Origin: a virus
Virus record (IMG/VR): IMGVR_UViG_3300006802_000170
Span: 1 to 44,381 of that record
Direction: 5' to 3' (one strand)
Length of the DNA: 44,381 nt
This document shows positions 1 through 44,381 of this stretch, one piece after another. The first letter of the stretch is position 1. Every line of letters begins with the position of its first letter. A program made the translations under genes and the position numbers. The notes under the pieces were generated by a model. That model saw only the letters and a list, made by a program, of their open reading frames with translations, was not told the DNA's origin and searched no databases.

Positions 1-2016
1 AATCAAAATAAAAAAATTACAGCTAAAATAGTAGATAGATCGGAAGGTCATTTAAATTCTGATATAGACTCTGATGGTAAATTTGTACAACATTCTTTAT
101 TAGAAAGTATATCTGATAAGTTAGAAAACTTAAAGTTTTCTGTTGGAGGTAATGGTGGTATATACATGTCTATAGGATCTAATAAAGATACACATCCAGA
201 TTTAGAAAGTTTTACTAGCGCTAAACCTGGAGCTGTATATGTTATAGTTAAACAAGCTGATGGAACTAATGTACCTATAAGAACTTGGGTATCTGGTATA
301 ACTGAAGAAGATGCTAATATTATATATAACACATACAAGGCAATATTAAATAACCCTGCGATATATCAAGATAAGCTTTCTAAAGAATTTAAAGAATCTG
401 TTAATCTAAGTAATTTACCACTAGATTTATCTAAGGTTACATATAAACAGTTATTAGAGTTTTTTGTATTTGAAGGTTCTAAGACTAAAGGAATGGGTAA
501 ACAGGAGTTATTTACATCTAAAGAAGGTGTAAAAATAGCTGGTGAGTTTATAACTATACAAGATTTTAATACTGCTGAAGGGGCTTATAAATTCAAACAA
601 GCTTTAGTTAAAAATAAAAATAGACAAATTAATAGAGTTTATCTAAGTAATGAGAAATATGTTAAGTATCTAGTTGATAATAATATACTTACAACTAACG
701 TTATTAAGAGAGGTGAGAATGTATTTGTACAACCTACATTAACTATAGGTGATTTGAACATTGGCGGAGTTGATGTAGCTAAAACGTCTAACACATCTAC
801 TACAACTTCAACTCAACCACAACAAACAGCTACAGATGCTAAAGCTGAGATAGAAAGAAGAAGAAAGGAGGAGTTAGCTAATGTTGGTATTAAACAAAAA
901 CAAACAGCTTTTCAAAAACTTAGAGAAGCTAAAACATCTGAAGAAAAATTAAATGCTATTAACTTAATAGAAAGAAATGTTGCAGAAGGTTCTACATTAA
1001 GTAAAGAAGAACAAAAAGAAATACAAAAAATAAAAGATACCCTTGCTTCTGAAGGTTATGAAGTACCTAATATTTTAGGCAAACAATTTCACCAAGGAAT
1101 GAGGGTAATCGTTACAAGTTCCATTTCAGATGAAAATCTTGCAGAAGGTGAGGAAGTAATCACTAAAGTATTAGTACCGCAAGTAAATAAAGATGATAAA
1201 ATGGTACAAACTGCTAAAATAGAGGTAACAGTTGGTACTAAAAAAGGAGGATTAACAAGAGAACAATGGCTTGCAGAACAGAAAAAGAAAGAAACAAGAG
1301 TAGATAAAATCAATGCTAAATATGATGCAGAACTAGCTGCTTTAAACAAACCTAATGCATTATCTACAGAAGAAGTAAGATCTAAGCTAGAAGAGTTAAA
1401 ATTAAAGCTATCTAGAGCTAGAAAAGCTAGATCCAAAGAAGCTATACAGAAAGAGATTGATGAACTTTTAGAAGCTAATCCTGTTGTAGGAGAAGGTAAG
1501 GTAGTAGGTAGTGGTGTAGTGGGAGATAAAAATTGGATACCTCCAAGTAAAATGGATAGTATAAATACTTTCCCATTACTAAAAGGCATTGATGTAGTTA
1601 GATATATCCCTGAATCTGTGGCACAAAAAGCATGGGAGTTTTGGGATAAAGAATATGAAACAGGGCAATCTTTACAAAGAGCTAAAGAAAGAGGTGGTTT
1701 TGGAGTAAGTGAAATGGATATGTTTTATCCAAATTGGAGAGAAGAGTCTAGTAAAATTAACGAGGCTGCTACTAAAGAACAACTAGAAGCTGCCAATACT
1801 AACACTAAAGAATCTTCTGATTTAATAAATAATATGTACGGACTTAATAATAATGCGTCATTTACTCCTATTAAAGAAGCTAGATTAAAAAAATATTGGG
1901 AAGATAATAAAGAAGCTATATCTAAAGAATTTAGAGTAAAAAGCTTTACTCAATTAAAAAATATTATTAACTTAGATGAGAAAATTACTAAGTGGATTTT
2001 AGAAAATTGTAAATAA
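1..2016 (+). CDS. Giant virion-type protein, 5'-truncated by window edge
   Basis: The reading frame is already open at base 1, so the gene starts upstream; the first internal ATG (166) is not a convincing start. At least 671 residues are visible. The N-terminal visible part is a mixed alpha/beta region; roughly the middle third is rich in Lys, Glu and Ala with heptad-like character and is probably coiled coil. It ends Cys-Lys-stop, exactly as the next gene does. The stop overlaps the start of the following giant gene by one base (TAATG), so the two are translationally coupled. Position directly before the RNA polymerase gene is that of the large injected or capsid-cargo proteins of crAss-like phages. 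No enzymatic motif was recognised; function is inferred from context only. Confidence 0.8.
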   Translation, partial: NQNKKITAKIVDRSEGHLNSDIDSDGKFVQHSLLESISDKLENLKFSVGGNGGIYMSIGSNKDTHPDLESFTSAKPGAVYVIVKQADGTNVPIRTWVSGITEEDANIIYNTYKAILNNPAIYQDKLSKEFKESVNLSNLPLDLSKVTYKQLLEFFVFEGSKTKGMGKQELFTSKEGVKIAGEFITIQDFNTAEGAYKFKQALVKNKNRQINRVYLSNEKYVKYLVDNNILTTNVIKRGENVFVQPTLTIGDLNIGGVDVAKTSNTSTTTSTQPQQTATDAKAEIERRRKEELANVGIKQKQTAFQKLREAKTSEEKLNAINLIERNVAEGSTLSKEEQKEIQKIKDTLASEGYEVPNILGKQFHQGMRVIVTSSISDENLAEGEEVITKVLVPQVNKDDKMVQTAKIEVTVGTKKGGLTREQWLAEQKKKETRVDKINAKYDAELAALNKPNALSTEEVRSKLEELKLKLSRARKARSKEAIQKEIDELLEANPVVGEGKVVGSGVVGDKNWIPPSKMDSINTFPLLKGIDVVRYIPESVAQKAWEFWDKEYETGQSLQRAKERGGFGVSEMDMFYPNWREESSKINEAATKEQLEAANTNTKESSDLINNMYGLNNNASFTPIKEARLKKYWEDNKEAISKEFRVKSFTQLKNIINLDEKITKWILENCK

Positions 2017-5000
2017 TGAAGTGTATAAACCATAGTCATGCAGAGTATACTGCTTTAAATGAAGTAGTTAACGATAGATTATTATTAGATGTAATAATAA
2101 ATAAGTGGCAAGAAGATAATAAATCTGATGCTTATCCTACAGTTAAAGAGGTTGTTACACTATTGAATAGTAGCAATATACCTTATTATAGTAAAGATTT
2201 TAAAAATGGTGCAATTCAATTTAAAAAGAAAGACAATGAAGTAGATTTTGTACTAAGATCTGTAGAATTGTTAAACTCAGATAAAGCTAAACAAGTATTT
2301 GCTAAAGGAGAGAAGAATAAGTGGGATATGGATAAGATACTACTTGAACTAGGTATCCCAAAGTTACAAAAGCAAATTATATTAAGTTCAGGTAAAACTA
2401 ATAGAGAAGAGATAATTACAGATTTATTAGCTAATTATAGCTATACTATTGAGATTAATACTGCTAAACAAGAATATGATTACGGATCTACTGATCCAGA
2501 ATATAGATTAGATGGTAGTATAATAAATCAAGGAGAACCAACCCAACATTACTCCAACTTAACAGTTCCAGGCGGTACTAATTATACTGAAAATGAAATA
2601 GCTACACCTGCTATTGCACCTAGTATTAAAGGACATGCTGAGTTTGCTACAGATAATGGTATTGGATGGTTTAGAAGTGATGAGGAAAAACCTCATATTA
2701 CTTATGCAGAATCTTTTGAAGAAATAAAGGATTTAGAAAATAAAGGATATCAAAAAATTGGACTAACTGATGATGGCAGTCCTCAATTTGCAAGTCCTAA
2801 TCCCAAAATTCGTAGAATACTAGAAGTACAATCTGATTTGTTTCAGAAAGGTAGAGATGAAAAAGATTTAGTTGCAGGTAGAATAGGAGATATACTAGAA
2901 GGAGGTTCTGGTATTAATGATGATATTTTAGATGAAAAAGACAATAATTTTCTCCAACTCTTAAATAAAGACAACAACTGGGTTACATTCTTTGTTAAAT
3001 CTATTATACAAGACTCTGCTAAGAAAGGATATGAGAAAGTATTATTTCCTACTGGTAATACAGCTAGTAAAGTTGAAGGACATACTACTTTAGAAGAGTT
3101 TAAGAAGCAGAAGGAAGATAGGATTAAAGAGCTTGAAGAGATATTAAAAAATCTTGAAAATGATGATGTTCAAGGAGCTTATGATTTTTCAGCATCTTCT
3201 AATAGTGGTAAATGGAATAGTGCTAATAATGAATTATTAAGTTTAGTACAAGATAACAGAAAAGCATTTGCTATTTATAAATTTCTTATAGGTGATATGG
3301 AAACCTTTAAAGAAATTGTAGATTTTCTAAATGAAAGAGGTATAGAAATACCTTATACAGATAGAATGAGAAGAGCAGATGAAACTATGACAGCAGAAGA
3401 AAAACAATCTGCTATTGATAGTTATAATAATTCCGTATCTGAAAAAACTGATAATAAAAATCAAGTAGAAAAAGATGTATTATCTGAAAACAACTTACAA
3501 GATGAAACTGAATATACACCAGAAGAATTAATTGAAAAATACCCTTTAACAGGAGTTCAAAAAGTTATTTGGAATCTTATAAAAGATGTAGTTAATAAAC
3601 TTGGAATTAAAGTAAAATTTAGTTCAAGTAGAATAACAGAAGGTTTTGATGGTTCTAATAATCCTCAAAATGGAGAAATATTAATTAGACCTTCTACTCT
3701 TAAAAATGGAAGATTCGGTGAAGTTTTAGTACATGAAGTAGTTCATGCCTTAACTACTAAAATTATATCAAGAGTAAATAGTGGAGTAACATCAGGATTA
3801 ACCCAAAAACAAATTAATGCTGTAAAAGGGTTAATGAAATTATTTGAAGCAGTAAAAGCAGATAATAATTTAGATAATAAATATCCTGTAAAAGATGTTT
3901 TTGAGTTTATTGCCCACTTAACTAATGAAGCGTTTGTAAAAGAACTTGAATCAAAAGATAAAAACTTTTTACAAAAAGTAGTTGATTTTATTTTAGATAT
4001 TTTAGGAATAAATAATGCAAATGAATTAAGTAAGAAATATTTACTCGATATAATATCTGATGGTACTTTTTTACAGGAAAATGGAATAACTGTTTTACCT
4101 TCTGATTACGGAAATAATTTACAAGGAAGTAAATCAGAAGAAATACAAAACATTAAGAATGAAATAGCCCAACTTAAACAAGAACTTGAAAGAGTAGAAA
4201 GAGAAGGATTTGGTGCATTAAAACCTATATTTAATTTCTATGAAAACACTGTAACTAACATTCTTAAGAAACAAGGTTATAATGCTAAAGTTGTTACAGA
4301 TGAATATGGTAATACTTGGAATGAAGTAACTATTGATACAACTAGAGATTTAAATACAATAGCTCTAAAGCAGATATCTGAAGCTGTTGATAGATTTACA
4401 TTAAATAAAGAAACTGTAGTTAAGTTAGCAGATCGTCTTAAAAGAAGAACTGGAGTTGACTATGAAGTTGTATCAGCCTCTGAAGCTATAGAGATGCTTA
4501 AGGAAATAAGTACTAAGAAATATACAGTAGATAATTTACCCGCAGGTTTCTATAAAAACGGAGGAATTGTATTTGTAGAAGATAGATTGACTGATGACTT
4601 AGTATGGCATGAGTTTGCACACCCTATAATAGATGCTATATACAAAGATAATCCTAGATTGTTTAATAACCTATACAATGAATTAGATAAGTCACCAGAA
4701 GGCAAAGAAATCATAGCGAGAGTAAAAGCTTTGTATGATAATTTAGAAGAAAATAGTATTGATTTTAAGAAAGAATGTGTAGTTACAGCTATAGGTTATA
4801 TATCAGCTGATAAATTTACATCTAAACAAAGTAAGGGTTTAGTAGCTTATTTACAAGAATTATTAAGAGAGATTTCAGGTTATTTAAAGTTCTTGTTAAA
4901 GAATAATATAACTCCTAATACATTAAGATCTAATGAGTTAACATTAAGTGACATAAGTGATTTAATGGTTAGCGGTCAAGGTAAGTTTAATATAGGATTT

Positions 5001-8000
5001 GATAGTGATGGTTCTACACAGTTTAAGAATAGTAGTATTAAACCTACAATAAACACCTCTAAAGAATGGTCTGGGGATTTAAAATCAAGACCTGTATATA
5101 CTGCAGAAGGAGTTAATACAATGCGTACAGAATCTGCTAAAGCTAATGAGCATTTTGGTAATCCTTTTAGTGCTTCTGGTTATAGTGGTACTATAAAAGT
5201 TCCAGATGTAGCTACCGCTGTTAAAGCTTATAAAGACTGGTTACTTACTGGTTACGCTCAATGGTTAGATTCTGAAGGTTCTGCTGAAGATTTTGCAGGA
5301 AATGTTGAACAACGTAAGTGGATACTTGACCAAATCAATCAAGGTAAACTTGATGGAGCTACATTATTATATGCAGGTAAACTTGCAAATAGAGGGCAAG
5401 GAATGCATCCTACAGCATTAGCTGAAGTAGTAGAGGAATTAAGATCTACACAGTTTAAGAATACTCAACCATCTACTAGTGTTAAAGAAGGTGTGTCAGA
5501 ACTATTTGAATCTAATCCTGAATTAGCTAATGCTGTATATGAAGCTTTAGGGTTTAATAATTCACTTTCTTTAAAAGATGTTTTAAAAGAATATACAGTA
5601 GAAGAATTAAAACAAGGAGTTACACTTAGAAGTTTACAAAACAAAATAGAGGAAAAAGATTTTGAAACAATAAAACGTGCTTATAACTATTTAAAATCTG
5701 AAGAAAAGTATAGACGTATTAAAAATTCTAATGAACAAATTGAAAGTAAATTAGAAAAATTAAGAGAAGAATTAAGACAGACACAAGAAACTAAAGTTGG
5801 TAGTGTTTTAACTATTACAAATGATGAAAATGCTTCTGATTATAGAGCAAAAGTAATAGAAATTAATAAATACTCTGATTATGCTATCTTAAAAGTAAAA
5901 ACAGAAAAAAATAAAGAATATACTATAAGAGTAGAATCAGATGGTAGTACTAAAACTGGATATATTGAAAATTTTGTTTTTAATAGTACAAACGTAGAAA
6001 GTGCTGAAAGTATTAAATCAGAGATAAATAATCTTAAATCTCAATTACAAGATTTAAAATCTGATTATTCTGATTATTATATAGATTATTTTGAAAACAA
6101 TAATCAAATAACCCCACAACAAAAACAACAAGCTCAACAGCAATACTCTCAATACTTAGATACTGTACTTCCTAATAGTCAAGTAAAATATCTTGTTTAT
6201 ATTTTAGGTAATGAAGAATATATAGAAGGATTTAAAAACTTTGTCACTAAACCATCTACTAGTTCTAATGTAGAACAGTTATCTTTAAATTTTGAAGAAT
6301 CTGAAACAGAGGTGTCTAATCAATTCACTCAAGATCAATTAAAAGACATAACTGAACAATTAGCTTATGCCGTATTAAGTAAAGTAGACAACCTTGAAGA
6401 AACTACAGTAGTAGATTATACTATGTTAGATAGAACTTTAGCATCTTTAAGAACTAGAGCAGAAGAAAATGAAGATTTAGAATTACTAGCTAGAGTAGAT
6501 CACGTTATAGCTAATAGTGACTTTTTTAAAGATAAAGTTAGAGCTTATATAAAAGCATTTGGTTTCTCAGAAGATGAGTATGATATTGAAGATGATAATG
6601 GTAATATTGTACCTGTTAATACATTGACAGTATCAGACTTAAAAGATGCTCCGTCTAGAGTTAAATTACTTGTAGCCTTACTACCTACCAGAAATATGGC
6701 AAACTCTTATCTAGGGCTTCCTAAGATGGCTAATTTTCAAGAAAGTTGGAATACTATAAAAGACACATTAGCTGATTTACCAATGACTAATGAAGATGGA
6801 GAATATGAAGATGGAGTAGACTTAATGATAAGCAAGTTGTATGATAAATCAGCAACTAAACCACATTTTAAAATACTAGCTGATAAGTTAGTATCTACAA
6901 ATACATCTGAATTGTTAAAAACTCAATTCTTTAATACATTTAACGGTACAAAAATAAACTACTCTACTACTTTAATAGATAAAAGTGCAGGTATAACAGT
7001 TAGAATAGCTAATTCTAATCTTCAATCTAAAGGAACTACGGTTAGGGATGAATGGGAGAGTAATTTTGTAGATAAAATGGTGACGTTTAAAGACGGTGTA
7101 TTATTTTATAATGAGCTTAAATTAAAAGGATTAGCTACTTTATTACAAACCATTAAAACCCAATTAGATGCAGATAGAAAAAACGGTGGATTAATTTCTA
7201 AAAAAACTTATACTACATTAAGATTAATATTATCTACAGTAGGTATAGATTTATCAAATGAGGCTTTAGATTATGCTATAGAGTCTCAAAATAAAGACAC
7301 TGAAGCAGCTGGATTAACTAGTTTGATATATAATCCTAAAACTGGTATTTTTAATGCGTTAAAAAGTATAGTAGAAAAAGCTGGACAACCTTTAGCAGCT
7401 AGTGGTACAAAATTTAAAACAGAATTAAGTAACCAGAGTTCAATATTACGTTTAGCTGGTTATGAGGCTGAATTTAGAACAGACTTAGGTCAAGCTCAAG
7501 TATTAGGGCCAGACGGTAATGCTTATGGTTTATTTAGTAAAAATAATGCTCTAACTCAACTTTTACAAGAATATAAGAATAATCCAACAATGTTGGAACA
7601 TGTATTATCTACAGCTTACAGCGCTAGTTCTAGGTGGGGTAAATGGATGTTAGAAGATCCTAATAACGCTAAAAATTTATCAATTGTTGTATTAAATAAT
7701 TACAAAGAATTAGGTAAATCCGATAAAGGAGACTCTATTTCTGACTTGAAAGAAGGAGATACATATACTAATGTTATAGATAGAACACTTAAAGGTAACT
7801 TTATAGGGTTAGCAGAAGCTGATAAAGGCAATCAATTTACTTTTTCAGGCCCTCCAGTAGAGAAATCTGATGTTAGAGGAGATTTAAATTATCTATACAT
7901 GGAAGATGATAATGCTGTTAATATATTAATGGATTATCTTAAAGATGAATTAACTAGATGTAGTTTAGTATTTGATCAACTATATGGTGAAAATAAGTTA

Positions 8001-11000
8001 GATAAGAATGAGTTAATCCAACATTATCATTACTCTAAAAAACCTGGAGATGGTAAAGCTAATGGATTAAAGTTGTATTTATTTCCTAATCTAGACTTAC
8101 AAGCTTTAGGATTAATGCTACCTAATGGTAGAGTTGCTGGTCTAACAAATGAAAACTTCTTTAATAATGAAGCTTTAAAAGAAGCAGTTAAACAATCCTT
8201 TTTAAATATTGTTAAAAAAGATATTATTAAGTGTATAAACAAAGGCATTATTGATAGTGAACTTAATAATATAGGAATTGATAATAATACTTTAAATAAG
8301 TATAGTCACGATTTTAAAGTTACAAACGCTATTGCAGATTTTACATTAAATTCTATAATAGGTAATATTGAACAAACTAAACTATTCAATGGAGATCCTG
8401 CTTTATATAAGACAGATAAGAAAGGTAATAGATATACAGATATAACTAAAAGAGTACCTGCTCTTATAGCTCAAGGTACTAGTTTAAGAGTATATAAAGA
8501 TTTATTAGGTAATGATGTAGTTAGAGAGAGATATTCATCAGCAGTAGTTGCCAATATAGAAGCTCCTTCTGCTTATTTTATTAAAGACGGAGAGGTAAAA
8601 CCAGAAATTGTTGATGAAATATATAAAGCATTAAACACTGACGGTGAAGAGACTACTACAAAACAACAAATTATAGACTCTTTATTAGGTTACAAGGATG
8701 TAAATAGAACAGATGCCCAAGCTTGGATAACCATAGATTTATATAAAGAGAGATTAAATGGTTTTGGTAAGTGGACAGATGCTCATGAGGAAGCTTTTAA
8801 TGCTATTAAAGCTGGTAAACCTATAACTGCAGGTAAGGCCATTTTATTTATGCAACCTCTTAAAACAGTACATGTAGAGAGAATTTATAAAAACGGTGCT
8901 TATATCTTACATTATAACAAACAATCAGAAGCTGTTCTTCATCCTTTTTTAATTAACGGTACTAAGTTAAATAACTTAGCTAAAGCTATGGAGACTAATA
9001 AAACTGACCATGTTATAACATTAGACGGTAAAAAAGTAGGAGCATTTGGTATAGCTAATATATTAGATGATAATGGTAATATAAAAGATGCTGACGACAT
9101 TGAATTTACTAATGTTAGGCTATCTAACAGATATGTATTTTTACAACAAGATCTTAAAGCAAAAGGTTTACAAGATACATTAGTTGCGTCACAACCCCCT
9201 AAAGTTGTATTAACAGATGTACAGTTAGATAAAATATATAAAATCAATAATACTGAGGCAATAAAAGGTAAAGATGGTATTCAAGAATTAAACGATGTAA
9301 CTAGTGAATTGTCTAATATAGGATTAGCTGAATTACAAGAAGAGTTAGGTGCAAACCCATTTGTAGATGAACGTAAATTTACAGATAAATTAATAGAGAC
9401 TTTAGAAGAATCAGATACTTCTCAAAACTTTATAGACGGTCTTAAAGAAGGTCTTCCAATTGACTCTATTCCAGGGTTAAGAAACACAACTCAAAATAAG
9501 ACAATGGCCATGACTAGAAACTCTACAGTTAAATTAAAACAACTAGGAGCTTCTTTAATTCAAATGTCTGATTTTGGATTTGTAGGGGTTGAAGGTGAAG
9601 ATGTAAATACATCTATAATTTGGTTTAAAGATCCAACAGAAGATTTATTACCTACTAGAATTGAGAATGGCAAAACAAGGCCTTCTCAGCTACTTATTCC
9701 TTATACACTAATATCTAAGATACCAGGTTGGAGAACTATGACTCCTAAGCAATTAAAAGAAGCCATAGACCCTGATTGTTTAAAAGGTTTTTCTTATAGG
9801 ATTCCAAATCAAGGTCACTCATCAAATGACGTATTTGAAATAGTTGGTATATTACCAGAATCTTGTGGAGATGTTATGATTGCTTATAAAGAGATTACTA
9901 AGAAGACAGGTTCTGACTTTGATATTGATAAGAACTATATAATATTACCAGCTGTTGAATTTGATGCAAAATCTGGTAAATTAAGAAAAATACAATATAA
10001 TAAAGATAGACCTAAAAATGATCCTTATTATAAGAAAGCTTTACAAAATAGAAGGTTAGACTTAATGATGGCATTACTAGGAGATGCTAAAACATATTTT
10101 GCTAACATGTCGCCATTAGATGATCCTTGGTTACCAGATGCTTGCGCTAGACTATATCCTGAACAAGCACAGTTTAATGATTTAGAGTTCTTTACAGGAA
10201 CTCACCAAGCAGACATTAAGATGATATTTGATAGTGCTAAAACACTAGTAGGAGTTGTTGCTAACCATTTATCAGATCATGGAAACTCTCAATCGTATAA
10301 TTTAAGTTTTAATATATATTTAGGTAAAGGTAACTTATCAGACAATAAAAACTCAGCTATATCTAAAATATACGGAGAAACTGGCGTAGCTATATCTAAA
10401 GTATTAAATGCATATGCCAACGGTATCTTAGATGCAGCTAAAGATCCATATATAACTAGAGCAAATATTAATAATATCACTGCTCCTGTAGCTTTCATGC
10501 TAATAAGATGTGGATATGATCCTAATTGGGTAGTAGCTTTTATTGGGCAACCTATAATTAAACAATTTGTAGAAGAATCTGCTAAAAGAGAGTCTAGAAT
10601 ATTTAAACCTACTAGAAATGCAAAAGGTAAAGTTGTAAAAGCATTAGATGTTGTATTAAATGGTCAAGAAGTACCTAAAATATATGACATACCTACAGTT
10701 AAACAACTTGAAGATAATTTGAAAACTCCAAGTAAATTATTAGATTTAGATGTATTAGCAATGTTTCTAAGATATCAAGAATCAGCTAAAGACTTATCAG
10801 CTAGCATTAGAATATCTAAACAAGATGTAAACGGTGGAGGTAAATCATTAGCGCATGCTAACGCTTTAAATAATGATATAATTAAATTAGTCAATAAGAA
10901 AACAATAGTCAATCTAGATAAAAAATTAGGTCTAGTAATAGACGATGAAACAAAATTAGTTGAAGTTGACTATGACGGTCTACCTGTAATGAACGGTAGT

Positions 11001-12125
11001 ACGATGTTATCAACTTACCATGAAAATTCTGTTAATCAGTCCATTAAATTATTCTCTGATTTATTTATTACTGAATCTAGAGCTTTCAAGGCAACTTTGC
11101 ATAATACCTTAACTATGCAAGGTTTAGAAAATAGTGTTAGTAATATTGAGTTAATAGATAAAATAGTAAATGAAACTTATAGTTATTTATTAAGTAATGT
11201 AGATTCAGGTTTAACTATTTCTAACTACAGTGATTTATTTCTAGGGAATAATTCTATAGCTCATAGGTTAAAAGATATAAAAAATGAAGGTGGTGCACTA
11301 TCTAATAACTTACTTATATCTAATTTAACATACTATATTCCTTACATTAATACACTACCTTCGTTTATAGGTATTAATAATGCTAAAAAAATAGATAAAG
11401 ATTCTAGAAATTCACTATACTTAGCCTGGGAAGAATTAGATAAACAAGACCCTAAACTATCTGAAGATTTGGCTAAATATGCTTATTATGCATCAGGTTT
11501 TAATAAAACTTTAACTAGTTTTTATGATATGATACCTATAAGCGTACTTAAAAAGTTAAACTTTGTAAATTTTATAAAAAGTCAAAATTTATTAGGTGAA
11601 GATAGTATGTATTTAAATAAAGCAGCTGTTCAAGTTATAAAAAACTTGCATGATAATACAAAATTAGTACCTGTTATTCCTTTTGTAGATCCTTATGGGA
11701 AAATGCCAACAGATCAAATATTTGTATTAGGTACTAAACTTAAAGATGATTATAGAATAGCTGATTTAAATAACCATTCTGAGCATAAAAGATTCTTGAA
11801 GTATAAGAAAAAACTTTATAAATTAGCAGGTTATACGCCTTCTGGAGATAATCCCGTATATGTTAGAACTAATTTATTAGGTTATACAGATGGTAAATAT
11901 ATGATTAAAGAATATTTCTTTGATAAACCTTCTAATACTAGTATAATACCTGAAAATAATATATCTTTACGTAGTGATGTGTTAGCTATTATAGGGGATG
12001 TGTCTAATTTGACTCCTCCGACGACTGTATCAAAAGTTGATATAAAAGCTAAACCTGAAAGAACAGAGAAAACAGAAGAACAAATAGAAAAAGAAGCTAA
12101 AGAAGCTCAAAAAAAATGTAAATAA
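2016..12125 (+). CDS. Giant multidomain virion RNA polymerase protein (crAss-like), 3369 aa
   Basis: Seen in order: a short N-terminal Cys-x-Asn motif also found in the next protein; a phage 'large polyvalent protein' type domain at about 175-350 (YSNLTVPGG, then LEVQSDLFQKGR near 270 and LFPTGN near 343); coiled coil; a first zincin with HEVVH at 573-577 and possible third ligand E630; a second zincin with HEFAH at 865-869 and possible ligand E920; a DUF4326-like domain with FGNPF at 1047-1051; more coiled coil; then a C-terminal half with YRIPNQGHSS followed by GSDFDIDKNY. The three aspartates D2634, D2636 and D2638 match the DxDxD metal-binding motif of the crAss-like phage RNA polymerase, a relative of the QDE-1/YonO two-barrel polymerases. 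Downstream DAAKDPYI is also typical as I recall that family. Probably packaged and injected to transcribe early genes. Ends Cys-Lys-stop. Confidence 0.85.
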   Translation: MKCINHSHAEYTALNEVVNDRLLLDVIINKWQEDNKSDAYPTVKEVVTLLNSSNIPYYSKDFKNGAIQFKKKDNEVDFVLRSVELLNSDKAKQVFAKGEKNKWDMDKILLELGIPKLQKQIILSSGKTNREEIITDLLANYSYTIEINTAKQEYDYGSTDPEYRLDGSIINQGEPTQHYSNLTVPGGTNYTENEIATPAIAPSIKGHAEFATDNGIGWFRSDEEKPHITYAESFEEIKDLENKGYQKIGLTDDGSPQFASPNPKIRRILEVQSDLFQKGRDEKDLVAGRIGDILEGGSGINDDILDEKDNNFLQLLNKDNNWVTFFVKSIIQDSAKKGYEKVLFPTGNTASKVEGHTTLEEFKKQKEDRIKELEEILKNLENDDVQGAYDFSASSNSGKWNSANNELLSLVQDNRKAFAIYKFLIGDMETFKEIVDFLNERGIEIPYTDRMRRADETMTAEEKQSAIDSYNNSVSEKTDNKNQVEKDVLSENNLQDETEYTPEELIEKYPLTGVQKVIWNLIKDVVNKLGIKVKFSSSRITEGFDGSNNPQNGEILIRPSTLKNGRFGEVLVHEVVHALTTKIISRVNSGVTSGLTQKQINAVKGLMKLFEAVKADNNLDNKYPVKDVFEFIAHLTNEAFVKELESKDKNFLQKVVDFILDILGINNANELSKKYLLDIISDGTFLQENGITVLPSDYGNNLQGSKSEEIQNIKNEIAQLKQELERVEREGFGALKPIFNFYENTVTNILKKQGYNAKVVTDEYGNTWNEVTIDTTRDLNTIALKQISEAVDRFTLNKETVVKLADRLKRRTGVDYEVVSASEAIEMLKEISTKKYTVDNLPAGFYKNGGIVFVEDRLTDDLVWHEFAHPIIDAIYKDNPRLFNNLYNELDKSPEGKEIIARVKALYDNLEENSIDFKKECVVTAIGYISADKFTSKQSKGLVAYLQELLREISGYLKFLLKNNITPNTLRSNELTLSDISDLMVSGQGKFNIGFDSDGSTQFKNSSIKPTINTSKEWSGDLKSRPVYTAEGVNTMRTESAKANEHFGNPFSASGYSGTIKVPDVATAVKAYKDWLLTGYAQWLDSEGSAEDFAGNVEQRKWILDQINQGKLDGATLLYAGKLANRGQGMHPTALAEVVEELRSTQFKNTQPSTSVKEGVSELFESNPELANAVYEALGFNNSLSLKDVLKEYTVEELKQGVTLRSLQNKIEEKDFETIKRAYNYLKSEEKYRRIKNSNEQIESKLEKLREELRQTQETKVGSVLTITNDENASDYRAKVIEINKYSDYAILKVKTEKNKEYTIRVESDGSTKTGYIENFVFNSTNVESAESIKSEINNLKSQLQDLKSDYSDYYIDYFENNNQITPQQKQQAQQQYSQYLDTVLPNSQVKYLVYILGNEEYIEGFKNFVTKPSTSSNVEQLSLNFEESETEVSNQFTQDQLKDITEQLAYAVLSKVDNLEETTVVDYTMLDRTLASLRTRAEENEDLELLARVDHVIANSDFFKDKVRAYIKAFGFSEDEYDIEDDNGNIVPVNTLTVSDLKDAPSRVKLLVALLPTRNMANSYLGLPKMANFQESWNTIKDTLADLPMTNEDGEYEDGVDLMISKLYDKSATKPHFKILADKLVSTNTSELLKTQFFNTFNGTKINYSTTLIDKSAGITVRIANSNLQSKGTTVRDEWESNFVDKMVTFKDGVLFYNELKLKGLATLLQTIKTQLDADRKNGGLISKKTYTTLRLILSTVGIDLSNEALDYAIESQNKDTEAAGLTSLIYNPKTGIFNALKSIVEKAGQPLAASGTKFKTELSNQSSILRLAGYEAEFRTDLGQAQVLGPDGNAYGLFSKNNALTQLLQEYKNNPTMLEHVLSTAYSASSRWGKWMLEDPNNAKNLSIVVLNNYKELGKSDKGDSISDLKEGDTYTNVIDRTLKGNFIGLAEADKGNQFTFSGPPVEKSDVRGDLNYLYMEDDNAVNILMDYLKDELTRCSLVFDQLYGENKLDKNELIQHYHYSKKPGDGKANGLKLYLFPNLDLQALGLMLPNGRVAGLTNENFFNNEALKEAVKQSFLNIVKKDIIKCINKGIIDSELNNIGIDNNTLNKYSHDFKVTNAIADFTLNSIIGNIEQTKLFNGDPALYKTDKKGNRYTDITKRVPALIAQGTSLRVYKDLLGNDVVRERYSSAVVANIEAPSAYFIKDGEVKPEIVDEIYKALNTDGEETTTKQQIIDSLLGYKDVNRTDAQAWITIDLYKERLNGFGKWTDAHEEAFNAIKAGKPITAGKAILFMQPLKTVHVERIYKNGAYILHYNKQSEAVLHPFLINGTKLNNLAKAMETNKTDHVITLDGKKVGAFGIANILDDNGNIKDADDIEFTNVRLSNRYVFLQQDLKAKGLQDTLVASQPPKVVLTDVQLDKIYKINNTEAIKGKDGIQELNDVTSELSNIGLAELQEELGANPFVDERKFTDKLIETLEESDTSQNFIDGLKEGLPIDSIPGLRNTTQNKTMAMTRNSTVKLKQLGASLIQMSDFGFVGVEGEDVNTSIIWFKDPTEDLLPTRIENGKTRPSQLLIPYTLISKIPGWRTMTPKQLKEAIDPDCLKGFSYRIPNQGHSSNDVFEIVGILPESCGDVMIAYKEITKKTGSDFDIDKNYIILPAVEFDAKSGKLRKIQYNKDRPKNDPYYKKALQNRRLDLMMALLGDAKTYFANMSPLDDPWLPDACARLYPEQAQFNDLEFFTGTHQADIKMIFDSAKTLVGVVANHLSDHGNSQSYNLSFNIYLGKGNLSDNKNSAISKIYGETGVAISKVLNAYANGILDAAKDPYITRANINNITAPVAFMLIRCGYDPNWVVAFIGQPIIKQFVEESAKRESRIFKPTRNAKGKVVKALDVVLNGQEVPKIYDIPTVKQLEDNLKTPSKLLDLDVLAMFLRYQESAKDLSASIRISKQDVNGGGKSLAHANALNNDIIKLVNKKTIVNLDKKLGLVIDDETKLVEVDYDGLPVMNGSTMLSTYHENSVNQSIKLFSDLFITESRAFKATLHNTLTMQGLENSVSNIELIDKIVNETYSYLLSNVDSGLTISNYSDLFLGNNSIAHRLKDIKNEGGALSNNLLISNLTYYIPYINTLPSFIGINNAKKIDKDSRNSLYLAWEELDKQDPKLSEDLAKYAYYASGFNKTLTSFYDMIPISVLKKLNFVNFIKSQNLLGEDSMYLNKAAVQVIKNLHDNTKLVPVIPFVDPYGKMPTDQIFVLGTKLKDDYRIADLNNHSEHKRFLKYKKKLYKLAGYTPSGDNPVYVRTNLLGYTDGKYMIKEYFFDKPSNTSIIPENNISLRSDVLAIIGDVSNLTPPTTVSKVDIKAKPERTEKTEEQIEKEAKEAQKKCK

Positions 12126-12126
12126 T

Positions 12127-15100
12127 ATGGATATTTGCCCTAATAAATCAAGTTTAAGCTGGAAAACGTTAGTTAATAATGTAGGAGAACTAGAAGCTTA
12201 TAAAACATGGATTAAAAATAATAGAGAATTACCTGATATTAACAATGTTAATTTAAATGAGTTACAAGAAGTTATAACTAGATTACAAGCTGTTATACCA
12301 GTTGCTGTAGTAATTAATACAGATATGGATGTTTCAGGTAGAGTTGTTAAAAACGGCAATGATCCTGAGTTTGTAGAAATAAATCCATACTTGTTAAAAT
12401 CAGATACTCTTATACATGAGTTTGGTCATATTTATATAGATTTAATAGGTGGAATAGACAACCCTCAAGTTAAAGCAGGTATAGCTCAATTAAAAGGAAC
12501 TAAATTAGAGGCTGATTTGATTAAGTTGTATCCAGATTTATATGAATCAGATATAGTTAAATTTCAAAAAGAACTACTAACTACTGCTCTAGGATATGAA
12601 GGTGCGACTTTATTTAGAGAAGAGTCTAAAAAAAATAGATGGGATTCTTGGTTATCTACATTTTTTGCAAGACTTAAGAAATTAATAGGTATACAAGAGA
12701 ATGTTGCTAAACAATTATCTAAAGAAATTGTATTTAATAATCCTCAAAAGTTTGTGGGTAGTGTACAAGAAGGTGTATATGAAAAGAGGGTTAATGCGCC
12801 TAAAGATTCTAAAGTATATACAGATACTGAAAAACTAATAGCTAAAGCTAAAGGAACTTTATCTGCTTATTTAAGTACATTTACGAAATACGGCTACGAT
12901 CAAAAATCTGATAGTAATAAGAAAATTATTGCTACTTTACAAGAATTAGTAAATACCTTAGACACTAATGTAGCTAAATTTGCAATGTTAGACTATGTAA
13001 AAGCTGCTAGATTACAAAGTGAAGCTGTTAGAAAGATTTTAGATAAATCACAAGATAAAGACATAAGCTTAGAGAAATTAAATTTTGTTAAAGACTATGG
13101 TATATCATTTGACCCTGATCTAGTTAGAGGTATGATTAAAGAACTTCAAAAGTATGATGATATACCTAAAGAAGAATATGACGTTTTAAAAGATGTATTA
13201 TTTAGTCACACAGAGATAAAAGAATTATATCTAAAAATAAGTAGAAAAGTACTTGCGTCTAAGTTAGCTACACAACCAAATACAGCTTCAGATGCTTGGT
13301 TTAGAGAATTAGCTTTAAGAGAGTGGAGTAAACAGATACCTGAAGGATTAACTAAAGAAGAATTAAAGGTTAAAAAACAAGAGTTTATTAATAATTACTT
13401 AGCTAATAATAAAGAGGCTATAACAAAGCACAAAGAAGAATATTTTGAAAACTTCTTTAAAACCATTCCAACAGATTTAAAAAACTTTTATTATACATTA
13501 GTAGGTTTAAAAGATTTAAACTCAGATATAATTCAGTATACTATACAATTAATAGAAAGAGCTGAAGCTAAAGCTAGAGGAGAAATAAATACAAAAGTTA
13601 AACAAGGTACGGTTATATATGAGAAGTATATTAATTACTACGGTAAACATAGTGACCCTAAAAAACAATATGATCCTATTCTGTTAAAAGATGCTAAAGG
13701 TAATCCTACACCAGTATTAGTAGGTAAATTAGACGATAAATATATAGGTACTCCTGTAGAAGATCTATACAACTACTTTAAAAAGCTATGTTCTGATAGA
13801 GATGAAAATCTACCAAACTATGCTAAATTAGGGTTAAAACTACCTCGTATTAATAAAACAACTATTGAAAGATTTATAGCAGATGGTGTTGTTAATACTA
13901 TAAAAGAAGAATTGAAAGATTCAACTAAAGCAAGAGCTAGAGACACTGATTTAGGAGAGCAACAAACAGAAGAAGAGAAACTTAAAGCATCTTTAGATAA
14001 TAAAGTAGAAATTATAGTTAACGGTGCTGGTGTAGAAAAATCTACATTACCTATTCATTTTAGAGGTGAGTTAGATGAAAAAGAGCAGTCATATGATGTT
14101 ATGACGTTAATGCTGTTAGATTACTCTCAAGCATCTAATTTTAAAAATAAGTTAAAGATATTACCTATAATAGATGCCATTAGAGAGCAAATTAAAGAAG
14201 CTGATGTAATACAAACATCTACAACTTTAGATTTAATTAAAATTAATAAAAATACAGGATTACCTTACAGTAAAAAAGGAGTTGACTCTAATGTTATAAA
14301 AGCTTTTGAAACTGTATTAGCTCAAAGATTATTTGGAACTGCTTTTGACAATCCAGATATGAAAGTAGCTAAAACTTTAACTAAATGGACATCGTTTATT
14401 ACATTAAGTTTAAATTGGATGTCTGCTGGTGCTAACTTTTTACAAGGTAGTGCAGCAACGTTTATTGAAGGAGCTAGCCAAGAGTTTTACAATAAGAAAA
14501 ATGTTGCTAATGCTTGGGTTAAGTGGCATCGTAATATAGGAGGTACTGTTGGAGATATAGGAGCTAATAAATACATGTCTAAAATCAACCTACTAGTTGA
14601 GAAGTACGATGCTTTGATGAACTGGAAAGCTATGAAAGAAGATTTTGTTAGAAATAATAGATTTAAAAGAATGATTAAAACTGATTTACTATTCTCATTA
14701 AATCACGTAGCTGAAACAAGTACACAACAATTAATGATGTTATCAGCTATGGATAATATAAAAGTTTATGGAGCTGATGGTAAATATTTATCTAAAGACG
14801 GTAAATCTACAGAAAATAGAGAAGAGGCTATGACATTAGACGAAGCTTGGCAAGTAGGTTATCTACATCTTAAGTCTAATAAGACTATAACAGAGGAACA
14901 ATATAAGAAGTTATCTGCTAGTGAACAAGAGGAGTATTCTGAAGGCGCATTATCTTTAAATCCATTAGCTGTTAGTAGTGAAATATCTGAAAAATCTATA
15001 GATTCAGATGATACTCAACATACTATAACTCAAAGACTCAATAGAATAAATTTAAAAGGTTTTGGTAACTATTCAGCATCAAATAAATCTATAGTTAAAA

Positions 15101-15798
15101 GAACTATGATAGGTGCATTAGTTGGACACATGAGAGGTTTCTTAATACAAGGTTTTAGAGAAAGATATAAAGGTATCAATAAACTTTACATGAAGGATTC
15201 AGAAGCTAAACTTAAATTTAGAACTATTAGAAGAGAAGAACTTAGATTTGAAGATTTAGGATACAATATGCAAACTAATCAATTTGAAGAAGGTTCTTAT
15301 GTATCTACTTTAAGATTTTTATCTAGATTTACATCTGCTTTAAAAAGTTCTAAATTAAATTTAACAAAATCTAAACAAGAAGCTTGGGAAGAATTAAGTG
15401 ATCATGAAAAAGCTAACATTAGACGCACTTTAACAGAGGCAGGTTTAATTATATTATTGTTAACTACATCTGTTATACTTTCTAATATGGCAGAAGATGA
15501 CGACGACGAAGCATTATTATATGCTGCATTTTTCACAAGACGTTTATATTCTGAGTTATATACATATGCTTCAGTTTCTGAAGGTACTAGAACGCTTAGG
15601 TCTCCAGCAGTATCACTAAGTATAGTAGAAGGTACAATTGAAGCTTTAAGACAAACTTTAGGCCCTCAAATATTTGATGAGTATGAATCAGGTAGATTTA
15701 AAGGTGAAAATAAAGCCTATATTAAGTGGATGAAAATTACACCTTTTAAAGTAGCAACTAGAGATATAGAAGCATCTTTACAATTCCTTGAAAAATAG
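12127..15798 (+). CDS. Giant zincin-containing protein following the RNAP gene, 1223 aa
   Basis: Begins one base after the previous stop. The N-terminus has the CPNKSS...W..L motif, like the start of the RNAP protein. A zincin metallopeptidase motif HEFGH lies at 97-101 with a likely third ligand E149 in a KELLTTALGYE context; spacing and sequence match the second zincin of the RNAP protein (KECVVTAIGY), so the two domains look paralogous. The middle is helical and charged. Around 755-790 and again around 1105-1125 there are hydrophobic helices, the latter followed by an acidic run (EDDDDE); these could be membrane-active segments. The layout suits an ejected phage protein that may act at the host envelope during DNA delivery. 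The peptidase substrate is unknown; self-processing of the giant proteins is one possibility. Confidence 0.75.
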   Translation: MDICPNKSSLSWKTLVNNVGELEAYKTWIKNNRELPDINNVNLNELQEVITRLQAVIPVAVVINTDMDVSGRVVKNGNDPEFVEINPYLLKSDTLIHEFGHIYIDLIGGIDNPQVKAGIAQLKGTKLEADLIKLYPDLYESDIVKFQKELLTTALGYEGATLFREESKKNRWDSWLSTFFARLKKLIGIQENVAKQLSKEIVFNNPQKFVGSVQEGVYEKRVNAPKDSKVYTDTEKLIAKAKGTLSAYLSTFTKYGYDQKSDSNKKIIATLQELVNTLDTNVAKFAMLDYVKAARLQSEAVRKILDKSQDKDISLEKLNFVKDYGISFDPDLVRGMIKELQKYDDIPKEEYDVLKDVLFSHTEIKELYLKISRKVLASKLATQPNTASDAWFRELALREWSKQIPEGLTKEELKVKKQEFINNYLANNKEAITKHKEEYFENFFKTIPTDLKNFYYTLVGLKDLNSDIIQYTIQLIERAEAKARGEINTKVKQGTVIYEKYINYYGKHSDPKKQYDPILLKDAKGNPTPVLVGKLDDKYIGTPVEDLYNYFKKLCSDRDENLPNYAKLGLKLPRINKTTIERFIADGVVNTIKEELKDSTKARARDTDLGEQQTEEEKLKASLDNKVEIIVNGAGVEKSTLPIHFRGELDEKEQSYDVMTLMLLDYSQASNFKNKLKILPIIDAIREQIKEADVIQTSTTLDLIKINKNTGLPYSKKGVDSNVIKAFETVLAQRLFGTAFDNPDMKVAKTLTKWTSFITLSLNWMSAGANFLQGSAATFIEGASQEFYNKKNVANAWVKWHRNIGGTVGDIGANKYMSKINLLVEKYDALMNWKAMKEDFVRNNRFKRMIKTDLLFSLNHVAETSTQQLMMLSAMDNIKVYGADGKYLSKDGKSTENREEAMTLDEAWQVGYLHLKSNKTITEEQYKKLSASEQEEYSEGALSLNPLAVSSEISEKSIDSDDTQHTITQRLNRINLKGFGNYSASNKSIVKRTMIGALVGHMRGFLIQGFRERYKGINKLYMKDSEAKLKFRTIRREELRFEDLGYNMQTNQFEEGSYVSTLRFLSRFTSALKSSKLNLTKSKQEAWEELSDHEKANIRRTLTEAGLIILLLTTSVILSNMAEDDDDEALLYAAFFTRRLYSELYTYASVSEGTRTLRSPAVSLSIVEGTIEALRQTLGPQIFDEYESGRFKGENKAYIKWMKITPFKVATRDIEASLQFLEK

Positions 15799-15809
15799 AG
15801 GAAAGTCAA

Positions 15810-15837
15810 AAAAGGGGGATAAGCAATTACGCCTATC
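15810..15837 (-). terminator. Rho-independent terminator of the leftward operon
   Basis: An 8-bp G/C-rich stem (GGGGGATA pairing with TATCCCCC) closes a short loop. Read on the minus strand it is followed by TTTTTT, so it terminates leftward transcription just past the phosphoesterase gene. On the plus strand no T-run follows, so it is not a good terminator for the giant genes. Confidence 0.8.
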
Positions 15838-15867
15838 CCCCTCCCAATCATCAATCAACACAAATTC

Positions 15868-16461
15868 TTATTCAGGTCTACCGTGATGGTCAATACCTGT
15901 TAGTATATCTTTTTTACTCATTATTTTCATAATTTCAGCCTCTGAGTAAGGTCTAAATTCTGGATGGGTATCTATACCTACATCCATCTGTTTAAAGTTG
16001 TCATAGGGCTTTAAATTACCGTGTGAGTGTCCATGAAGCATTATACTACCTTTATGAGATTTATTCCAAACTCTCATAGCATAATGAGACATAACTATCT
16101 TAGTATCATCTATAGTTATCTCTTTATAGTAGTGAATAGATTGAAATATTTGACCATCTAATAATCTTTTCTTGTATTTTTCAATAGCTTTATCATGATT
16201 ACCTAGTATTAAATGTACATTAGTACATATAATTCTATTTCTATACTCTGCAATTATCTCAAAAGTATTAGCCCATACAAAATCACCTAATATATACAAT
16301 GTATCAGATTGCTCAACTACATTATTAATACCATAGGTTATAGCATAATCCATTTTATCACTATTATCAAAAGGTCTACAAGATGATTTATCTTCCCATG
16401 TAGATGTACCTAAACATATAGAACTGTGTTTGTAGTGTGTATCTGAAGTAAAGTATATCAT
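15868..16461 (-). CDS. Calcineurin-like metallophosphoesterase, 197 aa
   Basis: Shows the standard two-metal phosphoesterase motifs in order: SDTHYKH at the N-terminus, LGDF, LGNHDK, a histidine in VMSHYAMRVW and the closing LHGHSHG. The length is that of a single-domain enzyme without extra modules. Small phage enzymes of this type hydrolyse phosphomono- or diesters; the substrate cannot be told from sequence. It is the last gene of the leftward block before the terminator at 15810-15837 and lies convergent to the giant virion genes. Confidence 0.85.
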   Translation of the reverse strand: MIYFTSDTHYKHSSICLGTSTWEDKSSCRPFDNSDKMDYAITYGINNVVEQSDTLYILGDFVWANTFEIIAEYRNRIICTNVHLILGNHDKAIEKYKKRLLDGQIFQSIHYYKEITIDDTKIVMSHYAMRVWNKSHKGSIMLHGHSHGNLKPYDNFKQMDVGIDTHPEFRPYSEAEIMKIMSKKDILTGIDHHGRPE

Positions 16462-16498
16462 ATATTTATTTTTTAGACAAATCTAATATAATAGATGT

Positions 16499-16645
16499 TT
16501 AAGATTTTTTATTTATTTTATTATAGTCAGACAGGTCATCAAATAAAGGATAAGGTTTTAAATATAAATTATATTCAACTTTTTCAAATACCCCATCCTC
16601 CTTCTCTAATACGATTACTTTAATATAATGTTTAAACTCCTCCAT
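16499..16645 (-). CDS. Small hypothetical protein, 48 aa
   Basis: A short open frame from ATG to TAA between the H1-like gene and the phosphoesterase gene. The leader is A/T-rich (TTTAAAT before ATG), as in neighbouring genes. The product is charged, with Glu/Lys-rich ends and several aromatic residues, and has no recognised domain or membrane segment. It sits downstream of the terminator at 16651-16684, so it would be expressed by read-through or an unseen promoter. Real coding is likely because it fills the gap cleanly in the operon direction, but the support is modest. Confidence 0.5.
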   Translation of the reverse strand: MEEFKHYIKVIVLEKEDGVFEKVEYNLYLKPYPLFDDLSDYNKINKKS

Positions 16646-16650
16646 ATTTA

Positions 16651-16684
16651 AAAATAAAGCCCCTACCTTATTACAGATAGGGGC
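16651..16684 (-). terminator. Rho-independent terminator after the H1-like gene
   Basis: The stem GCCCCTA/TAGGGGC (16659-16665 with 16678-16684) is followed on the minus strand by a T-rich run, TTTATTTTT. It lies nine bases past the stop of the 87-aa basic protein gene. Confidence 0.75.
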
Positions 16685-16692
16685 ATATATTA

Positions 16693-16956
16693 TTACTTAC
16701 GTTTAGCTTTAACAGCTACTTTTTTAGTAATTTTAGCTTTAGGAGCTAATTTAGCAACAACTTTAGTTGTTTTAGTAACTTTAGCTAATGGTTTAACAGT
16801 TTTAGTAGGTGCTACTACAGTAGAAGCTTTAGCTACATAATTTGCAACTGATTCTTCCATTCTATTCAACTTTCTAGCAATAGTTGCTAGTTTCATTGAT
16901 TTTGCATTTTTTCTGATAAATGCTTGCTCCTCTAAACTGAATCTTCCTGTTCTCAT
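16693..16956 (-). CDS. Small HTH protein with histone-H1-like basic tail, 87 aa
   Basis: Residues 1-42 form a helix-turn-helix-like unit (FSLEEQAFIRKNAKSM, then LATIARKLNR and a second helix), resembling SANT/Myb or sigma-type DNA-binding folds. Residues 43-87 are almost entirely Lys, Ala, Val, Thr and Pro, with repeated KxxK and AKxxKK patterns like the tail of histone H1 or bacterial HctA-type proteins. Together this suggests an abundant, non-specific DNA-binding or nucleoid-compacting protein. The gene stands alone between two terminators, fitting strong independent expression, although no clear promoter was found in the short upstream gap. Confidence 0.7.
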   Translation of the reverse strand: MRTGRFSLEEQAFIRKNAKSMKLATIARKLNRMEESVANYVAKASTVVAPTKTVKPLAKVTKTTKVVAKLAPKAKITKKVAVKAKRK

Positions 16957-16981
16957 TTTGTAAAATTTAAAATTAATAAAT

Positions 16982-17018
16982 AAAAAATGCTAGGTTTTTA
17001 TTCTAACAGAACCTAGCA
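16982..17018 (-). terminator. Rho-independent terminator after nrdA
   Basis: The 9-bp stem TGCTAGGTT/AACCTAGCA (ends at 16988 and 17018) is followed on the minus strand by TTTTTT. It closes the nrdB-nrdA transcript. Confidence 0.8.
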
Positions 17019-17090
17019 AAACTGAGTATTATATACTAAGTTATAACGTCAGTGACTCTAAGAGTTTAAGATTCCTAAAATAGTATTATA

Positions 17091-18803
17091 TTAACCTGAA
17101 CAAGATACACATGCTTCCGCATCCATTGTATCTAATCCTTCTTTGTTTATACTTTGAGATCTTTGATAGTATATAGATTTAATACCCAATGCATGAGCTG
17201 TTAAATACAACTTAGATCTAACTTTAGCACTTGTATCAGGAGGTATGTTTATATTTAAACTTTGACCTTGATCTATATATTTCTGTCTAATCCCTGCTTG
17301 TTCAATTAATTCAAATTGATTAATCTCTTTAAATGTTTTAAATACCTCTTTCTGGTCTTCTGTTAAGAAGTCTAAATGCTGAACTGAACCAGCTTTTTTA
17401 ACAATACTATCCCAAACTTCAGTAGTATTCTTATCTAAAGATATTAATAATTGTTCTAATTGTTCATTTTTAACTGTAAAATTACCTTTAGCTCCACCTT
17501 TAATAAAATAGTTACTAGGTAAAGGCTCTATACCACAACTAACACCTCCAGCAATAGCTGCATTAGTTACTGTTGGAGCTTCTGCAATTAAAGTTGTATT
17601 TCTTCTGTTTACACCAACAGCTGCACATACTTCACAAGGTGAATATTCTGCTGCTAGTTTCTCAGAAGCTTCTTCTGCTTGTATTTTAATCTGTTTGAAG
17701 ATAACTCTAGTCAAACTATTAGATTGTAAACCTGTAAATGGTATATTCTTAGACTGTAGATAAGTATGCCAGCCTAATACACCTAAGCCTATAGCTCTAT
17801 GTTTAATGGCAAACTTTCTAGCTCTTTCTAAGCCTCTCATATTAGTTGTCTTCTCTATAAATTCACTCATTACAGCATCTAAGAAGTATACAGATAGTTC
17901 AACAACATTACTGTTTTTCCATTCATCGTATTTAGCTAAGTTTAACGAGCTTAAACAACATACAAATGACTCTGTGTTATTAGATGGTAACATAATCTCA
18001 CTACATAGATTTGAAGACTTAATTAGATACTCTGTGCCTTCACCATACCACTTAGGTACAGATTCACCTTTATTAGCATTATCTGTAAACAGTATATAAG
18101 GTAAACCTGTATCATTCTTAAGTTCTAATAATTTAGCCCATGTAGTTAAAGCTTTCTCATCTTGATTATATAATCTATCAATAAAAGCATTACTAACACA
18201 TACACCTGTAGTTAATTCTTGGATAGGATCTCCTACATTTCTAACATTAAGAAACTCATCAATATCTCCGTGATCTATATCTAAATAAGCAGCTAACATA
18301 CCTCGTCTAATACCTCCTTGAGATACTACTCTAATCATGTTATCAAATAACTGCATAAAAGACTTAGCTCCATTAGATTGACCTTGACCTTTACCTATTT
18401 TACTACCTCTAGCTCTAACATCTCCAAAATAAGCAGATGTACCACCACCATGTTTAGTCATCATCATTGTTTCAAACAATGTTTCACCAATACCTCTAAT
18501 AGAATCTGGTACATGACTATTGAAGCATGATATAGGTAAACCTCTACTTGTTCCAAAATTAGACCATACAGGAGTAGCTAGACAAAGCCACCCATTCCAT
18601 ATAATTTGAAAGAACTCATCTTCTAAATCATGTCTATTTAAATAATTAGCAGCTGTTAAACTAACTCTTCTAATTGCATCTTTAGGAGTTTCACCTTGTA
18701 GTAAATAACCTGATGCTAAAGTTATTAAACCTTCTTCAGTCATCCATTCAGGATAGTCTTTGCCAGGTACAAATGTTTTAATATATTCTTGAGGACTCAT
18801 CAT
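17091..18803 (-). CDS. nrdA: Ribonucleotide reductase, class I large (alpha) subunit, 570 aa
   Basis: Reduces ribonucleoside diphosphates to deoxyribonucleotides together with NrdB. Key residues are visible: the active-site trio N265-C267-E269 in SSNLCSEI, redox-active C93 (PISCFN) with a partner at C282/C283 (VCCLSS), the radical-transfer pair Y545-Y546 (SIYYQRS) and the C-terminal C565-x-x-C568 that relays electrons from thioredoxin or glutaredoxin. At 570 residues it is shorter than the roughly 760-aa E. coli enzyme and has no N-terminal ATP-cone, so the usual dATP activity switch is missing, which is common in phages. It overlaps the end of nrdB by 4 bases (ATGA). No thioredoxin or glutaredoxin gene is seen nearby, so host reductant is presumably used. 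Confidence 0.95.
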   Translation of the reverse strand: MMSPQEYIKTFVPGKDYPEWMTEEGLITLASGYLLQGETPKDAIRRVSLTAANYLNRHDLEDEFFQIIWNGWLCLATPVWSNFGTSRGLPISCFNSHVPDSIRGIGETLFETMMMTKHGGGTSAYFGDVRARGSKIGKGQGQSNGAKSFMQLFDNMIRVVSQGGIRRGMLAAYLDIDHGDIDEFLNVRNVGDPIQELTTGVCVSNAFIDRLYNQDEKALTTWAKLLELKNDTGLPYILFTDNANKGESVPKWYGEGTEYLIKSSNLCSEIMLPSNNTESFVCCLSSLNLAKYDEWKNSNVVELSVYFLDAVMSEFIEKTTNMRGLERARKFAIKHRAIGLGVLGWHTYLQSKNIPFTGLQSNSLTRVIFKQIKIQAEEASEKLAAEYSPCEVCAAVGVNRRNTTLIAEAPTVTNAAIAGGVSCGIEPLPSNYFIKGGAKGNFTVKNEQLEQLLISLDKNTTEVWDSIVKKAGSVQHLDFLTEDQKEVFKTFKEINQFELIEQAGIRQKYIDQGQSLNINIPPDTSAKVRSKLYLTAHALGIKSIYYQRSQSINKEGLDTMDAEACVSCSG

Positions 18804-19825
18804 AACTTAATTTTAATTTCATCTCTTGGTACAAATACTGTTTCTGCTGTAAATTGAATTAATTTCTTAGTGTAATCTGTAGGTCTTTTAGCAAAGAAAT
18901 CATCATGACTCATAGCTACAAACTTCTCATCAAACCAAGATATATTATTCAATAATTCTTCATTAACATTGTATACAGCTTTTAAACCTAATGTAATCAA
19001 AGATTGATTAATTCTATTCTTCATATAATTAATTAAATCCTTTTTATTTAAATTAGGTAAATCACCGTGTATTAATATTTGATCAATTAAGTCAATCTCT
19101 AAATTAAGAGTTATATGAGCTGCCGTATATATATCTTGCTTAAACTCACTTGTCCAAATATCAGGATTCTCCTCTTTAATCTTATTAAACAGGTACATAG
19201 CTACTTTAGCATGTTGTTGTTCATCAAATTGAGACCAATCTATGATATTACCTATATTATTTAATAGGTTTCTTCCATTATTACTAAAAGACCTTAATAT
19301 AGCAAACTGTGAAAATAAACATACATTTTCTGTAAAAGCTCCAAATATAGCAAGTGTTCTAGCTACATCTGTTTTAGAGGGTTTATCATCATAATCCTTT
19401 CTTACCTTAATAAGGTTCTCAAATTTAGCCATTGCAACTTCATCTTTAAGAAAAGCATCAAAATCCTCTAATCCTAAGACTTCATTAATTCTATGGTAAG
19501 CATTAGCATGCCTCCATTCATTCTCAGTGAAAGTAGCTGATAACATAGCTATCTCAGGCTTAGGTAAATAGTTAGGTAATTGACTCCAAAACTCATCTGC
19601 TACAAACACTTCTGTCATAGCAAAGCTTTTTAATATAGTACCTACTACATACTTCTCTGTTTCACTTAATTTAGTATGAAAATCCTGCACATCTCTATCA
19701 AAGTTAATCTCATCATGTACCCAATAAGTACTTTGAATAGGTTTTGCAAAATCTTCTAACTCAGGGTATTCAAAAGGCTTGAAAATCAACCTTTTATTGA
19801 AAATATCTCTACTCATTCTACACAT
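18800..19825 (-). CDS. nrdB: Ribonucleotide reductase, class I small (beta) subunit, 341 aa
   Basis: Carries the diiron centre and tyrosyl radical used by NrdA. The E103-x2-H106-x3-Y110 pattern (NEWRHANAY) matches E115-H118-Y122 of E. coli NrdB, so the radical tyrosine is kept. E166 and the pair E202-x2-H205 (DEQQHA) supply the other ligands. The first ligand, Asp84 in E. coli, falls on E72 by spacing. The length is typical. The first ATG (MCRMSRD) is preceded by TAAAA; a second ATG three codons in is also possible. It is the first gene of a two-gene transcript with nrdA, with a perfect hairpin just upstream. Confidence 0.95.
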   Translation of the reverse strand: MCRMSRDIFNKRLIFKPFEYPELEDFAKPIQSTYWVHDEINFDRDVQDFHTKLSETEKYVVGTILKSFAMTEVFVADEFWSQLPNYLPKPEIAMLSATFTENEWRHANAYHRINEVLGLEDFDAFLKDEVAMAKFENLIKVRKDYDDKPSKTDVARTLAIFGAFTENVCLFSQFAILRSFSNNGRNLLNNIGNIIDWSQFDEQQHAKVAMYLFNKIKEENPDIWTSEFKQDIYTAAHITLNLEIDLIDQILIHGDLPNLNKKDLINYMKNRINQSLITLGLKAVYNVNEELLNNISWFDEKFVAMSHDDFFAKRPTDYTKKLIQFTAETVFVPRDEIKIKL

Positions 19826-19836
19826 TTTTAGAACTG

Positions 19837-19858
19837 GCTAAGGTACTAATACCTTAGC
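19837..19858 (-). promoter_or_regulatory. Perfect 9-bp hairpin in the nrdB leader
   Basis: GCTAAGGTA pairs with TACCTTAGC around a 4-base loop, 11 bases before the nrdB start on the minus strand. No T-run follows, so it is not a standard terminator. A possible -7 box TAATTTTG (19865-19872) just upstream would place the hairpin at the very 5' end of the nrdBA mRNA, but no -33 TTG is seen at the right distance. Confidence 0.5.
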
Positions 19859-19880
19859 TCAATTCAAAATTAAATCAACT

Positions 19881-20048
19881 TCACAACTGAGAAATCTTCT
19901 TCTTTATATCAAGAAATAACTTCTCAACCTCAAGAGCTTTACCTTGTTTATTATTTTTAGCATATTCTGTTCTAATATTGTTTAAAATTGTTAAAACATC
20001 ATACTTCATCTCTGATCTTCCTTCTTTAAATTCTACATCATTTGCCAT
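19881..20048 (-). CDS. Small hypothetical protein, 55 aa
   Basis: Starts at ATG one base after the stop of the 268-aa gene upstream, so it belongs to that transcript. The product is highly charged (many Lys and Glu) and mostly helical by composition, with no membrane segment and no recognised family. Tight spacing and a clean frame support coding. Confidence 0.6.
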   Translation of the reverse strand: MANDVEFKEGRSEMKYDVLTILNNIRTEYAKNNKQGKALEVEKLFLDIKKKISQL

Positions 20049-20049
20049 A

Positions 20050-20856
20050 TTATTCAAAACTTGTATCTGGAGTCAATCCAGTATTGTTAATAATATATTT
20101 AGTATAGAATGTTTCATCTTTTTCATAGAATAAGTCATGTAGTTCAGCATCAGCATCAAGTTCTACACCCAGCTGCTTCTCTAATTCCTTCTTTCTAGCT
20201 TCTGTCTTATAAAGAATCTTACCTAAAGGTCTTTCTTTAGTAGAAGAATGAAAATCAAGTATTCTTTTCTTAGTAATTTCTGTTATTTGAGAATATTTAC
20301 CTTCTTTAATTAGTCTATAGTCAGGTAAATAAGCTTCAGAAATAGCTAATTTATACAATACATGATGTTTATCTACATCTTTCATATTTACATATGTAGG
20401 TAAGCTTACTATAAAATCTTCAAAAATCTCCATATCTACAGAAGGTAAGTACCTATACCATAAATATAAGTTTTCAGAATCTTGAGTATCACCTTCAATC
20501 TCAACAAAACTATTCATAAATGCACTATTCCACTTAAATTTAGCTCTATCATGACCTAACATAGGTAGTATGAACATTGAAGTTTTATTTAATATAGATG
20601 TATATAATAGATAACCTGTAACTCCGTCTTCAGGTTTAGCTTTCTTTATACTTTGTACTTTATAAAACTCATTTCTAACATTTACTTCAGAACCTATTGA
20701 TATTTTAATACCGTTGGTAAATATCAACTCTGAAATTTCACTATCAACTTTAATCTCCTCAACTGCAGATGACGCTATAACGTTTAAAACTCTACAGTTT
20801 ATAACTGTAAATTGTAAAACTTCAGCATCTTCTGTTACAATTGTAAATCCACTCAT
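20050..20856 (-). CDS. Hypothetical phage protein, 268 aa, next to the 5'-exonuclease
   Basis: Not recognised. The N-terminal ~90 residues are beta-rich (alternating Val/Ile/Thr), the centre has a tryptophan- and tyrosine-rich stretch (ENLYLWYRYLP) and the C-terminal third is helical and charged. There is no signal peptide or membrane segment. It overlaps the end of the FEN-type exonuclease gene by 4 bases (ATGA), so the two are coupled and may work in the same process. A DNA-metabolism role is inference from position only. Confidence 0.7.
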   Translation of the reverse strand: MSGFTIVTEDAEVLQFTVINCRVLNVIASSAVEEIKVDSEISELIFTNGIKISIGSEVNVRNEFYKVQSIKKAKPEDGVTGYLLYTSILNKTSMFILPMLGHDRAKFKWNSAFMNSFVEIEGDTQDSENLYLWYRYLPSVDMEIFEDFIVSLPTYVNMKDVDKHHVLYKLAISEAYLPDYRLIKEGKYSQITEITKKRILDFHSSTKERPLGKILYKTEARKKELEKQLGVELDADAELHDLFYEKDETFYTKYIINNTGLTPDTSFE

Positions 20857-21620
20857 ATCTCTCGCACTAATCTATTAATTACAGGCTTATCTAGTATAAG
20901 CCCTGTCTCTCTCATTACATCTTCTGGAGTTTTAAGAAGGTAAACTAATCTAAATGTCTCTGAAAACCTACATATTCCCTCAGCAGAACCAAGTTGTTTT
21001 ATGTATTTAGATAACACAAATTCCTCAAATCCAACGTTATCTGGTTTTTCAGCAAACCATTTATCTATAGTTTTATCTCCAACTCCAGGTAATCCAGGAA
21101 TACCATCAACTCCATCACCTTTTATAGCTTGTCTCCAAAGAAATTCTTCAGCTTCTTCAGGTGTTGTTGTAATGAATCTTCCTTTATCTGTAAAGCTTTT
21201 CCATTGATAATTATAATGTGTACCAACTACTGTCTTTAGAACATCCTTGTCTGTAGAACAAATAACTGTTTCTTCAGACATATTATTCTTATAGTAAGCT
21301 ACAAGATCATCTGCTTCTAAAGATGTATTGTATACACAATGTAATTCATCAATCATATATTGTTTTAACTTAGTTAACAATTCAGGTTTTTCTTTAGGTC
21401 TAGCTCCTTTATATGGTCTAGCATGATTAGCTACACTATATCTATAGTTCTTACCTGTAGTTAAAAACCCAACATAATCATAAGTTCCAACATCTTTACA
21501 GATCTTTAATAATCTATCATTGATTCCTTCAACTGCTTTTTCAAAACTTTGATCTTTAAAGCCTTCAAAGTAAGTCATTGCATCAAAATCACCAAGGATA
21601 ATCTTTTTAACCTCTGTCAT
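20853..21620 (-). CDS. FEN-type 5'-3' exonuclease, 255 aa
   Basis: Belongs to the PIN/FEN nuclease family that removes RNA primers and flaps at replication forks (T5 D15, T4 RNase H, PolI N-terminal domain). Visible motifs are the N-terminal acidic site GDFDAMTYF, the cluster LEADDLVAYY, CSTDKD and the helix-3-turn-helix DNA-binding segment GDGVDGIPGLPGVGDKTI. Length is normal for a stand-alone phage enzyme. The phage polymerase here is family B, without its own 5' nuclease, so a separate FEN makes sense. The gene begins about 10 bases after a strong terminator. Confidence 0.9.
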   Translation of the reverse strand: MTEVKKIILGDFDAMTYFEGFKDQSFEKAVEGINDRLLKICKDVGTYDYVGFLTTGKNYRYSVANHARPYKGARPKEKPELLTKLKQYMIDELHCVYNTSLEADDLVAYYKNNMSEETVICSTDKDVLKTVVGTHYNYQWKSFTDKGRFITTTPEEAEEFLWRQAIKGDGVDGIPGLPGVGDKTIDKWFAEKPDNVGFEEFVLSKYIKQLGSAEGICRFSETFRLVYLLKTPEDVMRETGLILDKPVINRLVREI

Positions 21621-21630
21621 ACACTTATTT

Positions 21631-21662
21631 TAATAAAAAGGGGCTAAGTGTATCCTAGCCCC
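21631..21662 (-). terminator. Rho-independent terminator upstream of the exonuclease gene
   Basis: The stem GGGGCTA/TAGCCCC (21640-21646 with 21656-21662) is followed on the minus strand by TTTTTATTA. It ends the transcript of the Ubl/E1 cassette and of the gap RNA at 21663-21850; that gap of about 190 bases holds no convincing gene, only a 7-bp inverted repeat CACACCC/GGGTGTG. Confidence 0.8.
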
Positions 21663-21850
21663 TTATCTTAGATTTAATAGCTTATAATAACTCTACCAAA
21701 TAAACGATTAGCCATATATCGTCAACCACACCCTCAACCAATTCAATTTATAAAATTTATAAACGTCTAGTATTTTGGGTGTGATACTATTCTCATGTGC
21801 AGTAAGTTTATACAGGGGTAGTTATATTTATTTGCTGCTTATTGTTATTT

Positions 21851-22729
21851 CTAACCTATTAACTCTATCTTTTTACTTAGTAAATTACTATTAATTACTA
21901 AGTGTTCTCTAACTTGCTCATTTACAATACTTGAGAAGTTTAATCTATCTTTAATACTTGTAAATTTAGGATATTCTTTACGTTGAATTAGATAATTATT
22001 CAAATTATCAACAACTGTTATCTTAAAGCCTTCTTTTTTAAGCTTATTTAATACAGCTGTTTTAAACTTCTTACCTAATTTAGTGTAATCACCTTCTTTC
22101 TCTAATAAACAACTATCGACTAATACTTCAAATATCTCTGGTAGTGGTTTCTCATTAAGATATAAACATAATTTATAATAACTAACATGTTCTTTTTTAA
22201 CAACGATAGTAGCTAATAACTTATCATCTACATCTTTTAATAGTCCAAACATTGTAGATAATTTGTATAACCTAGTATGTTGTATAGTAAATTTACTATT
22301 TTTTAAAAAGTCATTAAATAAACTATCATAACTAGCTCTATTAGAATAACCGTATTTACCTGAAGGAATACTAATCGTAGCTTGTTCATCTGCTCCTTTA
22401 GTTATAGTGTTATAAAGTATAGATTTAGAAGTTTTAAGAAAGTTTAAATAGTCTTGTTTATTTATAGTACTACTACTAACTTGATTATACTTTTCAACTA
22501 AAATCCTAGATAAATGATTTTCTTTAGATATATCATATAATTTAGTAAATATTTTATTATTCTTTAAATTACGTCTATATAAATACCCATTAACCTGTGT
22601 TTTCATAAAAGGTATAACAGCTACTGGAATAACATCTAAATCTTTAAATCTATTAAACGCATTATTATCTCCTACAGTATGTATATTTGCAAATATAGAG
22701 TCTTTGATGTTTAAATTTAAATTTAACAT
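21851..22729 (-). CDS. Unrecognised 292-aa protein coupled to the E1 gene
   Basis: Not recognised. The product is lysine- and asparagine-rich and mainly helical, with short beta stretches, and has no Cys pair, Walker motif, zincin or membrane segment. Residues 100-150 contain a Gly/Ser-rich turn (SIPSGKYGYSN). The C-terminal half has a region that could be a winged helix (LLEKEGDYTKLGKKFKTAVL). The gene overlaps the E1 stop by 7 bases and is the last gene of the E2-JAMM-E1 unit, so by position it is part of the Ubl cassette: a target, adaptor or regulator are all possible. Confidence 0.7.
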   Translation of the reverse strand: MLNLNLNIKDSIFANIHTVGDNNAFNRFKDLDVIPVAVIPFMKTQVNGYLYRRNLKNNKIFTKLYDISKENHLSRILVEKYNQVSSSTINKQDYLNFLKTSKSILYNTITKGADEQATISIPSGKYGYSNRASYDSLFNDFLKNSKFTIQHTRLYKLSTMFGLLKDVDDKLLATIVVKKEHVSYYKLCLYLNEKPLPEIFEVLVDSCLLEKEGDYTKLGKKFKTAVLNKLKKEGFKITVVDNLNNYLIQRKEYPKFTSIKDRLNFSSIVNEQVREHLVINSNLLSKKIELIG

Positions 22730-23430
22730 TCTACGTCAAGTGTTATTGTTGGTATATCAAAAACTGTTTTAAATGGCACTTCTCTTAAAGAGTCGCCTAA
22801 TTTAATATTAAATATATAGTTAGTAAATATACCCATCATTACAGATGCTATCATAGCCCCACAATGACTAGTTGCTTTTACTGTACAAGCTGCTTCTTCT
22901 ACTTCAGAATCATCAAACAATGTAGCTCTATATCTATCTTCTTGTCCAGGTACTACTGCGTATACTTGAAAACTCTCCATAGCCAATCTACCGTCAATAT
23001 ATATTTGTCTATCTGGGTTTTTACACCAGTTTTCAAAGAATATCTTTCTAGCAGACATATTATCAAAGCATGAGAACATTATATTATCATACTCTGACTC
23101 AGCAGTATATTTTGAATTTACAGCAATTGTGTTATAATTCAAAGAATATTCTTGAGTCATTTTATTTACAGCATCAACCTTACTACTTCCTATTTGACTT
23201 TGTCTAAATAGTTGATTACCTTGATTATGAGGTTCAACTGTATCATCATCAAATAATATTAAGGTATAACCAGCTCTAGATAGCATAAAAGCTAACATAG
23301 AGCCAATACCACCAACTCCACCTAATATCATAGTATAATTAGGGTCATACCAAGGTATACCTTTAAATCTAGCATGATGTTCTGGAGCATTATCAACCAC
23401 TGAAGGTTGTTCTACTAATGTTTCTTCCAT
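22723..23430 (-). CDS. E1-like ThiF/MoeB-family adenylyltransferase, 235 aa
   Basis: Activates the C-terminus of a ubiquitin-like protein by adenylation. The Rossmann glycine loop is clear (LGGVGGIGS, 36-44), followed by the acidic strand end LFDDDTVE (59-66), then HNQGNQLF and IGSSK (80-84), which match the ThiF pattern D-x-V-x-x-x-N-x-x-R-Q-x-x-F...IG-x-x-K. The usual arginine is N72 here. C121, in the SCFDN turn, and C182 or C190 are candidate catalytic cysteines. It is a single E1 domain without rhodanese or E2 fusion. It starts one base after the JAMM stop and overlaps the next gene by 7 bases. Confidence 0.9.
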   Translation of the reverse strand: MEETLVEQPSVVDNAPEHHARFKGIPWYDPNYTMILGGVGGIGSMLAFMLSRAGYTLILFDDDTVEPHNQGNQLFRQSQIGSSKVDAVNKMTQEYSLNYNTIAVNSKYTAESEYDNIMFSCFDNMSARKIFFENWCKNPDRQIYIDGRLAMESFQVYAVVPGQEDRYRATLFDDSEVEEAACTVKATSHCGAMIASVMMGIFTNYIFNIKLGDSLREVPFKTVFDIPTITLDVEC

Positions 23431-23431
23431 A

Positions 23432-24304
23432 TTAATATACGTTAAATGTTATTAATTTTCTTGTTTCTGCTAATAAATCATCTAAAAACTTAGAGTTTAC
23501 ATAATCTAAAGATAGTTTACCTAAAATAGCACTTACATGTGTGTAAGATTTATTTGTAGGTTCATATCCAAAGTATTCTTCAAACTCATGATCAAAGCTA
23601 CTTTTATAAAAATCTAATATAAATACTTTACTAGATTCAGCTGTAGGATTTGTATCATTATCTAATTCATCCATTAAAGACTTCATAACATAGTCAAAAT
23701 CATTGATACTTTTATCAAATGATAGTAACTGTGCTAAAAATGTTTTAATGTTAGCTTCTGTTAATGGAACAACCTTATTAGCTGACCATTTATTTACAGT
23801 TACTGATTTACCTGTTTTTCCAGATTTAAGTTTAACTGGTTTATGATATTTATGTGGTCTATCATCTTCAAATAATAAAGAAGATGCTTTATCTTTTAAT
23901 TTTGGATAATATCCAGCATAATCATCTTCCCAAAAACTTCTTTGTCCACCATAAGCTACTTTTTTAGGTTTATTATGTTCTTCCCATAAAGAAGCTACTC
24001 TGTCTTTAAATTCTGTAGGTAGTTCAACTTCAGGTTTAGACATAACAATATCTAAATCAACTAAGTTTAAAATTTCTTCAACAGTATCTACTGTTTTCTC
24101 ATCAACTTTAACTATACCGTTAGAACCTTTAAATTCTTCTGTAATAGAACCTTTAATAGTTTTCTTACTGATGTAAGCTATTTTACCACACCAATTAGTA
24201 TAATCTTTAAAGTTAACAATTAACGATAAATAGTAGTTATACGATGGCGCATTCTCATGTAAAGCTGTATTATCTGTACCTGAGAAGAAGCAGTTCATAT
24301 TGTG
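23432..24304 (-). CDS. JAMM metalloprotease, exon 2 (C-terminal part)
   Basis: Exon 2 begins inside a codon-aligned splice junction: the first codons read His-Asn-Met-Asn-Cys-Phe-Phe and then SGTD, giving the second half of the JAMM motif (S123 and D126 of the spliced protein). It adds 290 residues, for a 405-aa product. After the JAMM core the protein is charged and largely helical; residues about 250-300 contain KLKSGKTGKSVTVNKW. The ATG at 24298 is an internal methionine codon and not a natural start, because the frame stays meaningful five to six bases upstream. The E1 gene begins one base after this stop. Confidence 0.85.
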   Translation of the reverse strand, partial: HNMNCFFSGTDNTALHENAPSYNYYLSLIVNFKDYTNWCGKIAYISKKTIKGSITEEFKGSNGIVKVDEKTVDTVEEILNLVDLDIVMSKPEVELPTEFKDRVASLWEEHNKPKKVAYGGQRSFWEDDYAGYYPKLKDKASSLLFEDDRPHKYHKPVKLKSGKTGKSVTVNKWSANKVVPLTEANIKTFLAQLLSFDKSINDFDYVMKSLMDELDNDTNPTAESSKVFILDFYKSSFDHEFEEYFGYEPTNKSYTHVSAILGKLSLDYVNSKFLDDLLAETRKLITFNVY

Positions 24305-25402
24305 CGAATGTTACGATTAGTTTTTTAATTATCTAATCCTTAATTTTTGTTAAAATTTGTTTTTATTAATTAAAAGCTGTATATTAGTCATCATTAAATG
24401 ATAATATGAAACTTAAATTACTTTATTTAAAAGATGAAATTGCTAATATGTACACTAATGGTATTAATATACCAAATATAGCAAAACACTTTAATTGTTA
24501 TCCTCAAGCAGTTGAAAATGTTCTTAAACATTTAAATTTATATAAATCTTATAGACCTGATCAAGGAAATACAAGATATTTTGAAAATATAAATTCTGAA
24601 ATAAAAGCCTATTTTGTAGGTTTTATAGCAGCTGATGGATGTGTACAATCAAATGGTAAAAATTCATACGGTTTAACTATAACTCTTCATGAAAAAGATA
24701 GAATAGTGCTAGATAAACTTAGAGAAGAAATAGGTAGTGAAAAACCACTAATGTTAATTCCTTCTAAAAATCACATAAGATTTACTTTATTTAATAAAGA
24801 TTTGTATAATGATTTAAATAACTTAGGTATAATACCTAAGAAAAGTTTAATAATTGGAGATGTTATAAAAAACATACCTGAAGAATATAGACATTCTTTT
24901 GTTCTTGGTTATTTTGATGGAGATGGCTCTGTTGTATTACCAAAACATCCAAAAAAACCAAATATTAATACTAAAAGAATCTGCATTTTTATAAGAGGAA
25001 CGGAAGCTTTACTATCAGGAATTGCTCAAGAATTAAATCTAGAACAATACATGTTAAAATCTTATGACTCTACTTATACTTTAAGGTTTTCTAAAAAATC
25101 AGAAATTATTAAATTTTTTAATCTTTATACTAAAAACAAATTCTTTTTATATAGAAAATATGAAAAATTTCTACAAAGAATTAATTAAGATCAGACTATA
25201 TCACCTTCTTATTACTCATATAAGAAGTTGGGCGTTCGTGGATATATTATGTTCTACTAAATGTAGTTTCAATATCTAGTCGTTGCACCTTTTATAAGCA
25301 TTTAACTTATAACTTGGCTCAGGATTGAAGCTCTTTACACTCTTTCCCTGAATTAACCCAATTATTCAATAGAGATCACTCTCTAAGGCCACCATAATAT
25401 TA
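24305..25402 (-). ncRNA. Group I self-splicing intron (1098 nt) in the JAMM gene
   Basis: All four conserved core elements are present on the minus strand in order: P element AATTCAGGGAAA (25343-25354), Q element AATCCTGAGCCAAG (25313-25326), R element GTGCAACGACTAGA (25275-25288) and S element GATATAGTCT (25193-25202). P pairs with Q through CAGG/CCTG (P4); R pairs with S through GACTA/TAGTC (P7). P8 is CTTCTTAT/ATAAGAAG (25205-25227). P1 forms between exon end CCAU and intron GUGG (25389-25392), giving the expected U-G wobble at the 5' splice site. The last intron base is G (24305), and GATTAG/CTAATC (24315-24338) forms a hairpin near the 3' end. Exon 2 CACAAU can pair with AUUAUG in a P10-like helix. 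Exact ends are inferred. Confidence 0.92.
24406..25188 (+). CDS. LAGLIDADG homing endonuclease, antisense within the group I intron, 260 aa
   Basis: Two LAGLIDADG helices are visible: VGFIAADG (71-78) and LGYFDGDG (167-174), with acidic residues at D77 and the equivalent Asp of the second copy. This makes it a single-chain two-repeat enzyme able to cut an asymmetric intron-less target. Residues 1-45 look like a helix-turn-helix (INIPNIAKHF, then a recognition helix), a common DNA-binding addition. The gene lies on the strand opposite to the intron and its host gene, between the S element and the 3' splice site, so it must have its own transcript. It ends 5 bases from the S element. It presumably spreads the intron among related phages. 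Confidence 0.9.
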   Translation: MKLKLLYLKDEIANMYTNGINIPNIAKHFNCYPQAVENVLKHLNLYKSYRPDQGNTRYFENINSEIKAYFVGFIAADGCVQSNGKNSYGLTITLHEKDRIVLDKLREEIGSEKPLMLIPSKNHIRFTLFNKDLYNDLNNLGIIPKKSLIIGDVIKNIPEEYRHSFVLGYFDGDGSVVLPKHPKKPNINTKRICIFIRGTEALLSGIAQELNLEQYMLKSYDSTYTLRFSKKSEIIKFFNLYTKNKFFLYRKYEKFLQRIN

Positions 25403-25747
25403 ATGGGTATGGATTCCTCCAACTTTTAAGTCAGGATCTTCCATAGCTGCCATAACTTTATCATCAGCATACTCATCACCACTAAAGAAATCAAATTCTG
25501 TATAAGTGCTTGTGCCAATATCTGTAGGAACTACTTCTACAGCTTCTAATTCAAAGTTAGCTAAATCTTCAATAGAACCTTTAGTTACTTTAAAGATTAA
25601 AGGGCCACTCCATTCAATAGCCCCTATAGTTTTATGTAATAACTCAACTTGAGCTATAAAAGCATCATTTAAAACTAACTTAACTTTCTGTTTTAACTGA
25701 TTCTCTTTAAATTTAACAGGTGTTTTACTTGTGTTTATTGTACTCAT
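25403..25747 (-). CDS. JAMM/MPN+ metalloprotease, exon 1
   Basis: JAMM enzymes are zinc isopeptidases that remove or process ubiquitin-like proteins. Exon 1 holds the catalytic glutamate E45 (GAIEWSG) and the zinc ligands H113 and H115 (GGIHTH), then meets an intron-encoded TAA at once. Joined to exon 2 at 24304 the motif becomes HTH-x7-SGTD, the exact JAMM spacing, in frame (115 + 290 residues). Its ATG overlaps the stop of the E2-like gene by 4 bases, so it is translationally coupled. Without splicing a 115-aa product lacking S123 and D126 would be made, predicted to be inactive. Confidence 0.9.
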
Positions 25748-26889
25748 AAGTGGTCAATATTATTATAATAATCGTTTATTAAAAATTCTAACTTTTCAGT
25801 TACTTCTTCAACTATTCTAGGATTAGGATATTTAATACCTATATCTGTAGAATCTTTATCTACTACAGGTTTAATTTTATAAAACACATCTTTGTTTTTA
25901 AATTTAAACATAGGTGTAGTAACTTCTTTGTTAATTGCATCTATTTCAGAATTAGATATATTACCTCCTATTTCAGTATATATACCATTAGGCAGCCTGT
26001 AATTAAGTTTAGTAGTACATTTAGCCAACTGTTGTAAATAACCCTCATCTTTTTTATTTATAATTAGTTTATCACCATCTTTGGTGTTAATTAATTTAAT
26101 AGGTATATTGTATTTTTTATCATTTAATATAGTTCTTGTAAAAGCTACCATAGCATTCTCCACATCTGAATTATTGATGGTTGTACTATTAAATTGTTGT
26201 CCAATTTTAATATTATTCATTTTAAAGAAAGGTACACCTTCTAACGACTCCCAAGCAACATAATCCATAAGTTGATACAATAAGCCTTCAAAGTCCATAA
26301 AGTTGAAATCTACAGCTAATCCTGCTAATAAATCAGACATCTCTGTACCACTACCAACACATAAATCTCCAAAACCTTGTGTACCTGTTCTAATATGAGA
26401 ATGTCTATATCTACAGTGATATTCAGCATATGTAACAGATTCTCTACAACCGTATAAAGTACCACCAAATTTATATTTAGCAGTATCTTTGTTTTCAGTT
26501 TTAATAAAGTTTATAGCTATATATAAATCATCTACAATATGTGATTGTCCTAAAGTATTATATAATACAGTAGAATCAAATTTTATCAACAGTGTTTTCA
26601 CAGGTCTACCATAATGATCTACAAAATGACGATGATCTGTTATTAAATCACAGTGATTTGGATATATTTCTTCAGTTAATTTTAAAACAGCGTCAAAAAA
26701 TGAAGGATCTTCTATTGTAGGCTCTTTTAATATTTCTTCAGTTGTAATAGGTTCAATTGTTGTTGACGGTTGGTCTATTTGTACTGCAATAGGTTGTTCT
26801 AATACTTCTTCTACTTGTTCTACCATAGCACCTATGGTTTCAAGCTCTTCAAATTGAGCTAACATAGCTTCAAATTCATCATTATCCAT
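25744..26889 (-). CDS. E2-like (ubiquitin-conjugating fold) protein, 381 aa
   Basis: Residues 1-70 are acidic and low-complexity (many Glu, Thr, Pro). A globular domain follows at about 75-260. It has a segment with C159 and H163-S-H165-I, then G-x-G-D-L-C177-V-G and a hydrophobic helix, matching the layout of prokaryotic E2 families (His-Pro-like turn, spacer, then catalytic Cys in a CxG context). C177 is therefore the candidate thioester cysteine. The C-terminal 120 residues are mixed alpha/beta and unrecognised. It is the first gene after the terminator at 26893-26935 and overlaps the JAMM gene by 4 bases. The E2 call rests on motif layout and the E1/JAMM/Ubl neighbours; a structure prediction would settle it. 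Confidence 0.65.
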   Translation of the reverse strand: MDNDEFEAMLAQFEELETIGAMVEQVEEVLEQPIAVQIDQPSTTIEPITTEEILKEPTIEDPSFFDAVLKLTEEIYPNHCDLITDHRHFVDHYGRPVKTLLIKFDSTVLYNTLGQSHIVDDLYIAINFIKTENKDTAKYKFGGTLYGCRESVTYAEYHCRYRHSHIRTGTQGFGDLCVGSGTEMSDLLAGLAVDFNFMDFEGLLYQLMDYVAWESLEGVPFFKMNNIKIGQQFNSTTINNSDVENAMVAFTRTILNDKKYNIPIKLINTKDGDKLIINKKDEGYLQQLAKCTTKLNYRLPNGIYTEIGGNISNSEIDAINKEVTTPMFKFKNKDVFYKIKPVVDKDSTDIGIKYPNPRIVEEVTEKLEFLINDYYNNIDHL

Positions 26890-26892
26890 ATA

Positions 26893-26935
26893 TTTTAAAA
26901 TAAAATAGACTGAGGTTGTTATCCCTCAGTCTATT
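26893..26935 (-). terminator. Rho-independent terminator between the 44-aa and E2-like genes
   Basis: A 12-bp perfect stem AATAGACTGAGG/CCTCAGTCTATT (26904-26915 with 26924-26935) is followed on the minus strand by TTTATTTTAAAA. It could limit expression of the E2-JAMM-E1 genes relative to the Ubl gene upstream. Confidence 0.75.
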
Positions 26936-26949
26936 ATTAATAAATCTAA

Positions 26950-27084
26950 TTAATACAACTTATTAGCTTCACTATCTACAGCATTCAAAGATTCATCAGT
27001 TTCATCAACTATGACATCTTTAAATTGCTTAAATAAGTCATTAAATTTCTGATCTAATAACTTTCTATGCTCTTCAATAGTCAT
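26950..27084 (-). CDS. Small acidic hypothetical protein, 44 aa
   Basis: The ATG overlaps the stop of the Ubl-like gene by one base (TAATG). The product is helical by composition and acidic at its C-terminus (VDETDES). It ends just before the terminator at 26893-26935. No family was recognised; tight coupling to the Ubl gene supports that it is real and part of the same unit. Confidence 0.6.
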   Translation of the reverse strand: MTIEEHRKLLDQKFNDLFKQFKDVIVDETDESLNAVDSEANKLY

Positions 27085-27335
27085 TAGTTTTTGTTACCAG
27101 ATTTAACTTTAGAAGCACTTAAGAAGATAGTAAACTCACCTGTAGGCAATACAGCGTTAGCATCTTCTAAGTTGTTTCTAGTTTCTTTAACTCTAACTGT
27201 CATCTCATTAGCTAATAAATAAGAGGTATCTTGATTAGATTGAATTTCACTTTTCAATTGACCCCATGTAGTAGCATTAGACATAACTTCTTTGATACCA
27301 TCTGCACCAGCTGCATAAATTTTAATTTTTCTCAT
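27084..27335 (-). CDS. Ubiquitin-like beta-grasp protein, 83 aa
   Basis: Size and pattern fit the ThiS/MoaD/ubiquitin fold: an N-terminal beta strand (KIKIYAAG), a second strand, a helix introduced by ATTWGQLKSEI as in ATTVGDL-type Ubls, a middle strand (MTVRVKE), a turn with acidic residues, and a last strand LPTGEFTIFLSASKVKSG. It ends SG-NKN rather than Gly-Gly, so exposure of G80 would need removal of three residues, a job suited to the JAMM protease encoded downstream. It is the probable substrate of the E1- and E2-like proteins. The call is by fold pattern and context, not by close homology. Confidence 0.6.
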   Translation of the reverse strand: MRKIKIYAAGADGIKEVMSNATTWGQLKSEIQSNQDTSYLLANEMTVRVKETRNNLEDANAVLPTGEFTIFLSASKVKSGNKN

Positions 27336-27357
27336 AACTTGCGATTTTATTGATTTG

Positions 27358-27603
27358 TTAATTAATATTAAATTGATTTCTATAACTTTCTTCTAAGTCT
27401 AGAAATCTTACATATTCTTCCATAAATTGAGAATATGTATTTTCTGTGAATAAATACTTCTCATAGTCACCTCTTATAGCTTGATTAGGTACTGTTAATG
27501 CGTCTAATTTATCTTCTAGAGCTAATCTAACAGAAGTAACACATTTGCTATAGTCTATGTCTAATTGAAGTAGTTTATCTTTTAATGTTGAACTATATAC
27601 CAT
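27358..27603 (-). CDS. Hypothetical protein, 81 aa, upstream of the Ubl gene
   Basis: Not recognised. It is a helical, charged small protein with aromatic residues near the C-terminus (YVRFLDLEESYRNQF) and no motif or membrane segment. It overlaps the resolvase gene by 11 bases and lies 22 bases before the Ubl-like gene, so it is in the same transcript. Confidence 0.65.
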   Translation of the reverse strand: MVYSSTLKDKLLQLDIDYSKCVTSVRLALEDKLDALTVPNQAIRGDYEKYLFTENTYSQFMEEYVRFLDLEESYRNQFNIN

Positions 27604-27982
27604 ATTCTCTTATAACCTTGATGTATACACCAGGTTGTTTTTTGTCATAAGTATAGTATACACCATCTATTATAAACGGTACAGGATACATTATATCAGT
27701 GTTATCATCTTCTAACCACTCATATTCACTCATTAAATCCTGTACTACTTGAGTTGCATTGTTAAAATCCCAACGATGATGGGTCTTTCTGACAAAATGC
27801 ATACCTATCATATAGGGTTTTTCTAAACCTTCTAACATTTGTTTAAAGTCATCCTTAAACTCAAGATAGTGACTTTTTGACTCTTTTACATATTTACTAG
27901 TAGCTTTAGAAGCTATAGAAAATCTACCTGTCCATATTCTAGAGTTTTTAGAAGATGGTACAGCACCAGGTATAAATATCAT
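27593..27982 (-). CDS. RusA-like Holliday junction resolvase, 129 aa
   Basis: RusA-family nucleases cut Holliday junctions during phage recombination. Here the N-terminal strand FIPGAVPSSKNSR matches the RusA start (P.P..KN.R), and the catalytic carboxylate region reads RWDFNNATQVVQDLM...WLEDDN, corresponding to the DxDN...D...W.DD pattern. The usual second Asp of DxDN appears as Asn in DFNN, a deviation to note. Length is normal. It overlaps the previous gene by 4 bases. It fits with the Sak4-like ATPase and SSB-like protein upstream as a recombination set. Confidence 0.75.
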   Translation of the reverse strand: MIFIPGAVPSSKNSRIWTGRFSIASKATSKYVKESKSHYLEFKDDFKQMLEGLEKPYMIGMHFVRKTHHRWDFNNATQVVQDLMSEYEWLEDDNTDIMYPVPFIIDGVYYTYDKKQPGVYIKVIREYGI

Positions 27983-28203
27983 TTAGACTTATATTTATCT
28001 AATAACTTTCTAATATGACTACCTAATTCCTGATCATTTGAGTATTTATGTACAGCTATTGCTATACCTATTATAAACATATTATCTTTGTCTATATTAT
28101 TTAATACTTCTTGTTGTCTTATAGACATATTAGAGAATCTAACATGGCCATAATCTGCACTTTTTACATCTATTGTATCTTTCATATTATCTACTATTTT
28201 CAT
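27979..28203 (-). CDS. Hypothetical protein, 74 aa
   Basis: Not recognised. Mainly helical, with a moderately hydrophobic centre (MFIIGIAIAVHKY) too short and polar at its edges to call a membrane helix, and a basic C-terminus (RKLLDKYKSK). It overlaps both neighbours (17 bases with the phosphatase gene, 4 with the resolvase gene), so it is firmly part of the operon. Confidence 0.65.
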   Translation of the reverse strand: MKIVDNMKDTIDVKSADYGHVRFSNMSIRQQEVLNNIDKDNMFIIGIAIAVHKYSNDQELGSHIRKLLDKYKSK

Positions 28204-28921
28204 TTGGATATAAATCTTTAGATAAATCAGATTGAAAGAACTCTTTAGTATCTACATTCATTATTGTAGCTACACCTCCCCAACCAGCCCCTGTATCTAG
28301 ATTCCATACATTACAAGCATTAATAGGACTTGTTGTACCCCAATTAATTGTGCTTGTATGACCTATAAATATCTCTTTATGAGCTCTTAATTGTTTAGGA
28401 AGTTCAGCATTACCTAAAGCATAAGATCTAGCACCTGACATAGCTGTTGAGAATAAATCTCTATCCCAGTAATATTCAGCTTGCGTAGACTCATGGCCTA
28501 AACCTTTATTAGATGTATATCCTCCATGTACAAAACCTCTATTTTGATCATCTATATAATAATTAACCTGTCTAGCAAAAAACTCAAAACAATGACTATC
28601 TTTTAAATGAAAGTTAATATCATATGCTTCTTTAGTTGATTTACCTCCTTGAGTAATCCAAATATTATGTGCAGATCCAAATCTCATCCAATCAAAGCAC
28701 CATTCATCATGATTACCTCTGATAAAGATCATATTATAATCTTTCTGCATATCTAATAGTAATTGTACACATTCAGGCACTTGACTCCAACCGTCTACTA
28801 TATCACCTAATGATATAATAGTATCTCCTTTAGATATAGATGCTTTTTCAAAAATTTGATTTAAACCTTTATATGAGCCGTGGATATCTCCAAAAACCCA
28901 TGTTTTATTTAATTTCTCCAT
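28187..28921 (-). CDS. PPP-family metallophosphatase (lambda phosphatase-like), 244 aa
   Basis: Shows the signature of phage and bacterial PPP phosphatases: GDIHG near the N-terminus, GDIVDGW, RGNHDEW, then FVHGG and FIGHTST in the C-terminal half, which together bind two metal ions. Members such as lambda phosphatase and PrpA remove phosphate from Ser/Thr, and some hydrolyse dinucleoside polyphosphates; the target here is unknown. It overlaps the primase gene by 17 bases, so it is co-translated with replication genes. It is a different subfamily from the phosphoesterase at 15868-16461. Confidence 0.85.
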   Translation of the reverse strand: MEKLNKTWVFGDIHGSYKGLNQIFEKASISKGDTIISLGDIVDGWSQVPECVQLLLDMQKDYNMIFIRGNHDEWCFDWMRFGSAHNIWITQGGKSTKEAYDINFHLKDSHCFEFFARQVNYYIDDQNRGFVHGGYTSNKGLGHESTQAEYYWDRDLFSTAMSGARSYALGNAELPKQLRAHKEIFIGHTSTINWGTTSPINACNVWNLDTGAGWGGVATIMNVDTKEFFQSDLSKDLYPNENSR

Positions 28922-29906
28922 CTATAAACTGTTTTAATTCATCATAACTATATTTATCAACAAAATCACTAGGATCTTTTACTCCTTTATCCAAAGGTAT
29001 TTCAATAGTTTGAATATTGTATTTTAATTTGTACTTGTTAGCATATATAATACCTGCTTCATCATTGTCAAATAATACTACAATTTTCTTAAATCTACTG
29101 TTTAAATCATCAAATTGCTCTTGATTAATTACTATACCTTCAGAGTTAGGAGCTACTGAATTATAACCGAGCTTATCTAATATGATAACATCTTTCAAAG
29201 CTTTTGTAATAATCAATAAATCTCCAGTATCTGCTAATTGATTATAACCTTGTATAACAGAAGAATCTGCATTTGAAAACCACTTACTAGATTTGTTATT
29301 ATAAGGTTGATACACCTTCCATATATCTATATTATCTTGTTTACCAAAGTAATAAGCATATGAATTATTGCCACAACCGTATAATTTATCATTTATCCAA
29401 TAATGTGATATTGCATATACATTAAACTTATTTAAGTCATTGACTGATATCTTATATTTATCATTCCAATATTTTAAATCATGTATAATGCTCCAAGGTC
29501 TTATAGTTACTTTAATAGAAGCTTTCTTAAGCTTTAATTCTTCTAGAGAAGGTTGTTTATCAGGTAATCCAAAATAAGCCATAGGAACGTCTAATTTTGA
29601 CGTTGTATTAAATCCTAATTGTAAGTTAAAGTCTATATTAATCCTATTGATTGCTCCAATAAAATCTAATCCAAACTTAGTCATTACATAACTGATTGCA
29701 GATAATGATGTACCATCTCCAAAGTCTTTGTACAACAATTTTGTACCTGTACTATAAATATAGCAACTTGGATGTTCATCATCTCTCAATTCAGATATAA
29801 AAGGTTTACCTATTTCTTTAAAGTTCTTACAATAATTAATGAATATATCATAGTCTGATAAACTTTTATAAATGTTAGATACAGTTAAAGGTTTTCTTAT
29901 ATACAT
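28905..29906 (-). CDS. DNA primase, TOPRIM type, 333 aa
   Basis: Makes RNA primers for replication. The N-terminal ~90 residues resemble the primase zinc-binding domain in layout (HPSCYIYSTG...YKDFGDGTS) but lack a full set of zinc cysteines. The TOPRIM domain begins near residue 225 with LLIITKALKDV, where the usual Glu position is Thr-Lys, and continues with VVLFDNDEAG, the Asp-x-Asp metal site. A conserved KDPSDF element lies near the C-terminus. There is no fused helicase; a separate DnaB-like helicase is encoded upstream at 31940-32998. Confidence 0.8.
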   Translation of the reverse strand: MYIRKPLTVSNIYKSLSDYDIFINYCKNFKEIGKPFISELRDDEHPSCYIYSTGTKLLYKDFGDGTSLSAISYVMTKFGLDFIGAINRINIDFNLQLGFNTTSKLDVPMAYFGLPDKQPSLEELKLKKASIKVTIRPWSIIHDLKYWNDKYKISVNDLNKFNVYAISHYWINDKLYGCGNNSYAYYFGKQDNIDIWKVYQPYNNKSSKWFSNADSSVIQGYNQLADTGDLLIITKALKDVIILDKLGYNSVAPNSEGIVINQEQFDDLNSRFKKIVVLFDNDEAGIIYANKYKLKYNIQTIEIPLDKGVKDPSDFVDKYSYDELKQFIDGEIK

Positions 29907-29944
29907 AAAATAAGGGGGAGATATTACACTCCCCCTATGTTTAA

Positions 29945-30508
29945 TTAAAATACATCATCTTGTGCAACTGGTACACTAGGTGTAGCTTCAAAAGTATATT
30001 TATCGTACTTAGTAGTTATTAATTTATCTTCATCTACTCCTGATAATGCGATAAAGTTTGGAAGCTTACATACTTGTACATATCCTTTCTTATCATAAAC
30101 AAACTTAACGGTAAAAGTTTTACCTGCAGCATGTTTCATAATAATAACTTTAACTTTATTGATAAAGTCTTGAAAATCTTCAACATTTCCTAGTTCAGAA
30201 TAATATTGCTCTTCAGGCATACATTTAGTTGCAATGTGTAAAATGTTTCTTTGAAGCTCTATATCTTGTTTTTCTTTTGTAGAAAACTGTGAATCTCTAG
30301 GCTCAAATAAAGGCATATATACAACACATCCATTCTCTTGTGTAAAAGCTATTTTAGCTAAAGTATTAGATGTTGATCCTTGAACTTCTGCCCAATCAAA
30401 TCCTGTAATTTTAACGTTTTTAACTCTTTCACCTGCAACTGGTACTTTTCTTGTATTATCTGCACTAATAGGGTTTCCTTCTGCGTCAACTCTTTTCACG
30501 TAACTCAT
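29945..30508 (-). CDS. Probable single-stranded DNA-binding protein, 187 aa
   Basis: Beta-rich core with alternating hydrophobic residues (FTVKFVYDKKGYVQVCKLPNF) and an acidic C-terminal tail ending QDDVF, the hallmark of SSB proteins, where the tail docks partner proteins. Position between the primase and the Sak4-like ATPase gene supports the role. No close family was recognised, so the assignment is by architecture and context. A short A/T-rich gap separates it from the primase gene. Confidence 0.55.
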   Translation of the reverse strand: MSYVKRVDAEGNPISADNTRKVPVAGERVKNVKITGFDWAEVQGSTSNTLAKIAFTQENGCVVYMPLFEPRDSQFSTKEKQDIELQRNILHIATKCMPEEQYYSELGNVEDFQDFINKVKVIIMKHAAGKTFTVKFVYDKKGYVQVCKLPNFIALSGVDEDKLITTKYDKYTFEATPSVPVAQDDVF

Positions 30509-30552
30509 ATTTCTGTTATTTAAATTTATATTTATTGTTTATTTTAACCTTT

Positions 30553-30909
30553 TTAGAACTGGTTTTGTTCTGCAACTTCTGCTTGAACTGGAGTAGTAAC
30601 TGCTTCTATTTGTTTAGCTAGTTGTTCTACTGCAGGTGCTTCAATTGCTTGGACTTGAGGCTCCTGTACAACATTTGTTGTAGTTTCTGTAACATCATCT
30701 ATAAGCTCGTATAGCTTAGGTTTGATTGTTTTTCTATGTTTTAACTTAGGATGTTGAAAGATTTCTGTAACTGTAGCTTTATCTAAGTTATAAATCTCCA
30801 TGATACTTGTGTATCTTTCATCATATCCATCAGAATCTGTAAATCTTGTAACACCGTTTTTAAGATGTAATAAAATCTCAGATACTCTTATTTGTCTAAT
30901 TTCATTCAT
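30553..30909 (-). CDS. Hypothetical protein with Gln/Glu-rich tail, 118 aa
   Basis: The start is taken at ATG 30909, directly after the stop of the Sak4-like gene, rather than at an in-frame TTG nine bases earlier. The N-terminal 70 residues are a compact helical unit; the C-terminal ~45 residues are rich in Ala, Val, Glu and Gln and look disordered, ending QNQF. It lies between the Sak4-like and SSB-like genes, so a role in recombination or replication is plausible but unproven. Confidence 0.65.
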   Translation of the reverse strand: MNEIRQIRVSEILLHLKNGVTRFTDSDGYDERYTSIMEIYNLDKATVTEIFQHPKLKHRKTIKPKLYELIDDVTETTTNVVQEPQVQAIEAPAVEQLAKQIEAVTTPVQAEVAEQNQF

Positions 30910-30910
30910 A

Positions 30911-31657
30911 TTAATCAAGATAAATTTTGTTCCACTGAACGTTAACTAAATCATTTTTTTCTTTATCATAGTCAGCTATTTTAATAACTTGACCTTTTAG
31001 ATGATTGCATCTAGAACCACAGTTTAATTGCTCAGAGCTTTTAAATGTAATTTCTAAACTATCATCAACTCCTCTGTACATATAACCAATAGCATCTGCA
31101 TCTGCACAAACTATCTGTTTAAGCTTACCAGTTAAATCTAAATCTTTAGCAGATACTTCTTTACCTGATTTGTCAATTACAGAATCTTTAAGATGGCCAA
31201 TTAAGATAATATGATCGGCTAATTTATGTATTTTAGTCATCCATACATCCCAAGCTTGACGCAACCAGAAGTAACCAGCGCCTTTTGGTAATTCAAGTAC
31301 ATTAGCTCCATCAAAGGTTTTACCCATAGGAGATTGCTTATACATAGCTGTAGCATAAGGTATGCATAAATCTTCTAATGCTGATAATGTATCAATAGCT
31401 ACGTATTTATAAGGTTTACCAGCTTTAACAATAGCTGCTCCAATTTGTTGTAATTCATCAAGTGAATTAACTTCTATTTTAAGAGCATTTACATATTTAG
31501 AACCACCTTCTAAGTCAAGTATTAAACAGTTATCTAATTTAGATAATAATGTTGTTTTACCAGCTTTAGGATGACTATAAATTATTAAAGTATTAGGATT
31601 TTGTGTAACACTCTCAACTACTTTTGTAGGTAGTTTAATTTCTTTTACTTCACTCAT
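30911..31657 (-). CDS. Sak4-like RecA-fold ATPase (AAA_24 type), 248 aa
   Basis: Walker A is SHPKAGKTT (28-36), followed by LILDLEGGSKY and the Walker B-like YVAIDTLSAL, then ILIGHLKDS, all typical of phage Sak4/AAA_24 ATPases, which promote single-strand annealing with SSB. Later Cys residues (CGSRCNH) could bind metal. Length is normal. It overlaps the dNTP hydrolase-like gene by 8 bases, and the nearby SSB-like gene fits the known Sak4-SSB partnership. Confidence 0.85.
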   Translation of the reverse strand: MSEVKEIKLPTKVVESVTQNPNTLIIYSHPKAGKTTLLSKLDNCLILDLEGGSKYVNALKIEVNSLDELQQIGAAIVKAGKPYKYVAIDTLSALEDLCIPYATAMYKQSPMGKTFDGANVLELPKGAGYFWLRQAWDVWMTKIHKLADHIILIGHLKDSVIDKSGKEVSAKDLDLTGKLKQIVCADADAIGYMYRGVDDSLEITFKSSEQLNCGSRCNHLKGQVIKIADYDKEKNDLVNVQWNKIYLD

Positions 31658-31943
31658 TATATTTATTTTTATCTGTTAACTCTAACAAAAAAGCTGTATT
31701 TACTAATACATGCTTAAGGTGATTTAATCCTGATTCAGGATCATTAACCTCACCTTTTCTCCAAGCTATAAGATGTCTAAATAAGGCTGCATAATAACGC
31801 TCAGGATCAATTCCTTGCCAATTATTATCTCCATACTTAACTGCACCCATAGTTAACCCTTCAGCTAATGCTTCTATAGAACTTGTTGGTACTAAATCGT
31901 ATCTAAGTTTTCCAGAATCATACTTTTTAGCTCCTTCTGTCAT
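31650..31943 (-). CDS. dATP/dGTP diphosphohydrolase-like protein (DUF5664 type), 97 aa
   Basis: The sequence pattern KYDSGKLRYDLVP...LAEGLTMGAVKYGDNNW...HLIAWRKGEVNDPESGLNHLKHV matches the small phage all-alpha family annotated as dATP/dGTP diphosphohydrolase N-terminal or DUF5664, related to MazG-type NTP pyrophosphatases. The acidic residues in EGL...KYG and the Glu/Asp of EVNDPESG may bind Mg. It would adjust dNTP pools alongside the RNR. It overlaps the helicase gene by 4 bases. The exact nucleotide substrate is not readable. Confidence 0.75.
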   Translation of the reverse strand: MTEGAKKYDSGKLRYDLVPTSSIEALAEGLTMGAVKYGDNNWQGIDPERYYAALFRHLIAWRKGEVNDPESGLNHLKHVLVNTAFLLELTDKNKYNE

Positions 31944-32998
31944 AATGTATATTGTTTATATTTATCAGGTGTCATCTCACTTAATATAGGTAATTCTTCA
32001 AATCTACCTGCTGTTGGTTGAAAGTATAGGCCTATAGCAACATCATCTGCACTAAGTCTATTTTTAATAACCTTAAGCATTCTAAATGATTTACCTAAGT
32101 TGTTAGATGTACCTGATTTCTTAATATTATAACCTAAACATTCTTCCATACCCATCTTATAAGGATTCATAAGACCTAACGCTATATCACAATCTTGATA
32201 CATATTAGTAGAATCTTTAAAATCTGATTGTTGAGGAGATAAATCTACACCTTTAAACTTCTGACGATCCACACTACTAAGAGAACTATTAAACTGCTGT
32301 AAAGCAATTATAGTATATCCAAATAAATTCCTAAGTCTTACAAAATACTCACTCATTTTATCTAAGTTTTCCTTAAGTGTAAAACCTCTTTCAAACTGTA
32401 ATAATGCAATATGGTCAACTACAATAACATTATATTCATTTGGATCATTAGGTATATATCTATCAATTCTCTTTTTAGCTTGCCCATCATTATCTACATA
32501 GTCAGACCTTTCAAATACACCTTTAGCATCCATAGCTGTCCAAGCATGCTTATAAGCTCCTGTAGGATTAGTTGTCTCAAAGATCCAAGTAATTCTACTC
32601 CATATATTTTCTAATTCAGGCATAACATCTTCTACAAGTATTAACTGATCAGCGTCTAATCTATTATCTCCATAACCTTTAATTACTTCAGGAGGAACAA
32701 TAATATTATATTTCTGATATATCAATACAGATAGCCAATTAGCTTTCTTAGAAAACTCATCAATCTCTAAAGAATAATAAGTTATATAGATAGGAATATT
32801 CTTACTATCGGCATCTTTAATACCTTCTAATAGCATAAAATCTACTAATGTAGTCTTACCACTACCTGAAGCTCCACCAACTAGTGTATAACAACTTCTT
32901 TGTAGACCAAAAATATACTTATTAATTCTATTTAAACCATTAGATAATCCACTGTATTTACCTTCAAGCCCCTGATCAATCCGTTCTTTAAATGTCAT
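31940..32998 (-). CDS. DnaB-like replicative helicase, 352 aa
   Basis: RecA-fold helicase core with Walker A GGASGSGKTT (41-50), a Glu in YYSLEIDEF after motif I as in DnaB (SLEM), Walker B VIVVDHIALL and a sensor-like IIALQQFNSS. It lacks the DnaB N-terminal primase-interaction domain, so it is a core-only form like several phage helicases. An unusual insertion of about 90 residues lies between the SLE motif and Walker B. It overlaps the winged-helix gene upstream and the hydrolase gene downstream by 4 bases each. Confidence 0.9.
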   Translation of the reverse strand: MTFKERIDQGLEGKYSGLSNGLNRINKYIFGLQRSCYTLVGGASGSGKTTLVDFMLLEGIKDADSKNIPIYITYYSLEIDEFSKKANWLSVLIYQKYNIIVPPEVIKGYGDNRLDADQLILVEDVMPELENIWSRITWIFETTNPTGAYKHAWTAMDAKGVFERSDYVDNDGQAKKRIDRYIPNDPNEYNVIVVDHIALLQFERGFTLKENLDKMSEYFVRLRNLFGYTIIALQQFNSSLSSVDRQKFKGVDLSPQQSDFKDSTNMYQDCDIALGLMNPYKMGMEECLGYNIKKSGTSNNLGKSFRMLKVIKNRLSADDVAIGLYFQPTAGRFEELPILSEMTPDKYKQYTL

Positions 32999-33582
32999 AC
33001 AGAATCTATAAATTGTTGATTTTCAAAATCTGACATCAGCTCATCAAGAGGTTTATCAGTAGTTCTATTTTGCATATCTTCACAGTAAGCTTCAAGAACA
33101 GAGTTTCCATCTTTACTGATAAAATAATCAGCGCATATCAAAAACTTAAAACCATCTTTCTTTCTTTCTGCTAAATATGCCTGTGTAGCATAATATATCT
33201 CTGATTTAGAATATTTAGTTCTATTAATGAAAGCTTTCATCTTCATCAAACAACCAGCTTTAGTACCTTTAACAGGTCTACCTCCACTTTTAATCCCTTC
33301 AGGAAATAAATTACGCCAATCATTAATCCATTCTTCTATATCTACAGCATGTTTAACATCTTTAAAAATTGCTTTAGCTTTAGGTCTAAGGTTAATTAAA
33401 TCTCCATTATTAAGCCACTTGATATAGCCTAAATGTTCTAATAAATCATAATTTACCTGAGACTCTATAATAGTAGGTATAGGTCTAATACCTTGTACCC
33501 TATAATATAGATAAATAAAAGAGGTTGGATCTAATTCAAGTTTTTGTAGTTGACTTATATCAACTATGTGTTTAATACTCAT
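32995..33582 (-). CDS. Winged-helix protein, possible helicase loader/replisome organiser, 195 aa
   Basis: The N-terminal part contains a winged-helix-like segment (VNYDLLEHLGYIKWLNNGDLI). A basic middle (GGRPVKGTKAG) and a helical C-terminal half with an acidic tail follow. This layout and the immediate coupling to the DnaB-like helicase (4-base overlap) resemble phage replisome organisers and helicase loaders, but there is no specific family match. Function is inference from context. Confidence 0.6.
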   Translation of the reverse strand: MSIKHIVDISQLQKLELDPTSFIYLYYRVQGIRPIPTIIESQVNYDLLEHLGYIKWLNNGDLINLRPKAKAIFKDVKHAVDIEEWINDWRNLFPEGIKSGGRPVKGTKAGCLMKMKAFINRTKYSKSEIYYATQAYLAERKKDGFKFLICADYFISKDGNSVLEAYCEDMQNRTTDKPLDELMSDFENQQFIDSV

Positions 33583-33814
33583 AATTAAATTCTATTTTTC
33601 GTGATTCTAACTCAAAATCAACATCAACTAAGTCATCTGAATAGAAGTTTTCTAAATCTTTTTCAAGACAAATTACTTTAAATTCTTTAGATATTGTTTG
33701 TGCTATTCTACTTAGAGATTGATTTTCAAAATCATCATATACAAAATTACACAATTCTATCATTAATTTCAAATCTTCTTTTGTTAATTTTACAACTTTT
33801 GTTGATACTGACAT
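33572..33814 (-). CDS. Acidic hypothetical protein, 80 aa
   Basis: Not recognised. A helical N-terminal half is followed by a strongly acidic C-terminus (YSDDLVDVDFELESRK). The stop overlaps the next gene by 11 bases. It is the first gene after the hairpin at 33844-33900. Confidence 0.6.
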   Translation of the reverse strand: MSVSTKVVKLTKEDLKLMIELCNFVYDDFENQSLSRIAQTISKEFKVICLEKDLENFYSDDLVDVDFELESRKIEFNYEY

Positions 33815-33843
33815 AAAATTTAATTTAAATTAATAATTGAGTT

Positions 33844-33900
33844 AATAAAACTACCAGAGTACGCATAATTAAAATAAAGAACGTCTCTTATACTCTGGTA
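33844..33900 (-). terminator. Hairpin terminator after the membrane-protein gene
   Basis: A 10-bp perfect stem TACCAGAGTA/TACTCTGGTA (33852-33861 with 33891-33900) encloses a 29-base loop, followed on the minus strand by GTTTTATTA. The loop is longer than in the other terminators here, so a regulatory leader is also possible. Confidence 0.55.
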
Positions 33901-33908
33901 ATCTAATG

Positions 33909-34127
33909 TTATTCATATGATTCTACACTTGGCTTATCGCCAAATATAGTCTTCAACTCTTCTCTTAATAAGTGTACTGTAAACAAGAAGAGTAAAAATG
34001 CTGTAAGTCCTATTAATCCACCCATTATATTTAAAACTATATAATCAGATGTTAATAGAAATCTTATAGCTACAAACGCAGTAAACAAGACCATTAACAG
34101 TCCTGAAAATTTTAAAAATAATTTCAT
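33909..34127 (-). CDS. Small membrane protein with two transmembrane helices, 72 aa
   Basis: Two hydrophobic helices are clear: residues about 5-25 and 31-52, with a short polar turn between and a charged tail (REELKTIFGDKPSVESYE). No family recognised. It lies directly after the DNA polymerase gene, so membrane tethering of replication or an unrelated superinfection function are both possible. Confidence 0.7.
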   Translation of the reverse strand: MKLFLKFSGLLMVLFTAFVAIRFLLTSDYIVLNIMGGLIGLTAFLLFLFTVHLLREELKTIFGDKPSVESYE

Positions 34128-34137
34128 GGTTTTTAAT

Positions 34138-35976
34138 TTAGAATAAACTTAATTGAGATTTATCAAAATTATGTATTAAGTTGTTAGCCTCATGTACATA
34201 ATAATCATAATCTATTTTATAATCTTCTGATTTGAAATAATCATTAAACAAAGTTACTGTAAAACCAGCAACAAGATTATTTAACTGATCACCTTTTTTC
34301 TTATATAAAACATCTCCTCTTTTAGATACATAATATCTATTAGTTTTTTGCATAACCTCTATACAATGTTTAGAATCTTCAATGTAATGTCTTTCAACTA
34401 TATATTGACCTCCAACCTTTTGAGATTTACAAAAGTCATAAATATCATCATGATTCTCTATAAACTCTCTAACAGGAGTACCTGATATAAAATGAGCCTT
34501 AACAGCTTTAGCTACAACAGGCATATTAAAACCTTTATCTAACTGAATATCTGTTACAAAACTACCTTTCTCTTTAACTTCACCATTAGGTTTAGTTATA
34601 AGATAATTATTAACGTCTCTAATAATACATTTAGAATATTCTGTATATTCTAGATCAATATTAACAAACTTTACAAAATCATTACAAACTTTATAAAACT
34701 CATCTTGTAGATCAACTGGAACTTTAAATGTAGCTCCATCTGTATTTGAATAGAAACATTCAATACCCATATTAGACAACTGTTCAATTAACATTAATAA
34801 TATTAACTGACCATTAACTGTTACAGCATACATAGACTTAGGAGAATACATATAACCTTTCTCAAAACCAAGCTTACCATAGCAAGAATTAATTACAATC
34901 TTTAAAGCATCTGCTTCAACTTTGTCTTTATTCTTCTTAGCTGCTAATCTTTGACTCGTTATAGTCTTAAGTATATCTATAAATATAGAGCCTAATTGAG
35001 GAGGATATATACCTAAATTAATCATTAAACTTGGGTAGAATGATCCAAAGTCTACATCTATTAACTTAATAGTATCTGTAGATTGATATATATCGGGCTT
35101 ATTATTAGAATGTAATCCTCCTTTAGCTATATCATGTTTACAAGAATCAATAATAACGCTAATGTTAAAATTCATATCACCTGATAATATATCAATAGTA
35201 GTATTCTTGATTTTATCTAATACAGCTTGCATAGAAGGCGTAGAATAGCTTATTTTATTCCAAACAATGTCTGAGAACTTAATAACTGTTTCAGTGTCTC
35301 TAAGGTCTTTAAAATCATTAAATGTTAAATTAGAGGCATCTGCATACATTTTAGTCATTAAAATATCAGCCATTTTACTTCTAGAAGCATTCATAAGATC
35401 TACATCATACTTTTTACCTACAGATTGTCTTAATTGTACTTCTTCTAGAGATACTTCAAATAATCTTTCAGTTATTAATACATCGTTTAAGTTGTATTCA
35501 AGTATATTGTAAATTTCATTACTACTTACTCTAGCATCATATGCTTTAGGTAAATCTTGTATCTTATGCCATTTTAAATTAACAGAACACTGTTTCAAAC
35601 CAACCATAAGCTTATCAAACCTATGTATCATCATCAAATCTAATGATTTATAAGGCTTTTTATAACTGTATAATTCCTTTATCTCTTTATTTAAGAAGAA
35701 TGACTCTCTATTTGAGATTATAAGTTTAGATAAGTTGAATAAATCCTCACATGTAACATCAGAAGTTAATATCTTATTTAATAATAAGTTATCATATTTA
35801 TCATTATTATAACCTATTAGGTATATATCAGATCTTATAAACTTCTTTAAGAAGTGTAAATCTGTAACTCTATCATCATGTATATAGAATACTTCTATCT
35901 CTTTAGTATCAACATCTTTAAAAGTAGCACTAAAAAAGTTAGGAAATACCTCTAAGTCGTATATAAACTTACGCAT
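34138..35976 (-). CDS. Family B DNA polymerase with 3'-5' exonuclease, 612 aa
   Basis: The N-terminal exonuclease shows D7-x-E9 (YDLEVF), GYNNDKYD and YNLNDVLITERL. Polymerase motif A is DVDFGSFYPSL, motif B KIVINSCYGKLG and motif C SNTDGAT. There is no terminal-protein-type signature that I can recognise. At 612 residues it is compact. The last residues are QLSLF, a consensus bacterial sliding-clamp-binding peptide, so the enzyme probably uses the host beta clamp, since no clamp gene is seen here. The 42-aa gene upstream overlaps its start by 8 bases. Confidence 0.93.
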   Translation of the reverse strand: MRKFIYDLEVFPNFFSATFKDVDTKEIEVFYIHDDRVTDLHFLKKFIRSDIYLIGYNNDKYDNLLLNKILTSDVTCEDLFNLSKLIISNRESFFLNKEIKELYSYKKPYKSLDLMMIHRFDKLMVGLKQCSVNLKWHKIQDLPKAYDARVSSNEIYNILEYNLNDVLITERLFEVSLEEVQLRQSVGKKYDVDLMNASRSKMADILMTKMYADASNLTFNDFKDLRDTETVIKFSDIVWNKISYSTPSMQAVLDKIKNTTIDILSGDMNFNISVIIDSCKHDIAKGGLHSNNKPDIYQSTDTIKLIDVDFGSFYPSLMINLGIYPPQLGSIFIDILKTITSQRLAAKKNKDKVEADALKIVINSCYGKLGFEKGYMYSPKSMYAVTVNGQLILLMLIEQLSNMGIECFYSNTDGATFKVPVDLQDEFYKVCNDFVKFVNIDLEYTEYSKCIIRDVNNYLITKPNGEVKEKGSFVTDIQLDKGFNMPVVAKAVKAHFISGTPVREFIENHDDIYDFCKSQKVGGQYIVERHYIEDSKHCIEVMQKTNRYYVSKRGDVLYKKKGDQLNNLVAGFTVTLFNDYFKSEDYKIDYDYYVHEANNLIHNFDKSQLSLF

Positions 35977-36097
35977 TATTTATCAATTTATTATCTATTA
36001 ACCACTGTCTACACTCTTCTTTAGATAGTGTTAATAACCAATCTTTAGTCTTTTGTAAAGATTTAAGCGCATCTAATGTCCTAGCATCTAGATACAT
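35969..36097 (-). CDS. Small hypothetical protein, 42 aa, overlapping the polymerase start
   Basis: Open frame from ATG (36097) to TAA, overlapping the DNA polymerase start by 8 bases. It is helical and charged with two Trp and one Cys; no family. It fills the gap between the Cys-rich 79-aa gene and the polymerase gene and would couple their translation. Confidence 0.5.
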   Translation of the reverse strand: MYLDARTLDALKSLQKTKDWLLTLSKEECRQWLIDNKLINNA

Positions 36098-36110
36098 GTA
36101 GTTAATAGCA

Positions 36111-36350
36111 TCATTTTTTAACTTCTTCATCTGTTTTATATAATATAAAATTAGAAGGTAATTTGTTTTTCAAATATTCCATAAAGTAATCACAATAAAC
36201 TATTGGATCTCCTTTACCTGTCATACCATGAGCTTTCATAGGTATTTCTTTAAAATAAGATTGTCTATATTCATTAATAGGTGCTTTAAACCTATAACAA
36301 TACTCTTTAGCAGGACAATCACCACCTTTGCACATTGAGATATCAGCCAT
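36111..36350 (-). CDS. Small Cys-rich, probable metal-binding protein, 79 aa
   Basis: The N-terminus has CKGGDCPAKEYC and a fourth cysteine at YCDYF about 35 residues on, a Cys4 arrangement likely to bind zinc or an Fe-S cluster. Short proteins with the pattern Cys-x-G-x-x-CP-x4-CYR occur in many phages as uncharacterised families. It precedes the polymerase genes and follows a terminator. Confidence 0.65.
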   Translation of the reverse strand: MADISMCKGGDCPAKEYCYRFKAPINEYRQSYFKEIPMKAHGMTGKGDPIVYCDYFMEYLKNKLPSNFILYKTDEEVKK

Positions 36351-36366
36351 TTTTAAATAGGTTTAA

Positions 36367-36404
36367 ATAAAAAGCAGGTATAAGTTATACACCTATACCT
36401 GCTT
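36367..36404 (-). terminator. Rho-independent terminator after the 92-aa coiled-coil gene
   Basis: An 11-bp stem AAGCAGGTATA/TATACCTGCTT (36372-36382 with 36394-36404) is followed on the minus strand by TTTTTATTT. Confidence 0.8.
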
Positions 36405-36416
36405 AATATATAGTTA

Positions 36417-36695
36417 TTAGAATCTCTCTTCTCTCAAAGCTGCAATATCAGCAACATTTTGAGTTAATAGAGCTACTGAACGACGTTGAGCGATAATCTC
36501 AGCTGCGCTAGTACCTACAGATGACTCTAAATACTCTAAACGCTCTTGAGCATCAGATAATGCATTTTCAGCATTCATAGCTTCAGTTTGATAAGAAATA
36601 ATATCTTTCTTAATTTGTCTGTCTAATCCAGCAGCTGCTTTTTCTTTATCAGTTGCATTCAATTTAGCTAAAGCTACTTCTTTTAATTTTCCCAT
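36417..36695 (-). CDS. Small coiled-coil protein, monocistronic, 92 aa
   Basis: Ala-, Glu- and Gln-rich with heptad-like spacing over most of its length; helical throughout and with no Cys or Trp. No family recognised. It has its own promoter (36766-36796) and terminator (36367-36404), which is rare in this compact genome and suggests high or separately timed expression. Codon use here is slightly richer in G/C (for example cgctct, gctgcg) than in its neighbours. Confidence 0.7.
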   Translation of the reverse strand: MGKLKEVALAKLNATDKEKAAAGLDRQIKKDIISYQTEAMNAENALSDAQERLEYLESSVGTSAAEIIAQRRSVALLTQNVADIAALREERF

Positions 36696-36765
36696 GATCT
36701 TAATTTTTAAAATTTAATAATAATTATTATTGTTGATTATTGAATTGCATCAACATTGCAATTTA

Positions 36766-36796
36766 CAAATATACATTGTATTGAGCAATAATACAA
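36766..36796 (-). promoter_or_regulatory. Bacteroidota-type promoter for the 92-aa gene
   Basis: On the minus strand TTG (36794-36796) is followed, after exactly 20 bases, by TATATTTG (36766-36773), matching the Bacteroidota -33/-7 consensus TTTG-N19-21-TAnnTTTG. Transcription would start near 36758, giving a leader of about 60 bases. Confidence 0.7.
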
Positions 36797-36807
36797 TATA
36801 CTTTGTA

Positions 36808-37086
36808 TTAAAACATTTTCATAGCAAAGATATTCTCTAAGCTAAACTCTGATAAAGAGCTTGGTGAATTAGATGGTTTACTAACATACACAGGAGCTTC
36901 TGTAGCTACAGGTGTTTCTTTGAAAGTAAAATCATTAGCATCAACCCAGTCTTCATCTCCTACACAATCACTAAACTCATGGTCTAGTACTTCAATTGAG
37001 ATATCATTACCATCAACTGCTATTACTTCAGCAGATAGTATCAATTCTCCATCAGTGACAATGTCACCTACTTTAAATTTACTCAT
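36808..37086 (-). CDS. Small beta-barrel-like (KOW/SH3-like) protein, 92 aa
   Basis: The first 55 residues alternate hydrophobic and polar residues with Gly turns (KFKVGDIVTDGELI, then VIAVDGNDISIEVLD), as in KOW/SH3-like barrels. The tail is Ser/Pro-rich and disordered. No specific function. It overlaps the gene upstream by 8 bases. Confidence 0.6.
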   Translation of the reverse strand: MSKFKVGDIVTDGELILSAEVIAVDGNDISIEVLDHEFSDCVGDEDWVDANDFTFKETPVATEAPVYVSKPSNSPSSLSEFSLENIFAMKMF

Positions 37087-37348
37087 AATTTACACTTTTT
37101 ACTTTATATTCAACATACTCCTCTTCTTCCTTATCTAAAGAATCCTCTTTAATAAGATTTTTAACTTTGTCTGAAATACCCATTAAATCTAATACTCTGT
37201 CTTTATTTAGACACTCTGTACATTCATTAATGAACTTTAATGCTTTAAATTGACAAGTAAACTTACGTTTCTCTGTATCAATTAAAGAATTATAACTAGC
37301 TGTATGATCACCGTATGAGTCACAAGCATATTCTACTATTATTTCCAT
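37079..37348 (-). CDS. Hypothetical protein with four cysteines, 89 aa
   Basis: The start is taken at ATG 37348, just after the upstream stop, not at the GTG nine bases earlier. The N-terminal half is beta-like with Cys residues (CDSYGD, FTCQF, ECTEC); the C-terminal half is helical and acidic. Possible metal binding; no family recognised. Confidence 0.55.
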   Translation of the reverse strand: MEIIVEYACDSYGDHTASYNSLIDTEKRKFTCQFKALKFINECTECLNKDRVLDLMGISDKVKNLIKEDSLDKEEEEYVEYKVKSVNYE

Positions 37349-37349
37349 A

Positions 37350-37586
37350 TTAATCACGTTTGATAGATTCTGTTAACCAATTTAATTTTGTATTAAAAGT
37401 ATCCACTACCTGTGCCTTAGCATAAGTAGTGGTACTCTTTTTTAATAAATCTATGTATCTTTCAGATAAAGATTCAACTAAATTAGCTCCACGTAAGAAT
37501 TTAATATAATCTACAGTTGTATCATCTATTAAATTATAAATAGTAGTACTACATGTTGTAATAATCTTATCTGAATATTCACACAT
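37350..37586 (-). CDS. Hypothetical protein, 78 aa
   Basis: Not recognised; helical, with Ser/Thr-rich stretches and two N-terminal-half cysteines. It begins two bases after the upstream stop and ends one base before the next ATG, so it is firmly in the operon. Confidence 0.6.
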   Translation of the reverse strand: MCEYSDKIITTCSTTIYNLIDDTTVDYIKFLRGANLVESLSERYIDLLKKSTTTYAKAQVVDTFNTKLNWLTESIKRD

Positions 37587-37588
37587 AG

Positions 37589-37933
37589 TTATAATATTAG
37601 TTTACCTGGTTCAGATATGTTTAATCTAGTTTTAGGATTAAACCCAGCATCTCTTATAAGTTGCTTATGTTTATTTTTAAAAGCTTTAACATACTTCTTA
37701 TCAAGTTCAGACTTTCTAAACTCTTCATGATTAATATCAACTAAAGAAGGCCAAAGATTTTCTCTATACATGATATCATGTAAAGCATCTTTAGTGTTTT
37801 CTCTAATTTCATTAATAGGTCTATTTTCATTGATTCTAAAGGGTACAAACTTACCTTTACCATCAAATTTACCATTTAATAATGAATCTACAAATGCGTT
37901 TCCATCATTAAAATTGTTCTTCTTTTTACTCAT
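37589..37933 (-). CDS. Basic hypothetical protein, 114 aa
   Basis: Not recognised. Lys- and Asn-rich start (MSKKKNNFNDG), a central helix and a basic C-terminal part (KKYVKAFKNKHKQLIRDAGF). Nucleic-acid binding is possible from charge alone. It begins one base after the stop of the AAA+ gene. Confidence 0.6.
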   Translation of the reverse strand: MSKKKNNFNDGNAFVDSLLNGKFDGKGKFVPFRINENRPINEIRENTKDALHDIMYRENLWPSLVDINHEEFRKSELDKKYVKAFKNKHKQLIRDAGFNPKTRLNISEPGKLIL

Positions 37934-37934
37934 T

Positions 37935-38807
37935 TTATGCAGGTTGTTTAGATGATAATACTATTTTAATAGCTTCGTCAATAGACTTCTTATGAATTAC
38001 ATGCATAACACACACTGATTTAATCTCATCAATAGTTATAGATGCTTCACCTAATGCATATTTCAATTTAGCTTTGTTAATTCTAAACTCATCAGATACA
38101 TTTTGAGGTATAATACCGTCTACAATATTGTTAATTACTTCAACAGGTGCATGAGATAATTCAACCACTAATTCAAACCTAGAAGGTCTTTCTTTAATTG
38201 TCTTAGGTATTCTATTCAAGTGGTTAGTAGTTGCCATAAAGCACATATTACCTTCACTCATAGGACTATCTAAGAATGTTAATATATCAGAAGTACAATC
38301 TGATTCATCTGGATAGTCATCATCATAATCCATAAGTCTATCAAACTCTTCACAAATGAAAATTAGAGGTGTTTCAGGTGGTCTATTATACATTTGAATA
38401 AAATAGTTTGCACTATGTATATCCTCTACATATAATACAATAGCTCCACGCTGTTCTACAACATCTGTGGCTATCATATTAAGTAATACAGACTTACCTG
38501 TTCCTGGAGGTCCGTATAATAAGCAATTAGACTTATGTTTAATAGACATTCTTTTATACAAGTCTACAGTAGCTTCTGAAAAGAAGTTATTTAAATGATC
38601 TTGTACTTCTTTATATACACCACTGTCAACTTTAATATATGGATTTTTATTTACTTTGTGAAACTCCATGTCAATAATATGGCCCATACCTTTAATAGGT
38701 ATTGCTCTATACACACCTGCAGGTAAGCACTTAGAGATTATTGATTTTTCTGTAATGTTTGTACTAAAATATTTAGTACTGTCGTCTGTTGCTATATTTC
38801 TATACAT
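37935..38807 (-). CDS. AAA+ ATPase, 290 aa
   Basis: A single AAA+ module: Walker A GPPGTGKS (99-106), Walker B LIFICEEFD (148-156), sensor 1 ATTNH and a likely arginine finger in PSRFE. The first 90 residues are a small N-terminal domain with no recognised fold. It resembles BCS1/FtsH-like classical AAA cores more than clamp loaders. Substrate unknown; phage AAA+ proteins of this kind act in remodelling of replication or host complexes. Preceded by a short A/T gap after the 101-aa basic protein gene. Confidence 0.85.
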   Translation of the reverse strand: MYRNIATDDSTKYFSTNITEKSIISKCLPAGVYRAIPIKGMGHIIDMEFHKVNKNPYIKVDSGVYKEVQDHLNNFFSEATVDLYKRMSIKHKSNCLLYGPPGTGKSVLLNMIATDVVEQRGAIVLYVEDIHSANYFIQMYNRPPETPLIFICEEFDRLMDYDDDYPDESDCTSDILTFLDSPMSEGNMCFMATTNHLNRIPKTIKERPSRFELVVELSHAPVEVINNIVDGIIPQNVSDEFRINKAKLKYALGEASITIDEIKSVCVMHVIHKKSIDEAIKIVLSSKQPA

Positions 38808-38825
38808 TTTTAATAATTTAAGAGA

Positions 38826-39131
38826 TTATAATACTTTTGTTTCTTCTGTATATGTTTTAATTTTAAATACATTGATGTCAGTAGCTTCTGTACCTTCATA
38901 ATTAAAGCCTAATTCAAGGCTAAACTCTGAATTTTTATCTGATATTGATATCCAACTACCTGATTTGTCATCAAACTCATCAACAGTATACTTCTTAGTA
39001 TCCTCTGAATCATTTTTAACAAGTTGTTGTAGTATTAAGTCTCTTAAACTTACTTTAGGAGTGATTACTTTCTTGCTTCCAGCAAGCTTAGTAACCTTAG
39101 CCTTACCTACAGGCTTCTTTTTGGTTTTCAT
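38826..39131 (-). CDS. Hypothetical protein with basic N-terminus, 101 aa
   Basis: The first 28 residues are Lys-rich with Val/Ala/Thr (like the H1-like tail at 16693-16956), followed by a helix and a beta-rich acidic C-terminal half. It may bind DNA by its N-terminus. It overlaps the upstream stop by one base (TAATG). Confidence 0.6.
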   Translation of the reverse strand: MKTKKKPVGKAKVTKLAGSKKVITPKVSLRDLILQQLVKNDSEDTKKYTVDEFDDKSGSWISISDKNSEFSLELGFNYEGTEATDINVFKIKTYTEETKVL

Positions 39132-39493
39132 TATTTTAATGTAGATACAATGTATTCTAAGATAGAAGTTAATCTATCGTTATAAGTTTTTTCAGATATA
39201 GATACTAAAGCTGATAAATCTAATTCCCATTCAGGTAAGTTAACTCTAATTGAAGATTCTCCAGTTAGTACTATAACTTTAAGTTGTTTATCTTCTTTAA
39301 CTACCTTATAATAGTCGTTAGAATCAGTATCTTTAAGGTACATACCTTGTTTAACTAAATCTTTAATAGCTTTAGCTTCAAGCTTATGTTTGTCTTCATA
39401 CAGTTTATGTACTTGATTGTTAATATCTTTAAACTGTTTATCGTAATTAGCTTTATAAAGCTGTTTAATGTTTGGTTTACTTTCTTTTTTCAT
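39131..39493 (-). CDS. Hypothetical protein, coiled-coil N-terminus, 120 aa
   Basis: Lys-rich helical N-terminal half (about 1-45), then a beta-rich stretch (YLKDTDSNDYYKVV, KVIVLTGESSIRV) and a C-terminal helix. No family recognised. One base separates it from the upstream gene. Confidence 0.6.
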   Translation of the reverse strand: MKKESKPNIKQLYKANYDKQFKDINNQVHKLYEDKHKLEAKAIKDLVKQGMYLKDTDSNDYYKVVKEDKQLKVIVLTGESSIRVNLPEWELDLSALVSISEKTYNDRLTSILEYIVSTLK

Positions 39494-39494
39494 A

Positions 39495-39701
39495 TTATTC
39501 TTTAATTAATGTTAATATTTGTTCATTTGTTAATTCATCATACTTAGGAAAATCATCTCCTAACAGGTAATGACTTCTACCTAAATTGTAAGCTTTTAAA
39601 GCTAAACCTGTATAACCATCTATTTCAGCTGAGTTTTTAAAGTTTAAACCTTCATCTTCCCAACCTTCTAAATAGATTTCTAATAATTCACTATCTTTCA
39701 T
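39495..39701 (-). CDS. Hypothetical protein, 68 aa
   Basis: Small, acidic and helical, with a WEDEGL...YNLGRSHYLLGDDFP pattern of the kind seen in small phage helical proteins. No function known. It starts downstream of the long inverted repeat at 39717-39824. Confidence 0.55.
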   Translation of the reverse strand: MKDSELLEIYLEGWEDEGLNFKNSAEIDGYTGLALKAYNLGRSHYLLGDDFPKYDELTNEQILTLIKE

Positions 39702-39716
39702 ATTTATTTGTTATTA

Positions 39717-39824
39717 ATAATACTCTGTTACCTGTTATAGCAGATTAAATCACACATTCTATTGAATATTTGTAATATTCACGCCACAATTCTATAATAA
39801 TTGCTTTGAGAATCAGAGTATTAT
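39717..39824 (-). promoter_or_regulatory. 11-bp inverted repeat enclosing a structured leader
   Basis: ATAATACTCTG (39717-39727) pairs perfectly with CAGAGTATTAT (39814-39824). Inside lie smaller hairpins such as GAATATT/AATATTC. The outer stem includes the stop codon of the 61-aa gene, and the element ends about 15 bases before the next gene. No T-run follows, so it looks like a structured intergenic RNA rather than a plain terminator. Confidence 0.45.
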
Positions 39825-40006
39825 AATGTTTCTTTGTATTCTAATTTAGGTTTAGTTATTTGTTCTATTATACCTTGTCTTACTCTAGTAATACCGTTAA
39901 TTCTATCTATTTGATTATTAGTAAAAGTTAAATAATTTAGTAATTCTTGGTTATATCTTAATATATATTCTAAATTAGAATAAGGGTGCAAAACAATAGA
40001 ACTCAT
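39821..40006 (-). CDS. Hypothetical protein ending in the YKETL motif, 61 aa
   Basis: The start is taken at ATG 40006, which overlaps the stop of the DUF551-like gene as ATGA, not at the TTG 18 bases earlier. Helical, with many Asn and Ile. The last residues, KLEYKETL, recur at the ends of the genes at 43567-43821 and 44079-44378. No family recognised. Confidence 0.6.
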   Translation of the reverse strand: MSSIVLHPYSNLEYILRYNQELLNYLTFTNNQIDRINGITRVRQGIIEQITKPKLEYKETL

Positions 40007-40170
40007 ATATCTTCTTTTAACCAATGAGTGACAACTTGATTTCTAACATCAAATGATTTACCATTAAAAAACGCTTCTAATTTTAGAATGTTATTAAACG
40101 CAGTTGTTGTTTTTATTACATATTTACCTTCTTTATCAGGTAATTTATTACTTACTTCTATCCAAGTCAT
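40003..40170 (-). CDS. DUF551-like small protein, 55 aa
   Basis: Opens TWIEVSNKLPDKEGKYVIK and closes VVTHWLKED, matching the DUF551 pattern (W-I-x-V-x-x-x-L-P near the start, then V-T-H-W near the end) common in phages. Function of the family is unknown. It overlaps both neighbours by 4 bases. Confidence 0.7.
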   Translation of the reverse strand: MTWIEVSNKLPDKEGKYVIKTTTAFNNILKLEAFFNGKSFDVRNQVVTHWLKEDI

Positions 40171-40337
40171 AATTCTTTGATTTTAGAGTACTTTATACCT
40201 TCTTTAAGGTCTAATACTTCACCAGTAGTAAAACCATCTAGAATCGCTTCTAAATAGGCTCTATTTGGTCTATTGAGGTCTTCTTGTAATAGTTGATGAG
40301 CATATTTAGCTGTATCAAACATAATTATTTCTATCAT
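40167..40337 (-). CDS. Hypothetical protein, 56 aa
   Basis: The start is set at ATG 40337; the in-frame GTG 30 bases upstream lies inside the terminator stem and is unlikely. A helical N-terminal part is followed by YLEAILDGFTTGEVLDLKEG. No family recognised. Confidence 0.55.
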   Translation of the reverse strand: MIEIIMFDTAKYAHQLLQEDLNRPNRAYLEAILDGFTTGEVLDLKEGIKYSKIKEL

Positions 40338-40357
40338 ATTGTTAAATTTAGTTAAAT

Positions 40358-40427
40358 ATAAAGCCACAGCTTACTGATAAATAGACCTTTTAAAGCGTAT
40401 ACAGTTGCACTGTGGCTTCTCCCCTCT
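40358..40427 (-). terminator. Hairpin terminator or leader, 9-bp stem
   Basis: AAGCCACAG pairs with CTGTGGCTT around a loop of about 40 bases; the minus strand continues TTTATATTT. The long loop is like that of the hairpin at 33844-33900. Coordinates are approximate at the ends. Confidence 0.5.
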
Positions 40428-40442
40428 CTACTTGGTTGTTTT

Positions 40443-40646
40443 TTAGTCAACTATAGTTATGTTTAGTTTAACTAGTTCTATATCAGATACATCTAATACA
40501 ATATCATAGTAATTCTTAAAATAGCTTACTAATTGAGGTAATGTTGCTTCATCGTTAACTAATCTAGGTATAGCCCCTGTATGGATATCACCGTCAATTA
40601 TAGTTATATATTCTTTAGTAGATATTTTTCTTAGTGTTTTTGCCAT
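40443..40646 (-). CDS. Hypothetical protein, 67 aa
   Basis: Not recognised. A mixed beta/alpha pattern (EYITIIDGDIHTGAIPRLV, then a helix and DIELVKLNITIVD). It stands between the radical SAM gene and the hairpin at 40358-40427. Confidence 0.55.
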   Translation of the reverse strand: MAKTLRKISTKEYITIIDGDIHTGAIPRLVNDEATLPQLVSYFKNYYDIVLDVSDIELVKLNITIVD

Positions 40647-40666
40647 TTTATTTAAATTTTTAATTT

Positions 40667-41521
40667 TTAAAATATGTATCTTATTTTATTCCAAGGTATT
40701 AGATCATCATGTATTTTAGTCCATTCTTTTATATAATTGTTTTTTAAATAATGTTTATACCTGAGATTATTACCTCCGTATTGTGATATTTTAGATTCTT
40801 GAATATCTGGAGTCCATAATAAGTCTTCACCTGTTAAATTATTAATTAAATTGTAAGTATGTTTAATAGCATTATGTGTAAGAAATATAACTTCACACTT
40901 AACTATATCTTTATAATCTACATAATCATTAACCATTAAAAACAAATCTTTATAATCTTCTAACCAATTATCATAAACAATAACAGGACTAAAGTTTATA
41001 TGAACATCATACCCAGCATCTATAAAAGCATCAATAGCTTTTATTCTATCAATTATTTTAGATGTATTAGGTTCTAATTTATCAGATATGTTTTGAGGCA
41101 TCAAACTAAATCTTATTCTAATCTTACCTTCTGGATTATAACTTATTAGATTTACATTAACATATTTAGTAGCAAATGAACCCATAGCTATAGGATGTTG
41201 TTTAAAGAAATCAAATATCTTTTGCCATTCATGATATTTAGAATGTAATGCAAAATCTTCATTACAGGAAATGTCATAAGTAATATAATTAGGATGAGTT
41301 TGATTAGGTTTATCTACAACAGCAAACATACAATGATTATTAATTTCTGTTAATATAGCCATTGTATTTTTTGCAATATCTAAACCTTCAGGTTTATATC
41401 TTTTCATATAACAATATGAACAATTATATAAACAACCATAACCAAAGCTAGGTGAAATAAAATCAGTTGATCTACCACTAGGTCTAATAATCATAGAGTT
41501 TCTAATTACTTTGTTTATCAT
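40667..41521 (-). CDS. Radical SAM enzyme, spore photoproduct lyase-like, 284 aa
   Basis: The [4Fe-4S] motif is C30-x3-C34-x2-C37 (GCLYNCSYCYMKRY). The rest follows the spore photoproduct lyase layout: ISCNEDFALH, SFATKYVN, IRIRFSLMPQ, then a helix with AIDAFIDAGYDVHINFSPVI. SPL uses a 5'-deoxyadenosyl radical to reverse thymine photodimers without light. A phage copy could repair UV damage in the phage genome; however, SPL-like proteins include members of unknown function, so the substrate is uncertain. The length is slightly shorter than Bacillus SPL. Confidence 0.75.
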   Translation of the reverse strand: MINKVIRNSMIIRPSGRSTDFISPSFGYGCLYNCSYCYMKRYKPEGLDIAKNTMAILTEINNHCMFAVVDKPNQTHPNYITYDISCNEDFALHSKYHEWQKIFDFFKQHPIAMGSFATKYVNVNLISYNPEGKIRIRFSLMPQNISDKLEPNTSKIIDRIKAIDAFIDAGYDVHINFSPVIVYDNWLEDYKDLFLMVNDYVDYKDIVKCEVIFLTHNAIKHTYNLINNLTGEDLLWTPDIQESKISQYGGNNLRYKHYLKNNYIKEWTKIHDDLIPWNKIRYIF

Positions 41522-41523
41522 AA

Positions 41524-41781
41524 TTACATATTTTTATCTAACAATTTAAGAACGTTTAGCCAGTTTTCTTTAGTTTTAAAATACACTTCCATAGTTGTAG
41601 CACCGCCTTTATCATTCATTAGATATATATCTAATCCATATAAAGATGTGTCATCTTTGTATGCATAATAACCTTTAAAATCAATTTGATTAAAACAAAA
41701 AGCTACATAATTATTTATGTAAACTTTAATTCTACCATTAACTATTTTAAATTTATAAGTATTTTTTTTCATAACTACCAT
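41524..41781 (-). CDS. Hypothetical beta-rich protein, 85 aa
   Basis: Alternating hydrophobic residues suggest mostly beta strands (YKFKIVNGRIKVYINNYVAF), ending in a short helix. No family recognised. Two bases separate it from the radical SAM gene, so they are co-transcribed. Confidence 0.6.
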   Translation of the reverse strand: MVVMKKNTYKFKIVNGRIKVYINNYVAFCFNQIDFKGYYAYKDDTSLYGLDIYLMNDKGGATTMEVYFKTKENWLNVLKLLDKNM

Positions 41782-41851
41782 ATCTTTTCGGGTGGGGTTA
41801 AGTTGTGTTTCATTTTATTTAAGTTTTTCTTTTACAAATATTTCAAATATT

Positions 41852-42049
41852 TTAACTTTCTCGTTCCTCAATTTGCCCTTTGCAAACCCACATAAATTCA
41901 GCAATTAAATTCTCATCACCTTCTCCGTTTTCTTTGTTAATGGCATTTCTATTGGTGGTCATAAATCTGTAATTATTGCCGTTGTGCTTTATGTAGCATA
42001 GCCATAATCCATTTTCCTTTTGTGTTATTTTTGTTATTTCGGTTGCCAT
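41852..42049 (-). CDS. Hypothetical protein, 65 aa, atypical base composition
   Basis: The start is taken at ATG 42049 (leader AATAAA), giving MATEITKITQKENGLW; the longer frame to 42139 would overlap the upstream gene and has a poor N-terminus. A beta hairpin with NGLWLCYIKHNGNNYRF is followed by an acidic helix. Codon use differs from neighbours, as in the zinc-ribbon gene upstream. Confidence 0.55.
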   Translation of the reverse strand: MATEITKITQKENGLWLCYIKHNGNNYRFMTTNRNAINKENGEGDENLIAEFMWVCKGQIEERES

Positions 42050-42095
42050 TTTATTTCGTTTATTTCGGGGTTGACGGATTGCGTATATTGAGATG

Positions 42096-42518
42096 TTATA
42101 AGCCATTTTGAAACAAAATATCTTTTTCAATTTTATCACCGACCAATTTACTAACCACCACTTCTTTTATATTATGGTCTTGGTTAGTTAGTGATATTAT
42201 TTTAGAAACAAACTTTTGATAATCATCATCCGTTTCTAATGTTCCACAAGTAGCACCTCCGAGAGTTGTTTCAACACGATATGCTCCGTATGGATTTTCA
42301 ATGTGTATTTCTTCGGGGACTAAGTTTTCAAACTCATATCCTTTGGCTTCATCCTTTTTTAAAAATTCACCATTTTCATCCCTTTTGTAATGGAATACTC
42401 TATGGTAGCCACAATCTGGGCAATTGATATATTCTTCACCAGATTTGTAGTAAAAATCGTCTATGCAATTCTCTTGTTTGCATCTTGGACATTCAATGTA
42501 ATCAATTACGCTTCCCAT
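42096..42518 (-). CDS. Zinc-ribbon protein, 140 aa, atypical base composition
   Basis: The N-terminal ribbon has CPRC (residues 10-13) and CPDCGY about 20 residues later, a Cys4 zinc-binding knuckle pair. The remaining 100 residues form an acidic alpha/beta domain (ETTLGGATCGTLETDDD). Proteins of this type are found in Bacteroidota genomes and phages without known function. Codons such as CGG, GGG and CCG-type are more frequent than in the surroundings, suggesting recent acquisition with the 65-aa gene. Confidence 0.7.
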   Translation of the reverse strand: MGSVIDYIECPRCKQENCIDDFYYKSGEEYINCPDCGYHRVFHYKRDENGEFLKKDEAKGYEFENLVPEEIHIENPYGAYRVETTLGGATCGTLETDDDYQKFVSKIISLTNQDHNIKEVVVSKLVGDKIEKDILFQNGL

Positions 42519-42530
42519 ATTGTTTGTGTT

Positions 42531-42788
42531 TTAAAGTTCATTAATATTTTCTCCAAAGAATCCTAAAGCTATAAAATAAGCTTCTTGTAGCTTACTTAAC
42601 TCTTGACTTACTAGAAACTGATACCAAGTACCTGGTTGAGCACGTTTTAAGATGTTTATATCAACTTTCTTACCTTTAAGTACCCAAATACACTGTTCAA
42701 CCATAAACTGCATGTCAGATTGCTCTAAATAAGTTTGAGGTATAAGTTGTTCTATTTTAGCTTTATTAGCTTCAGTCAACTTATTCAT
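42531..42788 (-). CDS. Hypothetical helical protein, 85 aa
   Basis: Not recognised. Helical throughout, with a Trp-containing centre (CIWVLKGKKVDINILKRA). Its start overlaps the stop of the 57-aa gene by 8 bases. Confidence 0.6.
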   Translation of the reverse strand: MNKLTEANKAKIEQLIPQTYLEQSDMQFMVEQCIWVLKGKKVDINILKRAQPGTWYQFLVSQELSKLQEAYFIALGFFGENINEL

Positions 42789-42954
42789 TATTTTTTAATA
42801 TTTTAGTTAGTTGTATACCTGTTATATCACTATGAGATAAACCTGTTTTAATTCTAGCTTTTATATCTACATTTTTAAATGTTGCTAGATATTCACGTTC
42901 AAATTCTGTCTCTGGAAAAATAAATAATCCATCTTTTGTATAATTTGTTATCAT
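42781..42954 (-). CDS. Hypothetical protein, 57 aa
   Basis: Open frame from ATG 42954 to TAA, overlapping the next gene by 8 bases. Charged, with a beta-like start (YTKDGLFIFPETEFER) and a helical end. No family recognised. It lies just downstream of the structured RNA region. Confidence 0.55.
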   Translation of the reverse strand: MITNYTKDGLFIFPETEFEREYLATFKNVDIKARIKTGLSHSDITGIQLTKILKNNE

Positions 42955-42980
42955 AATAACGATTAAATTGTTAATAATTG

Positions 42981-43061
42981 AGTGAGTTAAAGGATTTAAA
43001 CCTTTGTCTTATATGAACTAAGCAGGTGTTCATATCTATTCTTACATTAAACTAAACTCAC
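42981..43061 (-). tRNA. tRNA-like structure, non-canonical
   Basis: An 81-base cloverleaf can be drawn: 7-bp acceptor stem GTGAGTT/AACTCAC, a weak D-arm (GTTT/GAAT), an 8-bp anticodon-position stem ATATGAAC/GTTCATAT with a 9-base loop, a 5-base variable region and a 5-bp T-arm AAAGG/CCTTT with loop TTTAAAT. No CCA is encoded. The anticodon arm is too long and the T-loop has T at position 56, so it may be a degenerate tRNA or a tRNA mimic. If decoded naively the loop centre is TGC, but the acceptor lacks the alanine G-U pair. Confidence 0.35.
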
Positions 43062-43243
43062 AATGTGTATACCAATAGCATCTTAAGCTGACTGTCCCTA
43101 TTGGCTCTCGTAACTCAAAGTTACTTCCTTTCTTAGTTTGTACCATAGAGGTTTAATACTAGGAGGCATCTCACTGTGACAGCTTTGATGCACTTTGATT
43201 TCTTATAAAAGTTGTAGCTTTCCTGAACTTAAAGATTATCTCA
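43062..43243 (-). ncRNA. Candidate structured RNA upstream of the tRNA-like element
   Basis: This gap holds no open frame of note but several hairpins: CCAATAG/CTATTGG (43072-43104), GTAAC/GTTAC (43110-43124) and GCATC/GATGC (43166-43191) with an inner CTGT/ACAG stem. Base composition is less A/T-rich than other gaps. Together with 42981-43061 it would form an RNA of about 260 bases. It does not show group I or group II core motifs. Confidence 0.45.
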
Positions 43244-43417
43244 CTAACTTATTAATACTATAATTAATGTAAATATCTCTAATATTAATATTATTAAAGC
43301 ACTTAATAGTGCAATTATATTAACATATATAGGGGATATTAATAACATTTCATAGATATTTTGTAAAGTTAACATTATCATAATAATGATTAATGTTGCT
43401 AATAATGTTAATATCAT
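43244..43417 (-). CDS. Small membrane protein, 57 aa
   Basis: Two strongly hydrophobic helices (about 2-18 and 31-56), rich in Ile and Leu, separated by NIYEMLLISPIY; almost no charged residues. The gene ends with TAG, confirming that TAG is a stop here. Possibly a small inner-membrane protein affecting the host. No family recognised. Confidence 0.6.
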   Translation of the reverse strand: MILTLLATLIIIMIMLTLQNIYEMLLISPIYVNIIALLSALIILILEIFTLIIVLIS

Positions 43418-43423
43418 AGAGAG

Positions 43424-43570
43424 TTAGTTTAATAAGTACTTAGCTTTGTTTAATCTAAATGTATATATCTGAGCTATACTCAAAGTATATATACTTAGTC
43501 TTTTATCGTTTATAACTATATTAAATAGTTGTTTATCTTCTATTAGAAGATTTAGCATAGGGTTTGTCAT
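43424..43570 (-). CDS. Hypothetical protein, 48 aa
   Basis: The start overlaps the previous stop by 4 bases (ATGA). Mixed hydrophobic and basic residues, helical end. No family recognised. The overlap with the previous gene supports coding. Confidence 0.5.
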   Translation of the reverse strand: MTNPMLNLLIEDKQLFNIVINDKRLSIYTLSIAQIYTFRLNKAKYLLN

Positions 43571-43821
43571 AAAGTTTCTTTATAAGTTAATTTTGCATTA
43601 GGTTGATGTATTATTATATAGCTCCCATCTTTAATACCTTCTACTATAGTACTCACAGCAAATATAAAACTATTGCTGTTTATTGTTATATTTTTAAGTC
43701 TAACATTATAATAATCTATCGTAATACGGCTATTATCTATAATTTCAACAACCTCATACTTAGTGTTATTATATGATAATTGAAATATAAAACCTACAAC
43801 AATATCTTTTTTAGTTATCAT
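43567..43821 (-). CDS. Hypothetical beta-rich protein ending YKETL, 84 aa
   Basis: Mostly beta by pattern (FIFQLSYNNTKYEVVEII, then ITIDYYNVRL), probably a small barrel. The C-terminus is KLTYKETL, shared with the genes at 39821-40006 and 44079-44378. It overlaps both neighbours by a few bases. Confidence 0.6.
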   Translation of the reverse strand: MITKKDIVVGFIFQLSYNNTKYEVVEIIDNSRITIDYYNVRLKNITINSNSFIFAVSTIVEGIKDGSYIIIHQPNAKLTYKETL

Positions 43822-44095
43822 ATGTCATAGATTTAATAGTTTGTTCAATCTGTTTACCATAAACTAATCTCATATGATTACTCCAAGGTATACTATCAGG
43901 TATACCACATCTACGCTTAATTCTAAGCCAATCTGGTTCACTATTAACAATAGTTGATGTCTTAGTATCAACTTTGTTATTAGGTTTGTTAGAATCAATA
44001 TATAACACAGTTAAGAATATAAATAATACAAATATTAAGAATATTATAAAAGTAACTCTATTAGTATGATCATCTAAATCATAAAGTTTCTTCAT
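43811..44095 (-). CDS. Single-pass membrane protein, 94 aa
   Basis: One transmembrane helix near residues 14-33 (FIIFLIFVLFIFLTVLY) after a short charged N-terminus, then a polar domain with two Trp and a Cys. The orientation is probably N-in. No family recognised. Its start lies inside the end of the previous gene (17-base overlap). Confidence 0.65.
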   Translation of the reverse strand: MKKLYDLDDHTNRVTFIIFLIFVLFIFLTVLYIDSNKPNNKVDTKTSTIVNSEPDWLRIKRRCGIPDSIPWSNHMRLVYGKQIEQTIKSMTYDN

Positions 44096-44378
44096 ATGTT
44101 AATGTTTTAATTCTTAATATTTCACGTTTAGGATACCATAATACTAATGTACCAGGTTTATAATATTTCCTATCACTGTAATCATCTTCATCTGGACGCC
44201 CATTTAAACGCACAAGTATATGCTTTCCACGTATTTCTAATATTTGCGCTTCTACTTTAGTTTTATTTTCAGGATATTCACCGTGTACTTGAAGATCTGC
44301 ATAATCGTCATTGAACCAATCACAATCATTGTTTGTAACATCTCTTAAGATGACTAAATCGTTTACTTTGAGTTTCAT
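44079..44378 (-). CDS. Small SH3-like protein ending YEETL, 99 aa
   Basis: The N-terminus KLKVNDLVILRD and the later HILVRLNGRP and GTLVLWYPKREILRI suggest a small SH3/KOW-like barrel with an acidic loop. The C-terminus is TLTYEETL, shared with two other genes of the window. It ends 3 bases before the right edge of the window in its start direction, and its ATG is complete. Confidence 0.6.
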   Translation of the reverse strand: MKLKVNDLVILRDVTNNDCDWFNDDYADLQVHGEYPENKTKVEAQILEIRGKHILVRLNGRPDEDDYSDRKYYKPGTLVLWYPKREILRIKTLTYEETL

Positions 44379-44381
44379 AAT

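Follow-up and report, generated by a model that had tools for sequence, protein, structure and literature searches.

Does a crAss-like phage own a complete ubiquitin-like conjugation pathway? The complete bacterial ubiquitin-like cascades known so far are mainly host defences or plasmid-borne, and few viruses of the human gut are more abundant than crAss-like phages. The question is raised by four minus-strand genes in IMG/VR record IMGVR_UViG_3300006802_000170 (44,381 nucleotides, hereafter the window) of a crAss-like phage, namely, those for a β-grasp ubiquitin-like protein (Ubl), an E2-like protein, a JAMM protease, and a single-domain E1. An earlier note had read them as such a set in that order; all four ORFs lie at the coordinates it gave, and the motifs and models agree with it. 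Among 98 related loci, the order Ubl-E2-JAMM-E1 is constant, E2 or JAMM is missing solely from contig-end fragments, and a detectable Ubl is truly absent from two loci only (L036 and L088). Virtually every complete related locus has all four families together in one and the same order, which is far beyond chance. The catalytic residues of the cassette enzymes are invariant among relatives, and the cassette genes are under purifying selection.

The JAMM gene is split by a group I intron (24305-25402, minus strand) immediately after the second of the three His codons in the HxHH motif. Exon 1 (25403-25747, minus strand; M1 to ...GGIHTH) matched phrog_21448 (2.7e-9), and exon 2 (23432-24304, minus strand; HNMNCFFSGTD... 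to the end), which includes a C-terminal region of ~270 aa without an assigned role, matched phrog_16107 (1.7e-8); the splice was placed by comparison with relatives. The joined exons give a protein of ~405 aa with E-WSG and HTHHNMNCFFSGTD, so that the JAMM/MPN+ signature (E plus HxHx7SxxD) is present in the window after intron removal. The motif is uninterrupted at the splice point in 18 relatives, whose intact genes, with the joined exons, support the full catalytic motif proposed previously, and the residues E, H, H, S, and D are invariant in 50 relatives. The intron matched Rfam RF00028 at 25176-25412 (63.8 bits, E = 1.4e-15), is preceded by T, has G as its last base, and contains an antisense LAGLIDADG homing endonuclease gene (24406-25188, plus strand; PF14528, 4.9e-9; phrog_4645, 2.8e-45). 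An intein was rejected because stop codons follow the 5' exon and the Rfam match is to a group I ribozyme.

The Ubl gene (27084-27335, minus strand; phrog_15560, 1.2e-9) encodes 83 aa. Its AlphaFold2 model (pLDDT 83.5) has the elements β-β-α-β-(β)-β, and its Foldseek matches in the PDB were mostly ubiquitins and MoaD-type proteins (probability ~1.0, TM 0.5-0.65, none with E ≤ 0.001), in line with the β-grasp fold expected of it. The domain terminates in ...K76-V-K78-S-G80, with K78 and G80 conserved in relatives, and is followed by a tail, NKN, that is predicted to be removable. All 73 distinct Ubls finish in [KNR][SAG]G (RSG in two, [KN][SAG]G in the remaining 71) and always have at least one residue beyond this Gly, ranging from 1 to ~250, so that all of them are precursors. 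The tail is either fast-evolving (dN/dS of 0.75 versus 0.21 for the Ubl domain) or encoded as a separate small ORF, and trimming by JAMM before E1 activation is therefore implied. In the window, a 44-aa acidic helical ORF (26950-27084, minus strand) overlaps the Ubl stop (TAATG) and has weak similarity to its counterpart in locus L058 (E = 1.2e-5); an equivalent small ORF lies behind 12 of the 13 short-tailed Ubls, and the 44-aa ORF, judging from these sequences, corresponds to the C-terminal extension of the Ubl in detached form. The tight gene spacing described previously was correct, but the 194-nt gap between Ubl and E2, to which only a terminator had been assigned, also contains this ORF. 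The terminator-like element (26904-26935, minus strand) is a hairpin with a 12-bp stem and then a T-rich tail, a consensus match only. Pfam identities for the extension were rejected, as SAP (E = 0.12) and HeH/LEM (0.028) were nonsignificant matches of single members. Overlooked in the earlier note were the companion ORF of 44 aa, the precursor form of the Ubl with its conserved K-S-G cleavage site, and, as described below, a distribution specific to viruses.

The fold of the E2-like protein (25744-26889, minus strand; 381 aa) is the weakest link of the cassette reading. Its predicted active-site Cys177, within Y-x-HSHI...FGDLCVG, is invariant in 61 sequences, and S164, H165, G179, E214, S215, G218, and P220 are also invariant. 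The AlphaFold2 model (pLDDT 82) has a UBC-like order of elements, and its top PDB fold matches were TSG101-UEV (E = 0.048, probability 0.60, TM by target 0.38-0.47), which are not significant alone; the UEV class consists of E2 variants without catalytic activity. Sequence-profile searches of the PDB with this protein, JAMM, or the Ubl gave nothing useful. Fold support for the E2-like assignment is only moderate. The protein might instead be no E2, with E1 handing the Ubl directly to targets in an E2-less manner, as for SAMPs. The weak fold score, the lack of a Pfam E2 match in 50 members, and the lack of a significant PRTRC_B profile match are in keeping with this. However, a UBC-like four-strand element immediately precedes Cys177, which lies within a Y-x-HSHL...FC-x-G motif and is placed by hhalign onto the active Cys of PRTRC_B, and jumbo-phage relatives have a clearer HPHM...GSLCLG form; we consider an E2-less route unlikely.

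The E1 family was found in 261 IMG/VR contigs, whereas 257 Gb of GTDB genomes yielded 2 MAG contigs; the family is virus-specific, and the cassette is essentially unknown outside viruses. No earlier report of the cassette was found among open-access journal articles. The cassette is intact in the culturable phage crAss001 (gp79-gp75) and is also carried by culturable DAC15, with its genes annotated merely as "thiamine biosynthesis" or hypothetical. The RNA-polymerase-type ORF of the window matched Cellulophaga phi14:2 and crAss phages, and genes for primase, DnaB-like helicase, Sak4, and DNA polymerase lie upstream of the cassette, which agrees with the proposed crAss-like affiliation of the phage and the replication-module location of the cassette. 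The DNA primase (28905-29906, minus strand; phrog_12622, 5.8e-39) is a conserved upstream neighbour, and in 72 loci a primase lies upstream of Ubl by no more than 3 kb. The neighbours of the cassette are primase, UDG, and nucleases, and no ThiG, ThiH, or MoaE partners were noted. Immediately behind E1 lies gene Y (21851-22729, minus strand; 292 aa), which is conserved in position, fast-evolving, and detected in 66 of the 98 loci with its own HMM; it has no Pfam or PHROG match and neither a family nor a well-conserved motif.

One alternative is that the cassette serves to disarm host ubiquitin-like defences of the Bil, type II CBASS, or 6A-MBL type, for example with JAMM stripping host conjugates or the phage Ubl/E2 competing with that of the host. 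Such defences share the chemistry (PMC11354881, PMC10097602), and E2 (outside and partly inside its core) and the Ubl tail evolve fast, like arms-race proteins. By contrast, phages that have diverged widely, with gut, aquatic, and fish-pathogen hosts, keep the cassette at a fixed replication-module position, E1 is the slowest-evolving cassette member (dN/dS ~0.1-0.3 in 14 close pairs), and stripping needs no full forward pathway; counter-defence as the explanation is quite unlikely. It is compatible with conjugation, in that host proteins may receive the tag.

The E1-like adenylating enzyme (22723-23430, minus strand; 235 aa) matched PF00899 (ThiF, 2.2e-18) above the Pfam cut-off, as expected of a ThiF-type E1, and has the invariant elements GxGGI, D61xD63, R128, and Cys182. 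The last aligns with the Cys of PRTRC E1 and is predicted to be catalytic. A sulfur-carrier pathway would have a ThiS/MoaD-like Ubl, a ThiF/MoeB-like E1, and a JAMM that frees the carrier terminus (Mec+/CysO-type), the product being a thiolated nucleotide, RNA, or cofactor. E1 indeed belongs to the ThiF superfamily with ThiF as its best NCBIfam score, sulfur carriers have the same β-grasp fold (MoaD is among the Ubl matches), and nucleotide modification by phages occurs. However, E1 scored far below the cut-offs of the ThiF/MoeB cofactor enzymes (51 bits versus 159 for ThiF; 27.5 bits versus 266 and more for MoeB). In the E1 tree, the phage rows form a single group (78/92) and PRTRC its own (100/99), with ThiF/MoeB apart, so that clustering with molybdopterin/thiamin enzymes, which the earlier note had named as counting against its reading, was not observed. 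Neither a rhodanese domain nor a partner synthase was seen, the conserved E2-like protein with its invariant Cys would be left unexplained, and the Ubl terminus is K-S-G plus a tail rather than a free GG. A sulfur-carrier role is improbable; thiamine/molybdopterin synthesis was rejected for E1 on scores and tree, and the "thiamine biosynthesis protein" label in many phage records is misleading. That the cassette only separates the Ubl from its extension, yielding two proteins and no conjugation, is highly improbable. Although the cleavage-like point is invariant and short-tailed phages express the extension from an ORF of its own, this would require neither E1 nor E2, both of which have an invariant catalytic Cys, and short-tailed phages retain all genes with just 1-4 residues to remove.

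From the genes, motifs, invariant catalytic residues, β-grasp model, fixed linkage, purifying selection, and precursor form, we conclude that the cassette probably encodes a complete phage-owned ubiquitin-like conjugation cycle. The Ubl would be synthesised as an inactive precursor, and JAMM would cut after Gly80, with loss of NKN here and of up to ~250 residues in relatives. Gly80 would then be adenylated by the single-domain E1 and form a thioester with Cys182, and the tag would move to Cys177 of the E2-like protein and, with no separate E3, onto targets that are produced or encountered while the phage DNA replicates; the same JAMM could take the tag off. We infer the true-E2 identity, the formation of conjugates, and replication or host proteins as targets. 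Protein tagging is more likely than cofactor synthesis, as previously suggested, and the "during phage replication" of that suggestion derives from gene position. A wider proposal, which we regard as evenly balanced, is that the cassettes form a virus-specific lineage of complete conjugation systems outside PRTRC, Bil, CBASS, and any described family, and that in a large clade made up of crAss-like phages and their relatives on Bacteroidota they are near-core to the replication module, with a JAMM-matured Ubl put on replication or host proteins during infection. If true, a cascade owned by phages, located in a replication operon, and all but missing from cellular genomes would reverse the usual roles and be the first suggested post-translational control system of crAss-like phages. 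The question is directly testable, as both crAss001 and DAC15 can be cultured and bear the cassette. New here is the precursor form of all 73 distinct Ubls, with the [KNR][SAG]G end plus tail.

Among known systems, UFM1 is likewise a precursor trimmed after Gly; in that pathway a cysteine protease trims, and UFC1 and UFL1 are used. Its E1, UBA5, was the top PDB match of the phage E1 by sequence (E = 2e-15), and we claim no direct relation. ThiF/ThiS and MoeB/MoaD share the ThiF-type adenylation fold and a β-grasp partner with the phage system, whereas the phage E1 is below their cut-offs, in a separate clade, and has E2-like and JAMM partners and no biosynthetic neighbours. Type II CBASS Cap2/Cap3 and 6A-MBL have in common with the cassette a JAMM partner and E1 resemblance (PADLOC E1-E2, best 2.2e-10, partial), but their E2 and E1 are fused with no separate Ubl, whereas the phage genes are separate; type II CBASS was rejected, as there is no fused E2-E1 (Cap2) and no CD-NTase among the annotated neighbours. 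Lambda-type tail assembly genes (TAPI/TAPK; Iyer 2006) are likewise phage genes, with an extended Ubl predicted to be processed by a JAB domain (PMC1779556), but lack E1/E2 and lie in the tail module, not the replication module.

Bil, like the phage cassette, comprises four separate proteins (Ubl, E2, JAMM, and E1), and its DUB exposes Gly by trimming the Ubl; two Ubl domains are present in BilA, a C-E-H-H motif occurs in BilB, and BilD combines an inactive and an active adenylation domain with a Cys domain (PMC11354881). Membership in Bil was rejected, as the phage Ubl is a single domain of ~80 aa and not tandem (ISG15-like), the E2 motif C-x5-E-x-H-x4-H is absent (no conserved His follows C177), and the phage E1 is a single 235-aa domain rather than two domains with an inserted Cys domain. 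Bil is also a host defence, whereas the cassette is phage-borne.

The plasmid PRTRC system (operon type 6d; Iyer 2006) has the order C-(F)-B-A-ThiF, equivalent to the phage Ubl-E2-JAMM-E1, and comparison with plasmid loci confirmed the resemblance that the earlier note had pointed out. Both have a single short Ubl, separate genes, and DNA-maintenance genes nearby, and their E1 and JAMM are alignable by profile (99% and 95%, respectively). The phage E2 and Ubl had no NCBIfam hit to PRTRC_B and PRTRC_C, and hhalign gave nonsignificant E = 0.1 and 0.13, although each was the best of the six PRTRC profiles tried. Membership in PRTRC was not supported, with E1 at 38.2 bits versus 144.75 for PRTRC_ThiF (TIGR03736) and outside the PRTRC clade. 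PRTRC JAMM has an N-terminal α+β domain ahead of its JAB domain (Iyer 2006), whereas the phage JAMM core starts from ~residue 27 and the profile alignment starts ~50 residues into PRTRC_A. The phage Ubl always has a tail beyond Gly, whereas most sampled PRTRC_C stop at Gly; no gene is annotated as PRTRC E, PRTRC F, or ParB, and the carriers are virulent-type phages rather than plasmids. PRTRC is the nearest gene-order analogue of the phage cassette, not its family.

The window, a 44,381-base virus record, was assigned to a crAss-like phage because a 1223-amino acid plus-strand ORF resembles RNA-polymerase-type proteins encoded by crAss phages and by Cellulophaga phi14:2. Genes for a DNA polymerase, a DnaB-like helicase, Sak4, a primase, and a ribonucleotide reductase lie on its minus strand, where one module reads, in transcription order, primase, phosphatase, a RusA-like gene, the ubiquitin-like protein (Ubl; 27335–27084), a 44-amino acid ORF, a terminator-like hairpin, the E2-like gene, JAMM, E1, and gene Y. 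The earlier note had placed the cassette inside the replication operon, and the primase, helicase, Sak4, and polymerase indeed share this module.

E1 matched Pfam ThiF at 2.2e-18, and UBA5 was its closest PDB sequence family. Among its residues that do not vary are the nucleotide-binding glycines, D61, D63, and R128, and its single invariant cysteine, Cys182, within LFDDSEVEExPCTxKQTSH, aligns with the cysteine of PRTRC E1s in a profile alignment. E1 is under strong constraint (dN/dS of 0.08–0.28 in 14 close pairs). Steigviridae E1s (loci L016 and L018) carry an extra ~130–170 amino acids at the N-terminus, a region absent from the window's E1.

The JAMM gene is divided into two minus-strand exons, 25747–25403, ending in ...GGIHTH, and 24304–23432, beginning with HNMNCFFSGTD; the gap (24305–25402) is a group I intron (Rfam) with an antisense LAGLIDADG ORF inside. 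The joined exons gave HTHHNMNCFFSGTD, restoring intact the motif that is uninterrupted in all 18 relatives first compared, so the full catalytic motif claimed after splicing was recovered; its E, H, H, S, and D showed no variation among 50 relatives. In two relatives, the motif is also broken by other group I introns, one apparently at the same site as the window's (L078:6705–7158, 79.5 bits) and one two codons upstream (L087:6154–6366, 69.8 bits), with both splice points read from the sequence. Across these three phages, the JAMM active-site codons have received group I introns at least twice, at two sites two codons apart.

The 83-amino acid protein had been proposed as a beta-grasp Ubl, and an AlphaFold2 model using 61 relatives returned the beta-grasp order (pLDDT 83.5). 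Ubiquitins dominated its PDB neighbors, including bacterial and archaeal ones complexed with E1-E2 or JAMM enzymes; no PDB match reached E ≤ 0.001, as is common with folds this small. The domain ends in [KN][SAG]G in 71 of 73 nonredundant Ubls and in RSG in the other two, and all 73 have at least one residue after the glycine, none ending there; the tail is 1–4 residues long in 12 cases and exceeds 30 in 58. The window's tail is NKN. This pattern is as expected if JAMM cuts behind the glycine, as we infer. The extension evolves fast, with a pooled dN/dS of 0.75 versus 0.21 for the Ubl domain. In 12 of the 13 loci with short tails, an ORF of 32–131 amino acids overlaps the Ubl stop or comes after it, so the extension is either fused to the Ubl or encoded as a protein of its own; these small ORFs show weak similarity to one another.

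In cr106_1 (L016:4788–5991), an HNH endonuclease ORF lies between the Ubl, ending in KIKSGKF, and a separate 130-amino acid ORF resembling the remainder of the extension; a mobile gene thus appears to interrupt this precursor gene immediately after the site of predicted cleavage. Long tails (L005–L063, e.g., L009:7123–7392) share a helical module, ...LR..I...A..HFN.GKNYT.K...L..LL..., whose likeness to SAP/HeH was vague and not significant. The module may be a DNA-binding propeptide.

Residues S164, H165, C177, G179, E214, S215, G218, and P220 were invariant in 61 sequences of the E2-like protein, among them the cysteine noted earlier as a candidate, and the model (pLDDT 82) places a helix, four strands, Cys177, and two helices in UBC order. 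The fold match is less firm: the closest PDB folds, TSG101-UEV chains (E = 0.048, TM by target 0.38–0.47), are suggestive of an E2 fold, not decisive. None of 50 members matched the Pfam E2 families. Among six PRTRC profiles, PRTRC_B was best, with its active cysteine on C177 (E = 0.1). The E2 identity is predicted from pattern, invariance, topology, and context. Outside its core the protein changes rapidly, a pattern that would be consistent with target binding or with an arms race.

A profile scan found 261 E1 relatives in IMG/VR and two, each on a MAG contig, in 257 Gb of genomes taken one per species. Among 98 loci, E2 was missing in three and JAMM in two, all contig-end fragments, and L036 and L088 were the only loci in which Ubl was truly undetected; in each of the 72 loci with a detected primase, that gene lay at most 3 kb upstream. 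Among named phages, the cassette is carried by those of Flavobacterium psychrophilum (Fpv type) and by Steigviridae, including crAss001 (gp79, Ubl precursor; gp78, E2-like; gp77, JAMM; gp76, E1; gp75, Y) and DAC15, in which E1 is annotated as "thiamine biosynthesis protein". The E1 search gave no match in phi14:2 at the sensitivity used, so the cassette is not common to all crAss-like phages. The jumbo phages Xanthomonas PhiXhv-12 (PV764601; L126:5241–8615) and Erwinia Ep032 (227 kb) encode a distant E1 (31% identity) adjoining a Cys-rich protein of 892 amino acids that clearly bears an E2-type motif, HPHM...GSLCLG, the two genes lying between those for DNA ligase and topoisomerase; no JAMM was found there by HMM. 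Their sequences raise the question of a second phage ubiquitin-like lineage.

Taken from sequence, the most likely mechanism is Ubl maturation, E1/E2 transfer to targets, and reversal. JAMM would mature the precursor, E1 would activate the Ubl on Gly80, the last domain residue, and the Ubl would pass via Cys182 of E1 and then Cys177 of the E2-like protein to its targets, the tagging being reversed by JAMM. Gene position suggests that the targets may belong to the replication machinery or lie close to it. The rival explanations are E2-less conjugation, precursor processing alone, counter-defence, and sulfur transfer.

The gene order is the same as that of PRTRC plasmid cassettes, as the earlier note had it, apart from PRTRC F; membership was not supported, however, as the cassette falls outside PRTRC by family cut-offs, profile comparison, and an E1 tree with long branches and only moderate support for the phage group (78/92). 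PRTRC cassettes of Bacteroidota plasmids, from Phocaeicola massiliensis (L101) and Tunicatimonas (L100), apparently have no separate JAMM (PRTRC_A) between E2 and ThiF. Bil systems have a tandem Ubl, a CEHH motif, and a two-domain E1 (PMC11354881); the phage cassette has none of these and was rejected as a member, as it was for type II CBASS and ThiF/MoeB on the criteria of each. Judged against the openly licensed literature, the cassette would thus resemble PRTRC, Bil, CBASS, and ThiF-type systems in its working and appears to belong to none of them.
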